Of a stretch of DNA of 64,000 bases, positions 1-64,000 are shown one piece after another. The translations under genes and the position numbers were made by a program. This stretch comes from Deuterostichococcus epilithicus (lineage: Eukaryota; Chlorophyta; Trebouxiophyceae; Prasiolales; Stichococcaceae). How positions within the stretch are numbered: position 1 is the first letter of the stretch; each line of letters starts with the position of its first letter. The notes beneath the pieces were generated by a model. That model was not told the DNA's origin and made no database searches. It saw only the letters and a program-made list of their open reading frames with translations. The stretch is from assembly GCA_033439295.1 (NCBI GenBank), contig JAVTLE010000015.1:496001-560000 (forward strand). Direction: 5' to 3'.

Positions 1-3000
1 GCAGCTGTGGCACGGACACTGCCTCACTCCTGCGAAGGCCTTGAGATCTCAGATGTCTGAAGCAATGCTCTGCAAAGCAATGCTACATTCTGTGTTGCAA
101 GCGTTGTTGACATCACACACGCGGAGGCATTTGAGCTTTGGGTGCGAAACTTGAGAAGCGGCTTGCGCTGGAAATTCTAGATGGCAATTTTCATCGGTTC
201 TGTCAGGCGAATTCGACGACGTGGATGAGGAGGCGTTCGAGAACCGGGTGCAGGCGTATCGCGACTCGCACTCGGCGCTTGCGGTGTCCGATGAATCGGA
301 GGACGTGGTCTTCGAGGGCGGCTTCCGAGTGCCCGCTGACATCTATAACCGCCTGTTCGACTACCAAAAGACAGGTATGTCCCTGACTTTACATGTTGCT
401 GAACAGAGCCGCGGCAGTAGCTTTGTTGTATCGAATGCAGACGCATCGTCGTGCTGCCGGTGTTGTCACGGCTGCAGGGTTTCTGAGCCGCAGCAGTTGA
501 GGTCCTTCGTCTCAGGGGAGCTAACACCCAAGGCTCGTCCAGGGCAGGATGACTGCTACGATGGACACTCTAAACCTAAGAGACGTGTCCTGCTGGCCGC
601 AGGTGTCAAATGGATGTGGGAGCTGCACACGCAGCGCGCGGGCGGCATCATCGGCGACGAGATGGGGCTGGGCAAGACGGTGCAGCTGGCCGCCTTCCTT
701 GCGGGCCTGCACCGCGGAGGCCTCTTCCGGCCCTCCCTCATCGTGTGCCCCGCCACCGTGCTGCGACAGGTGCCGCCGCTGCTGCTGCTGCCTTGACGCC
801 CCGCTGTTCAGCTGGCTCGCATCTGGCGGTGGTTCTTGCCTCTGCACTGCGGAAATTCTAAATCCTGAAGGCGTCATTCACGACGGTGGTGGTGCTGGAG
901 GCGACATGAGGCACAGAAACCAGCCTCAGTTCTCACTTCTCCAGAATGTTATCCTGACATCTCTTACTCTGGGCCGCCGCAGTGGCTGCGGGAGCTGCGG
1001 GCGTGGTACCCGCCCTTCCGTGTCATGATCCTGCACGAGTCGGCGCGGTCCGAGTTTGCCGCACGCCCCTCGCGCGGGTGCGCCCGCCACCCTCCACTGC
1101 CTCGCCTGCATTGCAGTCGCTGCCCACACACAGATGCGATCGCTGACCTTGTGCAGGCGACGATATCATGTGTAGTCTGCACACTCGCAGGCCCTACACT
1201 GAGAAACAGTGACGAAACTGCTACTGCAAAACCGCACCGCGCAGGGACCTGGTGCGCAGCCTGGTCAACAGCGAGGCGGGCATCCTGCTGACCACCTACG
1301 AGCATTTGCGCCTGCAGCACGCTGAGCTTCTGAACGTCAGGTGGGATTTCGGGCTCAGCTCAGACGCATGGCGCTGTCGCTGGCTGCCACCTCCTGTTCG
1401 GCCAGCAGCCTGCCGCACTTCCTGCCGCATTTCCCACTTCGTGCTGCAATCCCCGGCCGACTCCTGCCTGCTGGAGCTCACGATGCGGCTCGCACAGCGC
1501 TTCCCCGCCTGATGGAGGGGTTCAAGCAGCCGCTGACGTCAGGAGGCGTGCACGCTGCAGCCCCCACAGCCTTCCTGAGCTCCTGCGGGGCGACGGATCA
1601 GCACCGCTCCTGATGCAGGGCATGCACCCTGCAGCCACAGAGCCTGCCGCTGCTGCTGCATGCCGCGCGCACCCATGCAGCTCTGCTGTCCTACCAGTTC
1701 TGCTGCCGCGCCGCGTGCCCCCGCGCCTCAGTGCAGCTCTTGGACCCTGCCTGCTGAACCGCCGCTGCATGCTGCAGGTGGGGCTATGCGGTGCTGGACG
1801 AGGGGCACCGCATTCGCAACCCCGATGCGGAGGTCACCCTCATGGCCAAGCAGCTGCAGACCGTGCACAGGTGCGCCTGCACCCGCGCCACTCGATCATT
1901 GTCCGCTCCACTGTTGTGTTGTCCTGCTCATCTCGAGACAGCTTCCCCGACTGGGTCCGCATGTGCACCATCGACGCACACCTTCTGCCATGCACGCGCA
2001 CATGCTGTTGCTGATAGCGCACAAGTCCAGTCCTCCAGCTCTGGCTGAGTTCCTTTCTCAGGTTGTGTGGTTGCGCGCGGCCCCCGCAGGATCATCATGA
2101 CGGGCACGCCGGTGCAGAACCGGCTGCCGGAGCTGTGGTCGCTGTTCGACTTTGTGTTCCCGGGCAAGCTGGGCACGCTGCCGGTGTTCCAGACGCAGTT
2201 CGCGGTGCCCATTCAGATCGGCGGCTACGCCAATGCCTCCTCCATGCAGGTGCCGGTGTTTCAGCGACCGACCTATTCGATATCCGGACGGATTTCGCAA
2301 AGACAGGCATTTCTCGCGGAATACATGCCTCGTCTGCCTGGCGCTTGCTCAATGAGCAGCGCAAGCTTGGTCGCCATGCAAAGCGCGTTGTCTGCGGTGT
2401 TGCAGGGATGGCGCCGCCTGGGAGGCGCCTTCGTGGAATAGAATTCGATAGACTTGCGTTGTTACGCTCATGTAAACGATCTCGCGGCCACAGGTGTCGA
2501 CGGCGTACAAGTGCGCTGTGGTGCTGCGGGACCTCATATCGCCGTACCTGCTGCGGCGGCGCAAGGTGGATGTTGAGGCCGAACTGCCCGAGAAGACCGA
2601 GCAGGTGCCGGTGCCAGGCTCTTGGCTCCGGGACAGACCTCAGGAACACGTGTCAAACACGGCGCAATGCTCTGGGCTGTCCTCGTGGTGGACTTGCGCG
2701 CCAGCGAGTCTGGCATCCGACCTGTTCAGGGTGGCTGACCGCCGCAGCTGCCAATACCCCATTGTTGCTTCAGCGTCCCTGTCGAATGCTGCCATGGCAC
2801 CTGAGAGTCAGTGGGAATCCCTGGCCTACCTCCCCTGCAGCACCTACCTCCCCTGCAGCCGCCTGAGCGGCGAGCAGCGGGGGGCTGTGCCAAGGCGCCA
2901 GCGAGCTGTCCTGCAGCACGTGACAAACTCCCACCCCGAAGCTTTGTGTCGTCTGCTGTTTCGCAGGTGCTGTTCTGCCGGCTGAGCGGCGAGCAGCGGG

Positions 3001-6000
3001 GGCCCGGCGGTAATTAGGCGCCAGCAAGCTGTCCTGCAGCACGTAAGAAATCTCCCCCCGAAGCTTTGTGCCGTCTGCTGTTCCACAGGTGCTGTTCTGC
3101 CGGCTGAGCGGCGAGCAGCGGGAGCTGTACAAGGCGTACCTGGCCAGCAAGGATGTGGAGGCCATCTTGTCGGGCGACCGCAACGCGCTCGCCGGCATCG
3201 ACGTGCTGCGCAAGATCTGCAACCACCCCGACCTGCTGCAGGTGGTCCGGGGTCCGTTTCCAAGCAACCTGACTGGGTTCGTGACCTGGCGTTGGCAGCC
3301 TAGACGGGGATCGGAGCCGATGTCTTGCGGCAGATGCCGCAGCTGCCGCACCTGACATGGCAGGCGCTTCTGATGCCAGCGAGCTTCACCTGCCACCTTG
3401 ACTCATCCGCTGTTGCCCCCGTCGCCGTGTGTCGTGTTGTGGTGCAGCAGCGGACGATCCGAGAGAACACAATCGCGAGGCGCTGCTCGTAGTGATGTCT
3501 TTGTGGTGCCGTCGTGATGCAGCGGACGACGTGGGAGAATGCGGATGACTACGGCGCACTGGAGCGCTCTGGCAAGCTGCAGGTTGTCACCAAGGTGTGC
3601 AGTGCCATGCGTCCCTTCCAGCCCAAATGTGACGCTGCAAGCGCCGAGCGTGCGCTCATCTTGACAGCTGCTGCGCTCGGCCGGGAGCATGAGCGACATT
3701 TGGTTGATCGCACGGCCGCTGCCGCGTGCCCATGTCGCATCACCGTGCGGGGGAGCATTGACTATGTGTGGCACAAACCGCAGCAGCGAGTGTCCGTCCA
3801 GCAGTATCTGTGCTGCCGCCGCACAGGTGCTGCGGGCGTGGCACACGCAGGGGCACCGAGCGCTGGTGTTCACACAGACGCAGCAGATGCTGGACATCGT
3901 TGAGAAGGCCGTTGCCGCTGAGGGTGCGGCTGCTCGATGGTCCCCTGCCTCCCCTTGATGCTCACTCGTTACACCGGACAAGCTGATGCCGGAAGTTCTG
4001 AGTAAGGTTGCCGTGGCAGAGGTGCGGCTGTTCTGGTGGAACCTGGCTGTTGGCGCCCGCGATCCTCTTCATGTCTGTTGTGGCGCTGTGCGTGCAGCAC
4101 TTACTGGTGCGGTCGGCGTGCTGTCGTGGAGTTTGACAGTCCGCCAGCTGTGCTCCAGGCGGATCTGATATGCAGCACTGCCTGCTACAACAGAACTTGC
4201 TGTGCTGCTCGTTTTGACTCACTTCCTTGTGTGTAGCGGTTCACATGAAGGGAAGTCAAAATTTAAAGATAACCTATGTCCTGGCGCTCCCGCGCAGGCT
4301 ATGCATACCACCGCATGGACGGCGCCACGCCGGTGGGCGCCCGCATGCGCCTCATGGACGACTTCAATGAGTCGCCCCGCACCTTCGCCTTCCTGCTGAC
4401 GACGAAAGTCGGCGGCATCGGCGTCAACCTGACGGGCGCCAACAGGTGCCCAAGCCGATTCCTCGCCCTCGAGCTGTTCTCCGATCGTGCATGCGAGGTG
4501 GGCGTCAGCCCTGGCATTAAAGCCAAGTTTTGCTGCTAAATTGCATCCAGGTTCACAGGGGCGGCATGCAAGGCTCGGAGCACTGCATCCTGACGAACCA
4601 TGCAGGATGTCTTGTAGCGGTGGCAGTTGCTCATGCAGCAGATAGGCCCAGGCGCGCCAGGAAACCTCCTATTATTCCATGCTCAGTGTAGTGTCTGTCA
4701 TGCTGACTCTCGTTCGCTCAAGTGCAGGGTGCTGATCGTGGACCCGGACTGGAACCCAGCGACGGACATGCAAGCGCGGGAGCGCGCCTGGCGCATCGGG
4801 CAGCGGCGCCCGGTGACGGTTTATCGCCTCATTACCAGCGGCACCATCGAGGAGAAGGTGTACCACCGCCAGATCTACAAGCAATTCCTGACAAACAAGG
4901 TGCGTTCAGGGTTACAGTGTGCATGATGCCGGGGGTCCCACGCTGGGCCTGGGATGAGGAATCCAGCAAAGCAGTCTACTGGTGCCCATAAATGTGCCAC
5001 ACCCATGTTGCAGCCTCTGCATGCGGGCGTCCCCCCCCAGCCGCTCCGCCCGCTCACGATTCGGTCTTCCCTGCCAGCGACACGTGCTGCAGGACTGGCG
5101 GCAGCGGCGCATCCCCAAGGGCAGGTCGGTCTGCTGCACCAGCTGCAATTGGTCTGAGCGGAACCTGCCGTCGCCGACAGGTGCTGCAGGACCCGCGGCA
5201 GCGGCGCTTCTTCAAGGCGCGGGACATGTCGGACCTGTTCACGCTGGGCTCCGAGTACGCCGCCACCACGGAGACGGCAGCCATCTTCGCAGGGCTCAAC
5301 GGCGATGTGTTGCCGGGCGGCGGCGGCGGCAGCGGCGGCACAGCTGAGGCGGCTGAGCCGGGGACGGGCGCCGGCGCTGGTGATAGGGATGCTGCGGAGC
5401 CTGCAGCTGCAGGTCAGTTGGCCATGTCTAGATATGCGGTCAAATGGGATCCAGGTCGCAACTGGCATTTCACTCTGCAGCTGTGCTTGTCTCGAAACAC
5501 CTTTGAAGCTCTGCGACGCAAGACTGGTTCACGGGCATGTACATGACAAGCAGTGGGTCCTAAGCTTGCGACTCGTAAATTTGAGCTGCCTTCCGCAGAT
5601 GGCAATAGAGAGGTGAGGGCCTCGCCCGCAGCAGCAGCAGCCGCTAGCACCGCCGGCGGCGGGAGCCGCAGCGAAAACAGCAGAGGCCGCAAGGCGCGGG
5701 CGATGTCGTTCGCCGCTGCAAAGGCCGTCGCGATTCCGCCCGACAGCGACGCCGCGCCAAGCGGCGAGGAGCTCGGAGCGAGCGGCGGCGGCGGTGACGG
5801 CGGCGATGACGCGCACATCTTGCGGGAGCTGTTTGATGGCACCAGCGTGATGGGCGCGCTCGATCACAACAAGATCGAGGTGAGGCTGGTGGCGGGTGTG
5901 AACAGCCTGATGAGCAGCGGGAGGGCTGTTGAGGCATGCTGCCCCTGGGTTGTGGCAGGTGCCTTGCGGCTTATGCGAGCACAGGCTGCCCTGTTCATTG

Positions 6001-7234
6001 TCCATGCAGCCATGCAGTGGGCCGGACCAGCCCGATACACCGTAGGGGACATTGGCCATGCACCCTGGTTCACACAGCACGGAACCTCCAATGCAGGGCG
6101 CCAACGATCCAGGGGCGCGCGCGGTCGAGGCGGAGGCGACCCGCGTCGCCAAGCGCGCCGCCGAGGCGCTGCGGCAGTCTCGCGCCTCCGTGCAGGTCTG
6201 CCGACGTCTGCAAAGCAACCTTCTTGTTGGCTCATTCTTGAATTGGGTCATTTTAGAAAGGATGGAGATTTGGCCAATCGAAGTCCCCACTCGTGGGCCC
6301 AGGGACTTTTGCCTTCTCTTCCCCGGGACAGGCTGCATGCCGTGCTCTGCTCTGAGCTTGCAAGAGCACCAGCCACAGGAGGCGTGCTGAAGCCGCCGCC
6401 GCCTGGTGTTTTAACCCGGTTTCGTCTCTCCTGGCGCAGCGGTCGGCCATCAACCAGCCGACATGGACGGGCCATCACGGCGCCGCCGGCGCGCCGCCCG
6501 CCGCGGGCCGCCAGCGCTTTGGCACGGCGGTCAACCCCGCTCTGCGCGCCCACCTTGCTTCCGGCGCCGCCGCTGCCGCCGGCGACGGCNNCGGCGGCAG
6601 CCCGGCCAGGGCGCCGGCGGCGACGGGCCGCCAGCTGCCGGCGGCGCCGCCGACGCTGGCAGGCACCGCTTTGGCGCGAGCGGCGCTGCTGGCGTGAACC
6701 AGACCGGCGGCCAGGCACTGCGGTCGGCGGACCTGCTGGCGCAGCTGCGGGCGCGGAACGCCTCTGCCGCGGCGGCGGGCTTGGAGTCGGCCGAAGGCGA
6801 CTCTGAGGACGCGCAGCAGGTGCGGCACCACATTGATTGTGGGTGTGTGTTTCTTTTGGTTTTGGTCCCTCCTCCTGGCCGCAGCGAAGTCCGCATGCAG
6901 TACTTTGCTTGCAGCCTGTTGGCACCCCGCTCTTTTGTCTTTTAGGGTAGCGGTAGCGGTTCTCAGCGGCACAGATGTGTGCTGTCGTCGATTGTGTTTG
7001 TTTCGGTGCATGCAGCTGCGAGAGGCGCAGGCGCTGACGCAGCAGATCTGCGACTTCCTCGTCTCTGTGGGCGGCGCCTCAACAACCGCCAACCTCATTG
7101 CGCACTTTGGCGGCGCCGTCGGGCAGTCCCGCATGGCGCTGTTCAGGCAGCTGCTCAAGCAGGTGTCCGCCCTCAAGCGGGTGGATGGCGCCCGGCAGTG
7201 GGTGCTCAAGGACGAGTACCGAGGGGTACAGTGA
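1..7234 (+). CDS. ERCC6: CSB/ERCC6-type SNF2 DNA-repair ATPase, 5' end outside window
   Basis: Multi-exon gene for a Cockayne syndrome B (Rad26-like) SWI2/SNF2 ATPase, which in this family acts at stalled RNA polymerase II in transcription-coupled repair in the nucleus. Visible exons carry FDYQKT before motif I (GDEMGLGKT, about 655-678), motif Ia (ILLTTYEH, about 1270-1305), motif II as DEGHRIRN (about 1797-1820), motif III ([10 protein letters not shown], about 2098-2127), ICNHPDLL (about 3217-3240), motif IV ([10 protein letters not shown]), motif V ([16 protein letters not shown], about 4400-4446) and motif VI ([10 protein letters not shown]). The last exon (about 7015-7234) matches the C-terminal winged-helix/ubiquitin-binding region and ends in TGA. 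The N-terminal region before the ATPase is mostly missing, so the start lies upstream of base 1. A low-complexity Ala/Gly/Arg stretch near 6470-6800 includes two N bases. Introns are short GT-AG, and several hold decoy copies of exon edges. Confidence 0.93.
2859..3121 (+). repeat. Triplicated intron-exon border in ERCC6
   Basis: The 22-base core coding RLSGEQR occurs three times, starting at about 2859, 2978 and 3100, a period of roughly 120 bp. The last copy is the true exon: it follows an acceptor at 3088 and continues into [11 protein letters not shown]. The middle copy has its own acceptor (cgcag at about 2961-2965) and the same [11 protein letters not shown] reading, but then runs into GPGGN and a stop. 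The first copy is shorter. These are degenerate tandem duplicates of an acceptor plus exon start. Confidence 0.85.
5079..5230 (+). repeat. Second ghost exon in ERCC6
   Basis: The true exon start near 5181 reads [15 protein letters not shown]. About 100 bp upstream (about 5083-5126) lies a diverged copy reading [14 protein letters not shown]. It is preceded by gacac rather than a proper acceptor and is followed by GGTCGGT. The copy is best explained as a decayed local duplicate of the exon edge. Confidence 0.7.
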
Positions 7235-7996
7235 CTGCTCACGCGTTGCTGCTGAAGGGGCTGCTGGTAGGGCATGGCAGAGATGGGGCATGGTCATGTG
7301 GTGCTGGATGGCCCTTTGGTGAATCGGAAACCCGCGTGGCGGTCAGGCCGGACCTGCAGGGTTCTAATACTCGCGCACAGCTTCCTGGTCGGTCCGTATC
7401 TGAGTTGACTTAACCCGTTCTTTTTTGAAGCTTGCATGGTGCTAAGCCTCAGCAACGTTCACCCCTTGCTCCTCACCGCTTGTTCTCTGGTTCCTCGGTT
7501 CCCGCTTCCGCAGTGTTTCCCCTCTTCCGCAGTGTTTCCGTCTTGGGCGCCACGCCTATCCAGTCGAAGAACAAGCAGCCAATGGCGTGCATTTGCAGCA
7601 CAGAACAAAATGCACTGGATTGGACTTGAGAGTCCGCCCTGCAGCGTTACCATTTGGATCTCCATCGGTCTGGCCAATGCGATGTCGCTTGACCTCCTGC
7701 AACGCTCGACCGAGCTCCCGTCCGCGTCATGGCCGCGATGACGTCGACGAAGCTGATCTTACTTGCATCCAGCGGCGTGAAAGAGACATGCAGCTTCCCT
7801 AGCCGTAGTTTGCTGGCAGCCGTCGTCTGCATGCTGGCGTGCACAAACGCAGCGGCAGTAGATCCTGGGCAGAAGGCCGGCATGCGACAATCTTGTACAG
7901 CTGCTAGTTTTGCACATAGTGGGGCAAGCTCGTTCGGAAGGTGCATTACGAACGCGTCACAGGCCCTTGCGCCTGTCACGAGGAAGCAGCTTCGCG
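7235..7996. other. Intergenic spacer between ERCC6 and the surface-protein gene
   Basis: No convincing exon is seen. A 15-base tandem repeat (ccgcagtgtttcc core) lies near 7508-7540. An open frame from an ATG at 7729 has a hydrophobic stretch (LLAAVVCMLACTNAAA), but its phase at the only nearby donor does not join the next exon openly, so it is not taken as exon 1. Confidence 0.4.
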
Positions 7997-10900
7997 ATGG
8001 CCAGGTGCGTCGTGACTTCGGTGGATGTGGTTTTCTCGAACGCTCTGGCCAGCATGACCTGCAATGAGATCCAATGTGTGACGGATGCTGACGCAGGGAC
8101 CGGCGGATCCTCACCAGGGCACTCGCTGCTGGCGTGGCGGCTGGCGCTGCTGGAGTAGTTGTGTTGCAAACATGTGCAACATACTACACGCGACAGGAGG
8201 CTGAGAGCGATACAGAGGAACTCATCGATTCTTCCGGCGCTCCTGGCCAGGCCAACAGCGGCAGTGGCAGTAGCACCGCTGGTCGCGCGGCCTTGCCGTC
8301 AGCGGCGCAACCAACAGCGGCTGCAGCGGTGGCTCAGCCGAGCTCGGCTGGGTCTGTAGGCCGCCACAGGAGCCTGGAGGGTGCCTCCTTCGCGCACCTG
8401 CCGCCACCTCTGTACGGTAGCATACCGGCAAATACGGGCACATTGCGACGGCGTTGTCCTTTGCCGGCGCCTGGCGGCAAGCGGCTGCCAGATGCAGGGA
8501 CAGCGGCACCGTCAGCGGCAGGGCATACTTCGGCAGGCGGGGGCGTCACATCCGAAGAGTCAGGAGATGCTGCTGGGCATGTCGGTAAAGCTGAAGAGCA
8601 TCCGAGGGATGCAGCGGCATTGGCGCCAAAGTCAATGCCGCGGACAAAACGAGCGGCCAGGGCAGAAGAAGTGACGTGTGCTGAGTCAGCACCAGCAGGG
8701 GCAGCAGCGGTGGCGACTGCAGCAGCTGTTGGGTCTGCAGCAGCGCCGTCAAAGCCACAGGCGCTTCCAGATCCATCTGCGCAAGTCCTGCACGAAGCAC
8801 GACCAGCACTGCAGCCGTCCGGCTCTTGGTTGTTTGGGTGGGCGGGCCACATGTGGCCGGCCAGCGGCAGCCGCCCAACAGCGCCGGTGACGGCAGTGGC
8901 TGCAGGAGCGACAGCTCAGCAGGCGCCGCAGCGGGCGGCGCCGGCACAGCCGCCGCCTGCACAGGTCACGGACGAGGCGGTGCAACAGACGCCGCCGCAG
9001 CCGGTGGGCGGTGCCCCCGGCCGGGTGGCATCCGAGGGCTGCAAGCCTGCGGCGCTGCGCCAGCCGGCTCATGACCCCAGCTCGGCTGCAGGCAGAAATG
9101 TGGTCATCTCACTGATGCTCGTGTCCATGATGTGGAACCGCGGGCCGCCCGGCGCGGCCGCGGCGCCACCGCAACCCTGGCGCATTGCAGACGGCATCAC
9201 CTACTTCTTCCGCACCGCCAATTTCACACTGGTCAGTCTTGCATGTTCATGCATTCACAGTAGACAGCCTGGACCCCTGCTGCATCAATGTGCACTTGTG
9301 CCAAAAGTTTGCGTGTTGCTTTTCTTCGTTGTCTTTCGTCCTGGGCGGGGTCTGTGGGGCACCCAGAATGCCAGCGACCCAGGCTGCACCGATGCCATTC
9401 GCGGCCATCACAAGTTGACAAGGTTGGAGACACATTCGAGCTTCTGATATCGCAGAGCTACTCACAGTATGTCAACTTCACTGTGGGTTTCCCGGGCTTG
9501 GCGGTGATGAAGGACGCCGCCGCTGACGACGGCTACCGGCTGTTCAACACCGCCAATGCAACGCAGCTCAACTACCCCTTTTTCTTGGCCTCGTGAGCAC
9601 GCAACTTCCAATTCGCCAGTCAGTTCAGTGTCAAGGCTGCCCCGGCAACGACCTGCTGCAAGCCTAATGTGCCCTGATGAGCTGCCGCTACCCGCAGTTT
9701 GCCGGCAGGGACGCTGTTTTTGAGGCAGCAGACCTTGTTTGGGCCAGCTGGTTGTCCTGCTGCCTGGACGACGACAAGCCCCTACAGCTTGGTTCGAAGC
9801 GGAGTTCGAAGCTGCCTCGGTTCCAGCACCGCAGGCTGGAACTGGCCATTGCGGAGGCGGCATGGCTGGACAACTGGATGGGTGTCAACTCTCAGGGCAT
9901 TGACATCATGTCTTGGAGCCAAGCGGCCGACGGCAGGTGAGGCGGCTGTGCAATGCAACAAAGGATGCCAGATGCCGACTGCTGCGGGCTTGCCTGCCCC
10001 ATGCGTTCACCTGATGCTGGGCGTCGAACAGGCGGTATGCACACGACATGTGCAATTTGCTGGGCAACCTGTCTTTGATGCATGTGCATCCGCCTGCTTG
10101 ATGCACTCGGATGCTTAAAGGCGGGGCCGGGAAAGGGTGCTTGTGTGGTGGTGCAGCGGCGCGCAGGCCACCTTCGGGGTGGTCTGGATGCCGCCGCTGC
10201 CGGGCGACACGCCGTGGCGCGGCGCTGTGGCCACTGTCCTGGCGCCAGGACTCTACAACACGCTGACAAACGGCAGCTTCCTGGGGAAATACCTTTCGGC
10301 GCGCCTGCCTTCCATCGACTTTGCTTCCTATGGCGCCCCAGTGGTCGCTGCGGCGGCGCCGGTGAAGCTCTGCGTCAGGAACTGCCCTGCCTGCAGCAAC
10401 ATCGCCTTCTGCCAGAGCCCGCCGCCGCCGCCAAGCCCCAGCCCGCCGCCGCNGCTACCTCCCAGCCCGCCGCCGCCCAGCCCTCCTCCGCCGTCGCCCC
10501 TGCCGCCATCGCCGCCACCTCCTAGCCCTCCGCCGCCCAGCCCTNCTCCGCCCAGCCCGCCTCCCCCAAGTGTGTGTGTTCGCTCGTGGTGTCCGATGCG
10601 GACCGATTTTAGCTGCTGGGGCTGACTTCTTCAAGGCTGAGCAAGGAGTTTCTCGAACTTTTGCATCGTCATTGCCACGACTTCGATAAACTTTCCGGCG
10701 TCGGCCCTGTCACACGCAGCCTGATGTAGCATGGGCACTGGTGTGCAGGGCCGCNGCCGCCCAGCCCGCCACCCCCAAATCCACCTCCCCCAGCCCACCG
10801 CCGCCATCGCCGCCGCCGCCATCGCCCCGCCCCCTTGCCTCCGCCGCCAAGCCCACCTCCACCCAGCCCGCCGCCGNCGCCCAGCCCGCCGCCGGCCCCG

Positions 10901-13900
10901 CCGCCCAAGAACCCATACACGCCGAGCCCCGGGGGCGGCACGTCTGCAATACCGTGGCACCTGGCGGGGTACATCAGCTACTTTGCAAAGACGGCCAATT
11001 GGACGCTGACGTATGCACAGCACATGGAGTTTGACCTCAGCTTTTCGGCCCTCGTGGTCACAAAAGACACTGTGGCTGACGGAGGCTATCGACTGTTCAA
11101 CACCGTCAACGCCACACAGCTGAATTACCCCTTCTTCCTAGCATGGTGAGCACCGGCATTATTGCCAGTTTGCCAGGGTCTGTAGCTCCTGCATGCCACA
11201 AGCCGATTTCTGGATGCCAGCCAAGCCTGTGTGTACTCATGGTTATTAGGAACATTTGGTGCGCATGGCAGCTGATCAGCCAGCAGGCTGCCTCGAGCTG
11301 CTAACGTCAAGGTTTGCACCTCAGGCCCACATGTCACTCTGCCCATGCAGGCTGGAGTTGACCATCTCAGAGGCAGCATGGCTGGACAACTGGTCCAGCA
11401 TTGCATCTCCTGGCATCGAGGCCATGTCTTGGATGCAGACCACCGATGGCAGGTGCAGTATTCCATCTGTGTGGTGTCCACCATGCTTTACGGCTTTGGC
11501 CAGACTGCGCATGCACTTTGTGGTGTGAGACAGGGACCTGCTCTTGTGCATGCAGTCGTGCCTCTTCGAATTGCCTGATCTGTGACTGCGTTGCTCCATA
11601 CTGCAGCGGCGCGCGGGCGACATTTGGCGTGACATGGACGCCGCCGCAGGCCGGCGAGCCGGCCTACCGTGCCTCGCCGCAGGCGCAGCTCGCCCCGGCC
11701 CTGCAGGCTGCGCTGACCAACGGCACCTTCGCCAGCAGGTTCCTCCCACTAGCGCTGCCGGCAGTCGACTTCAGTAGCTACGGCCCGGCTGTAAGCAGCG
11801 TGGCGGCGCCGTTTCGCATCTGCATCTTCAACTGCCCTGTGTGCACCGGCACGGTGTACTGCCAGAGCCCGCCGCCTCCGCTGCCACCCAGCCCGCCTCC
11901 GCCGATGCCGCCCAGCCCACCGCTGCCCAGCCCGCCGCCGCCGTCGCCACCTCCACCAGGCCCGCCGCCGCCGTCGCCGCCTCCTCCAGCCCCCCGCCGC
12001 CCAGCCCCCCTCCCCCAAGTGAGCCTGAATGAGACTGGTCGTCGGTAGTGTGCACTGCAGAGCCACAGGATTGCTTCTGAACAATGCAGCATGTGGCACT
12101 CTCTCGTACAACAAAGGTGCAACTGTATGACTCGAAGAATGAGGGACGCTATTCCAACTTGCCAGGCCCACCTCCACCGNGCCNCCCTCCGCCCTCACCT
12201 CCGCCGCCCAGCCCCCGCCACCCAGCCCACCGCCACCAAGCCCGCCGCCGCCATACCCACCGCCCCCGCCCCCACCTCCTCCGTCGCCCTCGCCGCCGCC
12301 GCCAAGGAACCCTTTTGCGGCCCAGGCTGCTGATGGCACCCCGCCACAGCCGTGGCGGCTGGCAAATTTCATCACCTACTTTGCGAAGACGGCCAACTGG
12401 ACGCAGACGTATTCGCAACACCTCGAGTTTGACCTGGCGTTTGCCAGCCTGGTAGTTGCCAAAGACACTGCTGCTGATGGAGGGTACAGGCTGCAAGACA
12501 CCAGCAGCGGCACGTTGCTGATCTACCCTTTCTTCCTGGCATGGTGCGCCTGCGCATGACCACCCTGCCTGCAAGGCTCGCTGATCCATGCAGCCTCCTG
12601 GACTTTGGCGCCCCAAGTGTGACAGAAAGAGGCACGTCAGACGCGGCGGGAGCCGAGCTATCTGTCTCACGTCAGGGGATCGCCATGCCAATGCATGGGT
12701 GTATCTGCATGGCCTGACATGAACATCAGGCTGTTGACGTCGGCAAGATGTGATTTGCTGTGCGCAGGCTGGAACTGACTATTGCAGATGCCGCCTGGCT
12801 GGACAACTGGGCTGGTGTCAGCTCGCCAGGCATCGAGATCACGTCCTGGACGCAGACTGCGACTGGCAGGTGGGCTTTGTGTGGGTATGCTCTCAGTGCG
12901 CCGCGCGCCAGTTGCACAAGACATCTCCTGGTAGCTGGTTTCGGCAACTACAGAGCTGGGCTGACTGATGACATAGCTGTTGCAGGCGCAGCTGAGGCAG
13001 CGGCAGGGATTGTCGAGATTTATCGATGCTCAAAACCGGCCATCAGGCAGACACCACCGCCCTGCGTAGTGTGCAAAGACCAAAGTATTGCTGGTATGCG
13101 TTGCAGCGGCGCACAGGCACATATTGGCGTGACCTGGACGCCGCCGCAGGCTGGCGAAGCGGCGTACCGCGCTTCGCCGCAGACGCAGCTGGCTCCGGCC
13201 CTGCAGGCTGCGCTGACCAATGGAACCTTCGTCAGCGTCTTCCTCCCTCTGGCGCTGCCGGCCGTCGGATTCAGCATCTACAGCCCGGCCATCGTCAGCG
13301 TGTCGCCACCGCAGCGCATCTGCGTCTTCAACTGCCCGGTGTGCACCAACGCGGTGTATTGTCAGAGCCCGCCCCTGCCACCCGGTCCGCCGCCGCCGCT
13401 GCCGCCGCCACCTGCGCTGCCGCCGCCGCTGCCGCCGAGCCCTGCGCCGCTGCCATCGCCAGAGCTGCCGCCGGCGGCGCCATCCACGGCACAAGACCCC
13501 GCACCGGACGCCGCCGCGGTGCCAACGCCAGCCCTGACGCGGGCGCCGCCGCTACCAAAGGCGGTGGCCGTCAACCAGTGGCACCTGGGCATAAGCTATG
13601 CGGCGCAGACAGGAAATGCGACAGCAGTGTACGCGCCGCAAGTTGTGTTCGACTTGGTGTTCCCCGGATTGAGGACTACCACTGCGGGCCTCGGAGTGGA
13701 CCCGGTGCTCACATATACCAACGGAGCGAATGTGCCATACTTCCTGCCGCTCGCGGCGTGAGGTCCCCTTGTCACTCCCTGCTGTGTTGACCACACCGTT
13801 GAAAACCCTGAACACTAAACCCTAAACCCTATGAATCGGCTACATGAATATCTGAGTTACTTTGGATGGATATCTGAGGTTGCTGCATGTCAGGTTGATC

Positions 13901-16900
13901 AACAGCCTGAAGTTTGCTGCTCAGCAATCGGTGCCGGACCATGCGCACTGTAGTGCGAACTGCCCCGGGCACATGACTCGAATGCCCCGCTTGCAGGCTG
14001 GAGCTGGCAATTGCAAACGCTGGCTGGCTAGATGCCTGGTTCGGATCGGACACCCCCGGCATCGAGCCCCGTGCGTGGCGGCAGTCGACCGGCAGCACCG
14101 CTGCGCAAGCAACCATTGCCGTGACTTACGTGCCGCTGTCCGCCGCGGCGCAGGCCACTGCGCCCTACCTGCAGCTGCCGGCGGTACTGGCGCAGTACCT
14201 GCGGCAGAACTTGCAGAACGGCACCTTCTTCACAAAGTACCTCCGCGACCAGGCCTATGCGTACGACTTCGGGGCGCACGGCGGCGCCCTGCTGGCATCG
14301 CTGGGCGACGCCGTGAATGCTTGCGTGGCCAACTGCCCGTCGCCGCCGGGGGGCCTGCTGCCGCCGGCGCCGCCGCCGGCGCCGCCCAGCCCATTGCCGC
14401 CTCGGCCCCCACCGCCATCTCCGCCGCCGCCCAGGCCCCCGCCGCCTTGCCCACCGCCGCCCAGCCCGCCTCCTCCTGGCCCGCCTCCTCCATGTGAGCA
14501 GCATCGACATTGTCATCAGTCGTAAAGCACAACGATCAGCTGCCTGCTGGTAGCCTCTCTCAGGACAGGCGAATGCATCCAGGGCCACTTGAAGTCGCAT
14601 AGCATTGATTTAAGTGTTCATGCAGGGGCGCCTCCCCCCAGCCCGCCCAGCNNANCACCNCCCAGCCCTCCCTCTCCGCCGCCATGGCCTCCTGGCAAGG
14701 TCCCGCCNAGCCCGCCGCCGCTGTCGCCTCCTCTGCCGCTGCCGCCCTTCCCGCCCCCGCCTGCGCCGCCGCCGCTGCAGCTGCCGCAGGTCTGGCACCT
14801 GAGGGTGTCGTATGCCAACGACACCGGCAACAGCACCGCGGCGCTCGCGCCGCAGCTGGCGTTCCAGCTGCGCTTCCCAGGCCTCAGCGTGGCCGGCAGC
14901 GGCGACACCGCGAAATTTAGGCTGCCAAACGGGACCCTGCTGCAGAACTTCTACATCCTTTCTCCGTGAGTGGCCTAACGAGACCCCACTCTGCAGCTGC
15001 TACAAATGTGAAGGAGTGCCTGCGCCTGCGTCCCTCGATGAAATGCTGGATAGGTGGTCATCATTGCGTTGGAGTTTGCGTGATTGCGATGCAGGTTGGA
15101 GGTCGCGCTGGCAAATGCTGGCTGGCTGGATGCCTGGTTCGGATCGGACACGCCGGGCATCGACCCTGTGGGGTGGACCCAGACGGTGGGCGGAGCCCAG
15201 GGGTCGTTCGTTGTGACATATGTGCCGCTGAGCCCGGAAGCACAGGCGGCCGCCCCCTACCGCCAGCCGCCAACAGTGCTTGCCGGCTACCTGCGCGCAA
15301 ACCTGCTGAACGGCAGCTTCGTCGGCCCCTTCCTGGCGGACCAGGCGTACTTCTTCAACTTTGCGGCAAACGGCGGCGCGGTTGTGGCCGCCGTGGGCAT
15401 CGTCACCCCTGCATGCGTTGCCAACTGCCCGCAGTCCAGCGCCCTGGCCTCGCCGTCGCCGCCCGCAGCAGGCAGCGCAGCCAGGCCACCGCCGCCGGCA
15501 GCAGCCGGCCAGCCAATTGCAGCGCCCAATGGCCAGGCGACTGCGCAGCCTGCTGCCACTCCGACGGCTCAGCCTACCGCCGCTCCAACTGTGCGCTCAC
15601 CGCCGCCGCCTTCGCCATCAAACAACACACCCACGGCAGCAAGGAGCCCGCCACCGGGAGTTGTGCCAACGATCGGCTCCACCCAGGCGCCAACGGCCGG
15701 AATTTCGGACAACCCGACTACAGCTCCCATTTCCGTACCCACCGCTGCACCCAGCGCAGCCGGTGCCGCTTCCCCACCGCAGCCGCCAGTGAAGCAGCAG
15801 CCGCAGCCCACCGCCATGCCCACCGCAACGCCGACGCCAGCATACCCAGCCCCATGGGTGCTGCAGCCGACATTTGCGCAGGAGACCGGCAACACGACGG
15901 TCCTGCTGGCGCCGCAGCTGCGTTTCAGCCTGGCGTTCGACAGAATGGAGGTTCTGAATGTCAGTGGCACCATTATGCTGCAGGACGGCGCTGGTGACGT
16001 GCCAATCGATATCCGCATGTTCGATCTCTGGTGCGCTGCGGTCCTGTGATGTCGTGACCTTGAGACGCAGCACACTACACAGCGTCTACAATGGAAACCA
16101 TACCTGATCTCCCTGTCATGCGCCCACGGTTGCTTGCAGGCTGCAGCGTATCATAGCCGCCGCTTCAGGGCTGGACGCCTGGACGAATGTGGACTCACTG
16201 GGCATCCAGCAGCTGGCCTTTGTGCCCACATCTGGAGGCAGCGCCAGAGCCGACCTCGCCGTTACATGGCTGCCGCTGCCGCCCGACACACAGCAGCCCT
16301 ACAATCAGCCGCCTGCGCAGCTGCAGGTGTCCGTGCGATGTCATATTTGCTTCACGTTCTCCGGTGGCAGCATCACACTGGATGTATCTTCTTTACAACG
16401 GACTCGAACCGTGCGTGACTGTTGCACGATCCATCCTTCTGCTGTCAGCACATATTTGCACCTGTGTCACTCACATATGGCGACCCCTTTTTCTGCAGGC
16501 AGCACTGCAAGGCCTGCTGACGGGCGGCAGGTTCATTTCCGACTGGCTGCCTGCGGTGCAGCCCTACATTGACTTTGCAGCCTACGGCACCCGTGTAGCC
16601 TCCGTGCAGCCGGCCGGCCAGGTGTGCATCGCCAACTGTGCCCGGGCGCCGCCCCAGCCACCACCCAGCCCCCTGCCGCCGCCGTTCCCGCCCAACCCGC
16701 CCCGCCTGCCGCGGCCGCCGGCGCCACCGCCGCAGCCTCCCGCTGCGCCTGCGCCCATCGGCGGCGCCGCCGCCGGGGCGGACGCGCCTCCTGTGCCGGG
16801 CGCTGCCGGCGGCGAGCCGACAGACCCGAACGGCAGCCCGCTGACGGGCGTTCCAGCTGCGGCGCCCGCCGCAGCACCAGGCACGGCCCAGACAGTCGCT

Positions 16901-18053
16901 CCCACTGGCGCCCCATCGGGAGCTGGAGGCACCGCCGGCTTGATGCCCAGCCCGCCGCCACCGCCTGCGCCTGCCGTGGTGCCTGTCCAGGTGCCCCGAG
17001 AAGCCGCCGAATCTGCCGCCTTTCGACTGAGACGCAGCACGCACGTCATGCAGCGAGGTTGAGGCTGCGCATGGGCACAGCCAACCGCTCTTGCGCCACC
17101 TGCGCCCCACCGAGCTGCACCAGCCAATCGATGCGACATGCTGTCGATCGTCAGATAAATTTCAAATTGCACCATGTGACGGCTGATTTCAGTCAGCTTT
17201 TGTGGACAGGTGGTGTTCGTGGCGAGCCTAGCCGGCTACACTGTGACGAGCTTCAACCAGACCGTCAGAGACACATACCTACAGAGCATACAAGTGAGGA
17301 CAGCAGCGTGGAAGTCCGACACAGCGTCGCAGTAAGCTGAAGCGCGCCTGTGGCCAGACATGACATGCCCTGGCTTCTTCTGATGTTGCGAAAGCACAGG
17401 CATGTTTGAGCCCCACACCATGATGTGTGTCGCCGCAGAATGCGACTGCGCCCGCAGTCGTCGACATTGTCATTCTGGCGGTGAAGCCGTCGGCCTCCGG
17501 TGGCATCAACGTATCCACAAGAGTTACATATGAAGGCTCCCCTGACGGCGCGCCCGCAGCCTTCCAATTCATGCTGAAGACGGATCCGGGTTCCGTGTTC
17601 TCACCCGAAACCTTCAGCGCCGTCAGTGTGTCCAACGTAGCCGCCTCCAGTGTTGAGCCAGGTGAGCTGGGCGCTCATCTGGCGCAGGCTCCTCCCGATG
17701 CTGCACTGCATGCATGAAGCACTGCCTGGTGCCTGGCCAACCCAGGGTGGCTCGCTCGTGTGTCCTCGAAGGCGTTGTGTCGTCTACAGGGCATAGGCAT
17801 CATGCATCATGCGCGATACCTGCAATCGTGGATCGACCGATGTGATGGTGTCTGCCATGCAGCGCCGCCGCCGCCCAATGGCCAGGACGATGCCAAGAGG
17901 TCGTCAAGCCATGTTGGAATCATCGTGGGCGTCACGCTCGGCTTCATAGCCCTGATTATGTTGGTGGCCATTCTGGCTTTGTGGCTGCGCTGTCGGCGAA
18001 AGCAGCGTGCGCAGGCTGCGGGCAATGCGCCGCCGCTGGCGGAGCCGCTGTAG
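7997..18053 (+). CDS. Giant modular cell-surface protein: six repeated modules, Pro-rich linkers, C-terminal TM
   Basis: I read 19 exons: 7997-8004, 8097-9231, 9456-9592, 9835-9936, 10157-10569, 10749-11145, 11351-11452, 11607-12018, 12166-12543, 12768-12869, 13107-13757, 13997-14493, 14626-14965, 15095-16030, 16140-16326, 16499-16990, 17210-17293, 17439-17661, 17863-18053, about 2,260 residues. The start MAR joins RRILTRALAAGVAAG, a likely signal or anchor segment. An Ala/Pro/Gln-rich part follows, then six modules of about 170-190 residues, each split into half A (FAKTANWT, PFFLAW) and half B (AAWLDNW, TNGTF, CIFNCPVC). Modules are joined by PPPPSPPPPSP-type linkers expected to be hydroxyproline-glycosylated. 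Conserved NWT and NGT sequons suggest N-glycosylation. After module 6 come a membrane-proximal domain (GYTVTSFNQTV), a TM helix (about 17917-17985) and a short basic tail. I do not recognise the module; pherophorin-like wall proteins are the nearest idea. Frame breaks in the linkers between modules 1-2 and 2-3 coincide with N bases. The first two exons are the least certain. Confidence 0.8.
9157..10420 (+). repeat. Surface-protein module 1
   Basis: Half A begins QPWRIADGITYFFRTANFT and ends NYPFFLAS. It is interrupted by an intron (9232-9455) not found in modules 2-6. Half B is LELAIAEAAWLDNW through a 102-base exon, then SGAQATFGVVW to NCPACSNIAFC before the linker. Confidence 0.85.
10937..11876 (+). 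repeat. Surface-protein module 2
   Basis: Half A runs from IPWHLAGYISYFAKTANWT to NYPFFLAW in one exon. Half B has the 102-base exon (11351-11452) and SGARATFGVTWTPPQAG to CTGTVYC. It is closely similar to modules 1 and 3. Confidence 0.88.
12340..13370 (+). repeat. Surface-protein module 3
   Basis: Half A runs from QPWRLANFITYFAKTANWT to YPFFLAW. Half B has the 102-base exon 12768-12869, then SGAQAHIGVTWTPPQAG to CTNAVYC. The donor after half A is gtgcgc. Confidence 0.88.
13568..14340 (+). repeat. Surface-protein module 4 (divergent)
   Basis: Half A (NQWHLGISYAAQTGNAT to PYFLPLA) has lost the FNTxNATQLNYP segment. Half B (LELAIANAGWLDAWFG to ACVANC) is a single exon without the intron that follows the 102-base exon in modules 1-3, and its second cysteine pair is missing. 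Modules 4 and 5 are closest to each other. Confidence 0.85.
13808..13832. repeat. Interstitial plant-type telomere repeat
   Basis: The tract ACTAAACCCTAAACCCTA carries two full CCCTAAA-type units plus partial ones (an upstream ccctgaacact is a degenerate unit). It lies in the intron between halves A and B of module 4. Confidence 0.75.
14791..15430 (+). repeat. Surface-protein module 5 (divergent)
   Basis: Half A is QVWHLRVSYANDTGNST to NFYILSP. Half B is LEVALANAGWLDAWFG to ACVANCPQ. The downstream linker is Thr/Ala/Pro-rich rather than pure Ser-Pro, with repeated PTAxPT units. Confidence 0.85.
15856..16640 (+). repeat. Surface-protein module 6 (most divergent)
   Basis: Half A is WVLQPTFAQETGNTTVLLAP. 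Half B starts LQRIIAAASGLDAW and ends VCIANCA. A phase-0 intron at 16327-16498 is private to this module. Confidence 0.8.
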
Positions 18054-18739
18054 CCCGGTACTGCCGACCATGGGCTGCACCACAGCGGATTTTCAATCTG
18101 ACATAACCATGCCTTCGGCAGCACTGCTGAGCTCTGCAATGGCTGGTGGGTGTACCACTGGTAAGCGCAGCTGTTTAGGTAGGAAGTTGAGAGCGCGCAT
18201 GCAGCCTTTGTGCTGACGGCTGCAATGGGAAGTGGCGAATCGATTGTGTGGCATGACAACTACAGTGGCTGACACATTAACAGTCGTCCGATGTCCTGCA
18301 CTCCACAGAGCAACAAACGTGAAGGTCCTTGCAGTACAGCTCGTACACCCTTTTGGAAATTTCCCGCGTTTGCGTCAGCACGAGTCCCGATTACACGGTT
18401 TCGAGATACTGCATTGCAATGGTCATCTACTCTTACCAGCAAGCTTTGATATTCATCACTTCCAGCTGCCGAGTTCCATCTCGCCACACTGCGCAGAGGC
18501 GTACTTGTAGTGTGAGATCTGCTCTTCGCATCTACGACACAAAGTCGAAAACCGAAAGTGGAGACTGATTGACGCCGTCCCTCTGCGACGCTCCTGCTGC
18601 CATCTGTGACGTGTTTCGACTTTCTACCTGCGATCAGGACGCTGGAACCTGCTCCAGCAACCGGCAGTTGCGTCCTGTCACGGACAGTTGCAGAGCAATC
18701 CCACAGGTCAGCAGAACCTGCGCCCAGTCAGCAGTCAGC
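18054..18739. other. Intergenic spacer
   Basis: It lies between the stop of the surface protein and the ATG at 18740. No exon, RNA gene or repeat is recognised. Confidence 0.5.
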
Positions 18740-20108
18740 ATGGGGTGCGGCAGCTCCAAGACAGAAACGACGGCCTCCCTACATGAGGATGTCAAGCCTC
18801 AGAAGGGTCCAACGCCTGCAGATATTAGGCAGCCTGCTGGCGTGCCGTCTGCCGGTGAGCCTACACCCTGTCCTCCTGGCCGCCCGGGATCCGGCCGCTC
18901 GTCTGCCATCCTTCTGCGTTCCTCGTGCCCTTGTGCATCTGTGTCGTGTGCCACAGAGAGCGCCCCCAGCCCATCACCCGCCGTCGCTGCGCCACCACTG
19001 CCGCCGCCGCCGCCGCAGCAGACGCCGGCGGCAGCAGCAGCAGAAGGTACAGATTGCCCCGAGGTCGCGAGATTCCATGGCTTACTTGTTTTCCCTCAGA
19101 CTTTTATGGCGACGCACAAGCACGCATCCACAACTCTCGTATGGGTGATGCATCCGAATCATCTGTGCACCATCGTGCCGCCATGCCATCTGCACTACTG
19201 CACCCGCGCAGAAGTTCGCCCGGTGAATGACGCCGTGTCGAACGGATCCGAGGAGGCTGCTCAGCCGAAGCTGCGCGCCGCTGTCATGGGGATGACAAAG
19301 GACAGCCCTGGCGACAGCGGTCATGTGAGTTTTGACGCCTGGCTCCGACCAGTGCGCACTTGTCCTATCATGCAAAGATTGCATCTTGGGTGTACTGTGC
19401 GCTCCCCCCAAACGTGCAGCGGGCCGACAGGAGCTGCCAGCCTTCAAATACCTGCAAACTTGAAATGCCGCCACATGTCGCATCGTGATGCTTCAACCAA
19501 ACTTGCGGGCATGGAGATAGCGGAGTGGGCACACCGTGCTGAAGCACTCTGTTGCCGCGCTGCACTCCCCCAGCAAGCCAACTCTTTGTGCGATTGGGGG
19601 CCTGTTTCATATGGAATGAGGATCGGCACCTGAAGCGCAGCTTGTCGCCAGAGTCGCTCCACAAACTCTGGTCAAATGCGACCCTGGGAGTTTGAAACCT
19701 GCAGGAGGAGCTGGAGGAGGCGCATGACGTTGGCGAGCTGCCGGTCATCCAGAAGAAGCAGCGGTCGTCTATCAGACGGGCGACTCCGCAGGTGCAGTCC
19801 ATGGCGGACTCTATGAAGCGGTCATCCCGGGAAAAGGTGAGCACACCCAACACCGAAATGCTGAACCAGTGAACAACCGGTGGCCAGAGATGTGTGGAGT
19901 CTTTAAGCAGCAGCTCTGGCATGATGCGACACGGCTGGGCAGGACACTGCAGTGCAGCGTCTGGACGCAGTGCACAGGATGACGGCCCGACATGTATTGG
20001 TGCAAGATTGCGATGCAGGCGAGGGCATCATGAACTCTTCCGGTGTTCGTGCCGCAGGTCGCGCCCAGCAGCCGCTCGAGCTCTGTGGCCGAGTCCATCT
20101 GCGAGTGA
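18740..20108 (+). CDS. Small MGCGSS-type, probably lipidated protein
   Basis: Five exons join in consistent phase: 18740-18854, 18957-19046, 19212-19324, 19705-19836 and 20058-20108 (TGA), giving about 166 residues. It starts MGCGSSK: Gly2 with Ser6 fits N-myristoylation and Cys3 fits palmitoylation, so attachment to the plasma or ciliary membrane is inferred. A Pro/Ala-rich stretch (about residues 40-68) is followed by an acidic-then-basic segment (EELEEAHDVGELP, KKQRSSIRR) and a Ser-rich C-terminus (SSRSSSVAESICE) with likely phosphorylation sites. I do not recognise a family. Its neighbour on the 3' side is convergent. Confidence 0.65.
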
Positions 20109-20717
20109 AGGCATGCGGGCTAAGCAGCGTAACCGCGCAGCGGGTCAGCGGGTCAACAAGAGCACATGCGGCCGGGCTGGCGATCAGATACCTGCGGGCG
20201 CCAGCCAGCAGCGAGTTTGACGACTCGCTTTGCATGGGGCTGTGGCAGCCGGTCAGTTTGCTACAGGGCGGCGGTGTCGTAGTCTCTCTCAAATTGTCGC
20301 AGTAACAAAATCTGATACGCTATGCTGGACTCGTTCCCTTGCAGCGTCTCGCTCATGAGCTTGTCTTCTATGTTGAGGATGTGAACTGGTTCCTGGGGCT
20401 GGCGTAGGGCGCAACGGCCTTTTGCACACTCGGCCATGTTCCAATGCACTTTTGTGTACGGTGGCCGAGGGAGTTTTGCTGCAAACCTTCATGGAAATTA
20501 CCTAGACTATGCTCTTCCAAAAGCCAAAGTATTGGGACGATTCTACCTTGTTCCCCATCTCCAGCCCGTCTCACCAGAATTGCAACGCTGCACGCCGATC
20601 ACGGGCACTCCTAGGCACTGCATGGCACCTGGCTTGGAGTTGCTGAGCATGAGCACCGTCCCTGTCTCTAATTGACATATGGAGACAGAATCACCAGACA
20701 GGTGTCGGCCAGCAGGC
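20109..20717. other. Convergent intergenic spacer
   Basis: It separates the 3' end of the MGCGSS gene (+) from the 3' end of the aminopeptidase gene (-). Nothing else is recognised. Confidence 0.5.
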
Positions 20718-23700
20718 CTAGACTCCGAGATCAGCCGCCACCATCTTTGCAGCGATGGGGTGGTAGCCCCGCCGGCTGGACTCAAATGTCTCCCGGGCCA
20801 GGGCCTTACCCTTCGCGCCACTACCCGCGAGCGCCTTGTACAGCGGCCGCAAGAACTTCATGCGGCCCTGTTCCCGCAGGAAGGCCGCAGCGAGGTCAAA
20901 TATTGCAGCGTCACCTGCGGCATGCAAGAGGACTCCTTCAGCGGTAGCAACTGCCGTGCATGCTGCTTGCCAATGTGGCATTAGGCGTGTTGCCGTCTGG
21001 CTGCGGCGATTTTGATTCTTGCGTACGTGCCGGCGCCTATACCCTTTGTGGCCATTGCAACCCCAGAGTGGCTGTCACTTGCCACACTCCTTGAACGAGT
21101 GCCTGTGGACCGCAAACTTCCGGCGCTCTGCGCTTGCTGTGCACAGCCGCAGACAGCCAGCTCTGCTTTGTTACCCGTGCGGTTCTGAGCACATGCATCC
21201 AGACAGCCTGTGGCGTCTGCGGCATGCCGCCCCCAGGAAGGAACCGATGGACCCGTCAGCGACGCACCCGCCAGCAGGCACAGGCGGTACCAGGAGCCGC
21301 GGATCTCGGCATTCTTGGAGCCGTCAAAGCCGTACAGGCACGCCATGGCGCGCGTAGTCCTGGGGTTCAGCGGCTGCATCGCCCGGAACTCGCCCAGTTT
21401 GTCCTGTGGTGTCATGCAGACCGCTTTCATGGAGTTTCCGCCTGTGGCTGCTGGCGACTGAGGAGGAGGACAGGAGGTCGACAATGCTGCGCGGCATCTT
21501 TTGATCTCGGACATAAGACTGCAGCTGGTGTTGGGCGTGTCGGCGCGTTTCCACAGCACACAACACATGGACCCCTCTGCCGAGCCCGCCACAGCCGACC
21601 AGTTCCTGGGTAAGAAGCTCACCAGGAAGTAGCAGACTTGCTCCGCGCCCCAGCCGCCGATGTCGCCGCCATCAGCGCCGGCGGGGCCATTGCTGCCGAC
21701 GCCCATGACGTCGCAGGTATGCCACCGCCTGGCGAGCTCCTCTGCCTGCCGCCCCAGCGAGGAGTCGTACTCGTTCCGCACCAGCGGCATGCCTGCGCTG
21801 AATGCAGGCGAGCTCGTCGAGACGAGCAAAGGCTGGAGGCAGACCTGCATTGGTGGATGTGCAGGCGTGCCATGGCGAGACAGAAGCTGGAAGCTGGCAG
21901 TGTCATCGCCTCCTTGCTGCTTGTCTCGGCTGCCTCCACTGCGCATGCCAGCACGTTTGCAGCCTTGCGACTCGCCTCCAAAGGTGGTCCCAGCAGGTTC
22001 AGGGGCCAGTTGGCGGCGTGATTCCTGGCGTTGTGCTTGTTCGAGCGCAAGACCCCGCCGCTGTGACCGACCGGCACCAGCTGGGAGCAAACGATATTCA
22101 AAGGCCAGAGGATCGTGGCGGCAGCCGCACCGGGGCTGTAGAACCAGGCATCCCAATCGATATCCTTTGTCGTGGCCACCTCCGAGAAGTGCTGCAGGTA
22201 GTAGTCCTTAAACTGCTCGCTGCTGACGTTGCCGTGCGCGAAATCACGCAGGTAGCGTCGCATGAAGGCCTCGAACGGCTCGGCGCCGCCTGCGACAGTC
22301 TGCATCCAGGGCAAGCCATGCACGGTCGCCAGGGTGGCACATGCAATGCACGGTGCTGCACATGAAAGCTCCGGTTGCAGGGTGGAACACTACGGCAAAT
22401 CGGGAGTTGTCGTGTCTTGCGGCGCACATGGGCTGAGCAGGGGACAGCCTTTATCAGGATGATTAGAACAAGCATTCAGCAGCGCGCCTGCAAGTAATAG
22501 AGGAAGTAAAAGCCCTTCTCTGCGCGCAGAAGCACATAACCGGCGTTGTCAGCAGGGTGAAGCATTTGTGCAGCGGAAGTTCTCGCCAACCGCGCAGCTT
22601 ACGGAAGACGGGAGGACACCTGAGGTGGAGAGGGCGCTGCATGGCCAGAGCATGCACAGGGAGCGGCAGCGCAGTTTTTGCACCGTAGGGGATCCTGCTG
22701 AAGGCGTCGTCAGGGTCGTCGCCACCCGACAGGTCCGGCACCAGCCGCGTGTACGGGTGGTCCCCCCCAAAGGACTGCACCTGCAGTTCATGGACACCAG
22801 GAGGGCATGGCTTCGACGCTGGGGGGACCCTGTCAGGAGCTCACTTGCACACGAGTCCCTTCAGGCGAGCAGCCGCCAGGAACCGGGCACAGCACGGCAG
22901 GGCGGGGCAGCGGCCGGCGGCGCCGGCGGCGCGCTCGAGCGGCAGCGACGCAGCTGCCGTTGGACGTGCGGATGGCAGATTATTCTTCGCACCGCATCCG
23001 CCAGTGAGGTGGCGCCCTGGGAGGCGCCAAAGTAGAATGCCGCCTCCCCTTCGATGCGCCCGATGATCTTGCGCTCCAGGAACATCGTCCAGCCTGCGAG
23101 CCACCGTCACGAGAGGGTCTCCACCACCAAAGCCGCTGCAAGGAGCGTGCGAGCACGGTCGCCGCCACCCGATGGATGCAGCGCGCCTTGCAGCTCCCAC
23201 ACAACTTGGACAACATAGACGACTCGGACAGCCAGGCACACACGCGCTGCAGGTGCAGAGGGTTTGCAGAGCGGCAAGAGACTCGCCTTCGTTGAGCCAG
23301 AAGTGCTCCCAGGAGGCGCAGGACACCAGGTTGCCCGTCCACGAGTGCGCAATCTGCACACCAGATACACAGACATGGACGGTACACCAGTGCACGGAGT
23401 GTGCAGGTTCCCTGCATTCCTGCCGTACTCGCCTGGACGAGGAAGCCAGTGCAGCTGGCAGTGCTTCTCGAGACCGACCAAAGGGGAGGCTGCCAGTGTG
23501 CATGTAGGCGCACGCCCGGTCGCACCTCATGGCACACCACGCGGTCTAGCGACCTGTCTCCGGCGAGCAGCGTCGGCGTCACGAAGGTCAGGCACGGGTT
23601 TTCCATGCCGCCTGCACCCAGGCAGGACAGGTCTTCGAAGGACCTCCAGTAATACTGCTGCACTATCTGGTCGTGCCTCTCAGATACCCTCTTCCTTTCA

Positions 23701-26038
23701 AGTGAATGCAGCACCTTGAATCTGACGGTGACAGCCTCCAAGTGGGTGATCCAAACCGGCTGGCTCCGAGAACACGAGACAGATGCCGTACCATAAGGGA
23801 AACTCGGTGGCAAGATGAGCAGGTCGTAGACGCCCCACACGTAGTCTCCAGCCAGCTCGATGGCTGCACGTACAGGGAGCCTCATTTCAGCGCTGCTAGC
23901 GACGGCCTGAGCTGTGCATGAGGTGCCGGCACGCGGCGCTGGCACGGCGGGCGCAGGTCAGCAGGTCTAGCGCTATTTCCACCAGCAACTCGCTGACGCG
24001 GAAGTGTGTGCGCAGAGGACTCTGCTCGGGATACAAGCCGAGCATTTCCACATCAGCACATCCACATTGCGGCCAGGGACAAGGGTTCCAACCTGACCTC
24101 CATCACGAGGCGGACCCACCAGTCTGCAGGTACTTGTCGGTGTTTGCAAATTCGTACGCCGCCGCCTCCACGACGCTCGGCTCGGACCACACGTGCGAGC
24201 GGGGACCGATGCGCCGCGACTCCAGTTCACCCACTGCCAGCGCTAGCAGATACGATGGGATGGCCTCCTGCGCCATGCAAAAGGTGGGGTAGCTGTTGCA
24301 TGCATGGCAGCGCCAAGGACAGCGGGCGGAAGCTTGCGTGCGGTCTTCCTCACTGCCTCCCCCTGTTCATGTGCGGCTGCTCCATCCGTCCGCGCAGCTC
24401 AACCTGCCGGACCTTCCAGCTCGGTGGATGGTCCTCAACGGTCATGCTAGGGGAAAGAACCTGTTCACGCGATTCGTGTTCGGGGCTTACTGCTTGAGCG
24501 GGGTGGCAACGCCGCTTGAACACCGCTTGTGCAGAGTTGGGGGAGAGGGGTACTCCACGCGCCGAACTGGGGGCACCAGCCGGGCGAATCTTTGGAGGAG
24601 CCCACCTTCTGGTCAAAGGCGAATTCGGTGACGCCGCCCTCCCGCCGCGGCTCGCCGACAGGCACCGCGGACATGAGCGCCGTGAGCGGTGCCGGCACGC
24701 GCACCTTTGCGGTGTAAGTTGACTTGACCGCCGGCGTGTCCTGCGCCAAGAGCATACCATCATCGGACATGACCCTTGATTGTTGAGGTACAGCATTGTA
24801 CATCCCTCCGCCGAATGGTGAATGCAACGCAGCACGGTGGGGTTGAGCCCATTGGAGCGCCGCCCACACACCTCCTTCACACAAACTTTTGCAGGTTGGC
24901 TGAGCGAGGGCAAGGGCAGGAGAGGCAAATGGAGGGGTGCAGGCAGTGCGCAGCCTTGGCACCGCCTTCCATGGCAGTAGTGTCTCACCTGGCAGGGCAC
25001 GAAGGAGCGGGCGTGGATGGCCTGGCACTGCGAAAAGAGGTAGGGATGCTTGCCGCCCGCCGTCTGGCTCGGCTCCAGAAACTGCAGTGCCGTCGCGCCT
25101 GGCGACGTGGCAAACCTGGAAGCGGGAGCACCAGCTAACCTCGGGTCTTGCCAGCCTGACGGCGCGCCCTTGTCAAGTCGACGGCCAAGACTGCACAGTG
25201 CGGCTGGTGGGTTTTGTGCATGTCTGGGCGAGACTGATGTCAGACATCTGGAACGCCATGGCAGAAGTGCAGTTTCAGCGCATTTCCAGCTCGAAAGCAC
25301 ACACGTGATGCTGATCTGCGTGGTTGTGCCTTGCTGCAGTGGGCTGCCCAGCTCGATAATCAGCTTCGTGCCAAGCGCCTGCAAAGATGTCGGCAGCATG
25401 TCATTGCCAACAGCGTCAGTTTCAGCCGTGCAATACGAAGAAGCATTGCGATGCTGGGGCATGTTCACAAGCAGGATTGGCGCCCGCCCCACATAACAGC
25501 ATGTCATATTGGCAAAAGAAAACAGACCTCGTTCACATCGCCTAGCTGATGCTGCAGCGCCTGCGAGCCGTCCGCCGCGACGACTTCCTGAATGCAGAGC
25601 TCCCGCGTGTCCAGCACCAGTCGGCTCACCTCCGCCGCCACCGCTTTGAGCGTGATCTGCAGTGACGATCACACCCCTTTCCATGCTGCATATGGCTAAA
25701 CCTTGTCCAGCACGCAGACACAGCTATCCTTCTCAGCTGATGATTCGATTTGATTAAGATGATCAGCTTGAGCAATGATTTAAAATTGTGATCGAGCCGT
25801 GACATGTAGACTGCATGCCGCCGAGACGGCCCATGACCCACCATGACCCATACGCAAGTGCATGATGTGTGCCTGCTCCACAGGTCCGACAGGATGCAGA
25901 AGTCAATGCCGTCGCTGATACCTTCACTATGCCTTGGATGGTCTTGGAAGTGAAGTCCACGTCTAGCTCAAAGTCATTGTGCATAACGACAATGTCCGCC
26001 GCGTTTGCGTAGGAGGAGTGTTCCAGTGTGCCGGCCAT
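20718..26038 (-). CDS. LTA4H: Leukotriene A4 hydrolase-type M1 aminopeptidase
   Basis: Multi-exon zinc aminopeptidase of the M1 family, LTA4H/RNPEP branch. The first exon (26038-25922) reads [15 protein letters not shown]. Later exons give the N-terminal beta domain ([36 protein letters not shown]). The GGMEN substrate-binding motif lies near 23600. The HEIAH zinc site is split by an intron: HE ends one exon near 23527 and IAHSWTGN begins the next at 23353, with NEG as the third ligand 18 residues on. [17 protein letters not shown] is typical of this branch. The C-terminal helical domain ends [11 protein letters not shown] with TAG at 20718-20720. In this family the enzyme trims N-terminal residues in the cytosol; an epoxide hydrolase role is not assumed here. 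The frame is open upstream of the first ATG to 26293, and its Arg/Ser-rich reading could be a transit peptide. Confidence 0.9.
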
Positions 26039-26976
26039 TGCGGGAGCCTCGACCGTGGTTGCTGCACACGTGAGGACAGGCCGCCTGGACCACAGCTGCG
26101 GAAGGTGTACAACTGCGGAGCTCGGCCTGAGGTCAGGGGTGGTCTGCCAAGATCGTGCAGGAAGCCATCGGCAAGCTAGATGGCGACGTACGAGTCTGGG
26201 CAATTTGGCTGGCCTGAATACACAACGGCTCAGTAGCTTTCCGACGCCGACCATTTGTCTGCAAATGCGCAAATGCGCAACATTTTGCATCAAGCATGAT
26301 CGGCTGATGTCATGATTACGAAATGTTGATCACTCTCCCCAGCAAGCACCAGCGGCAACAACAAATAGACCTGTGTTTGCTGACTGCAATCTGCGACTTC
26401 TTCAGTACTCAGAACACGGTGACACGTCAGGCTTAGAGCGAGGCGGCCCTGGCAGCGGTATCTCAGTTGCGGCACCGCGTCCCCACTTGGCAACACCTCT
26501 CATGCACCATCAACACACTGAAGCTTTTCAATGACTCAGCGTCCTAAAATTGTACAGCGCAGGATGCCCAATTGCAGCAACTGCGTGTCCTAGACTGCTG
26601 CGGTCAAAATGTCAAAGCGGCCTCTGCACAAGCACACCGCTCGGGTGCTTGTCACAAAATTTGAAGAGCACCCGCTCACCAATTAAATGTCATCTTGAGC
26701 GCCACCGCCAGTTACTGCGGCTTTGCAACGATCCGCTTCCCCCAAGTGCTGTGTCCAAGCGCCGGCACGGCTAGCATCGAAAGCGCGGCATTGCCTCCAC
26801 ATGGCCAAAGAAGCCGCCGCTCCCGCACGATGCAGCCTTAACTGACTGCGCGCCCCCGCTCCACAGCCCTCCGGTCTGATATCCGCTCTGCACCTTCGCA
26901 TCAGGCCGCCGCAGCATCGCCGGCAGCAGTGTGACCGCCCTCGGGGCCGCCGGCCAAGGTAGCCTCAGCGCCGGCG
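26039..26976. other. Spacer between the aminopeptidase and phosphatase genes
   Basis: It should contain the promoter of the aminopeptidase gene and the 3' region of the PP2C gene. The minus-strand open frame at 26039-26293 continues the first aminopeptidase exon. No other exon is supported. Confidence 0.45.
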
Positions 26977-29900
26977 TCAAGACACGCTGCCGCTGTCCTG
27001 AGATGCTTCCTCCTCGGCCGGCTGCTGCGGGCGCTGCACTTTGACCTCCTCCTCGGCTACGTGGGCGACCACCACCGTGATGTCATCCATTTTGCCGCCC
27101 TGCATTCAAGATGCTCAAAGCGTCCGTCCTCGGCTCTCAATGAAAAGTGGAGCCTCGGAGACGCGCAAGCACATCGCAGACATGCATGATTCTCTCCCAA
27201 TGAGGGTGCCCGACGCGTGACAACCAACGAGCGACCTTGGCACCAGCGGCACGACCCGTGTACATGACTCCGCATGCCGCTCCAGCCCTGACACCAGCCT
27301 CAAGAGTGCGTCAACTCCCACCCAGCCGAACAGCACCCCAGACCACCCAAAATCACACCTGCAGCTTGCCGAGCTTGAAGCCGCCGCCCTTGGGCGCGAA
27401 GCGCGCTCCCTTGAGCTTCTCCCACCACGACAGGTCGATCCCCTGGCGCAGGGCCTCCACCGTGTAGGGAGACTCGTAATTTTCGTTCGCCGCATTCTGC
27501 CGCGCCATCGCCGCGATGCCATCCGCGACCTGCGGCGTGGCAATGTGTAGTGGGATAAGCCTCTCCTCAGGCACAGGCGCACACTGCCCCGATGCCCAGG
27601 ATGCCGTCGCAGCGAACTGGGAACTTGCTGTGTACACGTGTCCAATGGCTCCTCGGCTGCCGCCTGCAGCCATGCCCGTCTTCGCAAAAGCTCCTGCGGA
27701 GTGCCTGAAGCAGCCCAGGGCCGTGTTGCTGTCGGCAACTGTGCCGAAAATCTCGTGAGAGGAGACAGCGCCGGCAACCCACCTGCTGCACATCGCCCGA
27801 CGCGTCGCCGCGCTTGACGCAGGCCAGCACCTCCTCATCGCGAGCATTGTCCCACACACCGTCGGATGCCGCAATGACCAGGTCGCCCGGCTGTGGGGCG
27901 GAGGCAAGACACTTGTCGCGCACACCCCATGTGCCAGAGCTTTGGGAGCGGTTTACGCGTACAGGCACGCCTCCTTTCGACACGTACTTCATGTGCAGCA
28001 CAGTGTCCTTGCCCAGCAGGCAGGAGGCAGGGAAACTAAATGCACACTTGCCATCACAAGTTCCGACGGCGGCTTGGCAACACGCAAGTCCAGGCGTCCG
28101 CATGGACCAGGAGGTTTTGGGGACCTCAGAGCGTGAAAGGGGGCGCGTGCACAACCGGTTGAAAGTCAGTGGTCATTTCAGGGCCGACCTGCACGGCCAG
28201 CTCGAAAAGGTCGGCGTCTTCGGCGTAGTCTGACGCATTGGTGTGCTCCGGCACCGCGCCAAACTGCAGCGGGCAGTCGAAGAAGTGCTGCAGCACCGGC
28301 GAGCGGAAGGTGATGAGGTTGTTGCGCACCAGCACGAAGCCGCTGTCGCCCTGCGGTGGGGGGCATGAGAGGCTCATGTTTTCATAGCATGTGTGTGAGC
28401 ACCATGTCGGACTGGCAACAGCCTGCATCCCGCGGCGCTTGTGCTGGTGCCTGTGCTGGAGCTGCCACGCTTGGTGGTATGCTATCTTGTGTGGTGTGGG
28501 GTTTCGACTTCGTCGAATGGCTTGATTTGGAGTCCACACGGTTTGGCACTGTGCACACAGTTGCAGCTGCGTGATTTCATGCACCCTGGCGCTTGCCGAA
28601 AGCTCGTCTCGCCATTGCCCCATTAGGGCACTCACCAAGTTGGCTGCCGAGATGGTGCTGACGTCCCGGTTGAGGCGCAGGACGCACGCTGTGGTGGAAC
28701 CCGGCAGCCGTGTCGCCACGTGGCCGGCATCCAGAGCGCCCTGTAATCAGGGACAAGCAAACCGGCTGTCGGGCTGCCGGAGACAAGGCGCCAGCAGGGG
28801 ATGCGAAACCTCCAGCCAGGGGCAGGAGCCTCAGCCCACTTCAGCCCCTGGCGACCTGCGAAAGGAAGGCTCGTCCCAACAGGAAGCCCCCCCCCACCCA
28901 CCCCACCCTCCCCGGGCCGCCGCCGCCAGGCCTGCTGCAACACGGCGTTCAAGTGGACAGGCCGCCGCACCTGCGGCGTGCGCTCGCCCTCGCCGTCAAA
29001 GGTGTCCAGCGGCCCTGCCGCCGGCACCAGCCGCACGCTGCCATTGTCGTCGTTCATGCGCACATCCTTGCCCTCCAGGTAGTTCTTGGCCACCAGCATA
29101 AACGTCTTGGCATATTCTGCGGCGCAGCCAGTACGTCCTTTCCTGTGTCTCCAGCCTGGTCAGAACGGCGTGTGGTGGCACCATCGGCTCTTCCTTCGAC
29201 GCGCCTCTTTCCCACGTCTATGCTCGCAGCAAGATGCTGGACTCGAAGGGCCGCCATGCAACTTCAGACCGGCAGATTCAGCTCGAAGCACAAGCAGCTG
29301 CTAATTGAACACGCCGTCACACCTGCGGGATTGATCTCGCTGTCCGCCCAGCCGCCAACGCCGTCTGCGACGCCAAGAGCGCCGCCCCCTACGTCGCTCT
29401 CGAACCACGCATCCTCGCCGCCGTACGACTCCTGAGGTCAGTTGCCAGGACCTTTTGCTGATGTGGTAACCCATGCCGGAGCACGGCTATGCCGCTCAAC
29501 AGGTCGCCGTAGTAGTTGCAGGGCCTGCAGAAGTGCAATCCGTCACACGAGCAGGCCGGCGCGGCACCTTGTCCGGATGCGGGATGTTGGCGCTGCCGAT
29601 GTGGAGCCGCAGGCGCTTCACAACGTCATACTGGGGCTCCGCCGGCGGCGAGGGTGGTGCGGGCTGTGCGTCGCCCGCCGGCGTCGCTGCCTCCGACGTG
29701 CTTTCGACGGCGCCTGCGTATGTTGCGGAATGATAATAGGGTCGTGCGTGTGTGGCAGCCGGGGTTGCACGCGGGCTATGCAAGCACTGGATCCCATGTA
29801 CCGGACCAGTAACAGATAGGGAGCCTGTGGAGTTTAAGCGCAAGCAGACTCCATACCCTTCTCAAAGACACCCTGCATGTCAGCGTGGCTACCTTGCGAG

Positions 29901-30055
29901 GATGCGCCGGCTCGGCTGACGCTGAACTGCAGGCGGTGCCTGCAGGGCGACCCCCTCCTGGCGCTGCCACCGCGTGCAGCGGGAGACGGCTGGCTGGCTC
30001 TGCAGTTCGCGGGCGACCGCAGTGGAAGGATACCCGTCTGCATCCCCGCGTGCAC
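26977..30055 (-). CDS. PTC7-type PP2C protein phosphatase
   Basis: Multi-exon Mg/Mn-dependent Ser/Thr phosphatase of the PP2C (PPM) family. Exons on the minus strand give RLRLHIGSANIPHPDK (about 29640-29575), YGGEDAWFES then ALGVADGVGGWADSEINPAG (about 29435-29325), NYLEGKDVRMNDD, GDSGFVLVRNNLITFRSP (about 28350-28297), PGDLVIAASDGVWDN (about 27895-27850) and GKMDDITVVVAHV, ending at TGA 26977-26979. The metal-binding Asp residues of VADGVGGW, SDGVWDN and KMDD are present. The HIGSANIPHPDK and GDSGF-FRSP signatures place it with yeast Ptc7 and plant PP2C proteins that act in mitochondria or plastids. The N-terminus from 30055 is Arg/Ser/Ala-rich, in keeping with a transit peptide, but this start is tentative. 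The next gene on the 5' side (URM1) is divergent, so about 430 bp serves both promoters. Confidence 0.88.
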
Positions 30056-30481
30056 CTCTGCCTTCGAAACTCAAAGACCCCGAACGTTGCTCATGCTAGG
30101 TGCGATTTCGCTCGCCAGCGACACCGCGATCGCGCAAGCCACGAATGGCAGCGACGGAATGTTAGACTGCCTCAGACCGTAGGGTGGCGCTGCTCGGACT
30201 GACGAAAGGTATGCCGCGTGCCGAGCTGATCCCGTGGCGTTGCAAATGCTGATTTTCCGATTTTCCCGCGACCATCACGTGCAGCAAGCACAACTCAGCC
30301 AACAAAGTTTCAATTATGCAGCCCCATATGCAATTTCACGCGCCATTCCCACTCCTGATGTTACCCGACTTTCTGCATAGGGCGCCCTCTCAGGTATTGG
30401 ATTGAGGTGGTTCATTCACTCAATGCCGACTCTACACCGTCAGCAGCGTAGCATGTAAAGTTCCAGCAAACGTGGGGTGGC
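30056..30481. promoter_or_regulatory. Divergent promoter region, PP2C (-) / URM1 (+)
   Basis: The two genes start back to back across this 426-bp stretch, so it must hold both core promoters. No clear TATA box or operator is picked out; the AT-richer part is 30240-30340. Confidence 0.4.
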
Positions 30482-31295
30482 ATGGTGCATCTCAATTTCA
30501 ATTTCGGGTGGGTGGCATGCATTGCGCGCACGCCTAGCATGCCCTCGCTCCTATCGTGGCAGCATGTCAGCGGCTTCCTCCATCTCACTCATCTGAGCAT
30601 AGGTGCAATGTCTGCAGCGGAGGTTTGGAGCTGCTGTTTGACAAGCACAAGGAGGTGATCGCGGACGTGCCAGTTCCCGCCGACGGCACGGTGAGTTGGA
30701 ATGGACAGGACGGGACCAAAGCGCTGCCGCTGCACCTACATGCTGCGTCATGTCGGCAAAAGAGACTCTGTATCATCGTCCTGTTCTTGTGCGCAGCTGG
30801 TAATCAGGGAGCTGCTGCCTTGGATGCGCGACAACCTGTTGACGGAGCGCCCAGAGCTGTTCATGAAGGAGGACTCTGTGTGAGTCTCACACGATGCTGG
30901 TTCGCCGAATCGTCTATGCGGGGTTCGGGGGTATGATGCATGTTGTGTCGCTGACTTGAGACCACATGTCGTCAGTCGCGCTGTGCGCTCAGCCATGTCG
31001 TGCAGCTGCCACCACATCGCATCTTCCTGGCGCAGGCGACCGGGCATCCTGGTGCTTGTGAACGATGTGGATTGGGAGCTCAGGTGCGGCCGCAGCCCGT
31101 GCACCTGGAAGCGAGGGACCTAGAGGGAAGTAAAGTGCCGGGCACCTGGAGCGGAGCAGAGGCGCATGACACATGCTTGCATGGCTGTGCTCACGATGGG
31201 CTGACAGCATCCCTGCATGCTGCAGCGGCCAGCTGGAGTCGGAGCTCAACGACGGCGACATAATCACCTTCATCTCCACCCTGCACGGAGGCTAA
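30482..31295 (+). CDS. URM1: URM1 ubiquitin-related modifier / sulfur carrier
   Basis: Five exons: 30482-30507, 30618-30690, 30797-30879, 31036-31083, 31226-31295, giving 99 residues, the usual URM1 length. The 26-base first exon encodes MVHLNFNF; joined to exon 2 it makes FGGGLELLFDKH, matching the conserved N-terminus. Further signatures are NLLTERPELF, DSVRPGILVLVND and the C-terminal FISTLHGG. In this family the terminal Gly is activated by a UBA4/MOCS3 E1 to a thiocarboxylate that gives sulfur for wobble-uridine thiolation of tRNA, and it can also be conjugated to proteins. The Gly-Gly end needs no processing, since TAA follows at once. Acts in the cytosol. Confidence 0.95.
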
Positions 31296-31842
31296 CCGTC
31301 GGCACGGCGCAGCTGCACGGCGCAGCTGCGATGGCACGAAGGCCTTTGAGCAGGCTGCCGCTGCTGTTGAGCGGCAGGGTTCGAGGCAGAGCAGCGGCAG
31401 GCTTCTGCATGGGGGCATGGACCCACTGGCCAAGGTCGTCATGGGACGCAATAGCCGGCGCAGCGGCACGACTTGCTGTCGGTCTCAATAGCAGCCTCGA
31501 CTTCTCATAGAAGGATTGAACAGGGGCAATTGCATCACAAGGAAAAAAGAGCGGCAAGCAATTGAATGGGCAACCTACGTCAACCACACCTCGCCTGTCT
31601 GTCACGGCTTGCCAGGCAGATCATGTCAACGAAGAAACTCGTGGAAACATCACTCATGTGCTGTCGGCTTGAGTCGCGTGTCACGGCTGTGCAACAAGAG
31701 AGCGCAGTTTTTGGGTCGCTTGCTTCTACCATGGGATGGATGCCCAGGCTCATGGGCACCTCCCCTGCCGCTGCCGCCCTTTGCTGCTCCTTGCAGCCTC
31801 AGCTGCTCGCCTTGCGCGCCAGGATCTTCCAGCGCTGAGACC
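31296..31842. other. Convergent spacer
   Basis: It lies between the stops of URM1 (+) and the methyltransferase-like gene (-). No exon is supported. Confidence 0.45.
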
Positions 31843-34800
31843 TCACTCCACCGTCGCATACTGAACGACGGCCAGGATATTCTCGTGCTGCTGAGCACTC
31901 TGCACGAAGACGCGATCGGCACCCATGCCACCACGCTCCTCGAGCACGAGGTTGCGTGCCAAAATGCTGCCCCAGTCAATCAACACCAGCTTGGGGTCTC
32001 GCATCTCCCAGCGCCGGTGGTCCGGCGCGGGGTCGCCTGCGACGGGCGCTATACAGTTGATGCTTTTCCAGCGTTCCAATAGGCGCAGCAGAGGCCGGCA
32101 AGGCGAATCATCTCACGCATCCTGATTGGTGACAGTACGAAGCGCAGGCACATGCAACAGGGAAACAGCAACACTGTCTCTTGGTCGCAAGCACATCAGC
32201 CGGCCGCCAATGCAACGCGGCGGCGCCGGCATGCGTCGGTGCGGCAGCATTCATGTGCTTGCCGGCAGCGATTGGGCCTAGCACAGCGACAGGGTCCAGG
32301 CAGCATGCCCTGCCGCTGCGGCACAGCGTCTTGCACTGCAGGTCGGTCGTTGGGCGCTGCGCACACCCTCGGGCAGCCAGAAGTAGTTTGCATGCAGCGC
32401 AATGACGCCCGCTTTGAAGACCACGCCGTAGCCATCTGGAGTGTCCTTCTCCAGCAGCTGCAGCGGCTGCGGCGCAGCGACGACCAGTTGCTGTCACACA
32501 ATACCCATGCAAATGGGGCTGCAAGCATGGTGTGGACACCAGAGCAGGGCAGGACGGGTGGCGCTCATGGCTTGCCCTTTTCGGCAGAGCAGCATGAGCA
32601 CCTGTCAAAACTGTCAACACTGTCAACACTGGGGCGCTGCATGGTGCGCTACTGCTGGCTGTCAATGCCATGATGCAGAGGTCACGCACAACCAAGCTGC
32701 GCCCTCATCGATGGTATCAGGGCGACTCCTTCGGTGCAGGGACATCATCTGTACATGCGCGAGTCTTGCAGATCAAGCAACCCCCCCCCTNCCCTTCTCT
32801 CCCCTCCTGCACCACAGCACAATTCACAACACAATGCAATAACATAACAACTTGCCTTGAGAACCTTGGCAAGGTAGTATTTGTAGATCCCATACTCGTC
32901 GTCATCCCCGGCATCGCGCCGCACTGCAATAATCTCGTCCCTGGACACCTTGTCCTCCAGCCGCCGCAGGTGCTCGCTCCGCAGGGCATCGGCCGCGCCC
33001 AGCCCGGTCTCTGTCAGGCGGAGCTCCTGGGCAAAGACCTGCGCCGACAGTGGTTGCATCCTTGGCGCCAGCATGGAGGCTGTCTATGCCGCAGCGTGTG
33101 ACCGCCCCGACCACAGCAGCCGGCGGCGGTCACAGGACGACATCGAGCGAGGAGTAACGACGTCAAGGTTTGGCGGTTGCCGGCCTCTGCTGTCGTGAAG
33201 CTTCAGCCGCTAGAGGCAAGGGCTGGGGTGAGGTGCGGTGAGAAAGCTGTCACAGTGCAAGGCCGCTTATTGAAGGAAGTCAAGAATCCAAGGACAAGCA
33301 GGGCCTCCATCGCGTGAGCCATTGTTCGGCAACAGCCCCAATTGCGTGGACGCATTTGGTGAGGAGACATGTGACAGCCACTGTGCTGCATGAAAAATCA
33401 GCGTGACATATTTTGGCAGCCCGAAAGAGCGTCGGATTCGATGGTTGAGGATTGTCATGCCATGCGAGTCTGCCCATTTTCGATGAACACCCACCTGTCG
33501 CTCATACAACGCCGCCATAGCTTCGGTCGTACCGCCGCCACTGCTGCCTGGCCGCGAGACCGTGGCGCTTCGTGGGTCCAGAGGGTGCGGTGCCGGCAGC
33601 TGCAGCTGCTCCGACAGCGTTCGCGCCGGCCACGGCAGACGCCACGCCATCCCCTCCCTGTTGGCACATCCGCTCGTCCGTTTTGACACTCAGATGCGAG
33701 TCCTCGGCAGGCTGTCATGAAGATCCTAAACGAAACCTCATCGCGACCTCGACACAAAGATCCGCAGATTTGACGTGCCCATCCTGGGTGACCGACTCTG
33801 TACTTCCAGTTGACGGGTGCCTTCTTGCCATTGCAGATCTTGTGGAGGAATAATAGGGTCATGCACATCGGTCGCGAGCTCGCTACTCCGTTCTCTCCAG
33901 AGCAAGCTCACCAGCAGGGCGCAGACGCATCGCTGTCGATAGGCTGCGGCGCAATGGCGGCCGTGGTGTCGCTGCCGCTGCCACCGCTGCTGCCGCCAGC
34001 AGCCGCAGCCTGCGGCGGCACTGGCGCGCTCGACCCCTGCGCCGCTCGCACCATGGGCACCGCCGCAGCAGCGTCACCGCCAGCTGGCCCGGCACCTGCA
34101 GGCCGCAACACCTGCCCTTCAAGTCGGCACAGCCGCATCGCGTGATGAAGCGTTGTACCGCTGTCTGCCTGCTCGCGCGATGACAGGTGGTCGGAAGTGC
34201 CTTTGGGTGAAGGCTTTCACGTTGCGAGTTTGCAGCGGATCATGATGCATTGCACAGGGGTGTGCTGGTCGGCAGCGACAGTGCAGTGCGGGGTGTGGCA
34301 CAGCGCGGTGCTCTGCAAGTGAATCCATGTCAGCAGATGTACCTGGCTGCTGACATGCGAAGGCTGTCCAAGAATGCTCTGTGCATGTTGAAGGCCCAGC
34401 CTGAACCACAAAGATGTCCTCATCAGTGTGGCAGCAGCTATTGCACGTCTACAGCGGATGCAGAGCGATTGCACAGCGAGCGCGGTGCAGGGCCCTTCCA
34501 GCGAGTCAATCTTCTGCGATTTGGCAGCAGACAGCGCATGCCGCACCCTGTGTTGATCAGGGCCTTGCAGCCCTCGAGCTGCCCGGAGCATGTCTCTGCG
34601 ACGAAGCCCGGCAGCTTGCACGGCATCCAGATTGATGTTTGTTTGCGCATTAGCCCGCCAAACTGGCAGTAGGAGACTTCCTCACGCACGGCGGCGGGCG
34701 CCTCGGCCGCCAGACCGCTCTTGAACGCCGGGCGCTCAGCCTGCAGGCCCGTCGCCGGGTTCTCGATCCAAAAATGAAGCGGCCGGAACACCCTGCTGCG

Positions 34801-36415
34801 CACAACAAGAAGAATGGTCCCATGTAGCGTCGTCCCGTCATTGATTGCAACTGCCTGTCGTCGTCCTATATGCTGCCGGCCACGCAGGTGGAGCCGCAGA
34901 CGGGCACTCAGCATTATGGGCTGTGCACCAGACATGGGTTCTGCATATAGTGCCACTGAGGGCGGCACACACAAAGAGCAAGGCGCCACAGACGATGCGC
35001 CTTGTTGGTTGCACGCAGGACTCAGCTGGAAAGGCAAGCAGGCAGCAAAATTGGTTCCTTCTTGGTCCATACACAATCTGCACTGCTTGTAGACTTGGAC
35101 GCTTGCAGCGCCCTATGATATGACACCATCATGCGCTGCCGCTGTACCTAGTCAGACTTTTACGAAAGTGCACATGCGTCCTTCTAGCCCCATTGCGACA
35201 AGGCGCTCGAGTGCGCAACAAGAGCAGACCTCCCCGACCCGTCGCATCGTGCTTTGAGAATGGCGTTGGTGGCTGGCAAACCTGATGAAGCGGAGCACAG
35301 TCTCGACGCATGCGTCTCCCAGCGCCAAATCGCGGCCGCCCCTGATCTCCTTCATCTTTGAGAACTGCAGGGCAAACCAGCACCAGCGCTTTTGGATGGG
35401 CCTGGTCCGAAAGAAAACTCAAAGAAACAGGATGCCAGTCTCTGTTCTTCATCTCACACATGCATGATAACGACGGCATCATGCATGCCTGATGAACGGC
35501 TGCCATGCTCTATGATGCAGGTGGTTCAGGCCTACACAATTGCTGCAGCTGGTATGCACGATCCAACAACAGAGCAAGTACATCAGGACCAGCTTCGAAG
35601 AGATACAGCTATATATAGGTTCCACTGCAGGGCTGTGGGTCCTTGCCTGTTCACATGGAGGCGAGGCCCACAGCAGCACGATGTCATTGGGCCGCACTCC
35701 CATGATGTCTTCCTGGTCCGGTCATGACCAGCCAAAGCCTCAGATCATATGTGGGTTTCGTCACCAACATTATGGGGCAACAGATCAGCGGCTGTGGCTG
35801 ATATTGTCAAATAATGCACATAGCAGACAGAAAATGTGCACAGGTGATTGCTGAACGCAGCTCCTGCTCACGAATGTTGCCTTCACCAGCGACCTTATTG
35901 ACGATCAAGCGGCTGCCGCAAGTCCGAGTTATCAGTTTGGCGCACACCTTGAAATGCAGGATTGAGTCTTCAGACCAGCTCTGGCTGTCGCTGAGGTCGG
36001 CAATCACGGTGGGAGACCTCCCTGCGGCAGAATCTTGACCACCCTGACACCGACGAGTGATGTGCAGCGAGGATAGGATAATCATGCATTATTTCGGCAA
36101 TGGGAGGTCTTGACGGTGGCGTCTCGAATCGCAAAAGCTATACCGCTGGACAGGGACGACGACACTTGCTTTACTGTACAGACATGTCTTGTCAGGACGC
36201 TTTGACCACACCGCAAGCAGCCTTATGCTGATGAGGCGGAGCGCACCGGCGTCCATGTCGAACGTCACGCATCGGTCCGCCGGCAGGTTGAACACGAGCT
36301 GTGCGAAATGCGAGATGTGACAGGATCCGGAGAACAGCTCCACAAAGTACGTTCGGACGCCCTCCTCGTTGTATTGGCCGGCCGCAGCGTTCCTTGCCCG
36401 CTTGGGCTGCAGGAT
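31843..36415 (-). CDS. Cytosine-C5-methyltransferase-like protein with unrecognised C-terminal region
   Basis: Multi-exon minus-strand gene. Readable exons in order: about 36415-36250 (VRTYFVELFSGSCHISHFAQ, SAM-binding motif I; TFDMDAG, motif II); about 36025-35950 (TVIADLSDSQSW, motif III); about 35705-35650 (NDIVLLWASPPCEQ, motif IV with the catalytic-type Pro-Pro-Cys); about 35375-35280 (FSKMKEIRGGRDLALGDAC); about 34800-34660 (FWIENPATGL, motif VI; VSYCQFGGLMRKQTSIW, motif VIII region). A Gly/Ser/Ala-rich linker follows (about 34130-33900), then a C-terminal region with YGIYKYYLAKVL (about 32900-32865), DGYGVVFKAGVIALHANYFW and WEMRDPKLVLIDWGS, ending at 31843. The motif order fits 5-methylcytosine enzymes, so DNA (or RNA) methylation in the nucleus is inferred. 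The C-terminal region resembles nothing I can name; a BAH-like or chromatin-reader role is a guess. The first exon was not found. The intron after motif IV has a GC donor. Confidence 0.72.
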
Positions 36416-38168
36416 GAGCACATCAGTGTTTACGTCACGGGTATGCATGCGGTTTTGAGCGTCAGCACACAGAAAACCAAAAGAGGAGGCCTGCCAAGCA
36501 TGTACGGCAGGCTGCACATGGTGGGAGGGAAATCGACAACGTGAAGCTGATCACGCAGCAAGATACTCAAAAGGCCTAGGTCATGCATGCCCGTGACATA
36601 ATCCCTGTGCGCGGCCAGAATTCAGGATGCGCTACGCGTAGTGCTTCAGGCTTTCGACATGGCATTCAAAGTTGGATGGGTTTTGATGCCCACTACTAGA
36701 GGCAATGATCAGGGCAGATGAGGCACACCTTCTGCTGGATGGTTTTCATGCTGACTGCCGGTCGTATAAGGGCTCTGCTTGTTGCTTTATTTACTGGCGC
36801 ATTGCACCCGCTGCGCGCCACAGTCACAGCGCGCGGCGAAGAGGCTGATGCACAGTGCGGCTCTACTGCAGCCCGTGGCACGCACCCATTGTAGGCTGCA
36901 TCCATTCACACCGGCGAGCTTTGCACACATGATGTATCAGGATCATGCAAGAAACGGCCAGCCACAGCGCATCATTTTTTATTTGCGCGCGCCGGCAGCC
37001 GGCAGACAACGAGCAGGTGAGGAACGAAACATTGTCCTCAAGACCTGACCACCAACTTTGCCGACCGATGCAAGAGAAGAGAGGTTGGCCTCCAGCAAAA
37101 GCCTGATCACGAGTGTGAGTTTGCGCCGCGTTGAAGTCGCGCACAAGCCGCTTTGCGTGAGCCGTGTCGGCATGCTTGCAACGATGTGACTGGCCTTAAG
37201 CTGACACACCGAAGCTGTGAGGATCATCTCTGCCTGCTGGCTGTTACGCAGAATTTAACGCAGCCCACCCAGACGGTTGTTTGAGACGGCCGCCAGCGGC
37301 GGAAGCCTCATAATGACCCGAACGGAATGGTACGAAACAGAGGGCACGGAGCAAGGGCATATTCAAGTGCGAGTTTCTAGTGTCAAGGCCACAGTCCAAA
37401 AAGCCACTTACTTTGCCCAGTCATCGACGCACATCTGGGACGGCGCTTGTCGCGAAGTTCAGCTGACTACCAGGAGTCGCCGAGTGGGCAACGACGGAAG
37501 TGATGAGCCCGCGGATTTTGGCACCGCCGGCGGCGGTCCTACTGCCGTCCGGTCGGTTGATGCTGAATTATCAAGTGACGGTCGATCAGAGAGTCGGAAA
37601 TTGCGAGGCACGGGGGGACGAAATTTCTTGCAGTTCGTTGGGACTCTGACGACCAGAATACCCAACTGCAGCGGAAAAACCGGCGAGGCCGAGCAAGAAA
37701 GACTATTCTTTGAAGCCCATACAAACCATGTGTTTGCCTGTATTGTAACGGCCTTTATATCGCATTGACGCAACCATTTCCACAGGCCAATCAGACCAAG
37801 AACGAGCCAACGTGCAAGGGAATCTTATAATAATCAGGAGCTTGCAACACGCTCTGCTTGCATTGCCTCCGAATACATGATTTTACATTGAGGCATGAGC
37901 ATATGCTACATCCCCATTGGTGAGCACAGTGAACGCGCGACACGACTGGCGGCAAGCCCAGCCTGCGCGCGATCTCTGAATGACTAACTCCGTATTGTTC
38001 CGGAATGGGAACTTGCACACAAAACTGCAAGAGCCCATGTCTGCATGTCCGCCTTGAAAGCGTTGGCACGTTGACGTTCGCATTCCGCATTGATAGTACC
38101 GCGGATCTGGCTCACTGCTGCTGGGCTGCTCGCACTCAAAAAGGCCCATTCGTCTGCTGACCTCCGAC
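36416..38168. promoter_or_regulatory. Long divergent spacer, methyltransferase-like (-) / RBR ligase (+)
   Basis: It must hold both promoters and the missing 5' exon(s) of the methyltransferase-like gene. A 163-codon plus-strand open frame at 37277-37768 has no recognisable motifs and starts TTG (first ATG at 37313); I do not call it a gene. The sequence is more AT-rich than the coding parts. Confidence 0.4.
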
Positions 38169-41100
38169 ATGGGCGCAAAGCTCACGCGCGAGAGGGAGCA
38201 GCATTATGCGTGAGTCACATAGGTTACATTGATCATCTGTATGCACGATGAAGCTGTCTAATGGTCTGTGCTGTGTGCGCGCGGTTCCGAAAATTGAGCT
38301 CCTGCGTCAAGGGTTGTCTGGACCTGTCTCTCTGCGAGATGCTTCGCCAGCGGCTGAAGTTGCAGTATTCAGAAAGCACCAGCTTGAATCCACCTTAATC
38401 CACCCAATGACCGTATGCGTTTGTCAGGACTCCCATTCCATTCCGGAAGGCAGTACTTTCTCTCAGGGAGGTTGCTGTTGACATGCAGGGAGCCTGATGA
38501 CGCGCTTCCTCACATAGACAAATCATCTCTGCGAGGCCCAGGTGCAGCTTACGGCGTTCTACTGTGCCTGCACGTTTCATTCTGTCTGCCACATCCCACG
38601 GCCAACCGCCAACGCTCACCGTGGCGCCTTGGGCCTGTCGTTTCAGTGGCGGACGGCGTACCGGCGTACATCGGCGCTCAGCCTGACATCGATCTGGAGT
38701 GCCTCGACAGCGTCACTGTGGGCACAAGGCACGTTCCGCACGCATCCCTGCCAACACTGTGCGGCGATGTGCTCTGGGAGGCACTGCACGGCGATGTGCT
38801 CTGGGACACACTGCAGATGGACGTTAACCTCCTGGGGCGAGCTTGCAAGACACCAGATCAAGGCTGACTTGATGGACTGGCTAACCACGTTTTTGCAGGG
38901 ACGGTTTCGATCTTCTCCAGGCCGTGTTCCTGGAGAAGGCGCCAGACGAACTGCGCGCATTGCTGCAGCAGCAAAGGAGGGGGAAGGACGGCGGTCCAGT
39001 GGACAAGAGCTACCTCATCTGCTCTGCAGTCGAGGACCTTGCCTCCTCAGATGTGTTCAGGTGAGCGAGGCGGCAGGCATGGAAAGTCTGTCACACCGCA
39101 CCGGCCTGTTAGCGGCCACACCCCGCGGCATGAGTGGCGCTCAGAGTAAATGGCAGTACAGCTTTGGCCGACTGGATAACAGCGCTGGTTGCATGTCGGC
39201 CTGATGCTCCATTCCTTGCGAAACGAGTCCGGGGCCGAGGCGTCTCCCCATGCATGCTCCCCGGCCGCTCCGTGATGATGTCCTGCTGCCGGCACTGCAG
39301 GGAAAGGTTTGCGGCGCTGCACACCTCCTCTTCGCCGCTGCCGCTGCAGCAGCTGCCGTCGGTCACTCAGTACCTCCGCAGACTCGCCGCCGCCGCGGCC
39401 GCAGATGCGGACTTCATCATGCCCGTGCCAGCCGGGCCAGCGGATGACGCCGCCAGCTCAGACACAACATCAGAAGGCTCGGCAGACGGCAGCATGGCGA
39501 AGCTCGTGGCTCGCAGCGGAGTGTGCGAGCTGTGCGGCGACTTCATGTGCGTTCCATCTCCATTTCCATGCAGCTGGATGCCATGCCATGCAAAAGCTTG
39601 TCTTCCTTGCTGCAGCAATCGCCCGCACTTGTTTTGACTGGCCCGCACTGCCGATGCAGCAGCTCGAAGTCTGCCTAGTCCTGACCGGATTCTTGTGCTC
39701 TGACGGCAGGGATTCAAAGCAGCTGTGCGCATGCACTGCGCTGCACCGCGTGTGCTCGCTGTGCCTGCGGCAGTACATCCTGTACACCCACGGGCTGCAG
39801 GTGCGGGCTGCCCGTCACTTCCTTGCGCGCCCTGTGGTCCATACAGTGCTTCTGTGCCCTCAGATGGTTCTGTTCGTCTAGCTTACCATACCAATGTGGC
39901 AATAAAGAGGACACTCGGATGCGTGGCCTGCAGGCGGGCCTCAACTCGCTAAAGTGCCTCGCGTTCCTGGACGACTTCAGCGGCGACGACAGCGGCCCGG
40001 CTGCCGCCGACGAGCGCTGCGGCGGGACCTATTCCTCGAGCCACCTGGAGGCCGCGCTGCGACCCACGGAACTGCTGACGCTTGCGGCTCGCGGACGTGC
40101 GGCGCAAGGCCCGCATCGCCGCTGCCCGCAGCGTGCCTTTCGGGTGGGCAGCATGGTTCGTTGCATGCGTGTCACTGCATGTGTGCCCCTATCTGTCAGC
40201 AGAACAATGGGAGCCTCTACCTGCTGGTCAGGCTGTCCTCCAATATGCTGCAGCTCCTGGATTGAATGCAGCGTTGCACCGGCAGGCGGGCGCAGCATGC
40301 GTTGCTGCCGTTGGCAGCGTGACCTGCGGCAATGCGCCAGCCGACTGCCACTCCACATGACGATACCACACATTTCAGCACTCACAAACTCTCAGCGTGG
40401 CACCTGTGCGTGACCTGCAGGTGCACGGCCTGCGGCCACAGGGGCAGCATCGCAGTGGGCCATGTGCTCGAGGCACTGAGCACGCATGTGCAGCGGCGTC
40501 GCATGGCGGCGTGCGGGCTGCGGCGGCGGTGGGTTGATGCCGGCGTGCTGCCAGTGCATTGCCCGGAGCCCGCCTGCAGGGCGGCTTACTGCGCGTGCTG
40601 CGGCCACCTGTGGCACGCTGGCACGCTGTGCAGCCCCAGTGCGCAGGTGCGGCAACACACACACACAAGTATGCCCATGGCATGCGATGCCACGTTCCTG
40701 TTTGGTGGTCTCGCTGCTCTTAACTCCGCCCGCCACAAGTTCAAGCTGGGGCCAGCGAGCTGCGGCTTTGTATTCCGTATTTGTCCATACCTGTGTTCCA
40801 TCCGAGGGTGCCAGCTTGTGGGCGCTAAGCTGTGCCTACATGGCCACCGCAGGACGCCAAGCTGATGGAGTGGTGCCGGCGCAAGAAGGCGGCGGTGCAG
40901 CGCTGCCCGCAGTGCTACCTGGTGGGTTTTGTCCATCGGAGCTGCTGTGCCTTGCCATTGTCTTCAGGTTAATTGCACCTCCAGATGCCAAATTTCTCCT
41001 CGTATGGGGAAGAGCAACGTTCGTGCAGTGTTCGCCCGGGAAGCTTATATGGTTTACGAGCCTCTGCTGCAGGTCATCGAGAAGTCGGGCGGCTGCAAGT

Positions 41101-41439
41101 GAGCCTTGCTGGTCCTTTGATTCGTCTTGCCTGCTTCAGACGGCTGTATGGATGCGGATGAAATGTGTTGTGCGCAGTCCTCCGCAATGCCCAGACTGTG
41201 CTTGCCGGTTACAGGTACATGCAGTGCCCGTCGGCGCTGGGCGGGTGTGGCCACGAGTTCTGCTGGCAGTGCAGGTGTGTACCTAGGGCATGCACTTAAC
41301 GCCTGTTCTGCCAGCAAGGCAAATTTGCTTTCAAATCCAGACGCAGGTTAGCATTTATGAAGTTGAAATGTTGTGCAGGGAGCCTTTCCTGGGCTTGCAC
41401 CACTGCGGGAAAGCGCCACAGGATTACCCAGAGGAGTGA
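38169..41439 (+). CDS. RBR (RING-IBR-RING) E3 ubiquitin ligase
   Basis: Multi-exon gene starting MGAKLTREREQHYA (exon 1 38169-38211, donor gtgagt). Middle exons give a leucine-rich helical part (DGFDLLQAVFLEKAPDELRA, about 38900-39060). RING1 is CELCGDFM spliced to DSKQLCACTALHRVCSLCLRQYI (about 39520-39800). The IBR-like Cys/His cluster is HCPEPAC, CACCGHLWHAGTLC (about 40555-40635). RING2 spans three small exons: CPQCYL, VIEKSGGCK, YMQCP...CGHEFCWQC. The last exon ends PQDYPEE with TGA at 41437-41439. RING2 keeps the Cys in GGCKYM that in this family takes ubiquitin as a thioester. In RBR ligases RING1 binds the E2 and RING2 transfers ubiquitin to substrate. The substrate is unknown. The N-terminal MG could be myristoylated. 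Exons between 38212 and 38880 are uncertain. Confidence 0.85.
38762..38818. repeat. 27-bp tandem duplication
   Basis: The unit ggcgatgtgctctgggaggc (start) is repeated after 30 bases as ggcgatgtgctctgggacac. It lies in or next to an intron of the RBR gene. Confidence 0.6.
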
Positions 41440-42197
41440 CACCAGCTGGCTGCATCCAAACTCAGCCGGCGTCAGATACATCATTACGATCTGCCAGGGA
41501 TTGTATCTTTATGTTATGACGGGGTGCCGTACAGGAAGCCAGCCTTGGACACGTCGTGCTGCTAGAGAGGGCACTTGTCTGCGGATCCCTCCACGCGGCA
41601 TACGAGTAGCTATTCCAGGAATATATCCAGGGATCTCGATGAGGGCATCGTTTGCTTCAGCCTCACCGTGTGGCGCGGGATGTCACTCCGGCAGCCGGAC
41701 CAGTGCAGCTCCTCAGGACCTTGTACGCTTAGTTTGTGCAGGTGCAGTTGTAGGACCATCTGCCAATGTACCTGCCGTCTCAGCCTCGTGTAGAGCATCA
41801 GGGGCTCTTTTGGATGGCATGCCGCACTTGACAGGAGATGCTTGCGGCATACGAAGGCCAGCCAGCAAGCATGTTCAATGTATATTGCGTCACCAGTGGT
41901 GCGTACATGCTATGCTTCTACGTTGTGCTGTAAATATCGTTTGTTTCATTGCGAGAACCGTGAAGAAACCGTGAAGAAAGGGCAAAATACTTTCGATCGT
42001 CCGCCGAAAATCTGGGCTCTGCTGTCGGTGGAAAGCAGCGGAACATGCGCAGGCGAAGAATCATGCCGCGTCATGTTGCTGATAAAGCCGCTTGTGCACG
42101 CTTTCAAATCGTCTCGGATACATGATATATATCTGTGCTTGCTGCATTATTGGTTTTGGCGCAACGAGCCCAGCTGCAATGCGGTAGATCCGAACAG
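41440..42197. other. Intergenic spacer
   Basis: It lies between the RBR ligase stop and the ATG of the P-loop kinase gene, both on the plus strand. AT-rich near 41920-42150, which is likely promoter. No exon is seen. Confidence 0.45.
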
Positions 42198-45100
42198 ATG
42201 GCTTTCGCAAAAGACGTGACCTGGGACTCGCAGCTGGTGAAGGAGAACTCACAGCTGGCCAAGGAGAAGCTGGCCCGCGAGAGTCACCAGGACTCGCGCA
42301 AGGCAGCCAGCAAATATGATTTTGTCAAGGTGTGCGGGGCGCTAGGTTTGAACGCAGGCCCACAGTGAAGGCCAGCTGCACGAAGCTCAATCTCTATGAT
42401 CTCTGTCTCGCAGGTCAAAGTCTGGCTTGGGGAGGACAGGGCGCACTACTACGTGCTGTCGCGCTTCCTGGTCAGCCGCAGCCTGACCGTCACCAAGATC
42501 CCGCACATGAAGGCAGTCAAGATTGCCCTCGAGCTGAAGAAATACTGCGTGGACAACGACCTGCTGGACATCTCCCAGGTGTACAACCCCTTTTCTGTTT
42601 CAGCGCCACGGATCTTATGTCCTCAGATGTATGCGCCATGTCATGGCGCATCCAAGCTGGATGCGGCAGAGCGGTCAAGGGTGGACTTGCCCGAGAAGCA
42701 GCCAATCAACCAGAGAGGCGCGCCATGTGTTGTGCGTTTCTTGCATGCAGGCACAGATGGAGGAGGTGCTGTTCCAGATCATGCAGAGCCGCGGCTTTGG
42801 CGAGCAGCACGTGCGACGGTACAAGATGGTGACGCGGTTCCACCTGCAGCGCCGCCCCCTGGTCATCTTCATCTCCGGCTCCGCGTGCACCGGTGTGGCC
42901 ACCATCCCGGCGGCGTGCTCTTTGCGCCAAAAACTCTACACTGATACAGCTCTGAAGAGATACACATGTTTGAAAGCGGCATCTGCTGTGCCGAGGCCAG
43001 TGGGCGACTTGGAAAGGCCACGAGGGCTGCAAATGCTGCCATTCTGCCTGCAGGCAAGTCCACTCTAGCGCAGCAGCTGGCGGCGCGGCTGAACCTGCCA
43101 AACGTACTGCAGACGGACATCATCTACCAGGTCCGACAAACTCATTTGCTTGGTGGCATTAGAGGCATTGACACCGTGAGTTGACAAGGAACAGCCTGGT
43201 GAAACAATGCAAGCTTGGACATCGTGGCTTCACTCCTTGACGTGCAGCTGCTGAGGACGTCGCAAGTGGCGCCGCTGAACCCTGCGCCACTGTGGCGGCG
43301 GCGCGATCTGCCGCCAGAGCAGCTGCTGCCCGAATTCCACCGGGAGTGCGCCATCGTGCGGCGCGGCATCGACGCCGACCTGGGCAAGGTGCGCAGAGGA
43401 GATCTTGCTCGGTCGCCACTGCAGGGACACTGCATTAGACTGATCGAAGTAGCTGCATGTTGCCGGCTTTGTTGCTTGCCGAGATGTCCCACGAGATGTG
43501 ACATGTGCCCATTCATGCTGCACACCCCGGACACTGCTGCTACACCAGCCTTTGCATCACACTCAGCGGCCAGCCACTTTTTGCGAGCACTGTGTTCCTG
43601 CCAAAACTCGACACCCTGGCCTGGTTGAATCCTTGGCACGGCCCGCAGTGCATCCGCGACGGCAAGTCCTTCATCATCGAGGGCCTGCACCTGGACCCGG
43701 GTATGTATCTGTACGAATTCGGGCGTCACGGGCTGAACCACCTGCAGCCGGCCGTCCCGCCGGCCGGGTCGCCAGCGGCGGCGCAGCCCGCGGCGCCGCA
43801 GCCGACGGAGGCACAGCCTTTGGAGGCGCCTCAGCTGCGCGAGGCTGCGCTGCTGGCGGCCTCCAAGGCTGCTGGGGATGCGGACCGGGCGTCAGCTGCG
43901 GAGCCGCCGGTGCAGTCCGTGCCTGAGCCGCCGGCCACTGATGCGACGGCAGGGCCCAGTCCAGAGGCAGATGCCGGCGCCAGGTCCGACCGCACTCTGA
44001 GCCGGGCGCCGATTAAGGACGTGGCAGCAGCGGCGGAGGCGGAGCGGCAGTCCGCTGCGGCGATGCAGGCCGGCAGCGGCAGCAGCAGCCGGGGTAGCGG
44101 AGGCGCGGAGGTGCAGGCATCAGGGTCCGGCTCCGCCAGGCAGCGGATCAAGGAGCGGCCACGCAGGTGACTGCCCCTATGGCAGCCCAGCACCTTGCAA
44201 ACAGGATGCCACCGCCGAAGTGGTAGGTGCTCGTGTGCCACTGCGCTTCCAGCGTGGGCAGCATACTACCCAGGCACAGCTTCAAAGCAGAACGTTCACA
44301 ATGGGCCAGTCTGTTCCATTTCATGCTCAACAGGCTGCCCGGGCGGTCAACTTCCCTGCAGGACGAGCTGCCGGCCGCCGCACCATCTGCGGCACAGCCC
44401 GCGGCCGGCCGGCCGCCACCGCGGCGAGCCGCCACTGCCGGCGGCTCCTCCCGNGTGCTGTTTGCGCTGCGGCGGGTGGACTCCGATGCAGACGGCAGTG
44501 AGGGCACCGGCGGCGGCGCGAGCCTCAAGCCGCGCCTGGCGCCGTGGCCGGCGGCCAAGGCGTTGTTGGAGTCACTGCGCCCCGGCTTCGACCGGCACCA
44601 GGTGCCGGGTTGCTTTGCAATTGCTGCCTTCTCTGAAACCACTGCACATCTGTCTCACCGGTTCGTGTCGTGCGCCATTTACGTGCGCGTTGGCAGGCTG
44701 CCCCGAGTTTGCATGTCAGCGCATGTATACAGCCTGGGCCATGAGTGCTGATCATCCTGGCTTCTGTCCTGTCAGCACGATGGCAAGACCGAAAGTGAGT
44801 CGTAGGGTCACCTGATCCTTTTGCGCGGCATGTCACTTCCTTGCTGGTGTGCGAGACAGGCGGTAGATGCTGCGCTGACCAAGCTGCACCTGCGCCACCG
44901 CGGCGACAGCGCCGGCACTGGCGCAATTCGCGAGGGCGGCCAGCCGCTGGCGGAGCAGCGGCACTCAGCGACAGCGGACGTCGCGGCTATCCAGCACCAG
45001 GCCTTGGCTGCGCAAGCCGGCGGCCTGCCGCCCGCCGCATGCGAGCCGGCAGTGGATCCTGCCGCCGCCGGCGGCGGTGGTGGCACAATCGCCAACGTTT

Positions 45101-46078
45101 CACTGCACCGGCACTCAAAGTCCGTGCGCTTCAGCGACAGCGGGCAGGTCAGCCTGATGGCAGACACGACGGTGATACTCCTCGGCTAGAGTTCCTCCCT
45201 GTAACCTAGCATGGCTGTGCCACTTGGGGCCTGTTCGCAGCCCAATGTAGCCCCTTCGACATGACGTTATGATACTCCGCGGCGGCTGCGGCAGTTATTC
45301 TACATCTTCGACTTGCGGCCCTGCCGGCCCGCACGGGTTGGGACTCCTTGCCCTGTGTGTCCTGCAGGGCGGCAGCGCCGCTGCCGACGCCACACCGCCG
45401 GAGGCAGACACGCAGCCGGGCCCGGTGTTCGTGCCCATCGTGCTGAGCATGGACGAGGCGGACCACCAGCCGCTGCTGGGGGAGTGGCTCGCCCGGCAAG
45501 AGGTGCCCTGCCGCCCCCTCCAAGCAATGATGTAGTCTTCCAACCAAGTGGTCGTGTGCGGACGCAAGCGGCTGCTGTGGCGCACCTAGCACCGTGACTG
45601 CTTGGTCAAGCTGCTGCACGCTGTGATACCGGACCTTGCAGCATTCCTCGCGAGTGCCGCAGCCGGCATCACCGACACATTGCGCACTCCTGATGCAGAT
45701 TCCCGTTACCTGTGTTATTTGGTGTCACCGCAGGCGGAGCAGCAGGCGGGCGTCTGCAGCGACGCGGAGGCGCTGTCCCGTGTCCAGCTGCTGCAGGACC
45801 ATTTCTGCGCATACCAGGTGCGCTTGCTGCTCTGGTGCGGTGCGTCAGACCAGCTGGGCTGCATGCAGGGTCACACCAGCACATCCTGGCTTTGCAGTCC
45901 ATCCGCCAGGCAGGCCGAGCACACGTGGCAGGTCATCTGCTTGCACAGGTTGAGCTTTCCGTCACATGTGCAGGCGCGGGCGGTGCCGGTGGTGCGCATC
46001 AGCACGGCGGGTTTCACGCGCACCTTGGACGAGCTGCACGATTATCTCTTGCAGTGTATGGAGCTGGCTATGGTGTAG
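42198..46078 (+). CDS. P-loop kinase related to 2-phosphoglycerate kinase / LPA1
   Basis: Multi-exon gene starting MAFAKDVTWDSQLVKEN. An ATP-cone-like N-terminal part (VLSRFLVSRSLTVTKIP, ALELKKYCVDNDLLDIS, MVTRFHLQRRPLVIFISG) leads into a Walker A motif GSACTGKST, assembled across an intron: GSACT before 42895 and GKST after about 43054. LNLPNVLQTDIIYQ follows as in archaeal 2-phosphoglycerate kinases and plant LPA1 (low phytic acid 1). SFIIEGLHLDPGM (about 43669-43705) is the second kinase block. A long Ala/Pro/Ser-rich insertion (about 43745-45100) separates it from PVFVPIVLSMDEADH and the C-terminal block (SRVQLLQDHFCAYQ, ELHDYLLQCMELAMV, TAG 46076-46078). The family phosphorylates small acids or sugars; LPA1 affects inositol-phosphate levels, but the substrate here is not known. 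One N is at 44454. Exon joins within the insertion are uncertain. Confidence 0.78.
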
Positions 46079-46848
46079 CTTCCACGACACAGGAGTAACG
46101 ATGCAGGCACTTAGGGCGATCGAAAAACCCCTTGATATGAATGTGTCGTAATGTTGTGAGGTGTGGGGTGTGGCCGGCGCATCGCGCAGGATTTGCCCTA
46201 CCTAAACAGAACAATACAATTTTGTGCTGCAGAGCAGCTTTGGGGGACCGTTAACAGTGTGAGACAGGTTTCAGAGTTGTGACCGGTTGTTTCTGCACAG
46301 TTTTTTGAACTCACGATCGCGAGTACCTGGGTAGTAAGCAGGTTCACAAGCAATCGGAACCGGACCAGACATAAAGGTTCATCTGCAGGCCGAATCGGAT
46401 GATGTTTGGTCTTAGTGAGTGCCTCCAAACTGGCTCATCGACTGATCGAAGTTGTTGTGATCAGTCAGCCCAGCCTGAAGAGATCTTTGCCAATGCTGCC
46501 TGCTCCGCAAACGCCACATGGCAAGAGGCGAGGCTGACCGTCACCGTGAGGAAAAACCCCCCTCAAATGAGGACCTCCCTTTACGGCTCGCCCGCCTCCT
46601 GTTGCATGTATGGGCATGATAACATCAATAATGGCACACAGCCGCACTCTCTCTTTCCACTTGCAACCAGTCTCAGTGAGCTGGGGTAATAATGAGCACC
46701 CAGGTAGGCTCACGCGTGCAAGTCTGCAGGCAACATGTTGCAAGTGGAAGTGAACTCTCCTAACTCGTCCTCGGCGAGTGTGTGATACTACTGAATCATG
46801 GCCGCATTAACAGCGCTGCGTGCAACGACAGCTGCACAGCGCACCTCT
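46079..46848. other. Gene-poor spacer
   Basis: No supported exon. A minus-strand open segment near 46545-46580 (SFEGGFFLTVTVSLASC) could be a short exon of the gene with the orphan exon just downstream, but I could not connect them. Confidence 0.3.
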
Positions 46849-47032
46849 TGCGCTTCGATGCTGAACTGTTTGATGCGGTCCTTGGGCTCAGATATCTCCT
46901 CGTCGATCTCCTCCGTCAGCGCCGTCAAATTGCAGAGGACGCGGGTTCTGCGGTCCGCCGGCATTGCTGTTGCCGCAACCAGGATGCTGGGGCAGGCTTC
47001 GTTGAGCGTGTTCTTCGCCTTGTTGGCCTGGA
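46849..47032 (-). CDS. Orphan exon, unrecognised protein
   Basis: On the minus strand an acceptor (catccag) is followed by an open, charged helical reading: ANKAKNTLNEACPSILV, then VLCNLTALTEEIDEEISE, then DRIKQFSIEAQE, ending at a gtgcgc donor. Composition and splice sites look like a real coding exon of about 61 codons. No neighbouring exon could be joined, and the foldback element begins just upstream of it (47190), so it may be a gene remnant. Confidence 0.4.
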
Positions 47033-47189
47033 TGTTCAGACCAAATGGTGTAAGTTCTGACTTGTGTAGACCCCTGCGGTTGTGGTTCCAATAATTATCC
47101 AGTCAAGATGCTCATCACAAGAATCAAGAGCGCCCCGCCCGCTTCTTCATAGCGGAGGAACATTATTGTAAATGTCCAACAGCACACAC

Positions 47190-47337
47190 GCACACACAAC
47201 ATAATGTCCTTGCAACGATCAAACACGCCGCTGACGAAGCAACAAAGCCGAAGATTATCACTGACGTATATCGAGGAGCATAGTATTCGGAATTTCTGGG
47301 AGCTAGAAAGAATGCAGGAGCTCGCTGCCCTGTTGAG
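47190..47337 (+). repeat. Direct repeat, copy 1 (left flank of foldback)
   Basis: It starts gcacacacaacataatgtcc and ends ctgttgag. Copy 2 is at 47867-47991. Confidence 0.85.
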
Positions 47338-47866
47338 CGTAGGGTGCCCAGTATTGGCTTATCCAAGTTGGTTCATGCGCAACAAGCACGGCAACGTGCC
47401 CATGACTGTAATATGTCTGGACGCCCTATCGCAACAATTTTGGTGACTGACAAGCAACCTGGGATGCGACCGATGGGAAAGAGTGTGAACCTACGTACGT
47501 GCAAGTGGCCGGGCTAGTTTCCGTGCAGTCCGCCGCTGCCAATTTTGGTGGTCGGCCAACTCAGCATGAAGAACTTGCTGGAACCGCGTGCTCTGGAGTA
47601 ACAAAATTTGTTTGTTGCCAAGCTTCGTCGCAAGCTCAAATTTGCCTCGCAATCACATCGCAGTCAAAGAACATGTCGTCCCCACGCAAGCGGCGAATTT
47701 AGTTAATAAGGCCGGTCGCACCTTTCGGTGGACCCTGTGGACACGCAGTCGCTCCAACCCCAAGCCAGCCGGCTTGGAGGCGGGGCGGGGCATTCCCCGC
47801 GAGGCCGTATACAACTCAGAGCACAATGACGATGTGCGCCAATGCAGCATTGCTGTCATCAACCTC

Positions 47867-47991
47867 GCACACACAACATAATGTCCTTGCAACGATCAAA
47901 CACGCCGCTGACGAAGCAACAAAGCCGAAGAGCATAGTATTCGAAATTTCTGGGAGCTAGACGGAAAGAATGTAGGAGCTACCCTGTTGAG
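47867..47991 (+). repeat. Direct repeat, copy 2 (loop of foldback)
   Basis: Same start and end as copy 1, but lacking the block attatcactgacgtatatcg. It forms the loop between the inverted arms. Confidence 0.85.
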
Positions 47992-48702
47992 GTTGATGAC
48001 AACAATGCTGCATTGGCGCACATCGTCATCGTGCTCTGAGTTGTATACGGCCTCGCGGGGAATGCCCCGCCCAGCCTCCAAGCCGGCTGACTTGGGGCTG
48101 GAGCGACTGTCCACAGGGTCCACCGAAAGGTGCGCCCGGCCTTGACTAAACTCGCCGCTTGGGGAGGACATTCTATTTGATTGCGATTTGATTGCGAGGC
48201 AACTTTGAGCTTGCGACGAATTTTGGCAACAAACGAATTATTTGCCTCCAAAGCACGCAGTTCCAGCAAGTGCTTCATGCTGAGTTGGCCGACCACCAGA
48301 AATGGCAACGGCGGACTGCTAGGAAACTAGCTCGCCAACTTGCACGTGGGTTCATGCTCTTTCCCATCGGTCGCATCCCATGTTGCTTGCCAGTCACCAA
48401 CATTGTTGGAATAGGGCGTCCGGACATATTACAGTCATGGGCACGTTGCCGTGCTTGTTGCGCATGAACCAACTTGGATAAGCCAATACTGGGCATCCTA
48501 GAGGCGTGTGTATCAACCAGGATTATATGTTGTTCAACCCTCGCTCACTCGTTGTAGCGTTGTCAGCCACTGATACGTATGGCGCAAACCGTTCAGATAA
48601 ATTGCAGAGCTCTGGGCTCTGGGTCGGTCTAGGGCCAGACCCACTGTCACTGCCGTGAAAAGCCTTCGGGTGCCAGCAGAAGCCGAGCTCTGCCGTGCCA
48701 CA

Positions 48703-49709
48703 CTAGCTGCGCTTGAAAATCCGCTTCTGCACCCGCCCGCTGCCAGCACGCATCGCATTTGCCCCAGCCTTTGTACCGCGCCCACCGCCCCCAGTATCAG
48801 GAGCACAACCGCCCCTGCCTCGATTCGTCAGCCGCCGGACCTGTGCGCGGTATACCTGCAAATTGCAGATCGCAGCATTCATCCTCAGAACGGGACACCC
48901 TCAACCAGCACTGATGTCACAATTGACGGTGGAAGCGCAATAGCTCGAACTTGCAGTCGATGCACATTGTGCAGGAAGAGCTCAGCAGTGCATTGCAGCC
49001 AAGCACCTCACCTTTGTGATCTCCAGCGGCTTCACCAACACGTTGCTGTACTTTGGGTGCAGCGTGTATTCCTCTTGAAGGATGCGCTGATACTGCAGCG
49101 GATGCGCAAACCATTGGCTGCCGGGAACTGCACCAGCTTCATTTACAAATGCAGCAGGTTGTAGGCTCCGGAGTTCACATGGTAACAGCTGGTTTCCAGC
49201 ATGAGGTCAGTCTGCCAGTCTGCGAGAAGAGAGCACGGGCAGGAGAACATGGGACAACGCACCTCCGCCAACAGATCGGCCACGTCGGCGCCGCTGCTTC
49301 GCTGCTGCTGGCCACCCTCCGCCGCTCCTGCATTGAGCTCGGACTTGAGGTGACTCTGTGATGCCCGTAGCTCTGCCAAATGGCTTTCCAGCTGGCGCTG
49401 CTGCTTGCCGTAGTCCTCCATCTGACGCTGGTACTGAGTTTTGGCGGCTGCGACCGTCTGTGGGACTTGGTCGGCAGGCTGATTTGCAGCATCTTCCGCC
49501 GCCACCAGAGCAGCGAGTCGTGTGCATGCCTCTTCCTCGTCCTCTGCTGCCTTCTGCGCTTGATATTGCTGGTATGCGCCGTTTGCATCAGCTGCTGTGC
49601 AAATTGCATGCAGTAAATCCCATCCTTGAGCTCCTGAGCCACCCGGACGCTGAGTGGGCCGGACTTCAGAAAGGGGTACTCTGACATCGTACCTGGACAG
49701 CACACACAT
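48703..49709 (-). CDS. Coiled-coil protein, unrecognised
   Basis: The minus-strand open frame from an ATG at 49709 runs to about 49257. It encodes a long helical Gln/Ala/Glu-rich coiled coil (AYQQYQAQKAAEDEEEA, QRQMEDYGKQQRQLESHLAE, HLKSELNAG), ending at donor GAG|GTGCGT. Later exons read TDLMLETSCYHVNSGAYNLL (about 49208-49148) and YQRILQEEYTLHPKYS then VLVKPLEITK (about 49095-49013). The last exon, VYRAQVRRLTNRGRGG to VQKRIFKRS, ends at 48703. The HPKYSNVLVKPLEITK block looks conserved, and the tail is basic. A second ATG at 49687 (MSEYPFLKSGPLSV) is open in another frame and could be the start if a splice restores frame. Function unknown; a structural or complex-subunit role is inferred only from the coiled coil. 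Confidence 0.55.
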
Positions 49710-50618
49710 CGTCCCTCACGACAAAATCGACCTCAGAGCTGCATTCACCAGCAGCTGACTCGACTTGGACCTTCAGGCAGACATGCTGTCACTGCTGCGG
49801 CAGCACATCCCACAGACGTTTCAAATGCACGTACTGCTGAGGCTGTTCGCTGAATTACAAAGATCGACAGATGTGTCTAGCTGTTGGACGGTAGATGATG
49901 TCTGTGAGCTGCAAGCTGTTGTACGCTGCTTGCTCACTATACTGCTTGCTGAAGAGCGAAGCAAGGCCAACTTTAGCTCAGCAACATGAAGGGTCTCAAT
50001 GAGCAGTCTGGCAGTCTGCTACGGTTGATGGCTTGCGTTTCTGCGCTTAGCAGCTCGTGTAATCGGGTGCTCAGCGGGACGCTTGAGAGCGGAGTAGTTG
50101 GTACGATGTGATAGCCAGTCGTGCGAGTCGCAGGCTGGCGCGCGCAACTATTTTCCCACCAGAAGGCAGTGATGTCTCCAGCCGCCTGCCTACGAATGAG
50201 CAATACTGTCTAGGCATCGGACGACATCAATCCCAGACCCCGCCTCGCGCCCCTTCAGCCCCTTCAGAACTTCTCGCTCACCGTAGCTCGCGAGGCGCGG
50301 GAGGGCCGTGGCGAAAGCGATCTTGCTTCTGAGCTATGATGCTCTGGGCTGCGTCTTCATATTGACGGAAGCAAGCGGATATTTGGGGTTCCGGTTAGTT
50401 CCGGTGTTGAGGCTTGCTAACAGCGCCCCTCCAGGAGTTCAGGTATGGTGTCTACAGCTCACCGACGACACATGCCTATCTTTTGGCGGGAGGTCTGGAG
50501 CTTCAAATCTGCACAGCAGTCAGCCGAGCAGAAGCAAAATTCCTGTACTACTTGCCCTTCGAATCCTGACGAGGTTGCGATTCGGCATCGTCAGCAAGAT
50601 CCTTGCCTTCATATGCTG
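49710..50618. other. Intergenic spacer
   Basis: It lies upstream of the coiled-coil gene and downstream of the small minus-strand gene. No supported exon or repeat. Confidence 0.4.
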
Positions 50619-51126
50619 TCAGCTAGCCTCCTTTCCACTCGACTCGCCGGCGGTGCTGTCTGCGCATCGTCCCACCGCCCAGCTGCGCAGCCTGCAGCGC
50701 CGGTGCCCAAGCAACAGGTGCACCTTTCGTGCCCTCCGCCCGACCCGAAGCTTGCGGCTATGTTCGCAAAAAATGAGTCTTGGTGATCTGCTAAAGCTGC
50801 CAGACGGGCCGGATCCTTGGTGGCTTGAACAGGCTTGCAGATTGTGAAAACATGTCGTACTTCTATCTGTGCACCTGGTCAGGGGCAACCCGGCGGATAG
50901 ATCCTGGCTGCATGCTCCCCTTCGGGTTGTCGAGCTGTCACCTGCGCTGCTGGTCCCCAGGCCTTGCTGGCCAGCGATTTTGATGGCTTCTGCGGGATGC
51001 AATGCTTCTGCAGGATCCAAAGCTTGACACTTTGCAATTGTGCTCTGCCAGTCGCCGAAGCTTCGCCGAAATGAAAGCCATGGCCTGCCGGCCGCCTGTG
51101 AGTGCGCTGATCGCCCATTGGACCAT
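50619..51126 (-). CDS. Small unrecognised protein, three exons
   Basis: The minus strand reads MVQWAISALTGGRQAMAF then ISAKLRRLAEHN (about 51126-51030). The next exon is ATKDPARLAALADHQDSFFA then NIAASFGSGGGHE (about 50845-50730), and the last exon is LRSWAVGRCADSTAGESSGKE, ending TGA at 50619-50621. The phases of the last join agree. The frame stays open upstream to 51168 (TSKSFDDL), so the true start may be further 5'. I do not recognise the family. The start is only about 78 bp from the HMG gene's ATG on the other strand. Confidence 0.45.
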
Positions 51127-51203
51127 CAGGTCATCAAAGGACTTGCTCGTCTCAAGCCCGCACGACAAAACGCCTCTTCACCTGTTGCCCGCTGCAGGCA
51201 AAC

Positions 51204-52840
51204 ATGGCGGGCCTCATCAGGTCGTGGCAGAGGCTGAGCGTGCTGTCGCCGCGTGCTGTGGTGGAGGTAGCGCCGGCACTGACGCGCTCACACTCGACAG
51301 TCGCCTATGCCTCGGCGACAGCCAACGTGAGTGCCGGGTGTACGAGTGAATACCCTGCATGCGAACGGCCAGCCGCGACCCCATCGATGGCACTCGCAGG
51401 CCGCCGCTGAGCAGGCACATGCCTCCAGCGGCCTAATCATCCAGCCTTATGGTGCCCCCCGCGGCTCAACAACAGTCGTTCTGGCACCATGCATGGCACC
51501 TGGCGTGCAGATGCTCCATGCACATGTTCCACGGGTAGACACCTCATAATGCCCTGGGAAACTGCGTCTGAAGTCTCCGCTACCACATGGCTTGCGGCTT
51601 GTGCAGCTGCTTTCGTGCTTCAGCTCATTCACAGCCGCCATGCCAACCACCAGCAACGTTCCCACCTCAACCCACGCTCCCAGGGAAGGCTTCTTTCGGA
51701 CGCAGGAGGAGGCGGCGATGCCAACCACCACCAACGTTCCTGCCCCATACCATGCCTTTAGGGTTTGCTCCTGTTGGATGCAGGAGGAGACGGCGGCGGC
51801 GGCGCCCGCGGGCAAGGTGAAGCGGCCTTCGACGGCCTACTCGCGCTTTGTGAAGGAGAACTACGGCAGCATCGCGGCGCAGCACCCGGACAAGAAGGGC
51901 GTGAAGGAGCTGGGCAAGATCGTGGGCGCGCAGTGGGGCGCCCTGTCCGAGGCAGAAAAGGTGACCTCACACTCCACGTGCTCCATATCGTGGGTTCTGC
52001 AACCTCCGTCTTGGTTGTCCTTGGTCGTCCTGGCAGCGCGCCAGCTCTGGAGTCCCCCGCCCAGGTTCCGAGGCTCAGGGCGGTGCCAGCCTGCGCGCTT
52101 GCGCGCGATCTGGGGCACAGGGGCACCGGGAGGGATTCTGCGGCAGCGCGGGGGATGTGCCACAGGTTCTGCACGCGCTTCTGCTTGTCAAATGCGTCAC
52201 AAAACTTGATGCTAGTGGTGCTCCGTGCTTGTGGTGCCCAGTGGGTTCAGGGCCACTCTGCGAAAGTAACGACACCAATGCTACCGTTGCGCTGCTACAG
52301 AACAAGTACAAGGAGGCAGCGGCGGCGGCCAAGGCGGAATTCGACAAGCAGTACCCCGACGGGCCGCCCGCCGCAGCGCCCAAGGCGGCCAAGAAGGCGT
52401 CCACACGTGCCCCCACCGCCTACAACGTCTTCGTGAAGCAGCGGCTGCCGCTCATCAAGGCGGAGAAGGGGGTGCGTGTCTGGCTGCCGTCTTCCTTGCC
52501 TTTGCTGTTGCTATTCGTGCTGCCGCGCGGGTTTGTCCATCTCCTGCGCTGCGCTGCTTGCCGTCCTGCGGCTGACACACTGAGGCGTGTGCCTCGGTGA
52601 TCTGAAAGTCGCCCAGGCAACTCGGGTGAAGTATGAGAAGCCTCACACACCGCTGCAATCCGTGTCCCTTCAATCAGTGTCGCCTCTCTGCCAGCATGTG
52701 CTGAGTCATAGCTGTGATGGCGGCAGGTCGCGACTAAGGACGCGATGTCGCTGGCGGGCAAGGAGTGGAGCTCACTCACGCAGGCGCAGAAAGACGAGTA
52801 CAAGCCGAAGGCGCTGAACGAATACAAGGGCTTTTTCTGA
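51204..52840 (+). CDS. Organelle-targeted protein with two HMG boxes
   Basis: Four exons: 51204-51326, 51784-51960, 52301-52471, 52727-52840, giving 194 residues. Exon 1 is a classic mitochondrial presequence (MAGLIRSWQRLSVLSPRAVV, then THSTVAYASATA-like Ser/Arg/Ala residues). Box 1 is KVKRPSTAYSRFVKENY to GAQWGALSEAEK. Box 2 is STRAPTAYNVFVKQRLPLIK to SLAGKEWSSLTQAQKDEY. Two HMG boxes behind a presequence is the plan of TFAM and yeast Abf2, so compaction of mitochondrial DNA nucleoids is inferred. A linker (NKYKEAAAAAKAEF) joins the boxes. The first intron ends in a tandemly duplicated acceptor. Confidence 0.85.
51638..51799 (+). repeat. 81-bp tandem duplication carrying a duplicated acceptor
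   Basis: Units start at 51638 and 51719 (atgccaaccaccagcaacg and atgccaaccaccaccaacg). Each ends with gcaggaggag followed by gcggcg or acggcg. The second gcag at 51780-51783 is the acceptor used in the gene model. The first copy gives an equal acceptor 81 bases earlier, in the same frame and open throughout. Confidence 0.85.
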
Positions 52841-53263
52841 TCCTGGGTGAAATCAAATGTAATGAGCGGCAAGCATGACATGCCACCACTGCTGCCGCAA
52901 GGGCCGCCGCTGATTCTGGCCCCATTGCGGCTGCAACCAAAGCGGCAGCCTGGCTGCATTGTTTCAGCCGCAAACACGAGGCGGTCACTGCCATCAGCAG
53001 TAGCGGCATGTCCTGACCCTGTAGAGCCCTCTCTAGCGGCATTCCCCGACCCTGTACCACACGCTGGGAGGGCCTGTCGGCCTTTCGGAACATGATCGGG
53101 CTTCGCAGCACTTGCCACACACGTGCCTGCGAAATTCGATCCGGCCCTGCTTGACTCTCACTCTGGATATATTCACTCTTTCACGACGCGCTTCCCTATC
53201 TTGGCGTGTCTCTGTGAATGTGAGACGCACGACTCGCGAACTTGCCTCTGACTACAGAATAAC
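52841..53263. other. Intergenic spacer
   Basis: It contains TGTAA 18 bases after the HMG stop (about 52858), a match to the green-algal polyadenylation signal though unusually close to the stop. Otherwise nothing is recognised. Confidence 0.35.
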
Positions 53264-54502
53264 ATGTCGTCTGTAGCAGCGCGTCTGGCATTCCGCACGG
53301 TCCGGCCTTTCACTTCGACATGCAAGGCTTCCAGCGTACCGCGTTCGTCTAGGGCGCGCACAATTATGGCGAGCTTGCCTCCTCTGCACCCGCCACTGCC
53401 TGCGCTGCAAGTGCATGGATGGAGCGGCAGATGGCATTGGTGGCTGATATGAGGCAGCTCGGTTCTCTGACATGCGAATCCGTGGGCTGAGGCGTGTGGC
53501 CGGACATCGGCACTGCTGAGTCGATGCAGCACCTGTGCACAGGCATCAACCGCCCCGGCGGACCAGCCCAAGGTCAACACGACCGCCTCGGAGTTTTACG
53601 TGCTTCAGTACAACGTGCGCAGTTGCATACGTCTGCTACACTCGTCTGATAGATCAAACTAGCATGAGCGCTTGTGTTGTCCTTTGCTGAGTGGCCCCCC
53701 GCCCGCAGCCGCATGACCTGTGTGCGTTCGTGGCAACCCAGGGCTCCACTGACAACGACATAATGTCACATCCGCAGTATGTTCCAGATATACTCGAGAA
53801 GAGGGCGCCGCACCGGGACCAGCACCTGGCTGCCGCCAAGGAGTGGGTACGCACACCGGTACCTGCCCTCCTGCCGGGCTTGACAGTTACCACGCACATG
53901 CATCACCAGAAGATGTGTCCTGTTTGCTGATGTTGTGCCTGCCAGAGGGTATCGGGAGCGAGGCGGAAGCCTTTCCCGCGGTGGCTGCATGCGGTGGCTC
54001 CAGGGGGCGCAAGCGTGCTACCTGGCCAGAGCCGCTCTGCGCAGGCCAAAGCGGAGCTCCGACTCAGGCGTAGCATAGAGAGACATTCCAGTTCCTCAGC
54101 GTTCTCTGCGCCTGCCTAGCGCAGGGCCAAAAGGGGAAGCTGGTGCTGGCGGGCGCGCTGCAGGAGCCAGTCGACGGCGCGCTCTTCATCTTCAAGGGAG
54201 CGTCCATCGAGGAGATCGAGTCCTTTGTCGCGGCGGTGAGGCAGCGACTGCATGAGCGAGGGGACGTGCCGGACACCGTGTGTGGCCCAGATGTCGCGAC
54301 ACGTCGATGACCGCTGAGTGTATTACAGCCAAGTCAAGGCTGCCATGTGTTGGTCCCGTCAGGCGGCGCACTCCACCGCAGATGATTTTCTTACTGGATC
54401 TGACGAAGACAACATGCGCGTGTCCTGCAGGATCCCTACGTCATCAATGCTCTGGTCACGGACTCGTCCGTGCGGCCAATTGCGACGGTCGTGGCCCCTT
54501 GA
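53264..54502 (+). CDS. YciI-like (YCII domain) protein with organellar transit peptide
   Basis: Five exons in consistent phase: 53264-53410, 53543-53614, 53778-53846, 54125-54235, 54431-54502 (TGA), giving 156 residues. Residues 1-35 are rich in Ser, Arg and Thr and lack acidic residues (MSSVAARLAFRTVRPF), a mitochondrial or plastid transit peptide. The rest is one YCII domain: FYVLQYN, VPDILEKRAPHRDQHLAA, GKLVLAGALQEPVDGALFIF, DPYVINALV, SVRPIATVV. The His of RDQHL and the Asp of DPYV match the conserved pair of the fold. The domain is a small dimeric ferredoxin-like fold with proposed hydrolase or lyase roles; the substrate is unknown. Confidence 0.82.
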
Positions 54503-55086
54503 TCGGCTGCAGAACCGCCGGGGCGCGATCTGCTATTGCGCGACCTGCTATGGTTTACAGGGTTAGACAGCCGTCGCATTTCTGATGCCGGTGTTGCGCT
54601 TCAACTGTCGGAGTCTCTTGTTGTGGAGTATCTCTTGGTACATCGAAACCGCCACGCGTTGCTTGTGGCCGATGTCTCCCATACGACTGGCGCGGGCATA
54701 GCTGCTGAAAGTATGCCCGCCTGTTACTCACGGTCTCTTCACCATCGCCACACCAACTATGACAGGCCCCATCAGGGCTTGAAAGTATAAAAATCCCCAG
54801 TAGTGCACAACCTGACGACCTGCCTGAATTTGACCATCAAAATACGATTCCTCACCACAAGCCCCCCCACTCCAGATGCGACCGGAGTAACCGCTCTCAC
54901 TACCTGACACTACTCAGCTCTCCTTGGATGGAGATTCCATCGAGCCCGCACTTTGCTCAACAGGGCATCAGTGCTCCTCCGCATACAAGGTCTTGATGGC
55001 CTGATGCATCACAGCACAAAAGTGTTTCAGCTCCAAGGTACGCGTCTGGGCCTGATTCTACCCAGCTGCATGCAAGGCGCAAGGCA
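54503..55086. other. Convergent spacer
   Basis: It lies between the YCII gene (+) and the carrier gene (-). Nothing is recognised. Confidence 0.45.
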
Positions 55087-57319
55087 TCACGCTGGCGCAG
55101 CCTGCAGCTGGAAGCAAGGTCGCAGGCGCTCCCCTCGACCCGCTGCGAACGCGAGCGCGTCGCTCACCTCGTAAGAAGCGACCACGATGGCGCACGCTGG
55201 CGCCGCTCGCACCGCCCGCGGGCCTACGCCCGCAAACAGCGCCCGCAGGCCGCCGTCCGCGTGCAGGCCGCGCAGCGACTCCCGTATGCCTGCGACGCCG
55301 CGGTCCGACGGGCCCGCCGCGAGCTGCGCCCGCGTCTTCACCACGTCCAGCGGCGTCGTGACCGCGGCGGCCACCGCGCCGGCGGTGCTGCCCGCCACCA
55401 GGTTGGCCATGATGATCAGCCGCCGGCTGGCCACGGGCGGCGACCCCGCCCGCCGCTGCCGCCGCTGCCGCTGCTGCCGTCGCGCCCGCCGCCGGCGCCG
55501 GCCACCTCGGCTGGCAGCATCGCGTGCCGGATGGGCTCCAGCAGCTGCCAGTAGAGCGCCGAGAAGGGGACGTCCCGCGCGAGCGTGGCGCCGACGCCTG
55601 TCCACAGCGCTGCCACACGCCCCCGCATGCCCGCGCTCGTGACCGCCGGCACGTGCGCCCACATGCTCGGCAGCTTGGGCCGAGGCGCGGCGCCCGCGGC
55701 GCCCGCGGCAGCGCCCGCCAGCTCCGCCGTCGCCGGGGCCGGCAAGTGCAGGGCGGCCTGCAGGCAGGTAGGTGAAGCCAGCACTGAGGTATTGCAAGCA
55801 GCAGGTCAGTCGCCAGCTTCACGTACATGGCTGCGTCACACGCACATGGTCGTCAGAGACATCAAAGACCCAATCCTGACGCGTTGTGATTGCGCGCCGC
55901 TGCGAGCCCGCCGATGGAGTCTGCTCAAGGCAACGGACAGTCTCGACAAGCTGTGTGAGGTTTGGTAGACCAAGATCTGATTAAAACACATCCCGGCGGC
56001 GGCGCGGCACCTGCATGCGTGTGCGGACCAGCTCCAGCGGCGAGGTGCACAGCACTGCGGCGGTGCGCGCCGCCGCACCCGCCACCAGCGGCGAATACTG
56101 CCCGGCTGGCCCCCTCGCCAGCTCCGCCGCCAGCGCGTCGTACAGCGGGAAGTAGATGCCCACCTGCCGGGCAGCAGCAGGGGCCTGGTGCGAGGGGCTG
56201 AGTCTGCCAAGTCTGCCATGTGGCGAGTGGAAGCAGCACGAGCATGCAGCATTGCTGCTTCAACGAGTCGAGATGCGACCGCAAGACACGCTGCAAGCCA
56301 CAGGCGCGTGGGATGGCGTGCAAGGCGCCTGCGTGGGCGTGGCCAGAGCACCCACCATGGGGACGGCCATCAGCAGGGAGGCACTGGTGCCGCGCCACAG
56401 GGCCATCGGCCCCTCGCTGCGCGCGATTGTCCGCATGAGCTGCACCGTCGATGGCTGCCGTGCGGCGGCTTCCGCAGCCGTCTTGACACAGGCGCCCGGC
56501 GGGCAGCAGGGGTGGCAGCTGGTGATGCCCCACTTGCTGCAATGGCAGGGGGGGCTGCATGGTCGGACGCCGCTTTGGCCAACGCATGACAGGCGCGGCT
56601 GGACTCGCGGTCGAGCGGCCAGCGGTTGCAGTAGACCACGCGAAAGCGCATGGGGGCGGCCGCTGTGTGCCGACGGCTTCACAGTAAGATTTAGCTGCGC
56701 GCTGCATGGTGTACAACTTGAGACGAGCACTTGCATGGTCGATGAGGACTCCAGAGTCAGGACCCCAGCAGCACTCCCAGCAGGCATAATCAGGCTCACT
56801 CTAGCAGCCGGCTGGGCTGTGGCAGAACAGATCGCGTGCCGCCTGCCCCTGTCGCCTGCGCCTGCATCCTCGTCTGCGAGCGTGGGGTCACACACGGTTC
56901 ACATTGCCGCGCCAGTCCAGATTAGGTTCACAAAGTGGCATCGGCCATCTGGTCGCAGGGAAGCATTGCTGCAAAGAAGCCTCCCTCACTTTGAGAAGGC
57001 CTTCAGGCAGAGCGCAAGTCCACACCTTCACCACGTCGAGGGGGTTGACGACGAGCGCTGACACCAGCGATGCGCCTGCCGCGGCGGTGAAGCGCTGCGT
57101 CATGGTCAGCTGCGGCTGGCCCGCGGCCACCCACGGCTGCCCCTGCTCCTGCGGCGACGGCGGCTGCTGGCCCGACGACTGCGCAGCGTCGCCGTCGCCC
57201 GCATGGTGCCCCATAGTGCCGCCGCCGGGCGGAGGCTGCTGCCCAGGCGCCGTCTGCTGCTGCAACGGTGGCGACGCCAGGTGGCGCAAATGACCCTCTA
57301 TGTGCGGTCGGCCTCCCAT
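55087..57319 (-). CDS. Mitochondrial carrier, MTM1/SLC25A39-40 type
   Basis: Multi-exon inner-membrane carrier with three repeats. Repeat 1 is TMTQRFTAAAGASLVSALVV then NPLDVVKV (about 57100-57025). A central exon gives SEGPMALWRGTSASLLMAVP. VGIYFPLYDALAAELARG and the repeat-2 signature SPLELVRTRMQ lie at about 56165-55995. An exon with GVGATLARDVPFSALYWQLL follows, and repeat 3 is TTPLDVVKTRAQL (about 55370-55330). The last exon ends at 55087. Start is MGGRPHIEGHLRHL at 57319, with a Pro/Gln/Gly-rich head. The DVVKV and LVRTRMQ pattern fits yeast Mtm1 and SLC25A39/40, linked to mitochondrial glutathione and Mn/Fe handling. The reading frame changes between the helix before repeat 3 (PAEVAGAGGGRDG) and LIIMANLVAGSTAG with no room for an intron, so a base error or a real frameshift lies near 55435-55480. 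Confidence 0.82.
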
Positions 57320-57878
57320 GTACGGCCGCTTCAGGCTGCCGCTATCGCTGCAGCAGGACGCTGGCGCAGGGTTCGCGCCCAAGCGCACGGCGCACCGTGG
57401 AGTCCGTCTGCTTGTCGTTCCCCCTGCAACGTCTTGGCTGAGACGTACCGGGTTCCTGTGCGTGTGGCAGCAAGCTTCGCTGCCGTCCAACGTGGCGTTC
57501 ACAATTAAATTTGTATGATGCACGGGAAACCGCTCAAACGGCAGGAGGGCCAATGTGCATCAGAATGCAATGAGAGTGCAGGTGTGGATCCTGGAGCACA
57601 TATATCAACGAAGACAACAACAGTTTGCATCGAGCTACAAACGCTGTATGTCCAGCTTCTGGCTGCCAGGCGCTGAGCCACGTGGCCAAAGGAAGACGCA
57701 ATGCGCAGTCGCAGAACCATGGGAAACTCTTGGAGAAGGCGCACGGCCTGCGGTCTCGCCCCTTCACCTTCTAGCAGGAGCAGACTGCAGTGCCCCTTCG
57801 GAACCTAGAATATTATAGAAGCGTAAGGCACTCGGAGCCCCTGGGAGAGCGGACACTAAGCAGAAAGAGTGTGGCGCC
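57320..57878. promoter_or_regulatory. Divergent promoter region, carrier (-) / ankyrin gene (+)
   Basis: The 559 bp between the two start codons should hold both promoters. The 57480-57620 part is AT-richer and includes aattaaattt. No defined element is assigned. Confidence 0.4.
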
Positions 57879-59555
57879 ATGCCGTTCGACCTCATCGTGC
57901 GTGCCTTCGAGTCTACCTTGACTGATGGGGACGAGTTCGTAACCATGCAGTTGAAGTAAATGTTTTATTTCTTGTCGGCCATCACGGCAGGACTCAGCTT
58001 GCACGTCACATGGAGCAGCTTATGCTGTGTTTGCGCACAATAACATGGTGCAGCCGGTGCTGCGCCTGGCCAGAGAGCTTTTGATCTTTGCAGACCGGCA
58101 ACTTCGTGCCGGAGAAGTCCAACATCTGGAGGGATTGCGTGGATGGCATGTACGATTGGGTGAAGGAGCACATCGAAGAGGTGCGCCGCGGGTCCAACAG
58201 CTGCAACATCTAAGCCCCGACACAGTATATGACAAGATCGTATACCTTACTTGTCAGAATCCACTCGTAATGCAACCTGCAGGGTGCGCCTCTCAATGAG
58301 TCCGACCACTGCGGCGATCCGCCGCTGCTGCTCGCAGCCGGCAACGGTGGGTCCGCATCTCAGCTCATTGCAATGCCCTGTGCGGACAACAGACTCCAGG
58401 TCATATTGCGATTGCCGAAGACGATCTCAATGGCCTGCAGGTCACCTGACGTGCGTGGAGCTGCTGCTGAGCGAGGGTGCAGACATCGAGCAGCGAAATG
58501 TGGTACGTCCACACCCCCGAAGCCCCCATGACCGTATAGCGCACGTGTCGCCTGACTTGTCCCCTATCAGGCGATGGCACTGATCGATTAGTGTCTTGCT
58601 TCCGGGAAACGACCTGTGTCAAAGCGCTGCATTGCCTGCCATGGCCCAAAGTCTGACTCCTCGTTGCCAACTGTCAGATGATGGAGACGCCCCTGAGCCG
58701 GTCGACGCACAACGGGCACATCGCCACGGTGCGCTACCTGCTGGAGCACGGCGCCGACGTCAACTGCCTGGACCTGGTGCGCCTGCTGTGCAACGTGTCT
58801 GTGCTTGGAACCTCAGTAGACATTGCCCAGGACGCTCACATAGCAACAGCCTCTTAGCGGTGCGCCTGTGTGATGTGCAACCTTGCAAGGGTCTGCTCCT
58901 TAGGCGTTTGTGCCAGATGTTCCGTTCAAGCTGGTGGAAAGGCTGCAGTTTGACACCTCCATTGCCAGCTTGAGAGGGGATAAGCGGCTTATGGAGCGGC
59001 TGCAGCACTCTGTGTCGGCACCAGCAGCCAGGTCCCTTCTCTCAGCTCTCCGCTAGAATATCGTTCACAAACTTATTTTGGCATCGATTTGGCTGAGGAT
59101 AACATCTTCCTTGTCCAGGGAGACAACACGCCATTGCACTGGGCAAGCATGCGGGGCCACGTGGAGATCGTGCGGCTGCTGCTGGACCGCGGCTCAGACC
59201 GCTCCATTCGTAACAAGCAGGACAAGGCGTGTGCTCATTTGTCTGTCTCAGGGACTCGTAAAACCCTCTCATTCCACTGTATCGGTTGTTCAGATGACGT
59301 ATACTGCAGGCTAAATTTTTGCAGCGTGCCACCTTCGACGTCCGCTGTGACTTGCTCTAGGAGGCGCCCAAGGCCATGTCGGCAACTGCGCATGAACGAG
59401 ATGTGCAGTGCCAACGATATGTGCAGCGTGGCAGCGGCAATGTGTGCAGTGTGCCTGACGACAGCGATGTGTGCGGCATGCAGGTCGCCCTGGACTTAGC
59501 GCAGCCATGTTGGTCACACTCTTACCGGTACACGCGGGAGGTGCTTGCCAACTGA
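57879..59555 (+). CDS. Small ankyrin-repeat protein
   Basis: Seven exons: 57879-57896, 58094-58180, 58283-58346, 58441-58499, 58678-58776, 59119-59226, 59484-59555, giving about 168 residues. It starts MPFDLI then TGNFVPEKSNIWRDCVDGMY. The ankyrin repeats are DPPLLLAAGNGHLTCVELLL, TPLSRSTHNGHIATVRYLLE and NTPLHWASMRGHVEIVRLLL, with a partial cap (VALDLAQPCW) and end YRYTREVLAN. Protein binding is the expected role, partner unknown. All exon phases agree if the last intron (59227-59483) uses a GC donor (AAG|GCGTGT); a GT donor two bases later would break the frame. That last intron holds short imperfect repeats with atgtgcag cores (59400-59480). Confidence 0.8.
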
Positions 59556-59894
59556 CTATGGGGACAGCTGGCCCACGCATGCGCGGGTGCGGCATCTAAT
59601 AAAGCAGATGTGAAACTGGGGGAAAGATGCGGTGGCGGTCGCGCCATGGCAAGCACAGCCGAATGCAGACCGATACACGTCCAACAGTTTCTGTACACAG
59701 TGCCGTTACAATGCAAGAGCACAGGTCATCCCCGTCCGCTTTCAATCTGCCAATATCAAGCCGATCAGCCGGAAAAACCCCTGTCCAGTCAGATCTGCCC
59801 TGCCTGGCACTGTCAATCGAGCACTGCCCACCAACTCGCAACTGAAAACGCTTCGGTGGCGCCGCCGGCGAGGTAGCTGAGCTCTTCTAAAGAT
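59556..59894. other. Convergent spacer
   Basis: It lies between the ankyrin gene (+) and PTPA (-). Nothing is recognised. Confidence 0.45.
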
Positions 59895-62665
59895 CTAGGG
59901 CTTCCCTTCATGCGGCTCCTGCGCCGCCTCCTCAAAGGGGAGCAGGCTGCCAAACAGGAAGTGTTGCATGATGGGAAACTTGCCCAACACCTCTGCTTGG
60001 TACATCTTGACCATGCCCGCATTGATCTGCACAAGAAACAACACAGAGGACATTGGCTGGCAGGTCAACGGTTGCAACCTCAACTCTTCTGCATCCTTGC
60101 GATACCGTCTGCATGACTGGTCCGACACCGCGCTTCCCAGCATGCGTTTTGCGTGCACAGCTTCTGCAGACGACAGCGCGTAGCTGCAATTGAATTCAAA
60201 GCATGCAATCATACCTTGGCCCAGCCGTGCACGCCGCTGATATCGTTCAGCATCGGGGAAGTCTCCGCCAGTGGCCCCTTCTTCACCTGCGCACGGCGGC
60301 ACACAGTTTGAACGAAAATCTGCAGCAGGACATGCCCTGGTCCGGAGGCATTCGAGCGGAGCAGCCGGTTTGCGATTTCAGCCGTATAAACATCTGTGAC
60401 GACCGCACAGGCTCTACTGGCGAGCTGCCTTTCAGCGCAGGCGACAGGCCGATGAAGCAAGCACTTGCACGATTGCAGGAATGCGTGGAGGATGCACATC
60501 CGAGCTACAGTAAGACAGCCCTGTAGGCGCTTGCGCAACAGTAAGAGGGCATTGTGAAGGACACAAGCGAAGGACAGAAGCGACGGTCAGAAGGGCGCAC
60601 GTCCTTGACGAACTGGACGCAGGATAGGTACAGGTAGTCAGGGGCGTAGGTGGCCAGCGTCTCGGGGGAGTGGATGCCCATGGGACGCACGGAGGTGTGG
60701 CCCGCCAGCTGGGAGGAGCCCCACAGGAAGGGCAGGAACTGGTAGTCGTCCAGGCCCCACACGCCGTGCGAGCCCGCCGGCTCCAGCCTGGGGGAAGCGT
60801 ACTTGAATGGGCATCCGACAGTGGCATTGGGTTTCCTACGACTCGCATGTCATGCAGCAGACGCCGCAGGGCGGGCTGAGCGGCAGGCGTTGGAGCTGGG
60901 AACGAAGCAGCTATTCGTCTCGGCAGCGCAATGTGTGCACACCTGTCGCACCACAGCCTCGAGCACAGGATGTTGCACAAGGGTGCAGCGCCTCGGTTTC
61001 CATTCCTAGCGACAGGAGGCAGCACAGAAGGCTGCTGCTGCTGTAAGCATTGCCGCACACCAGTAGGCCTTTTGGACCTTGCGCATGAGCGCCAGGTAGC
61101 GGTCGAACACGCGGGTTACCAGCGCCTGCGCGTCGGCAGCGCCCAGGACGCCCGCCACCGAGAGGCAGTACAGCAGCGCCGCAAAAGTGGTCTCGTGCCC
61201 GGTGCCGTAGTCGATGCGCGTCGCGTTGCCTGCGCGCATCATCACACGCTGAACAGACTGGAACGAAGGTTTCTGAAAGTCTGCCTGGGTGTATGACATC
61301 TTTCGATTCCTCAAAGCCGTTGCAGCACAGGAAAGCCTCGAAGGCAGCGGCGGCGGACACAGGACCGCCGGTGCTGCCGGAGGTCCCGCTGCGGTGTCGC
61401 GATTTCTGCCCTCGTGGTGGCCCAGCTCCACGGCGTCATACGCCAGCTCGCATTGCTAGGCCCATCTTGTCAATGCAGCCCAGCATGCACAGGACGTCGC
61501 AACCAACGACTGGGACAGGCATCGCGGAACTTGCTCACACAGTGAGTCGGAGAGATATGAGCCCGACTCCACGGCGGCACCCATCAACTTGGTCTGGGAT
61601 CGTCCTTCTGGGTCAAGGCGGCTCAAGTACAGCACGTATTGAAGTTGGCAGACCACGACTGAATTCCAGAGCCCTCACCCAGCGAATCGGAGAGATACAG
61701 GCCCAGCTCGATGGCAGTGCCCGCCAGCTCCGGCGGCAGCACGCCGCGCATGAGCTCCTGCGCCTTGCCGGCCACCTTGGCGTGCCAGGTGCGAAAGGCC
61801 GGGTTGCCATACCGCAGCGACTGGCTGACCGGCGGAATCTGGTCCACCCACGCCGACAGCGTGTCCAGCACCTGTGAGGGTGCGTGCACACACAACGAGT
61901 CGCACAGCGAGTCGCGGGGTGTGCGCAATCCTGCGTGGTGCCTCCAGGCCGAGGCCCCGAAAGGCGAGTCGTGCGGCGTCCAACCGCCGACAGAAGCAGA
62001 GCAGCAGTCGTGCACGGGGCGCGCTTCCAAGAGGCACGCCCCAAGTCAGGACCTGGAGGGGCCTCGCGTCCGACACTTTGCACTTTGGGAACGGCTGCTT
62101 GGGCGCGGCCCCTACCTTGAGCAGCGCCTCCACTGCGGGCGACGCCTCGCAGTCGTCCGACAGCCGCTTGCCGCGTACTGCCTCGTTCAGCGCCAGGATG
62201 AATCCCACGAAGTTGCGTGCGTTGCCGCTCTTCAGCCACCTGTGGAAGGCGGGTAGTGCGCCACAGTGAGCAGGTCGAGGCATGCAGCGGACTCTGACGA
62301 TAAGCCTAAGTGTGCAAGCTGCAGTTGCAACGTGGACGGCGTGGTAGTCAGCTTCTCACGAGGGCATGTGATGCGTGCACAGCCTCTCGCCTGCTGAGGT
62401 CGTTCATGCTGTGGATGCGCTTCCGCGGCCGCCGGAACTGCCGCCCCGCTAGTTCGGCGGCGTTCCTGTTCGTGGGCATCGCCGGCGGCGCCTCGATATC
62501 CACTGCCACGCCGTCGTCGCGTGCCGCAGGCGCCGCAGGCGTCGGTCGCGGCCCCGGCGGCGCCGTCGCGCCGCGGGCTTGCAGCTCTGCGGAGCGCGCC
62601 TCGCCGGCGGCAGGCGGCCCCGGTGGCGGCCCCATTGAGCCAGCGGAATAGCCTGCGACGGACAC
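59895..62665 (-). CDS. PTPA: PP2A phosphatase activator PTPA
   Basis: Multi-exon minus-strand gene for the peptidyl-prolyl isomerase-like activator of protein phosphatase 2A (yeast Rrd1/2), in cytosol and nucleus. It starts [12 protein letters not shown] at 62665, with a Pro/Ala-rich head, then [13 protein letters not shown]. Later exons read [55 protein letters not shown] (the signature loop), [61 protein letters not shown] and [18 protein letters not shown], with the stop at 59895. These blocks cover the whole family core, so the gene looks complete. A decayed copy of one exon end lies in the following intron. Confidence 0.93.
61545..61724 (-). repeat. Ghost exon end in PTPA
   Basis: The true exon end (about 61724-61674, minus) reads [12 protein letters not shown] before a gtgagg donor. 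About 125 bp further along the intron (about 61598-61546) is a diverged copy reading [13 protein letters not shown] that keeps a gtgagc after the same point. It is a local duplicate of exon end plus donor. Confidence 0.7.
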
Positions 62666-64000
62666 CGCTCGTCGGGTTTAATCAGGCAGCGCTGACGGTG
62701 CTGAGCGGTCGAGAGATGAGGCTGAATAATATCCCGCGCTTGTCCCGCGCCACACGCCAGATGACGAGCAACAAGAACACATGGTGCAGCCACAGATGTC
62801 CGACAGGCGGTCATAGAGCGCCCCACCCATCTCACACCTGGCATAGCATTACTAATGCTGCCGTCCGCCCAGGGCGCCCGCGTCGGCGCCATCGGCAGTG
62901 GCCTCGCTGTCGCTGACCCGCCGCTTCCGCCTGCAGGCTCCCCGGCAGTCCCGCTGGCGCGGGCTGCGGGGGTGTCGCTTTCGGCCCATGGGGCGCGCTC
63001 CGGCGGCTCCGCAGATGTGCCCGCCGTTTTGCCTGGCGGGGCGGCGCCGGCGCCGGACGCCCAGGGAGCCGCGGTGAGGCTGATACCTCTGCTGGCGTCT
63101 GATGATGGCCTCGGCTGCGCGGCGCCGGGCATGGGCGGAGGCACACCTGTTGTGCGCTTGTTGCTGTCGGCGGGCTGCCTCGCTGCAGCGTCCCTGGCAG
63201 CACTGTCCGACTCCGACATCGAGGGCATGCTGTCCAGCGGCGCCGACATGGCTGCGACGCTGACAGGAAACAACAACCAACTCACTTCTGTCTTGCGCAC
63301 GCGGCGCGCACAACTTGTCCGCCAGCAAGCTCTGTAGTCTGTCCTGGCGTCGCAGACTCAAAGGCAGATGGAGTGCAAAAGCTTGGTCGTTCCTTGACGA
63401 ACCCTGCTGGGGGCGTTGAGCGTACACGGTTTTCGGGACAACCACGATCCGGTGCAAACTGTGGTTGCTTATGCCAGCAGCTCGTTGCGCAGAGCACTTG
63501 GGCGCCTACGACAAAAGTCTCAGGTGTGTTGCATTGAACTGCATCGAAATGCACACAGCAAAAGCGCGATCTGTGCGAAGCAGGCCGCTCCAGGGTGCTC
63601 AGCCTGAACTGATGCATGGTGCATCATTGTTCATCGAGCCTCAGATAACCTGACACAGCGTTCGTTCACACAGCGCTTACCGAAAATTGTACATGTGCTG
63701 TGAGCTCGCCGGCCCGCGAGCACCTCTGAATTCGCTTGTGAACTCCAGTCTAATCCCGCAGCGCAGGATGCAATAGCAGCTCGGATGAGGCTTGAGGGTT
63801 CGAAAGGCGGCATAGGAGCCTTAGTATGCGCAGCTAAACCTCACTCCCTTTTGATATTCGATCTGCCCGACCTTAGACGTGGCCGTGCCAGAGGCAGGCA
63901 CCCAAGGCGCAGACCGGCACGTGTGGCTAGGGCGGACCTGGTGAATCTGAGTGTTCTTCAAGCGTGAAAACGCGTGAAACGATCGTTTCAATGGTATCTG
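62666..64000. other. Unassigned end of window
   Basis: A GC-rich block (62850-63340) is open on both strands. The minus reading (MSAPLDSMPSMSESDS, then three APWA-containing repeats) might be a 5' exon of PTPA or of another gene; the plus reading (62855-63337) ends VLRTRRAQLVRQQAL. Neither has a known motif. 63340-64000 shows nothing recognisable. Confidence 0.3.

Follow-up and report, generated by a model that had tools for sequence, protein, structure and literature searches.

On its forward strand, the window, i.e., the whole stretch of 64,000 nucleotides of Deuterostichococcus epilithicus DNA that was analyzed, contains a predicted gene for a protein in which six copies of a module are strung on Pro-rich linkers and followed by a membrane-proximal domain, a transmembrane (TM) helix and a short basic tail (Table 1). 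With roughly even confidence we propose that this is one gene, encoding a type I membrane protein, a hydroxyproline-rich glycoprotein that contains a globular domain of a new kind and acts as a membrane-to-wall tether. To our knowledge, the mechanism that holds the membrane to the wall in walled algae is poorly known. A single chain composed of beads, rods and an anchor is a testable candidate for such an attachment and adds an unnamed domain family.

Table 1. Predicted features, with positions counted from the first letter of the window.
Feature	Position	Strand	Details
Candidate first exon	7729..8004	+	contains an ATG and the hydrophobic segment LLAAVVCMLACTNAAA, a possible signal peptide; inferred choice among many that keep the frame
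N-terminal region before module 1	8197..9174	+	low-complexity, Ala/Pro/Ser-rich
Module 1	9175..10415	+	exons 9175-9231, 9468-9592, 9835-9936, 10157-10415
Linker 1-2	10416..10951	+	119 aa, 60% Pro; intron 10570-10748; N bases 10453, 10545, 10755, 10877
Module 2	10952..11865	+	exons 10952-11145, 11351-11452, 11607-11865
Linker 2-3	11866..12349	+	97 aa with 66% Pro in the model; intron 12019-12211, chosen from six joins that keep the frame
Module 3	12350..13365	+	exons 12350-12543, 12768-12869, 13107-13365
Linker 3-4	13366..13572	+	69 aa, 45% Pro; no intron
Module 4	13573..14339	+	exons 13573-13757, 13997-14339
Linker 4-5	14340..14786	+	105 aa, 65% Pro; intron 14494-14625; N bases 14652-14708
Module 5	14787..15431	+	exons 14787-14965, 15095-15431; copy used for structure model
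Linker 5-6	15432..15848	+	139 aa, 27% Pro, 73% Pro+Ala+Ser+Thr; no intron
Module 6	15849..16642	+	exons 15849-16030, 16140-16326, 16499-16642
Linker 6-tail	16643..16990	+	116 aa, 36% Pro
Membrane-proximal domain	17210..17661	+	about 100 aa; exons 17210-17293, 17439-17661
TM helix and tail	17863..18053	+	IIVGVTLGFIALIMLVAIL, basic RCRRKQR, short tail, stop

The relationship of the six modules is evident from a tblastn search of the whole genome with module 2, in which every other copy had one or more pieces matching at E 1.8e-6 or better; blastn detects exon similarity in five of 15 module pairs. The close pairs M1/M2, M1/M3, M2/M3, and M4/M5 show dN/dS values of 0.26-0.32, with dS about 1.2-1.3 in three of the four, and eight more distant pairs, M1 left out, give dN/dS of about 0.45-0.83, an unreliable estimate with dS near or above 1. 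Across nine aligned modules a sequon at column 17 is present in all and an NG[TS]F sequon in eight (module 6 lacks it), and the sequons total 32 compared with 11.8 ± 3.2 in 2000 shuffles. Each module contains two to four cysteines. The preliminary description had regarded sequons and a C-x(2-4)-N-C core as kept in the repeats; both are borne out, the core even in the tighter form C-x2-N-C (9/9).

The same description found no family that it could name for the module, and this stands. Pfam yielded no family above cut-off for any of the nine aligned modules, the matches at E <= 1 being LegC3_N (two members, best 0.25) and DUF6950 (one member, 0.1), with neither the DUF3707 pherophorin domain nor the SEA family model among them; two single modules and a 502-aa two-module stretch matched no Pfam family at E <= 10. 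The nine modules gave a single weak NCBIfam match (one module, E 0.17), a profile search of PDB sequences gave none at E <= 10, and no close relative was found in viral contigs or in prokaryotes, represented by one genome per species. It is for these collections that "previously unrecognised" holds.

The Pro-rich spacers reported earlier are likewise present, with Pro contents of 27-66%, and from position 12166 to the end SP(3 or more) motifs occur 10 times and runs of at least three Pro 28 times. In having such motifs within extended Pro-rich regions, the protein agrees with hydroxyproline-rich glycoproteins. The predicted gene also ends as described, with membrane-proximal domain, TM helix (19-aa hydropathy 3.01) and short basic tail. 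No Pfam family exceeded its cut-off for the membrane-proximal domain and tail; the best of six sub-threshold matches, Adeno_E3_CR2 (3.6e-5, 23.9 bits, cut-off 36), spans tail residues 117-154, which comprise the TM helix with its flanking residues, and was rejected as a generic TM match. Profile comparison found no relation between the modules and the tail domain.

For the proposed tether, the TM helix would fix the chain in the plasma membrane, and the prolines of the SPPP stretches would become hydroxyproline and be O-glycosylated, turning the linkers into stiff spacers. Each domain carries one to two conserved candidate N-glycan sites and the C-x2-N-C motif where it exits into the rod. Held at several distances from the membrane, these beads would bind glycans of the wall or coat, or would pair via the C-x2-N-C cysteines, and by such binding or pairing the chain might act as an extended membrane-to-wall tether. 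The presence of light-harvesting genes in the genome also counts in favor of this reading. Membrane anchoring is not established as a family trait, since no TM-like stretch was found after the modules at one further, paralogous locus, C16, which has four module copies. Weak tblastn matches on C14, C10, and C3 (modules) and on C7 and C6 (tail query), with E between 0.17 and 2, were rejected after their + strand frames had been read, in which no module pattern is seen.

The confinement of the conserved module to these two loci in the genome scan, and the Pro-rich stretches and another unnamed domain near the modules at C16, would also suit an outward adhesin, in which lectin-like or adhesive beads serve cell-cell or surface contact and any link between membrane and wall is incidental. 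Several beads on probably glycosylated rods fit multivalent binding; however, the module Pfam results contain no lectin family and the structure model is too weak to map a binding surface, and we regard this possibility as doubtful, albeit of appreciable weight. We consider it unlikely that the protein is a membrane mucin-like coat, in which the glycan mass itself forms a layer that is protective or hydrated and the modules merely space and stabilize the rods. The order of tandem domains, Ser/Pro-rich spacers, membrane-proximal domain and TM helix is indeed MUC16-like, but the modules are conserved in sequence, in sequons and in cysteines, which suggests a role beyond spacing.

In the predicted model, which was built from the DNA alone, 19 exons between 7729 and 18053 together encode 2,298 aa, six of them unknown, in a single frame that is free of internal stops; all 18 introns are GT...AG, and the product runs from a candidate signal peptide through the six modules and their linkers to the membrane-proximal domain, the TM helix and the basic tail. 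Preservation of the frame decided the choice of exon 1 and of the junction in linker 2-3; across this linker six joins preserve it, and the best-looking donor, GTGAGC at 12019, works only with the acceptor at 12212, which places N bases 12180 and 12184 within the intron. The exact linker sequence is unsure because of single N bases and places where the PPSPP pattern slips the frame. These irregularities, together with the choice of the linker 2-3 junction, could point to two or more adjacent genes with a few modules each. Such a division is improbable given that the 19 chosen exons form one open frame, that modules 3 and 4 (exon 13107-13757) and modules 5 and 6 (exon 15095-16030) are joined in common exons, and that a single frame is open from module 3 through the TM helix. 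The six-module surface protein originally described is confirmed in its modules and open frame, and its surface location we infer from the sequence.

The predicted N-terminus is tentative. A protein start at 7997, as initially assumed, is doubtful, as the frame from there runs into a TAG at 8156-8158. In a trial with donors up to 8060 and acceptors up to about 8200, the four frame-keeping joins listed for this start use the donors GTGGTTT or GTTTTCT, and the ATG at 7729 uses CAG/GTGCGT. The stretch LLAAVVCMLACTNAAA in the candidate first exon has a 19-aa hydropathy of 1.75, and a second, weak hydrophobic stretch, NVVISLMLVSMMW, lies near the end of the low-complexity region. Pfam found no family above cut-off in the N-terminal stretch.

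Each module is probably a single domain of about 170-200 aa rather than the two-part unit first described. The halves correspond to exons, and in every one of the six copies the domain is split at the identical point by a phase-2 intron. The ten A/B and B/B introns show no blastn-type match to one another at 1e-3. The fold prediction suggested earlier was run on module 5 and gave a weak AlphaFold model (mean pLDDT 58.4, pTM 0.56, residues 56-124 below 50), the input for which retained an in-frame intron and had one of 20 extra alignment rows partly misplaced. The model shows a single core, in which the A part supplies strand 1 and the B part all other strands and the helices. The element order is beta-alpha-beta-beta-alpha-beta at low confidence; the four strands and helix 2 count in favor of it, and helix 1 is below pLDDT 50. 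Modelled alone, the B part gave a weak model with lower strand scores, although from a shallower alignment.

The fold may be ferredoxin/SEA-like, judged by this predicted element order. Foldseek against the PDB returned nothing at E <= 0.001, and among the 50 matches listed were three SEA structures (E 1.7, 3.5, and 4.5) and 15 PR-10/START-like ones, including the top one. That the beads are PR-10/START (helix-grip) pocket domains binding small ligands at the surface is nevertheless very improbable, as all these matches have E 0.73 or worse and target-normalised TM-scores of 0.12-0.32, and the long sheet of the helix-grip fold is missing from the modelled element order. That the protein serves a virus or symbiont as receptor or contact partner, for which the sole point is its expected exposure on the cell, deserves hardly any weight, with no close relative in viral contigs and no Foldseek match at E <= 0.001 in a viral structure library, neither being a strong test; among the three functions originally guessed (tether, adhesin, virus or symbiont contact), the tether is the best and the viral one is unsupported.

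SEA kinship of the module is unproven, because the searches of Pfam, NCBIfam and PDB sequences identified no family and Foldseek gave nothing significant. The self-cleavage motif of SEA domains, which sits between strands 2 and 3, is not conserved here: one of the nine aligned rows (module 5, GSFVV) has GS at this site. As SEA domains without the motif exist, this argument is weak. A further, rather unlikely conception is a membrane mucin peculiar to a photosynthetic lineage, with tandem SEA-like domains on hydroxyproline rods that replace the Thr/Ser mucin repeats, either convergent or derived from an ancestral SEA/ferredoxin-like surface domain, and with C-x2-N-C cross-linking the beads into a sheet on the membrane. 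It is weakened by the low confidence of helix 1 and by the excess of PR-10/START-like over SEA matches. A limited literature search linking the SEA domain with Chlamydomonas found nothing, which does not imply absence from print. The tandem-domain membrane mucin plan is described in animals, and it would reach beyond them if the fold were SEA-like.

Known systems resemble the proposed tether to different degrees. Like MUC16, which has a short basic tail, the protein has a TM helix and a short tail, and its spacers are glycosylatable by sequence; mucin repeats are less Pro-rich than these spacers. The resemblance to MUC16 and to pherophorins is one of layout only. MUC16 has a SEA domain in every tandem repeat and one in the C-terminal region, with conserved cysteines for which disulfides are proposed (PMC4046138), and MUC16-type mucins share the domain order and membrane span set out above. 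Pherophorins are extracellular glycoproteins whose two globular domains are joined by a rod that is rich in Pro and hydroxylated (PMC9818292), a combination that is similar to the beads, globular by our reading, and rods of the present protein. It differs from them in having six beads where they have two, together with a TM helix and two to four cysteines per module, and no module matches DUF3707. With plant extensins and arabinogalactan proteins it shares the SP(3 or more) motifs, which are expected to be hydroxylated and glycosylated; whereas those proteins are mostly low-complexity and often GPI-anchored or wall-bound, the protein described here combines its rods with six predicted folded domains and a TM helix.

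The window corresponds to C13:496001-560000. Its region from 7729 to 18053 on the forward strand holds one large gene, real and, from its sequence, apparently intact, coding for what is probably a surface protein that bears an unnamed domain. The exons of this gene, joined across 18 GT...AG introns, encode 2,298 aa with a final stop only and six unknown residues, and module 3 through the TM tail forms a single open frame. The translation contains six copies of the domain (modules 1 to 6); the end of module 3 and the start of module 4 share one exon, as do the end of module 5 and the start of module 6. Each module is divided into an N-terminal A part and a C-terminal B part by a phase 2 intron whose position all six copies share. 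By eye, about 2.5 copies of CTAAACC, the plant-type telomere unit, were spotted in the module 4 intron (about 13810-13835). The linker between modules 1 and 2 is open as assembled, while for that between modules 2 and 3 the donor GTGAGC at 12019 and the acceptor at 12212 were chosen among six frame-keeping joins; the exact sequence of both linkers is not to be trusted because of partly slipped PPSPP frames and single N bases. Exon 1, whose frame is kept by many joins, is the least sure piece of the model, with ATG 7729 preferred as start because its donor is clean and it provides a hydrophobic stretch resembling a signal peptide. Among nine frames scanned in the window, two matched Pfam at E <= 0.001 (see table).

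A search of the genome (46.8 Mb, 21 contigs) with copy 2 recovered pieces of all six modules, in agreement with the preliminary description, and one further locus on contig C16; as the search ranks best candidates only, a distant copy could have been missed. The light-harvesting family gave 39 exon-wise matches in this genome, all over cut-off; the host is a photosynthetic eukaryote and in all likelihood a green alga. Reading of the C16 sequence revealed four module copies (about 1,031,260-1,036,230), of which copies 3 and 4 are nearly identical: with copy 3 as query, the B part scored 301.9 bits on itself vs 299 on copy 4 and the A part 153.5 bits on both, and these last two modules (C16:1034000-1036400) look like a recent duplication. 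A signal-like stretch precedes the first C16 copy (19-aa hydropathy 1.80), and no 21-aa stretch of hydropathy >= 2.0 follows the modules in the forward frames up to 1,042,000, a scan that an intron-split TM helix would escape. The C16 product may be secreted, in which case a soluble matrix protein could have its anchored partner in the six-module protein of the same family. Adjoining the C16 modules (about 1036900-1039000), a different unnamed domain (FDDLAGDEVVPSSYGG...) occurs twice in near-identical form between Pro-rich stretches; it matched no Pfam family at E <= 10. On contig C3 (L058, about 9600), a Pro-rich frame with a domain that looks like PA14 is followed by long PPSPPP repeats.

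The six modules and three of the four C16 copies were aligned (about 170-200 aa), and nine columns show no variation (W, T, N, L, G, F, C, N, C). The sequons described as conserved bear this out: the nine modules carry 32 vs 11.8 +/- 3.2 in 2000 shuffles (maximum 24), and one column is filled in 9/9 and another in 8/9 modules, while shuffles never exceeded three per column. The cysteine core, proposed as C-x(2-4)-N-C, is kept in all nine with the spacing narrowed to C-x2-N-C, closely followed by two extra cysteines in five. dN/dS was 0.26-0.32 for module pairs 1/2, 1/3, 2/3 and 4/5 (protein identity 53-74%), and about 0.45-0.83 for eight more distant pairs without module 1, which are too saturated to weigh (dS near or >1). 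Blastn matched exons in 5 of 15 module pairs and found no match among the ten A/B and B/B introns.

The module had been said to match no nameable family, and this held: Pfam and NCBIfam gave none over cut-off (few weak matches, E 0.1 or more), and a module profile found no PDB chain at E <= 10. A search with module 3 alone, which reaches close relatives only, gave pattern matches in viral contigs (15) and prokaryote genomes (78), all of which failed confirmation at E <= 1e-3.

Module 5 was chosen for folding since its intron is a multiple of three and fits a contiguous translation (stops read as Gly); the alignment held 20 other module pieces, one partly misplaced. The best model (mean pLDDT 58.4, pTM 0.56) has the order beta-alpha-beta-beta-alpha-beta, with ten-residue strand blocks up to 77-87, the second helix at 70-76 and residues 56-124 (intron and first helix) below 50 in pLDDT.

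Features located in the window and in the module 5 model
Feature	Position	Strand	Remark
SNF2-related domain PF00176	155-796	+	Pfam, 1.3e-14
Mitochondrial carrier PF00153	55087-55818	-	Pfam, 2.5e-19
Model strand	21-33		A part
Model helices	101-113, 117-121		start of B, including about five intron residues
Model strands	126-135, 138-146
Model helix	164-176
Model strand	201-214

The B part folded alone (13 rows) kept helix-strand-strand-helix-strand with blocks peaking at 72; its lower scores may be due in part to the alignment being shallower. Instead of the two-part module initially described, the models fit a single domain whose first strand would come from the A part. Foldseek of the module 5 model against PDB gave no match at E <= 0.001 and 168 at E <= 10, making the topology suggestive only. 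Among the 50 listed, 15 including the first (E 0.73) are PR-10/START-like by title, and the modules have a small chance of being such domains; three are SEA domains (2e7v, 8vm1, 7sa9; E 1.7-4.5) and two carry ferredoxin-like titles (5c2u, 3fmb). A MUC16-like reading of the protein is attractive and, resting on this low-confidence model, rather improbable.

The predicted parts of the protein are a signal-like start, Pro-rich rods, sequon-bearing beads (the modules), a membrane-proximal domain, a TM helix and a basic tail. By analogy with hydroxyproline-rich proteins and membrane mucins, as treated in parts of PMC9818292, PMC4046138 and the review PMC10762512, the rods would be hydroxylated and stiff, the bead sequons would be in use, the beads might bind glycans or one another, and the chain would tie the membrane to the wall. 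The protein would be a variant of the plan of modular hydroxyproline-rich surface proteins, one that carries an unnamed domain.
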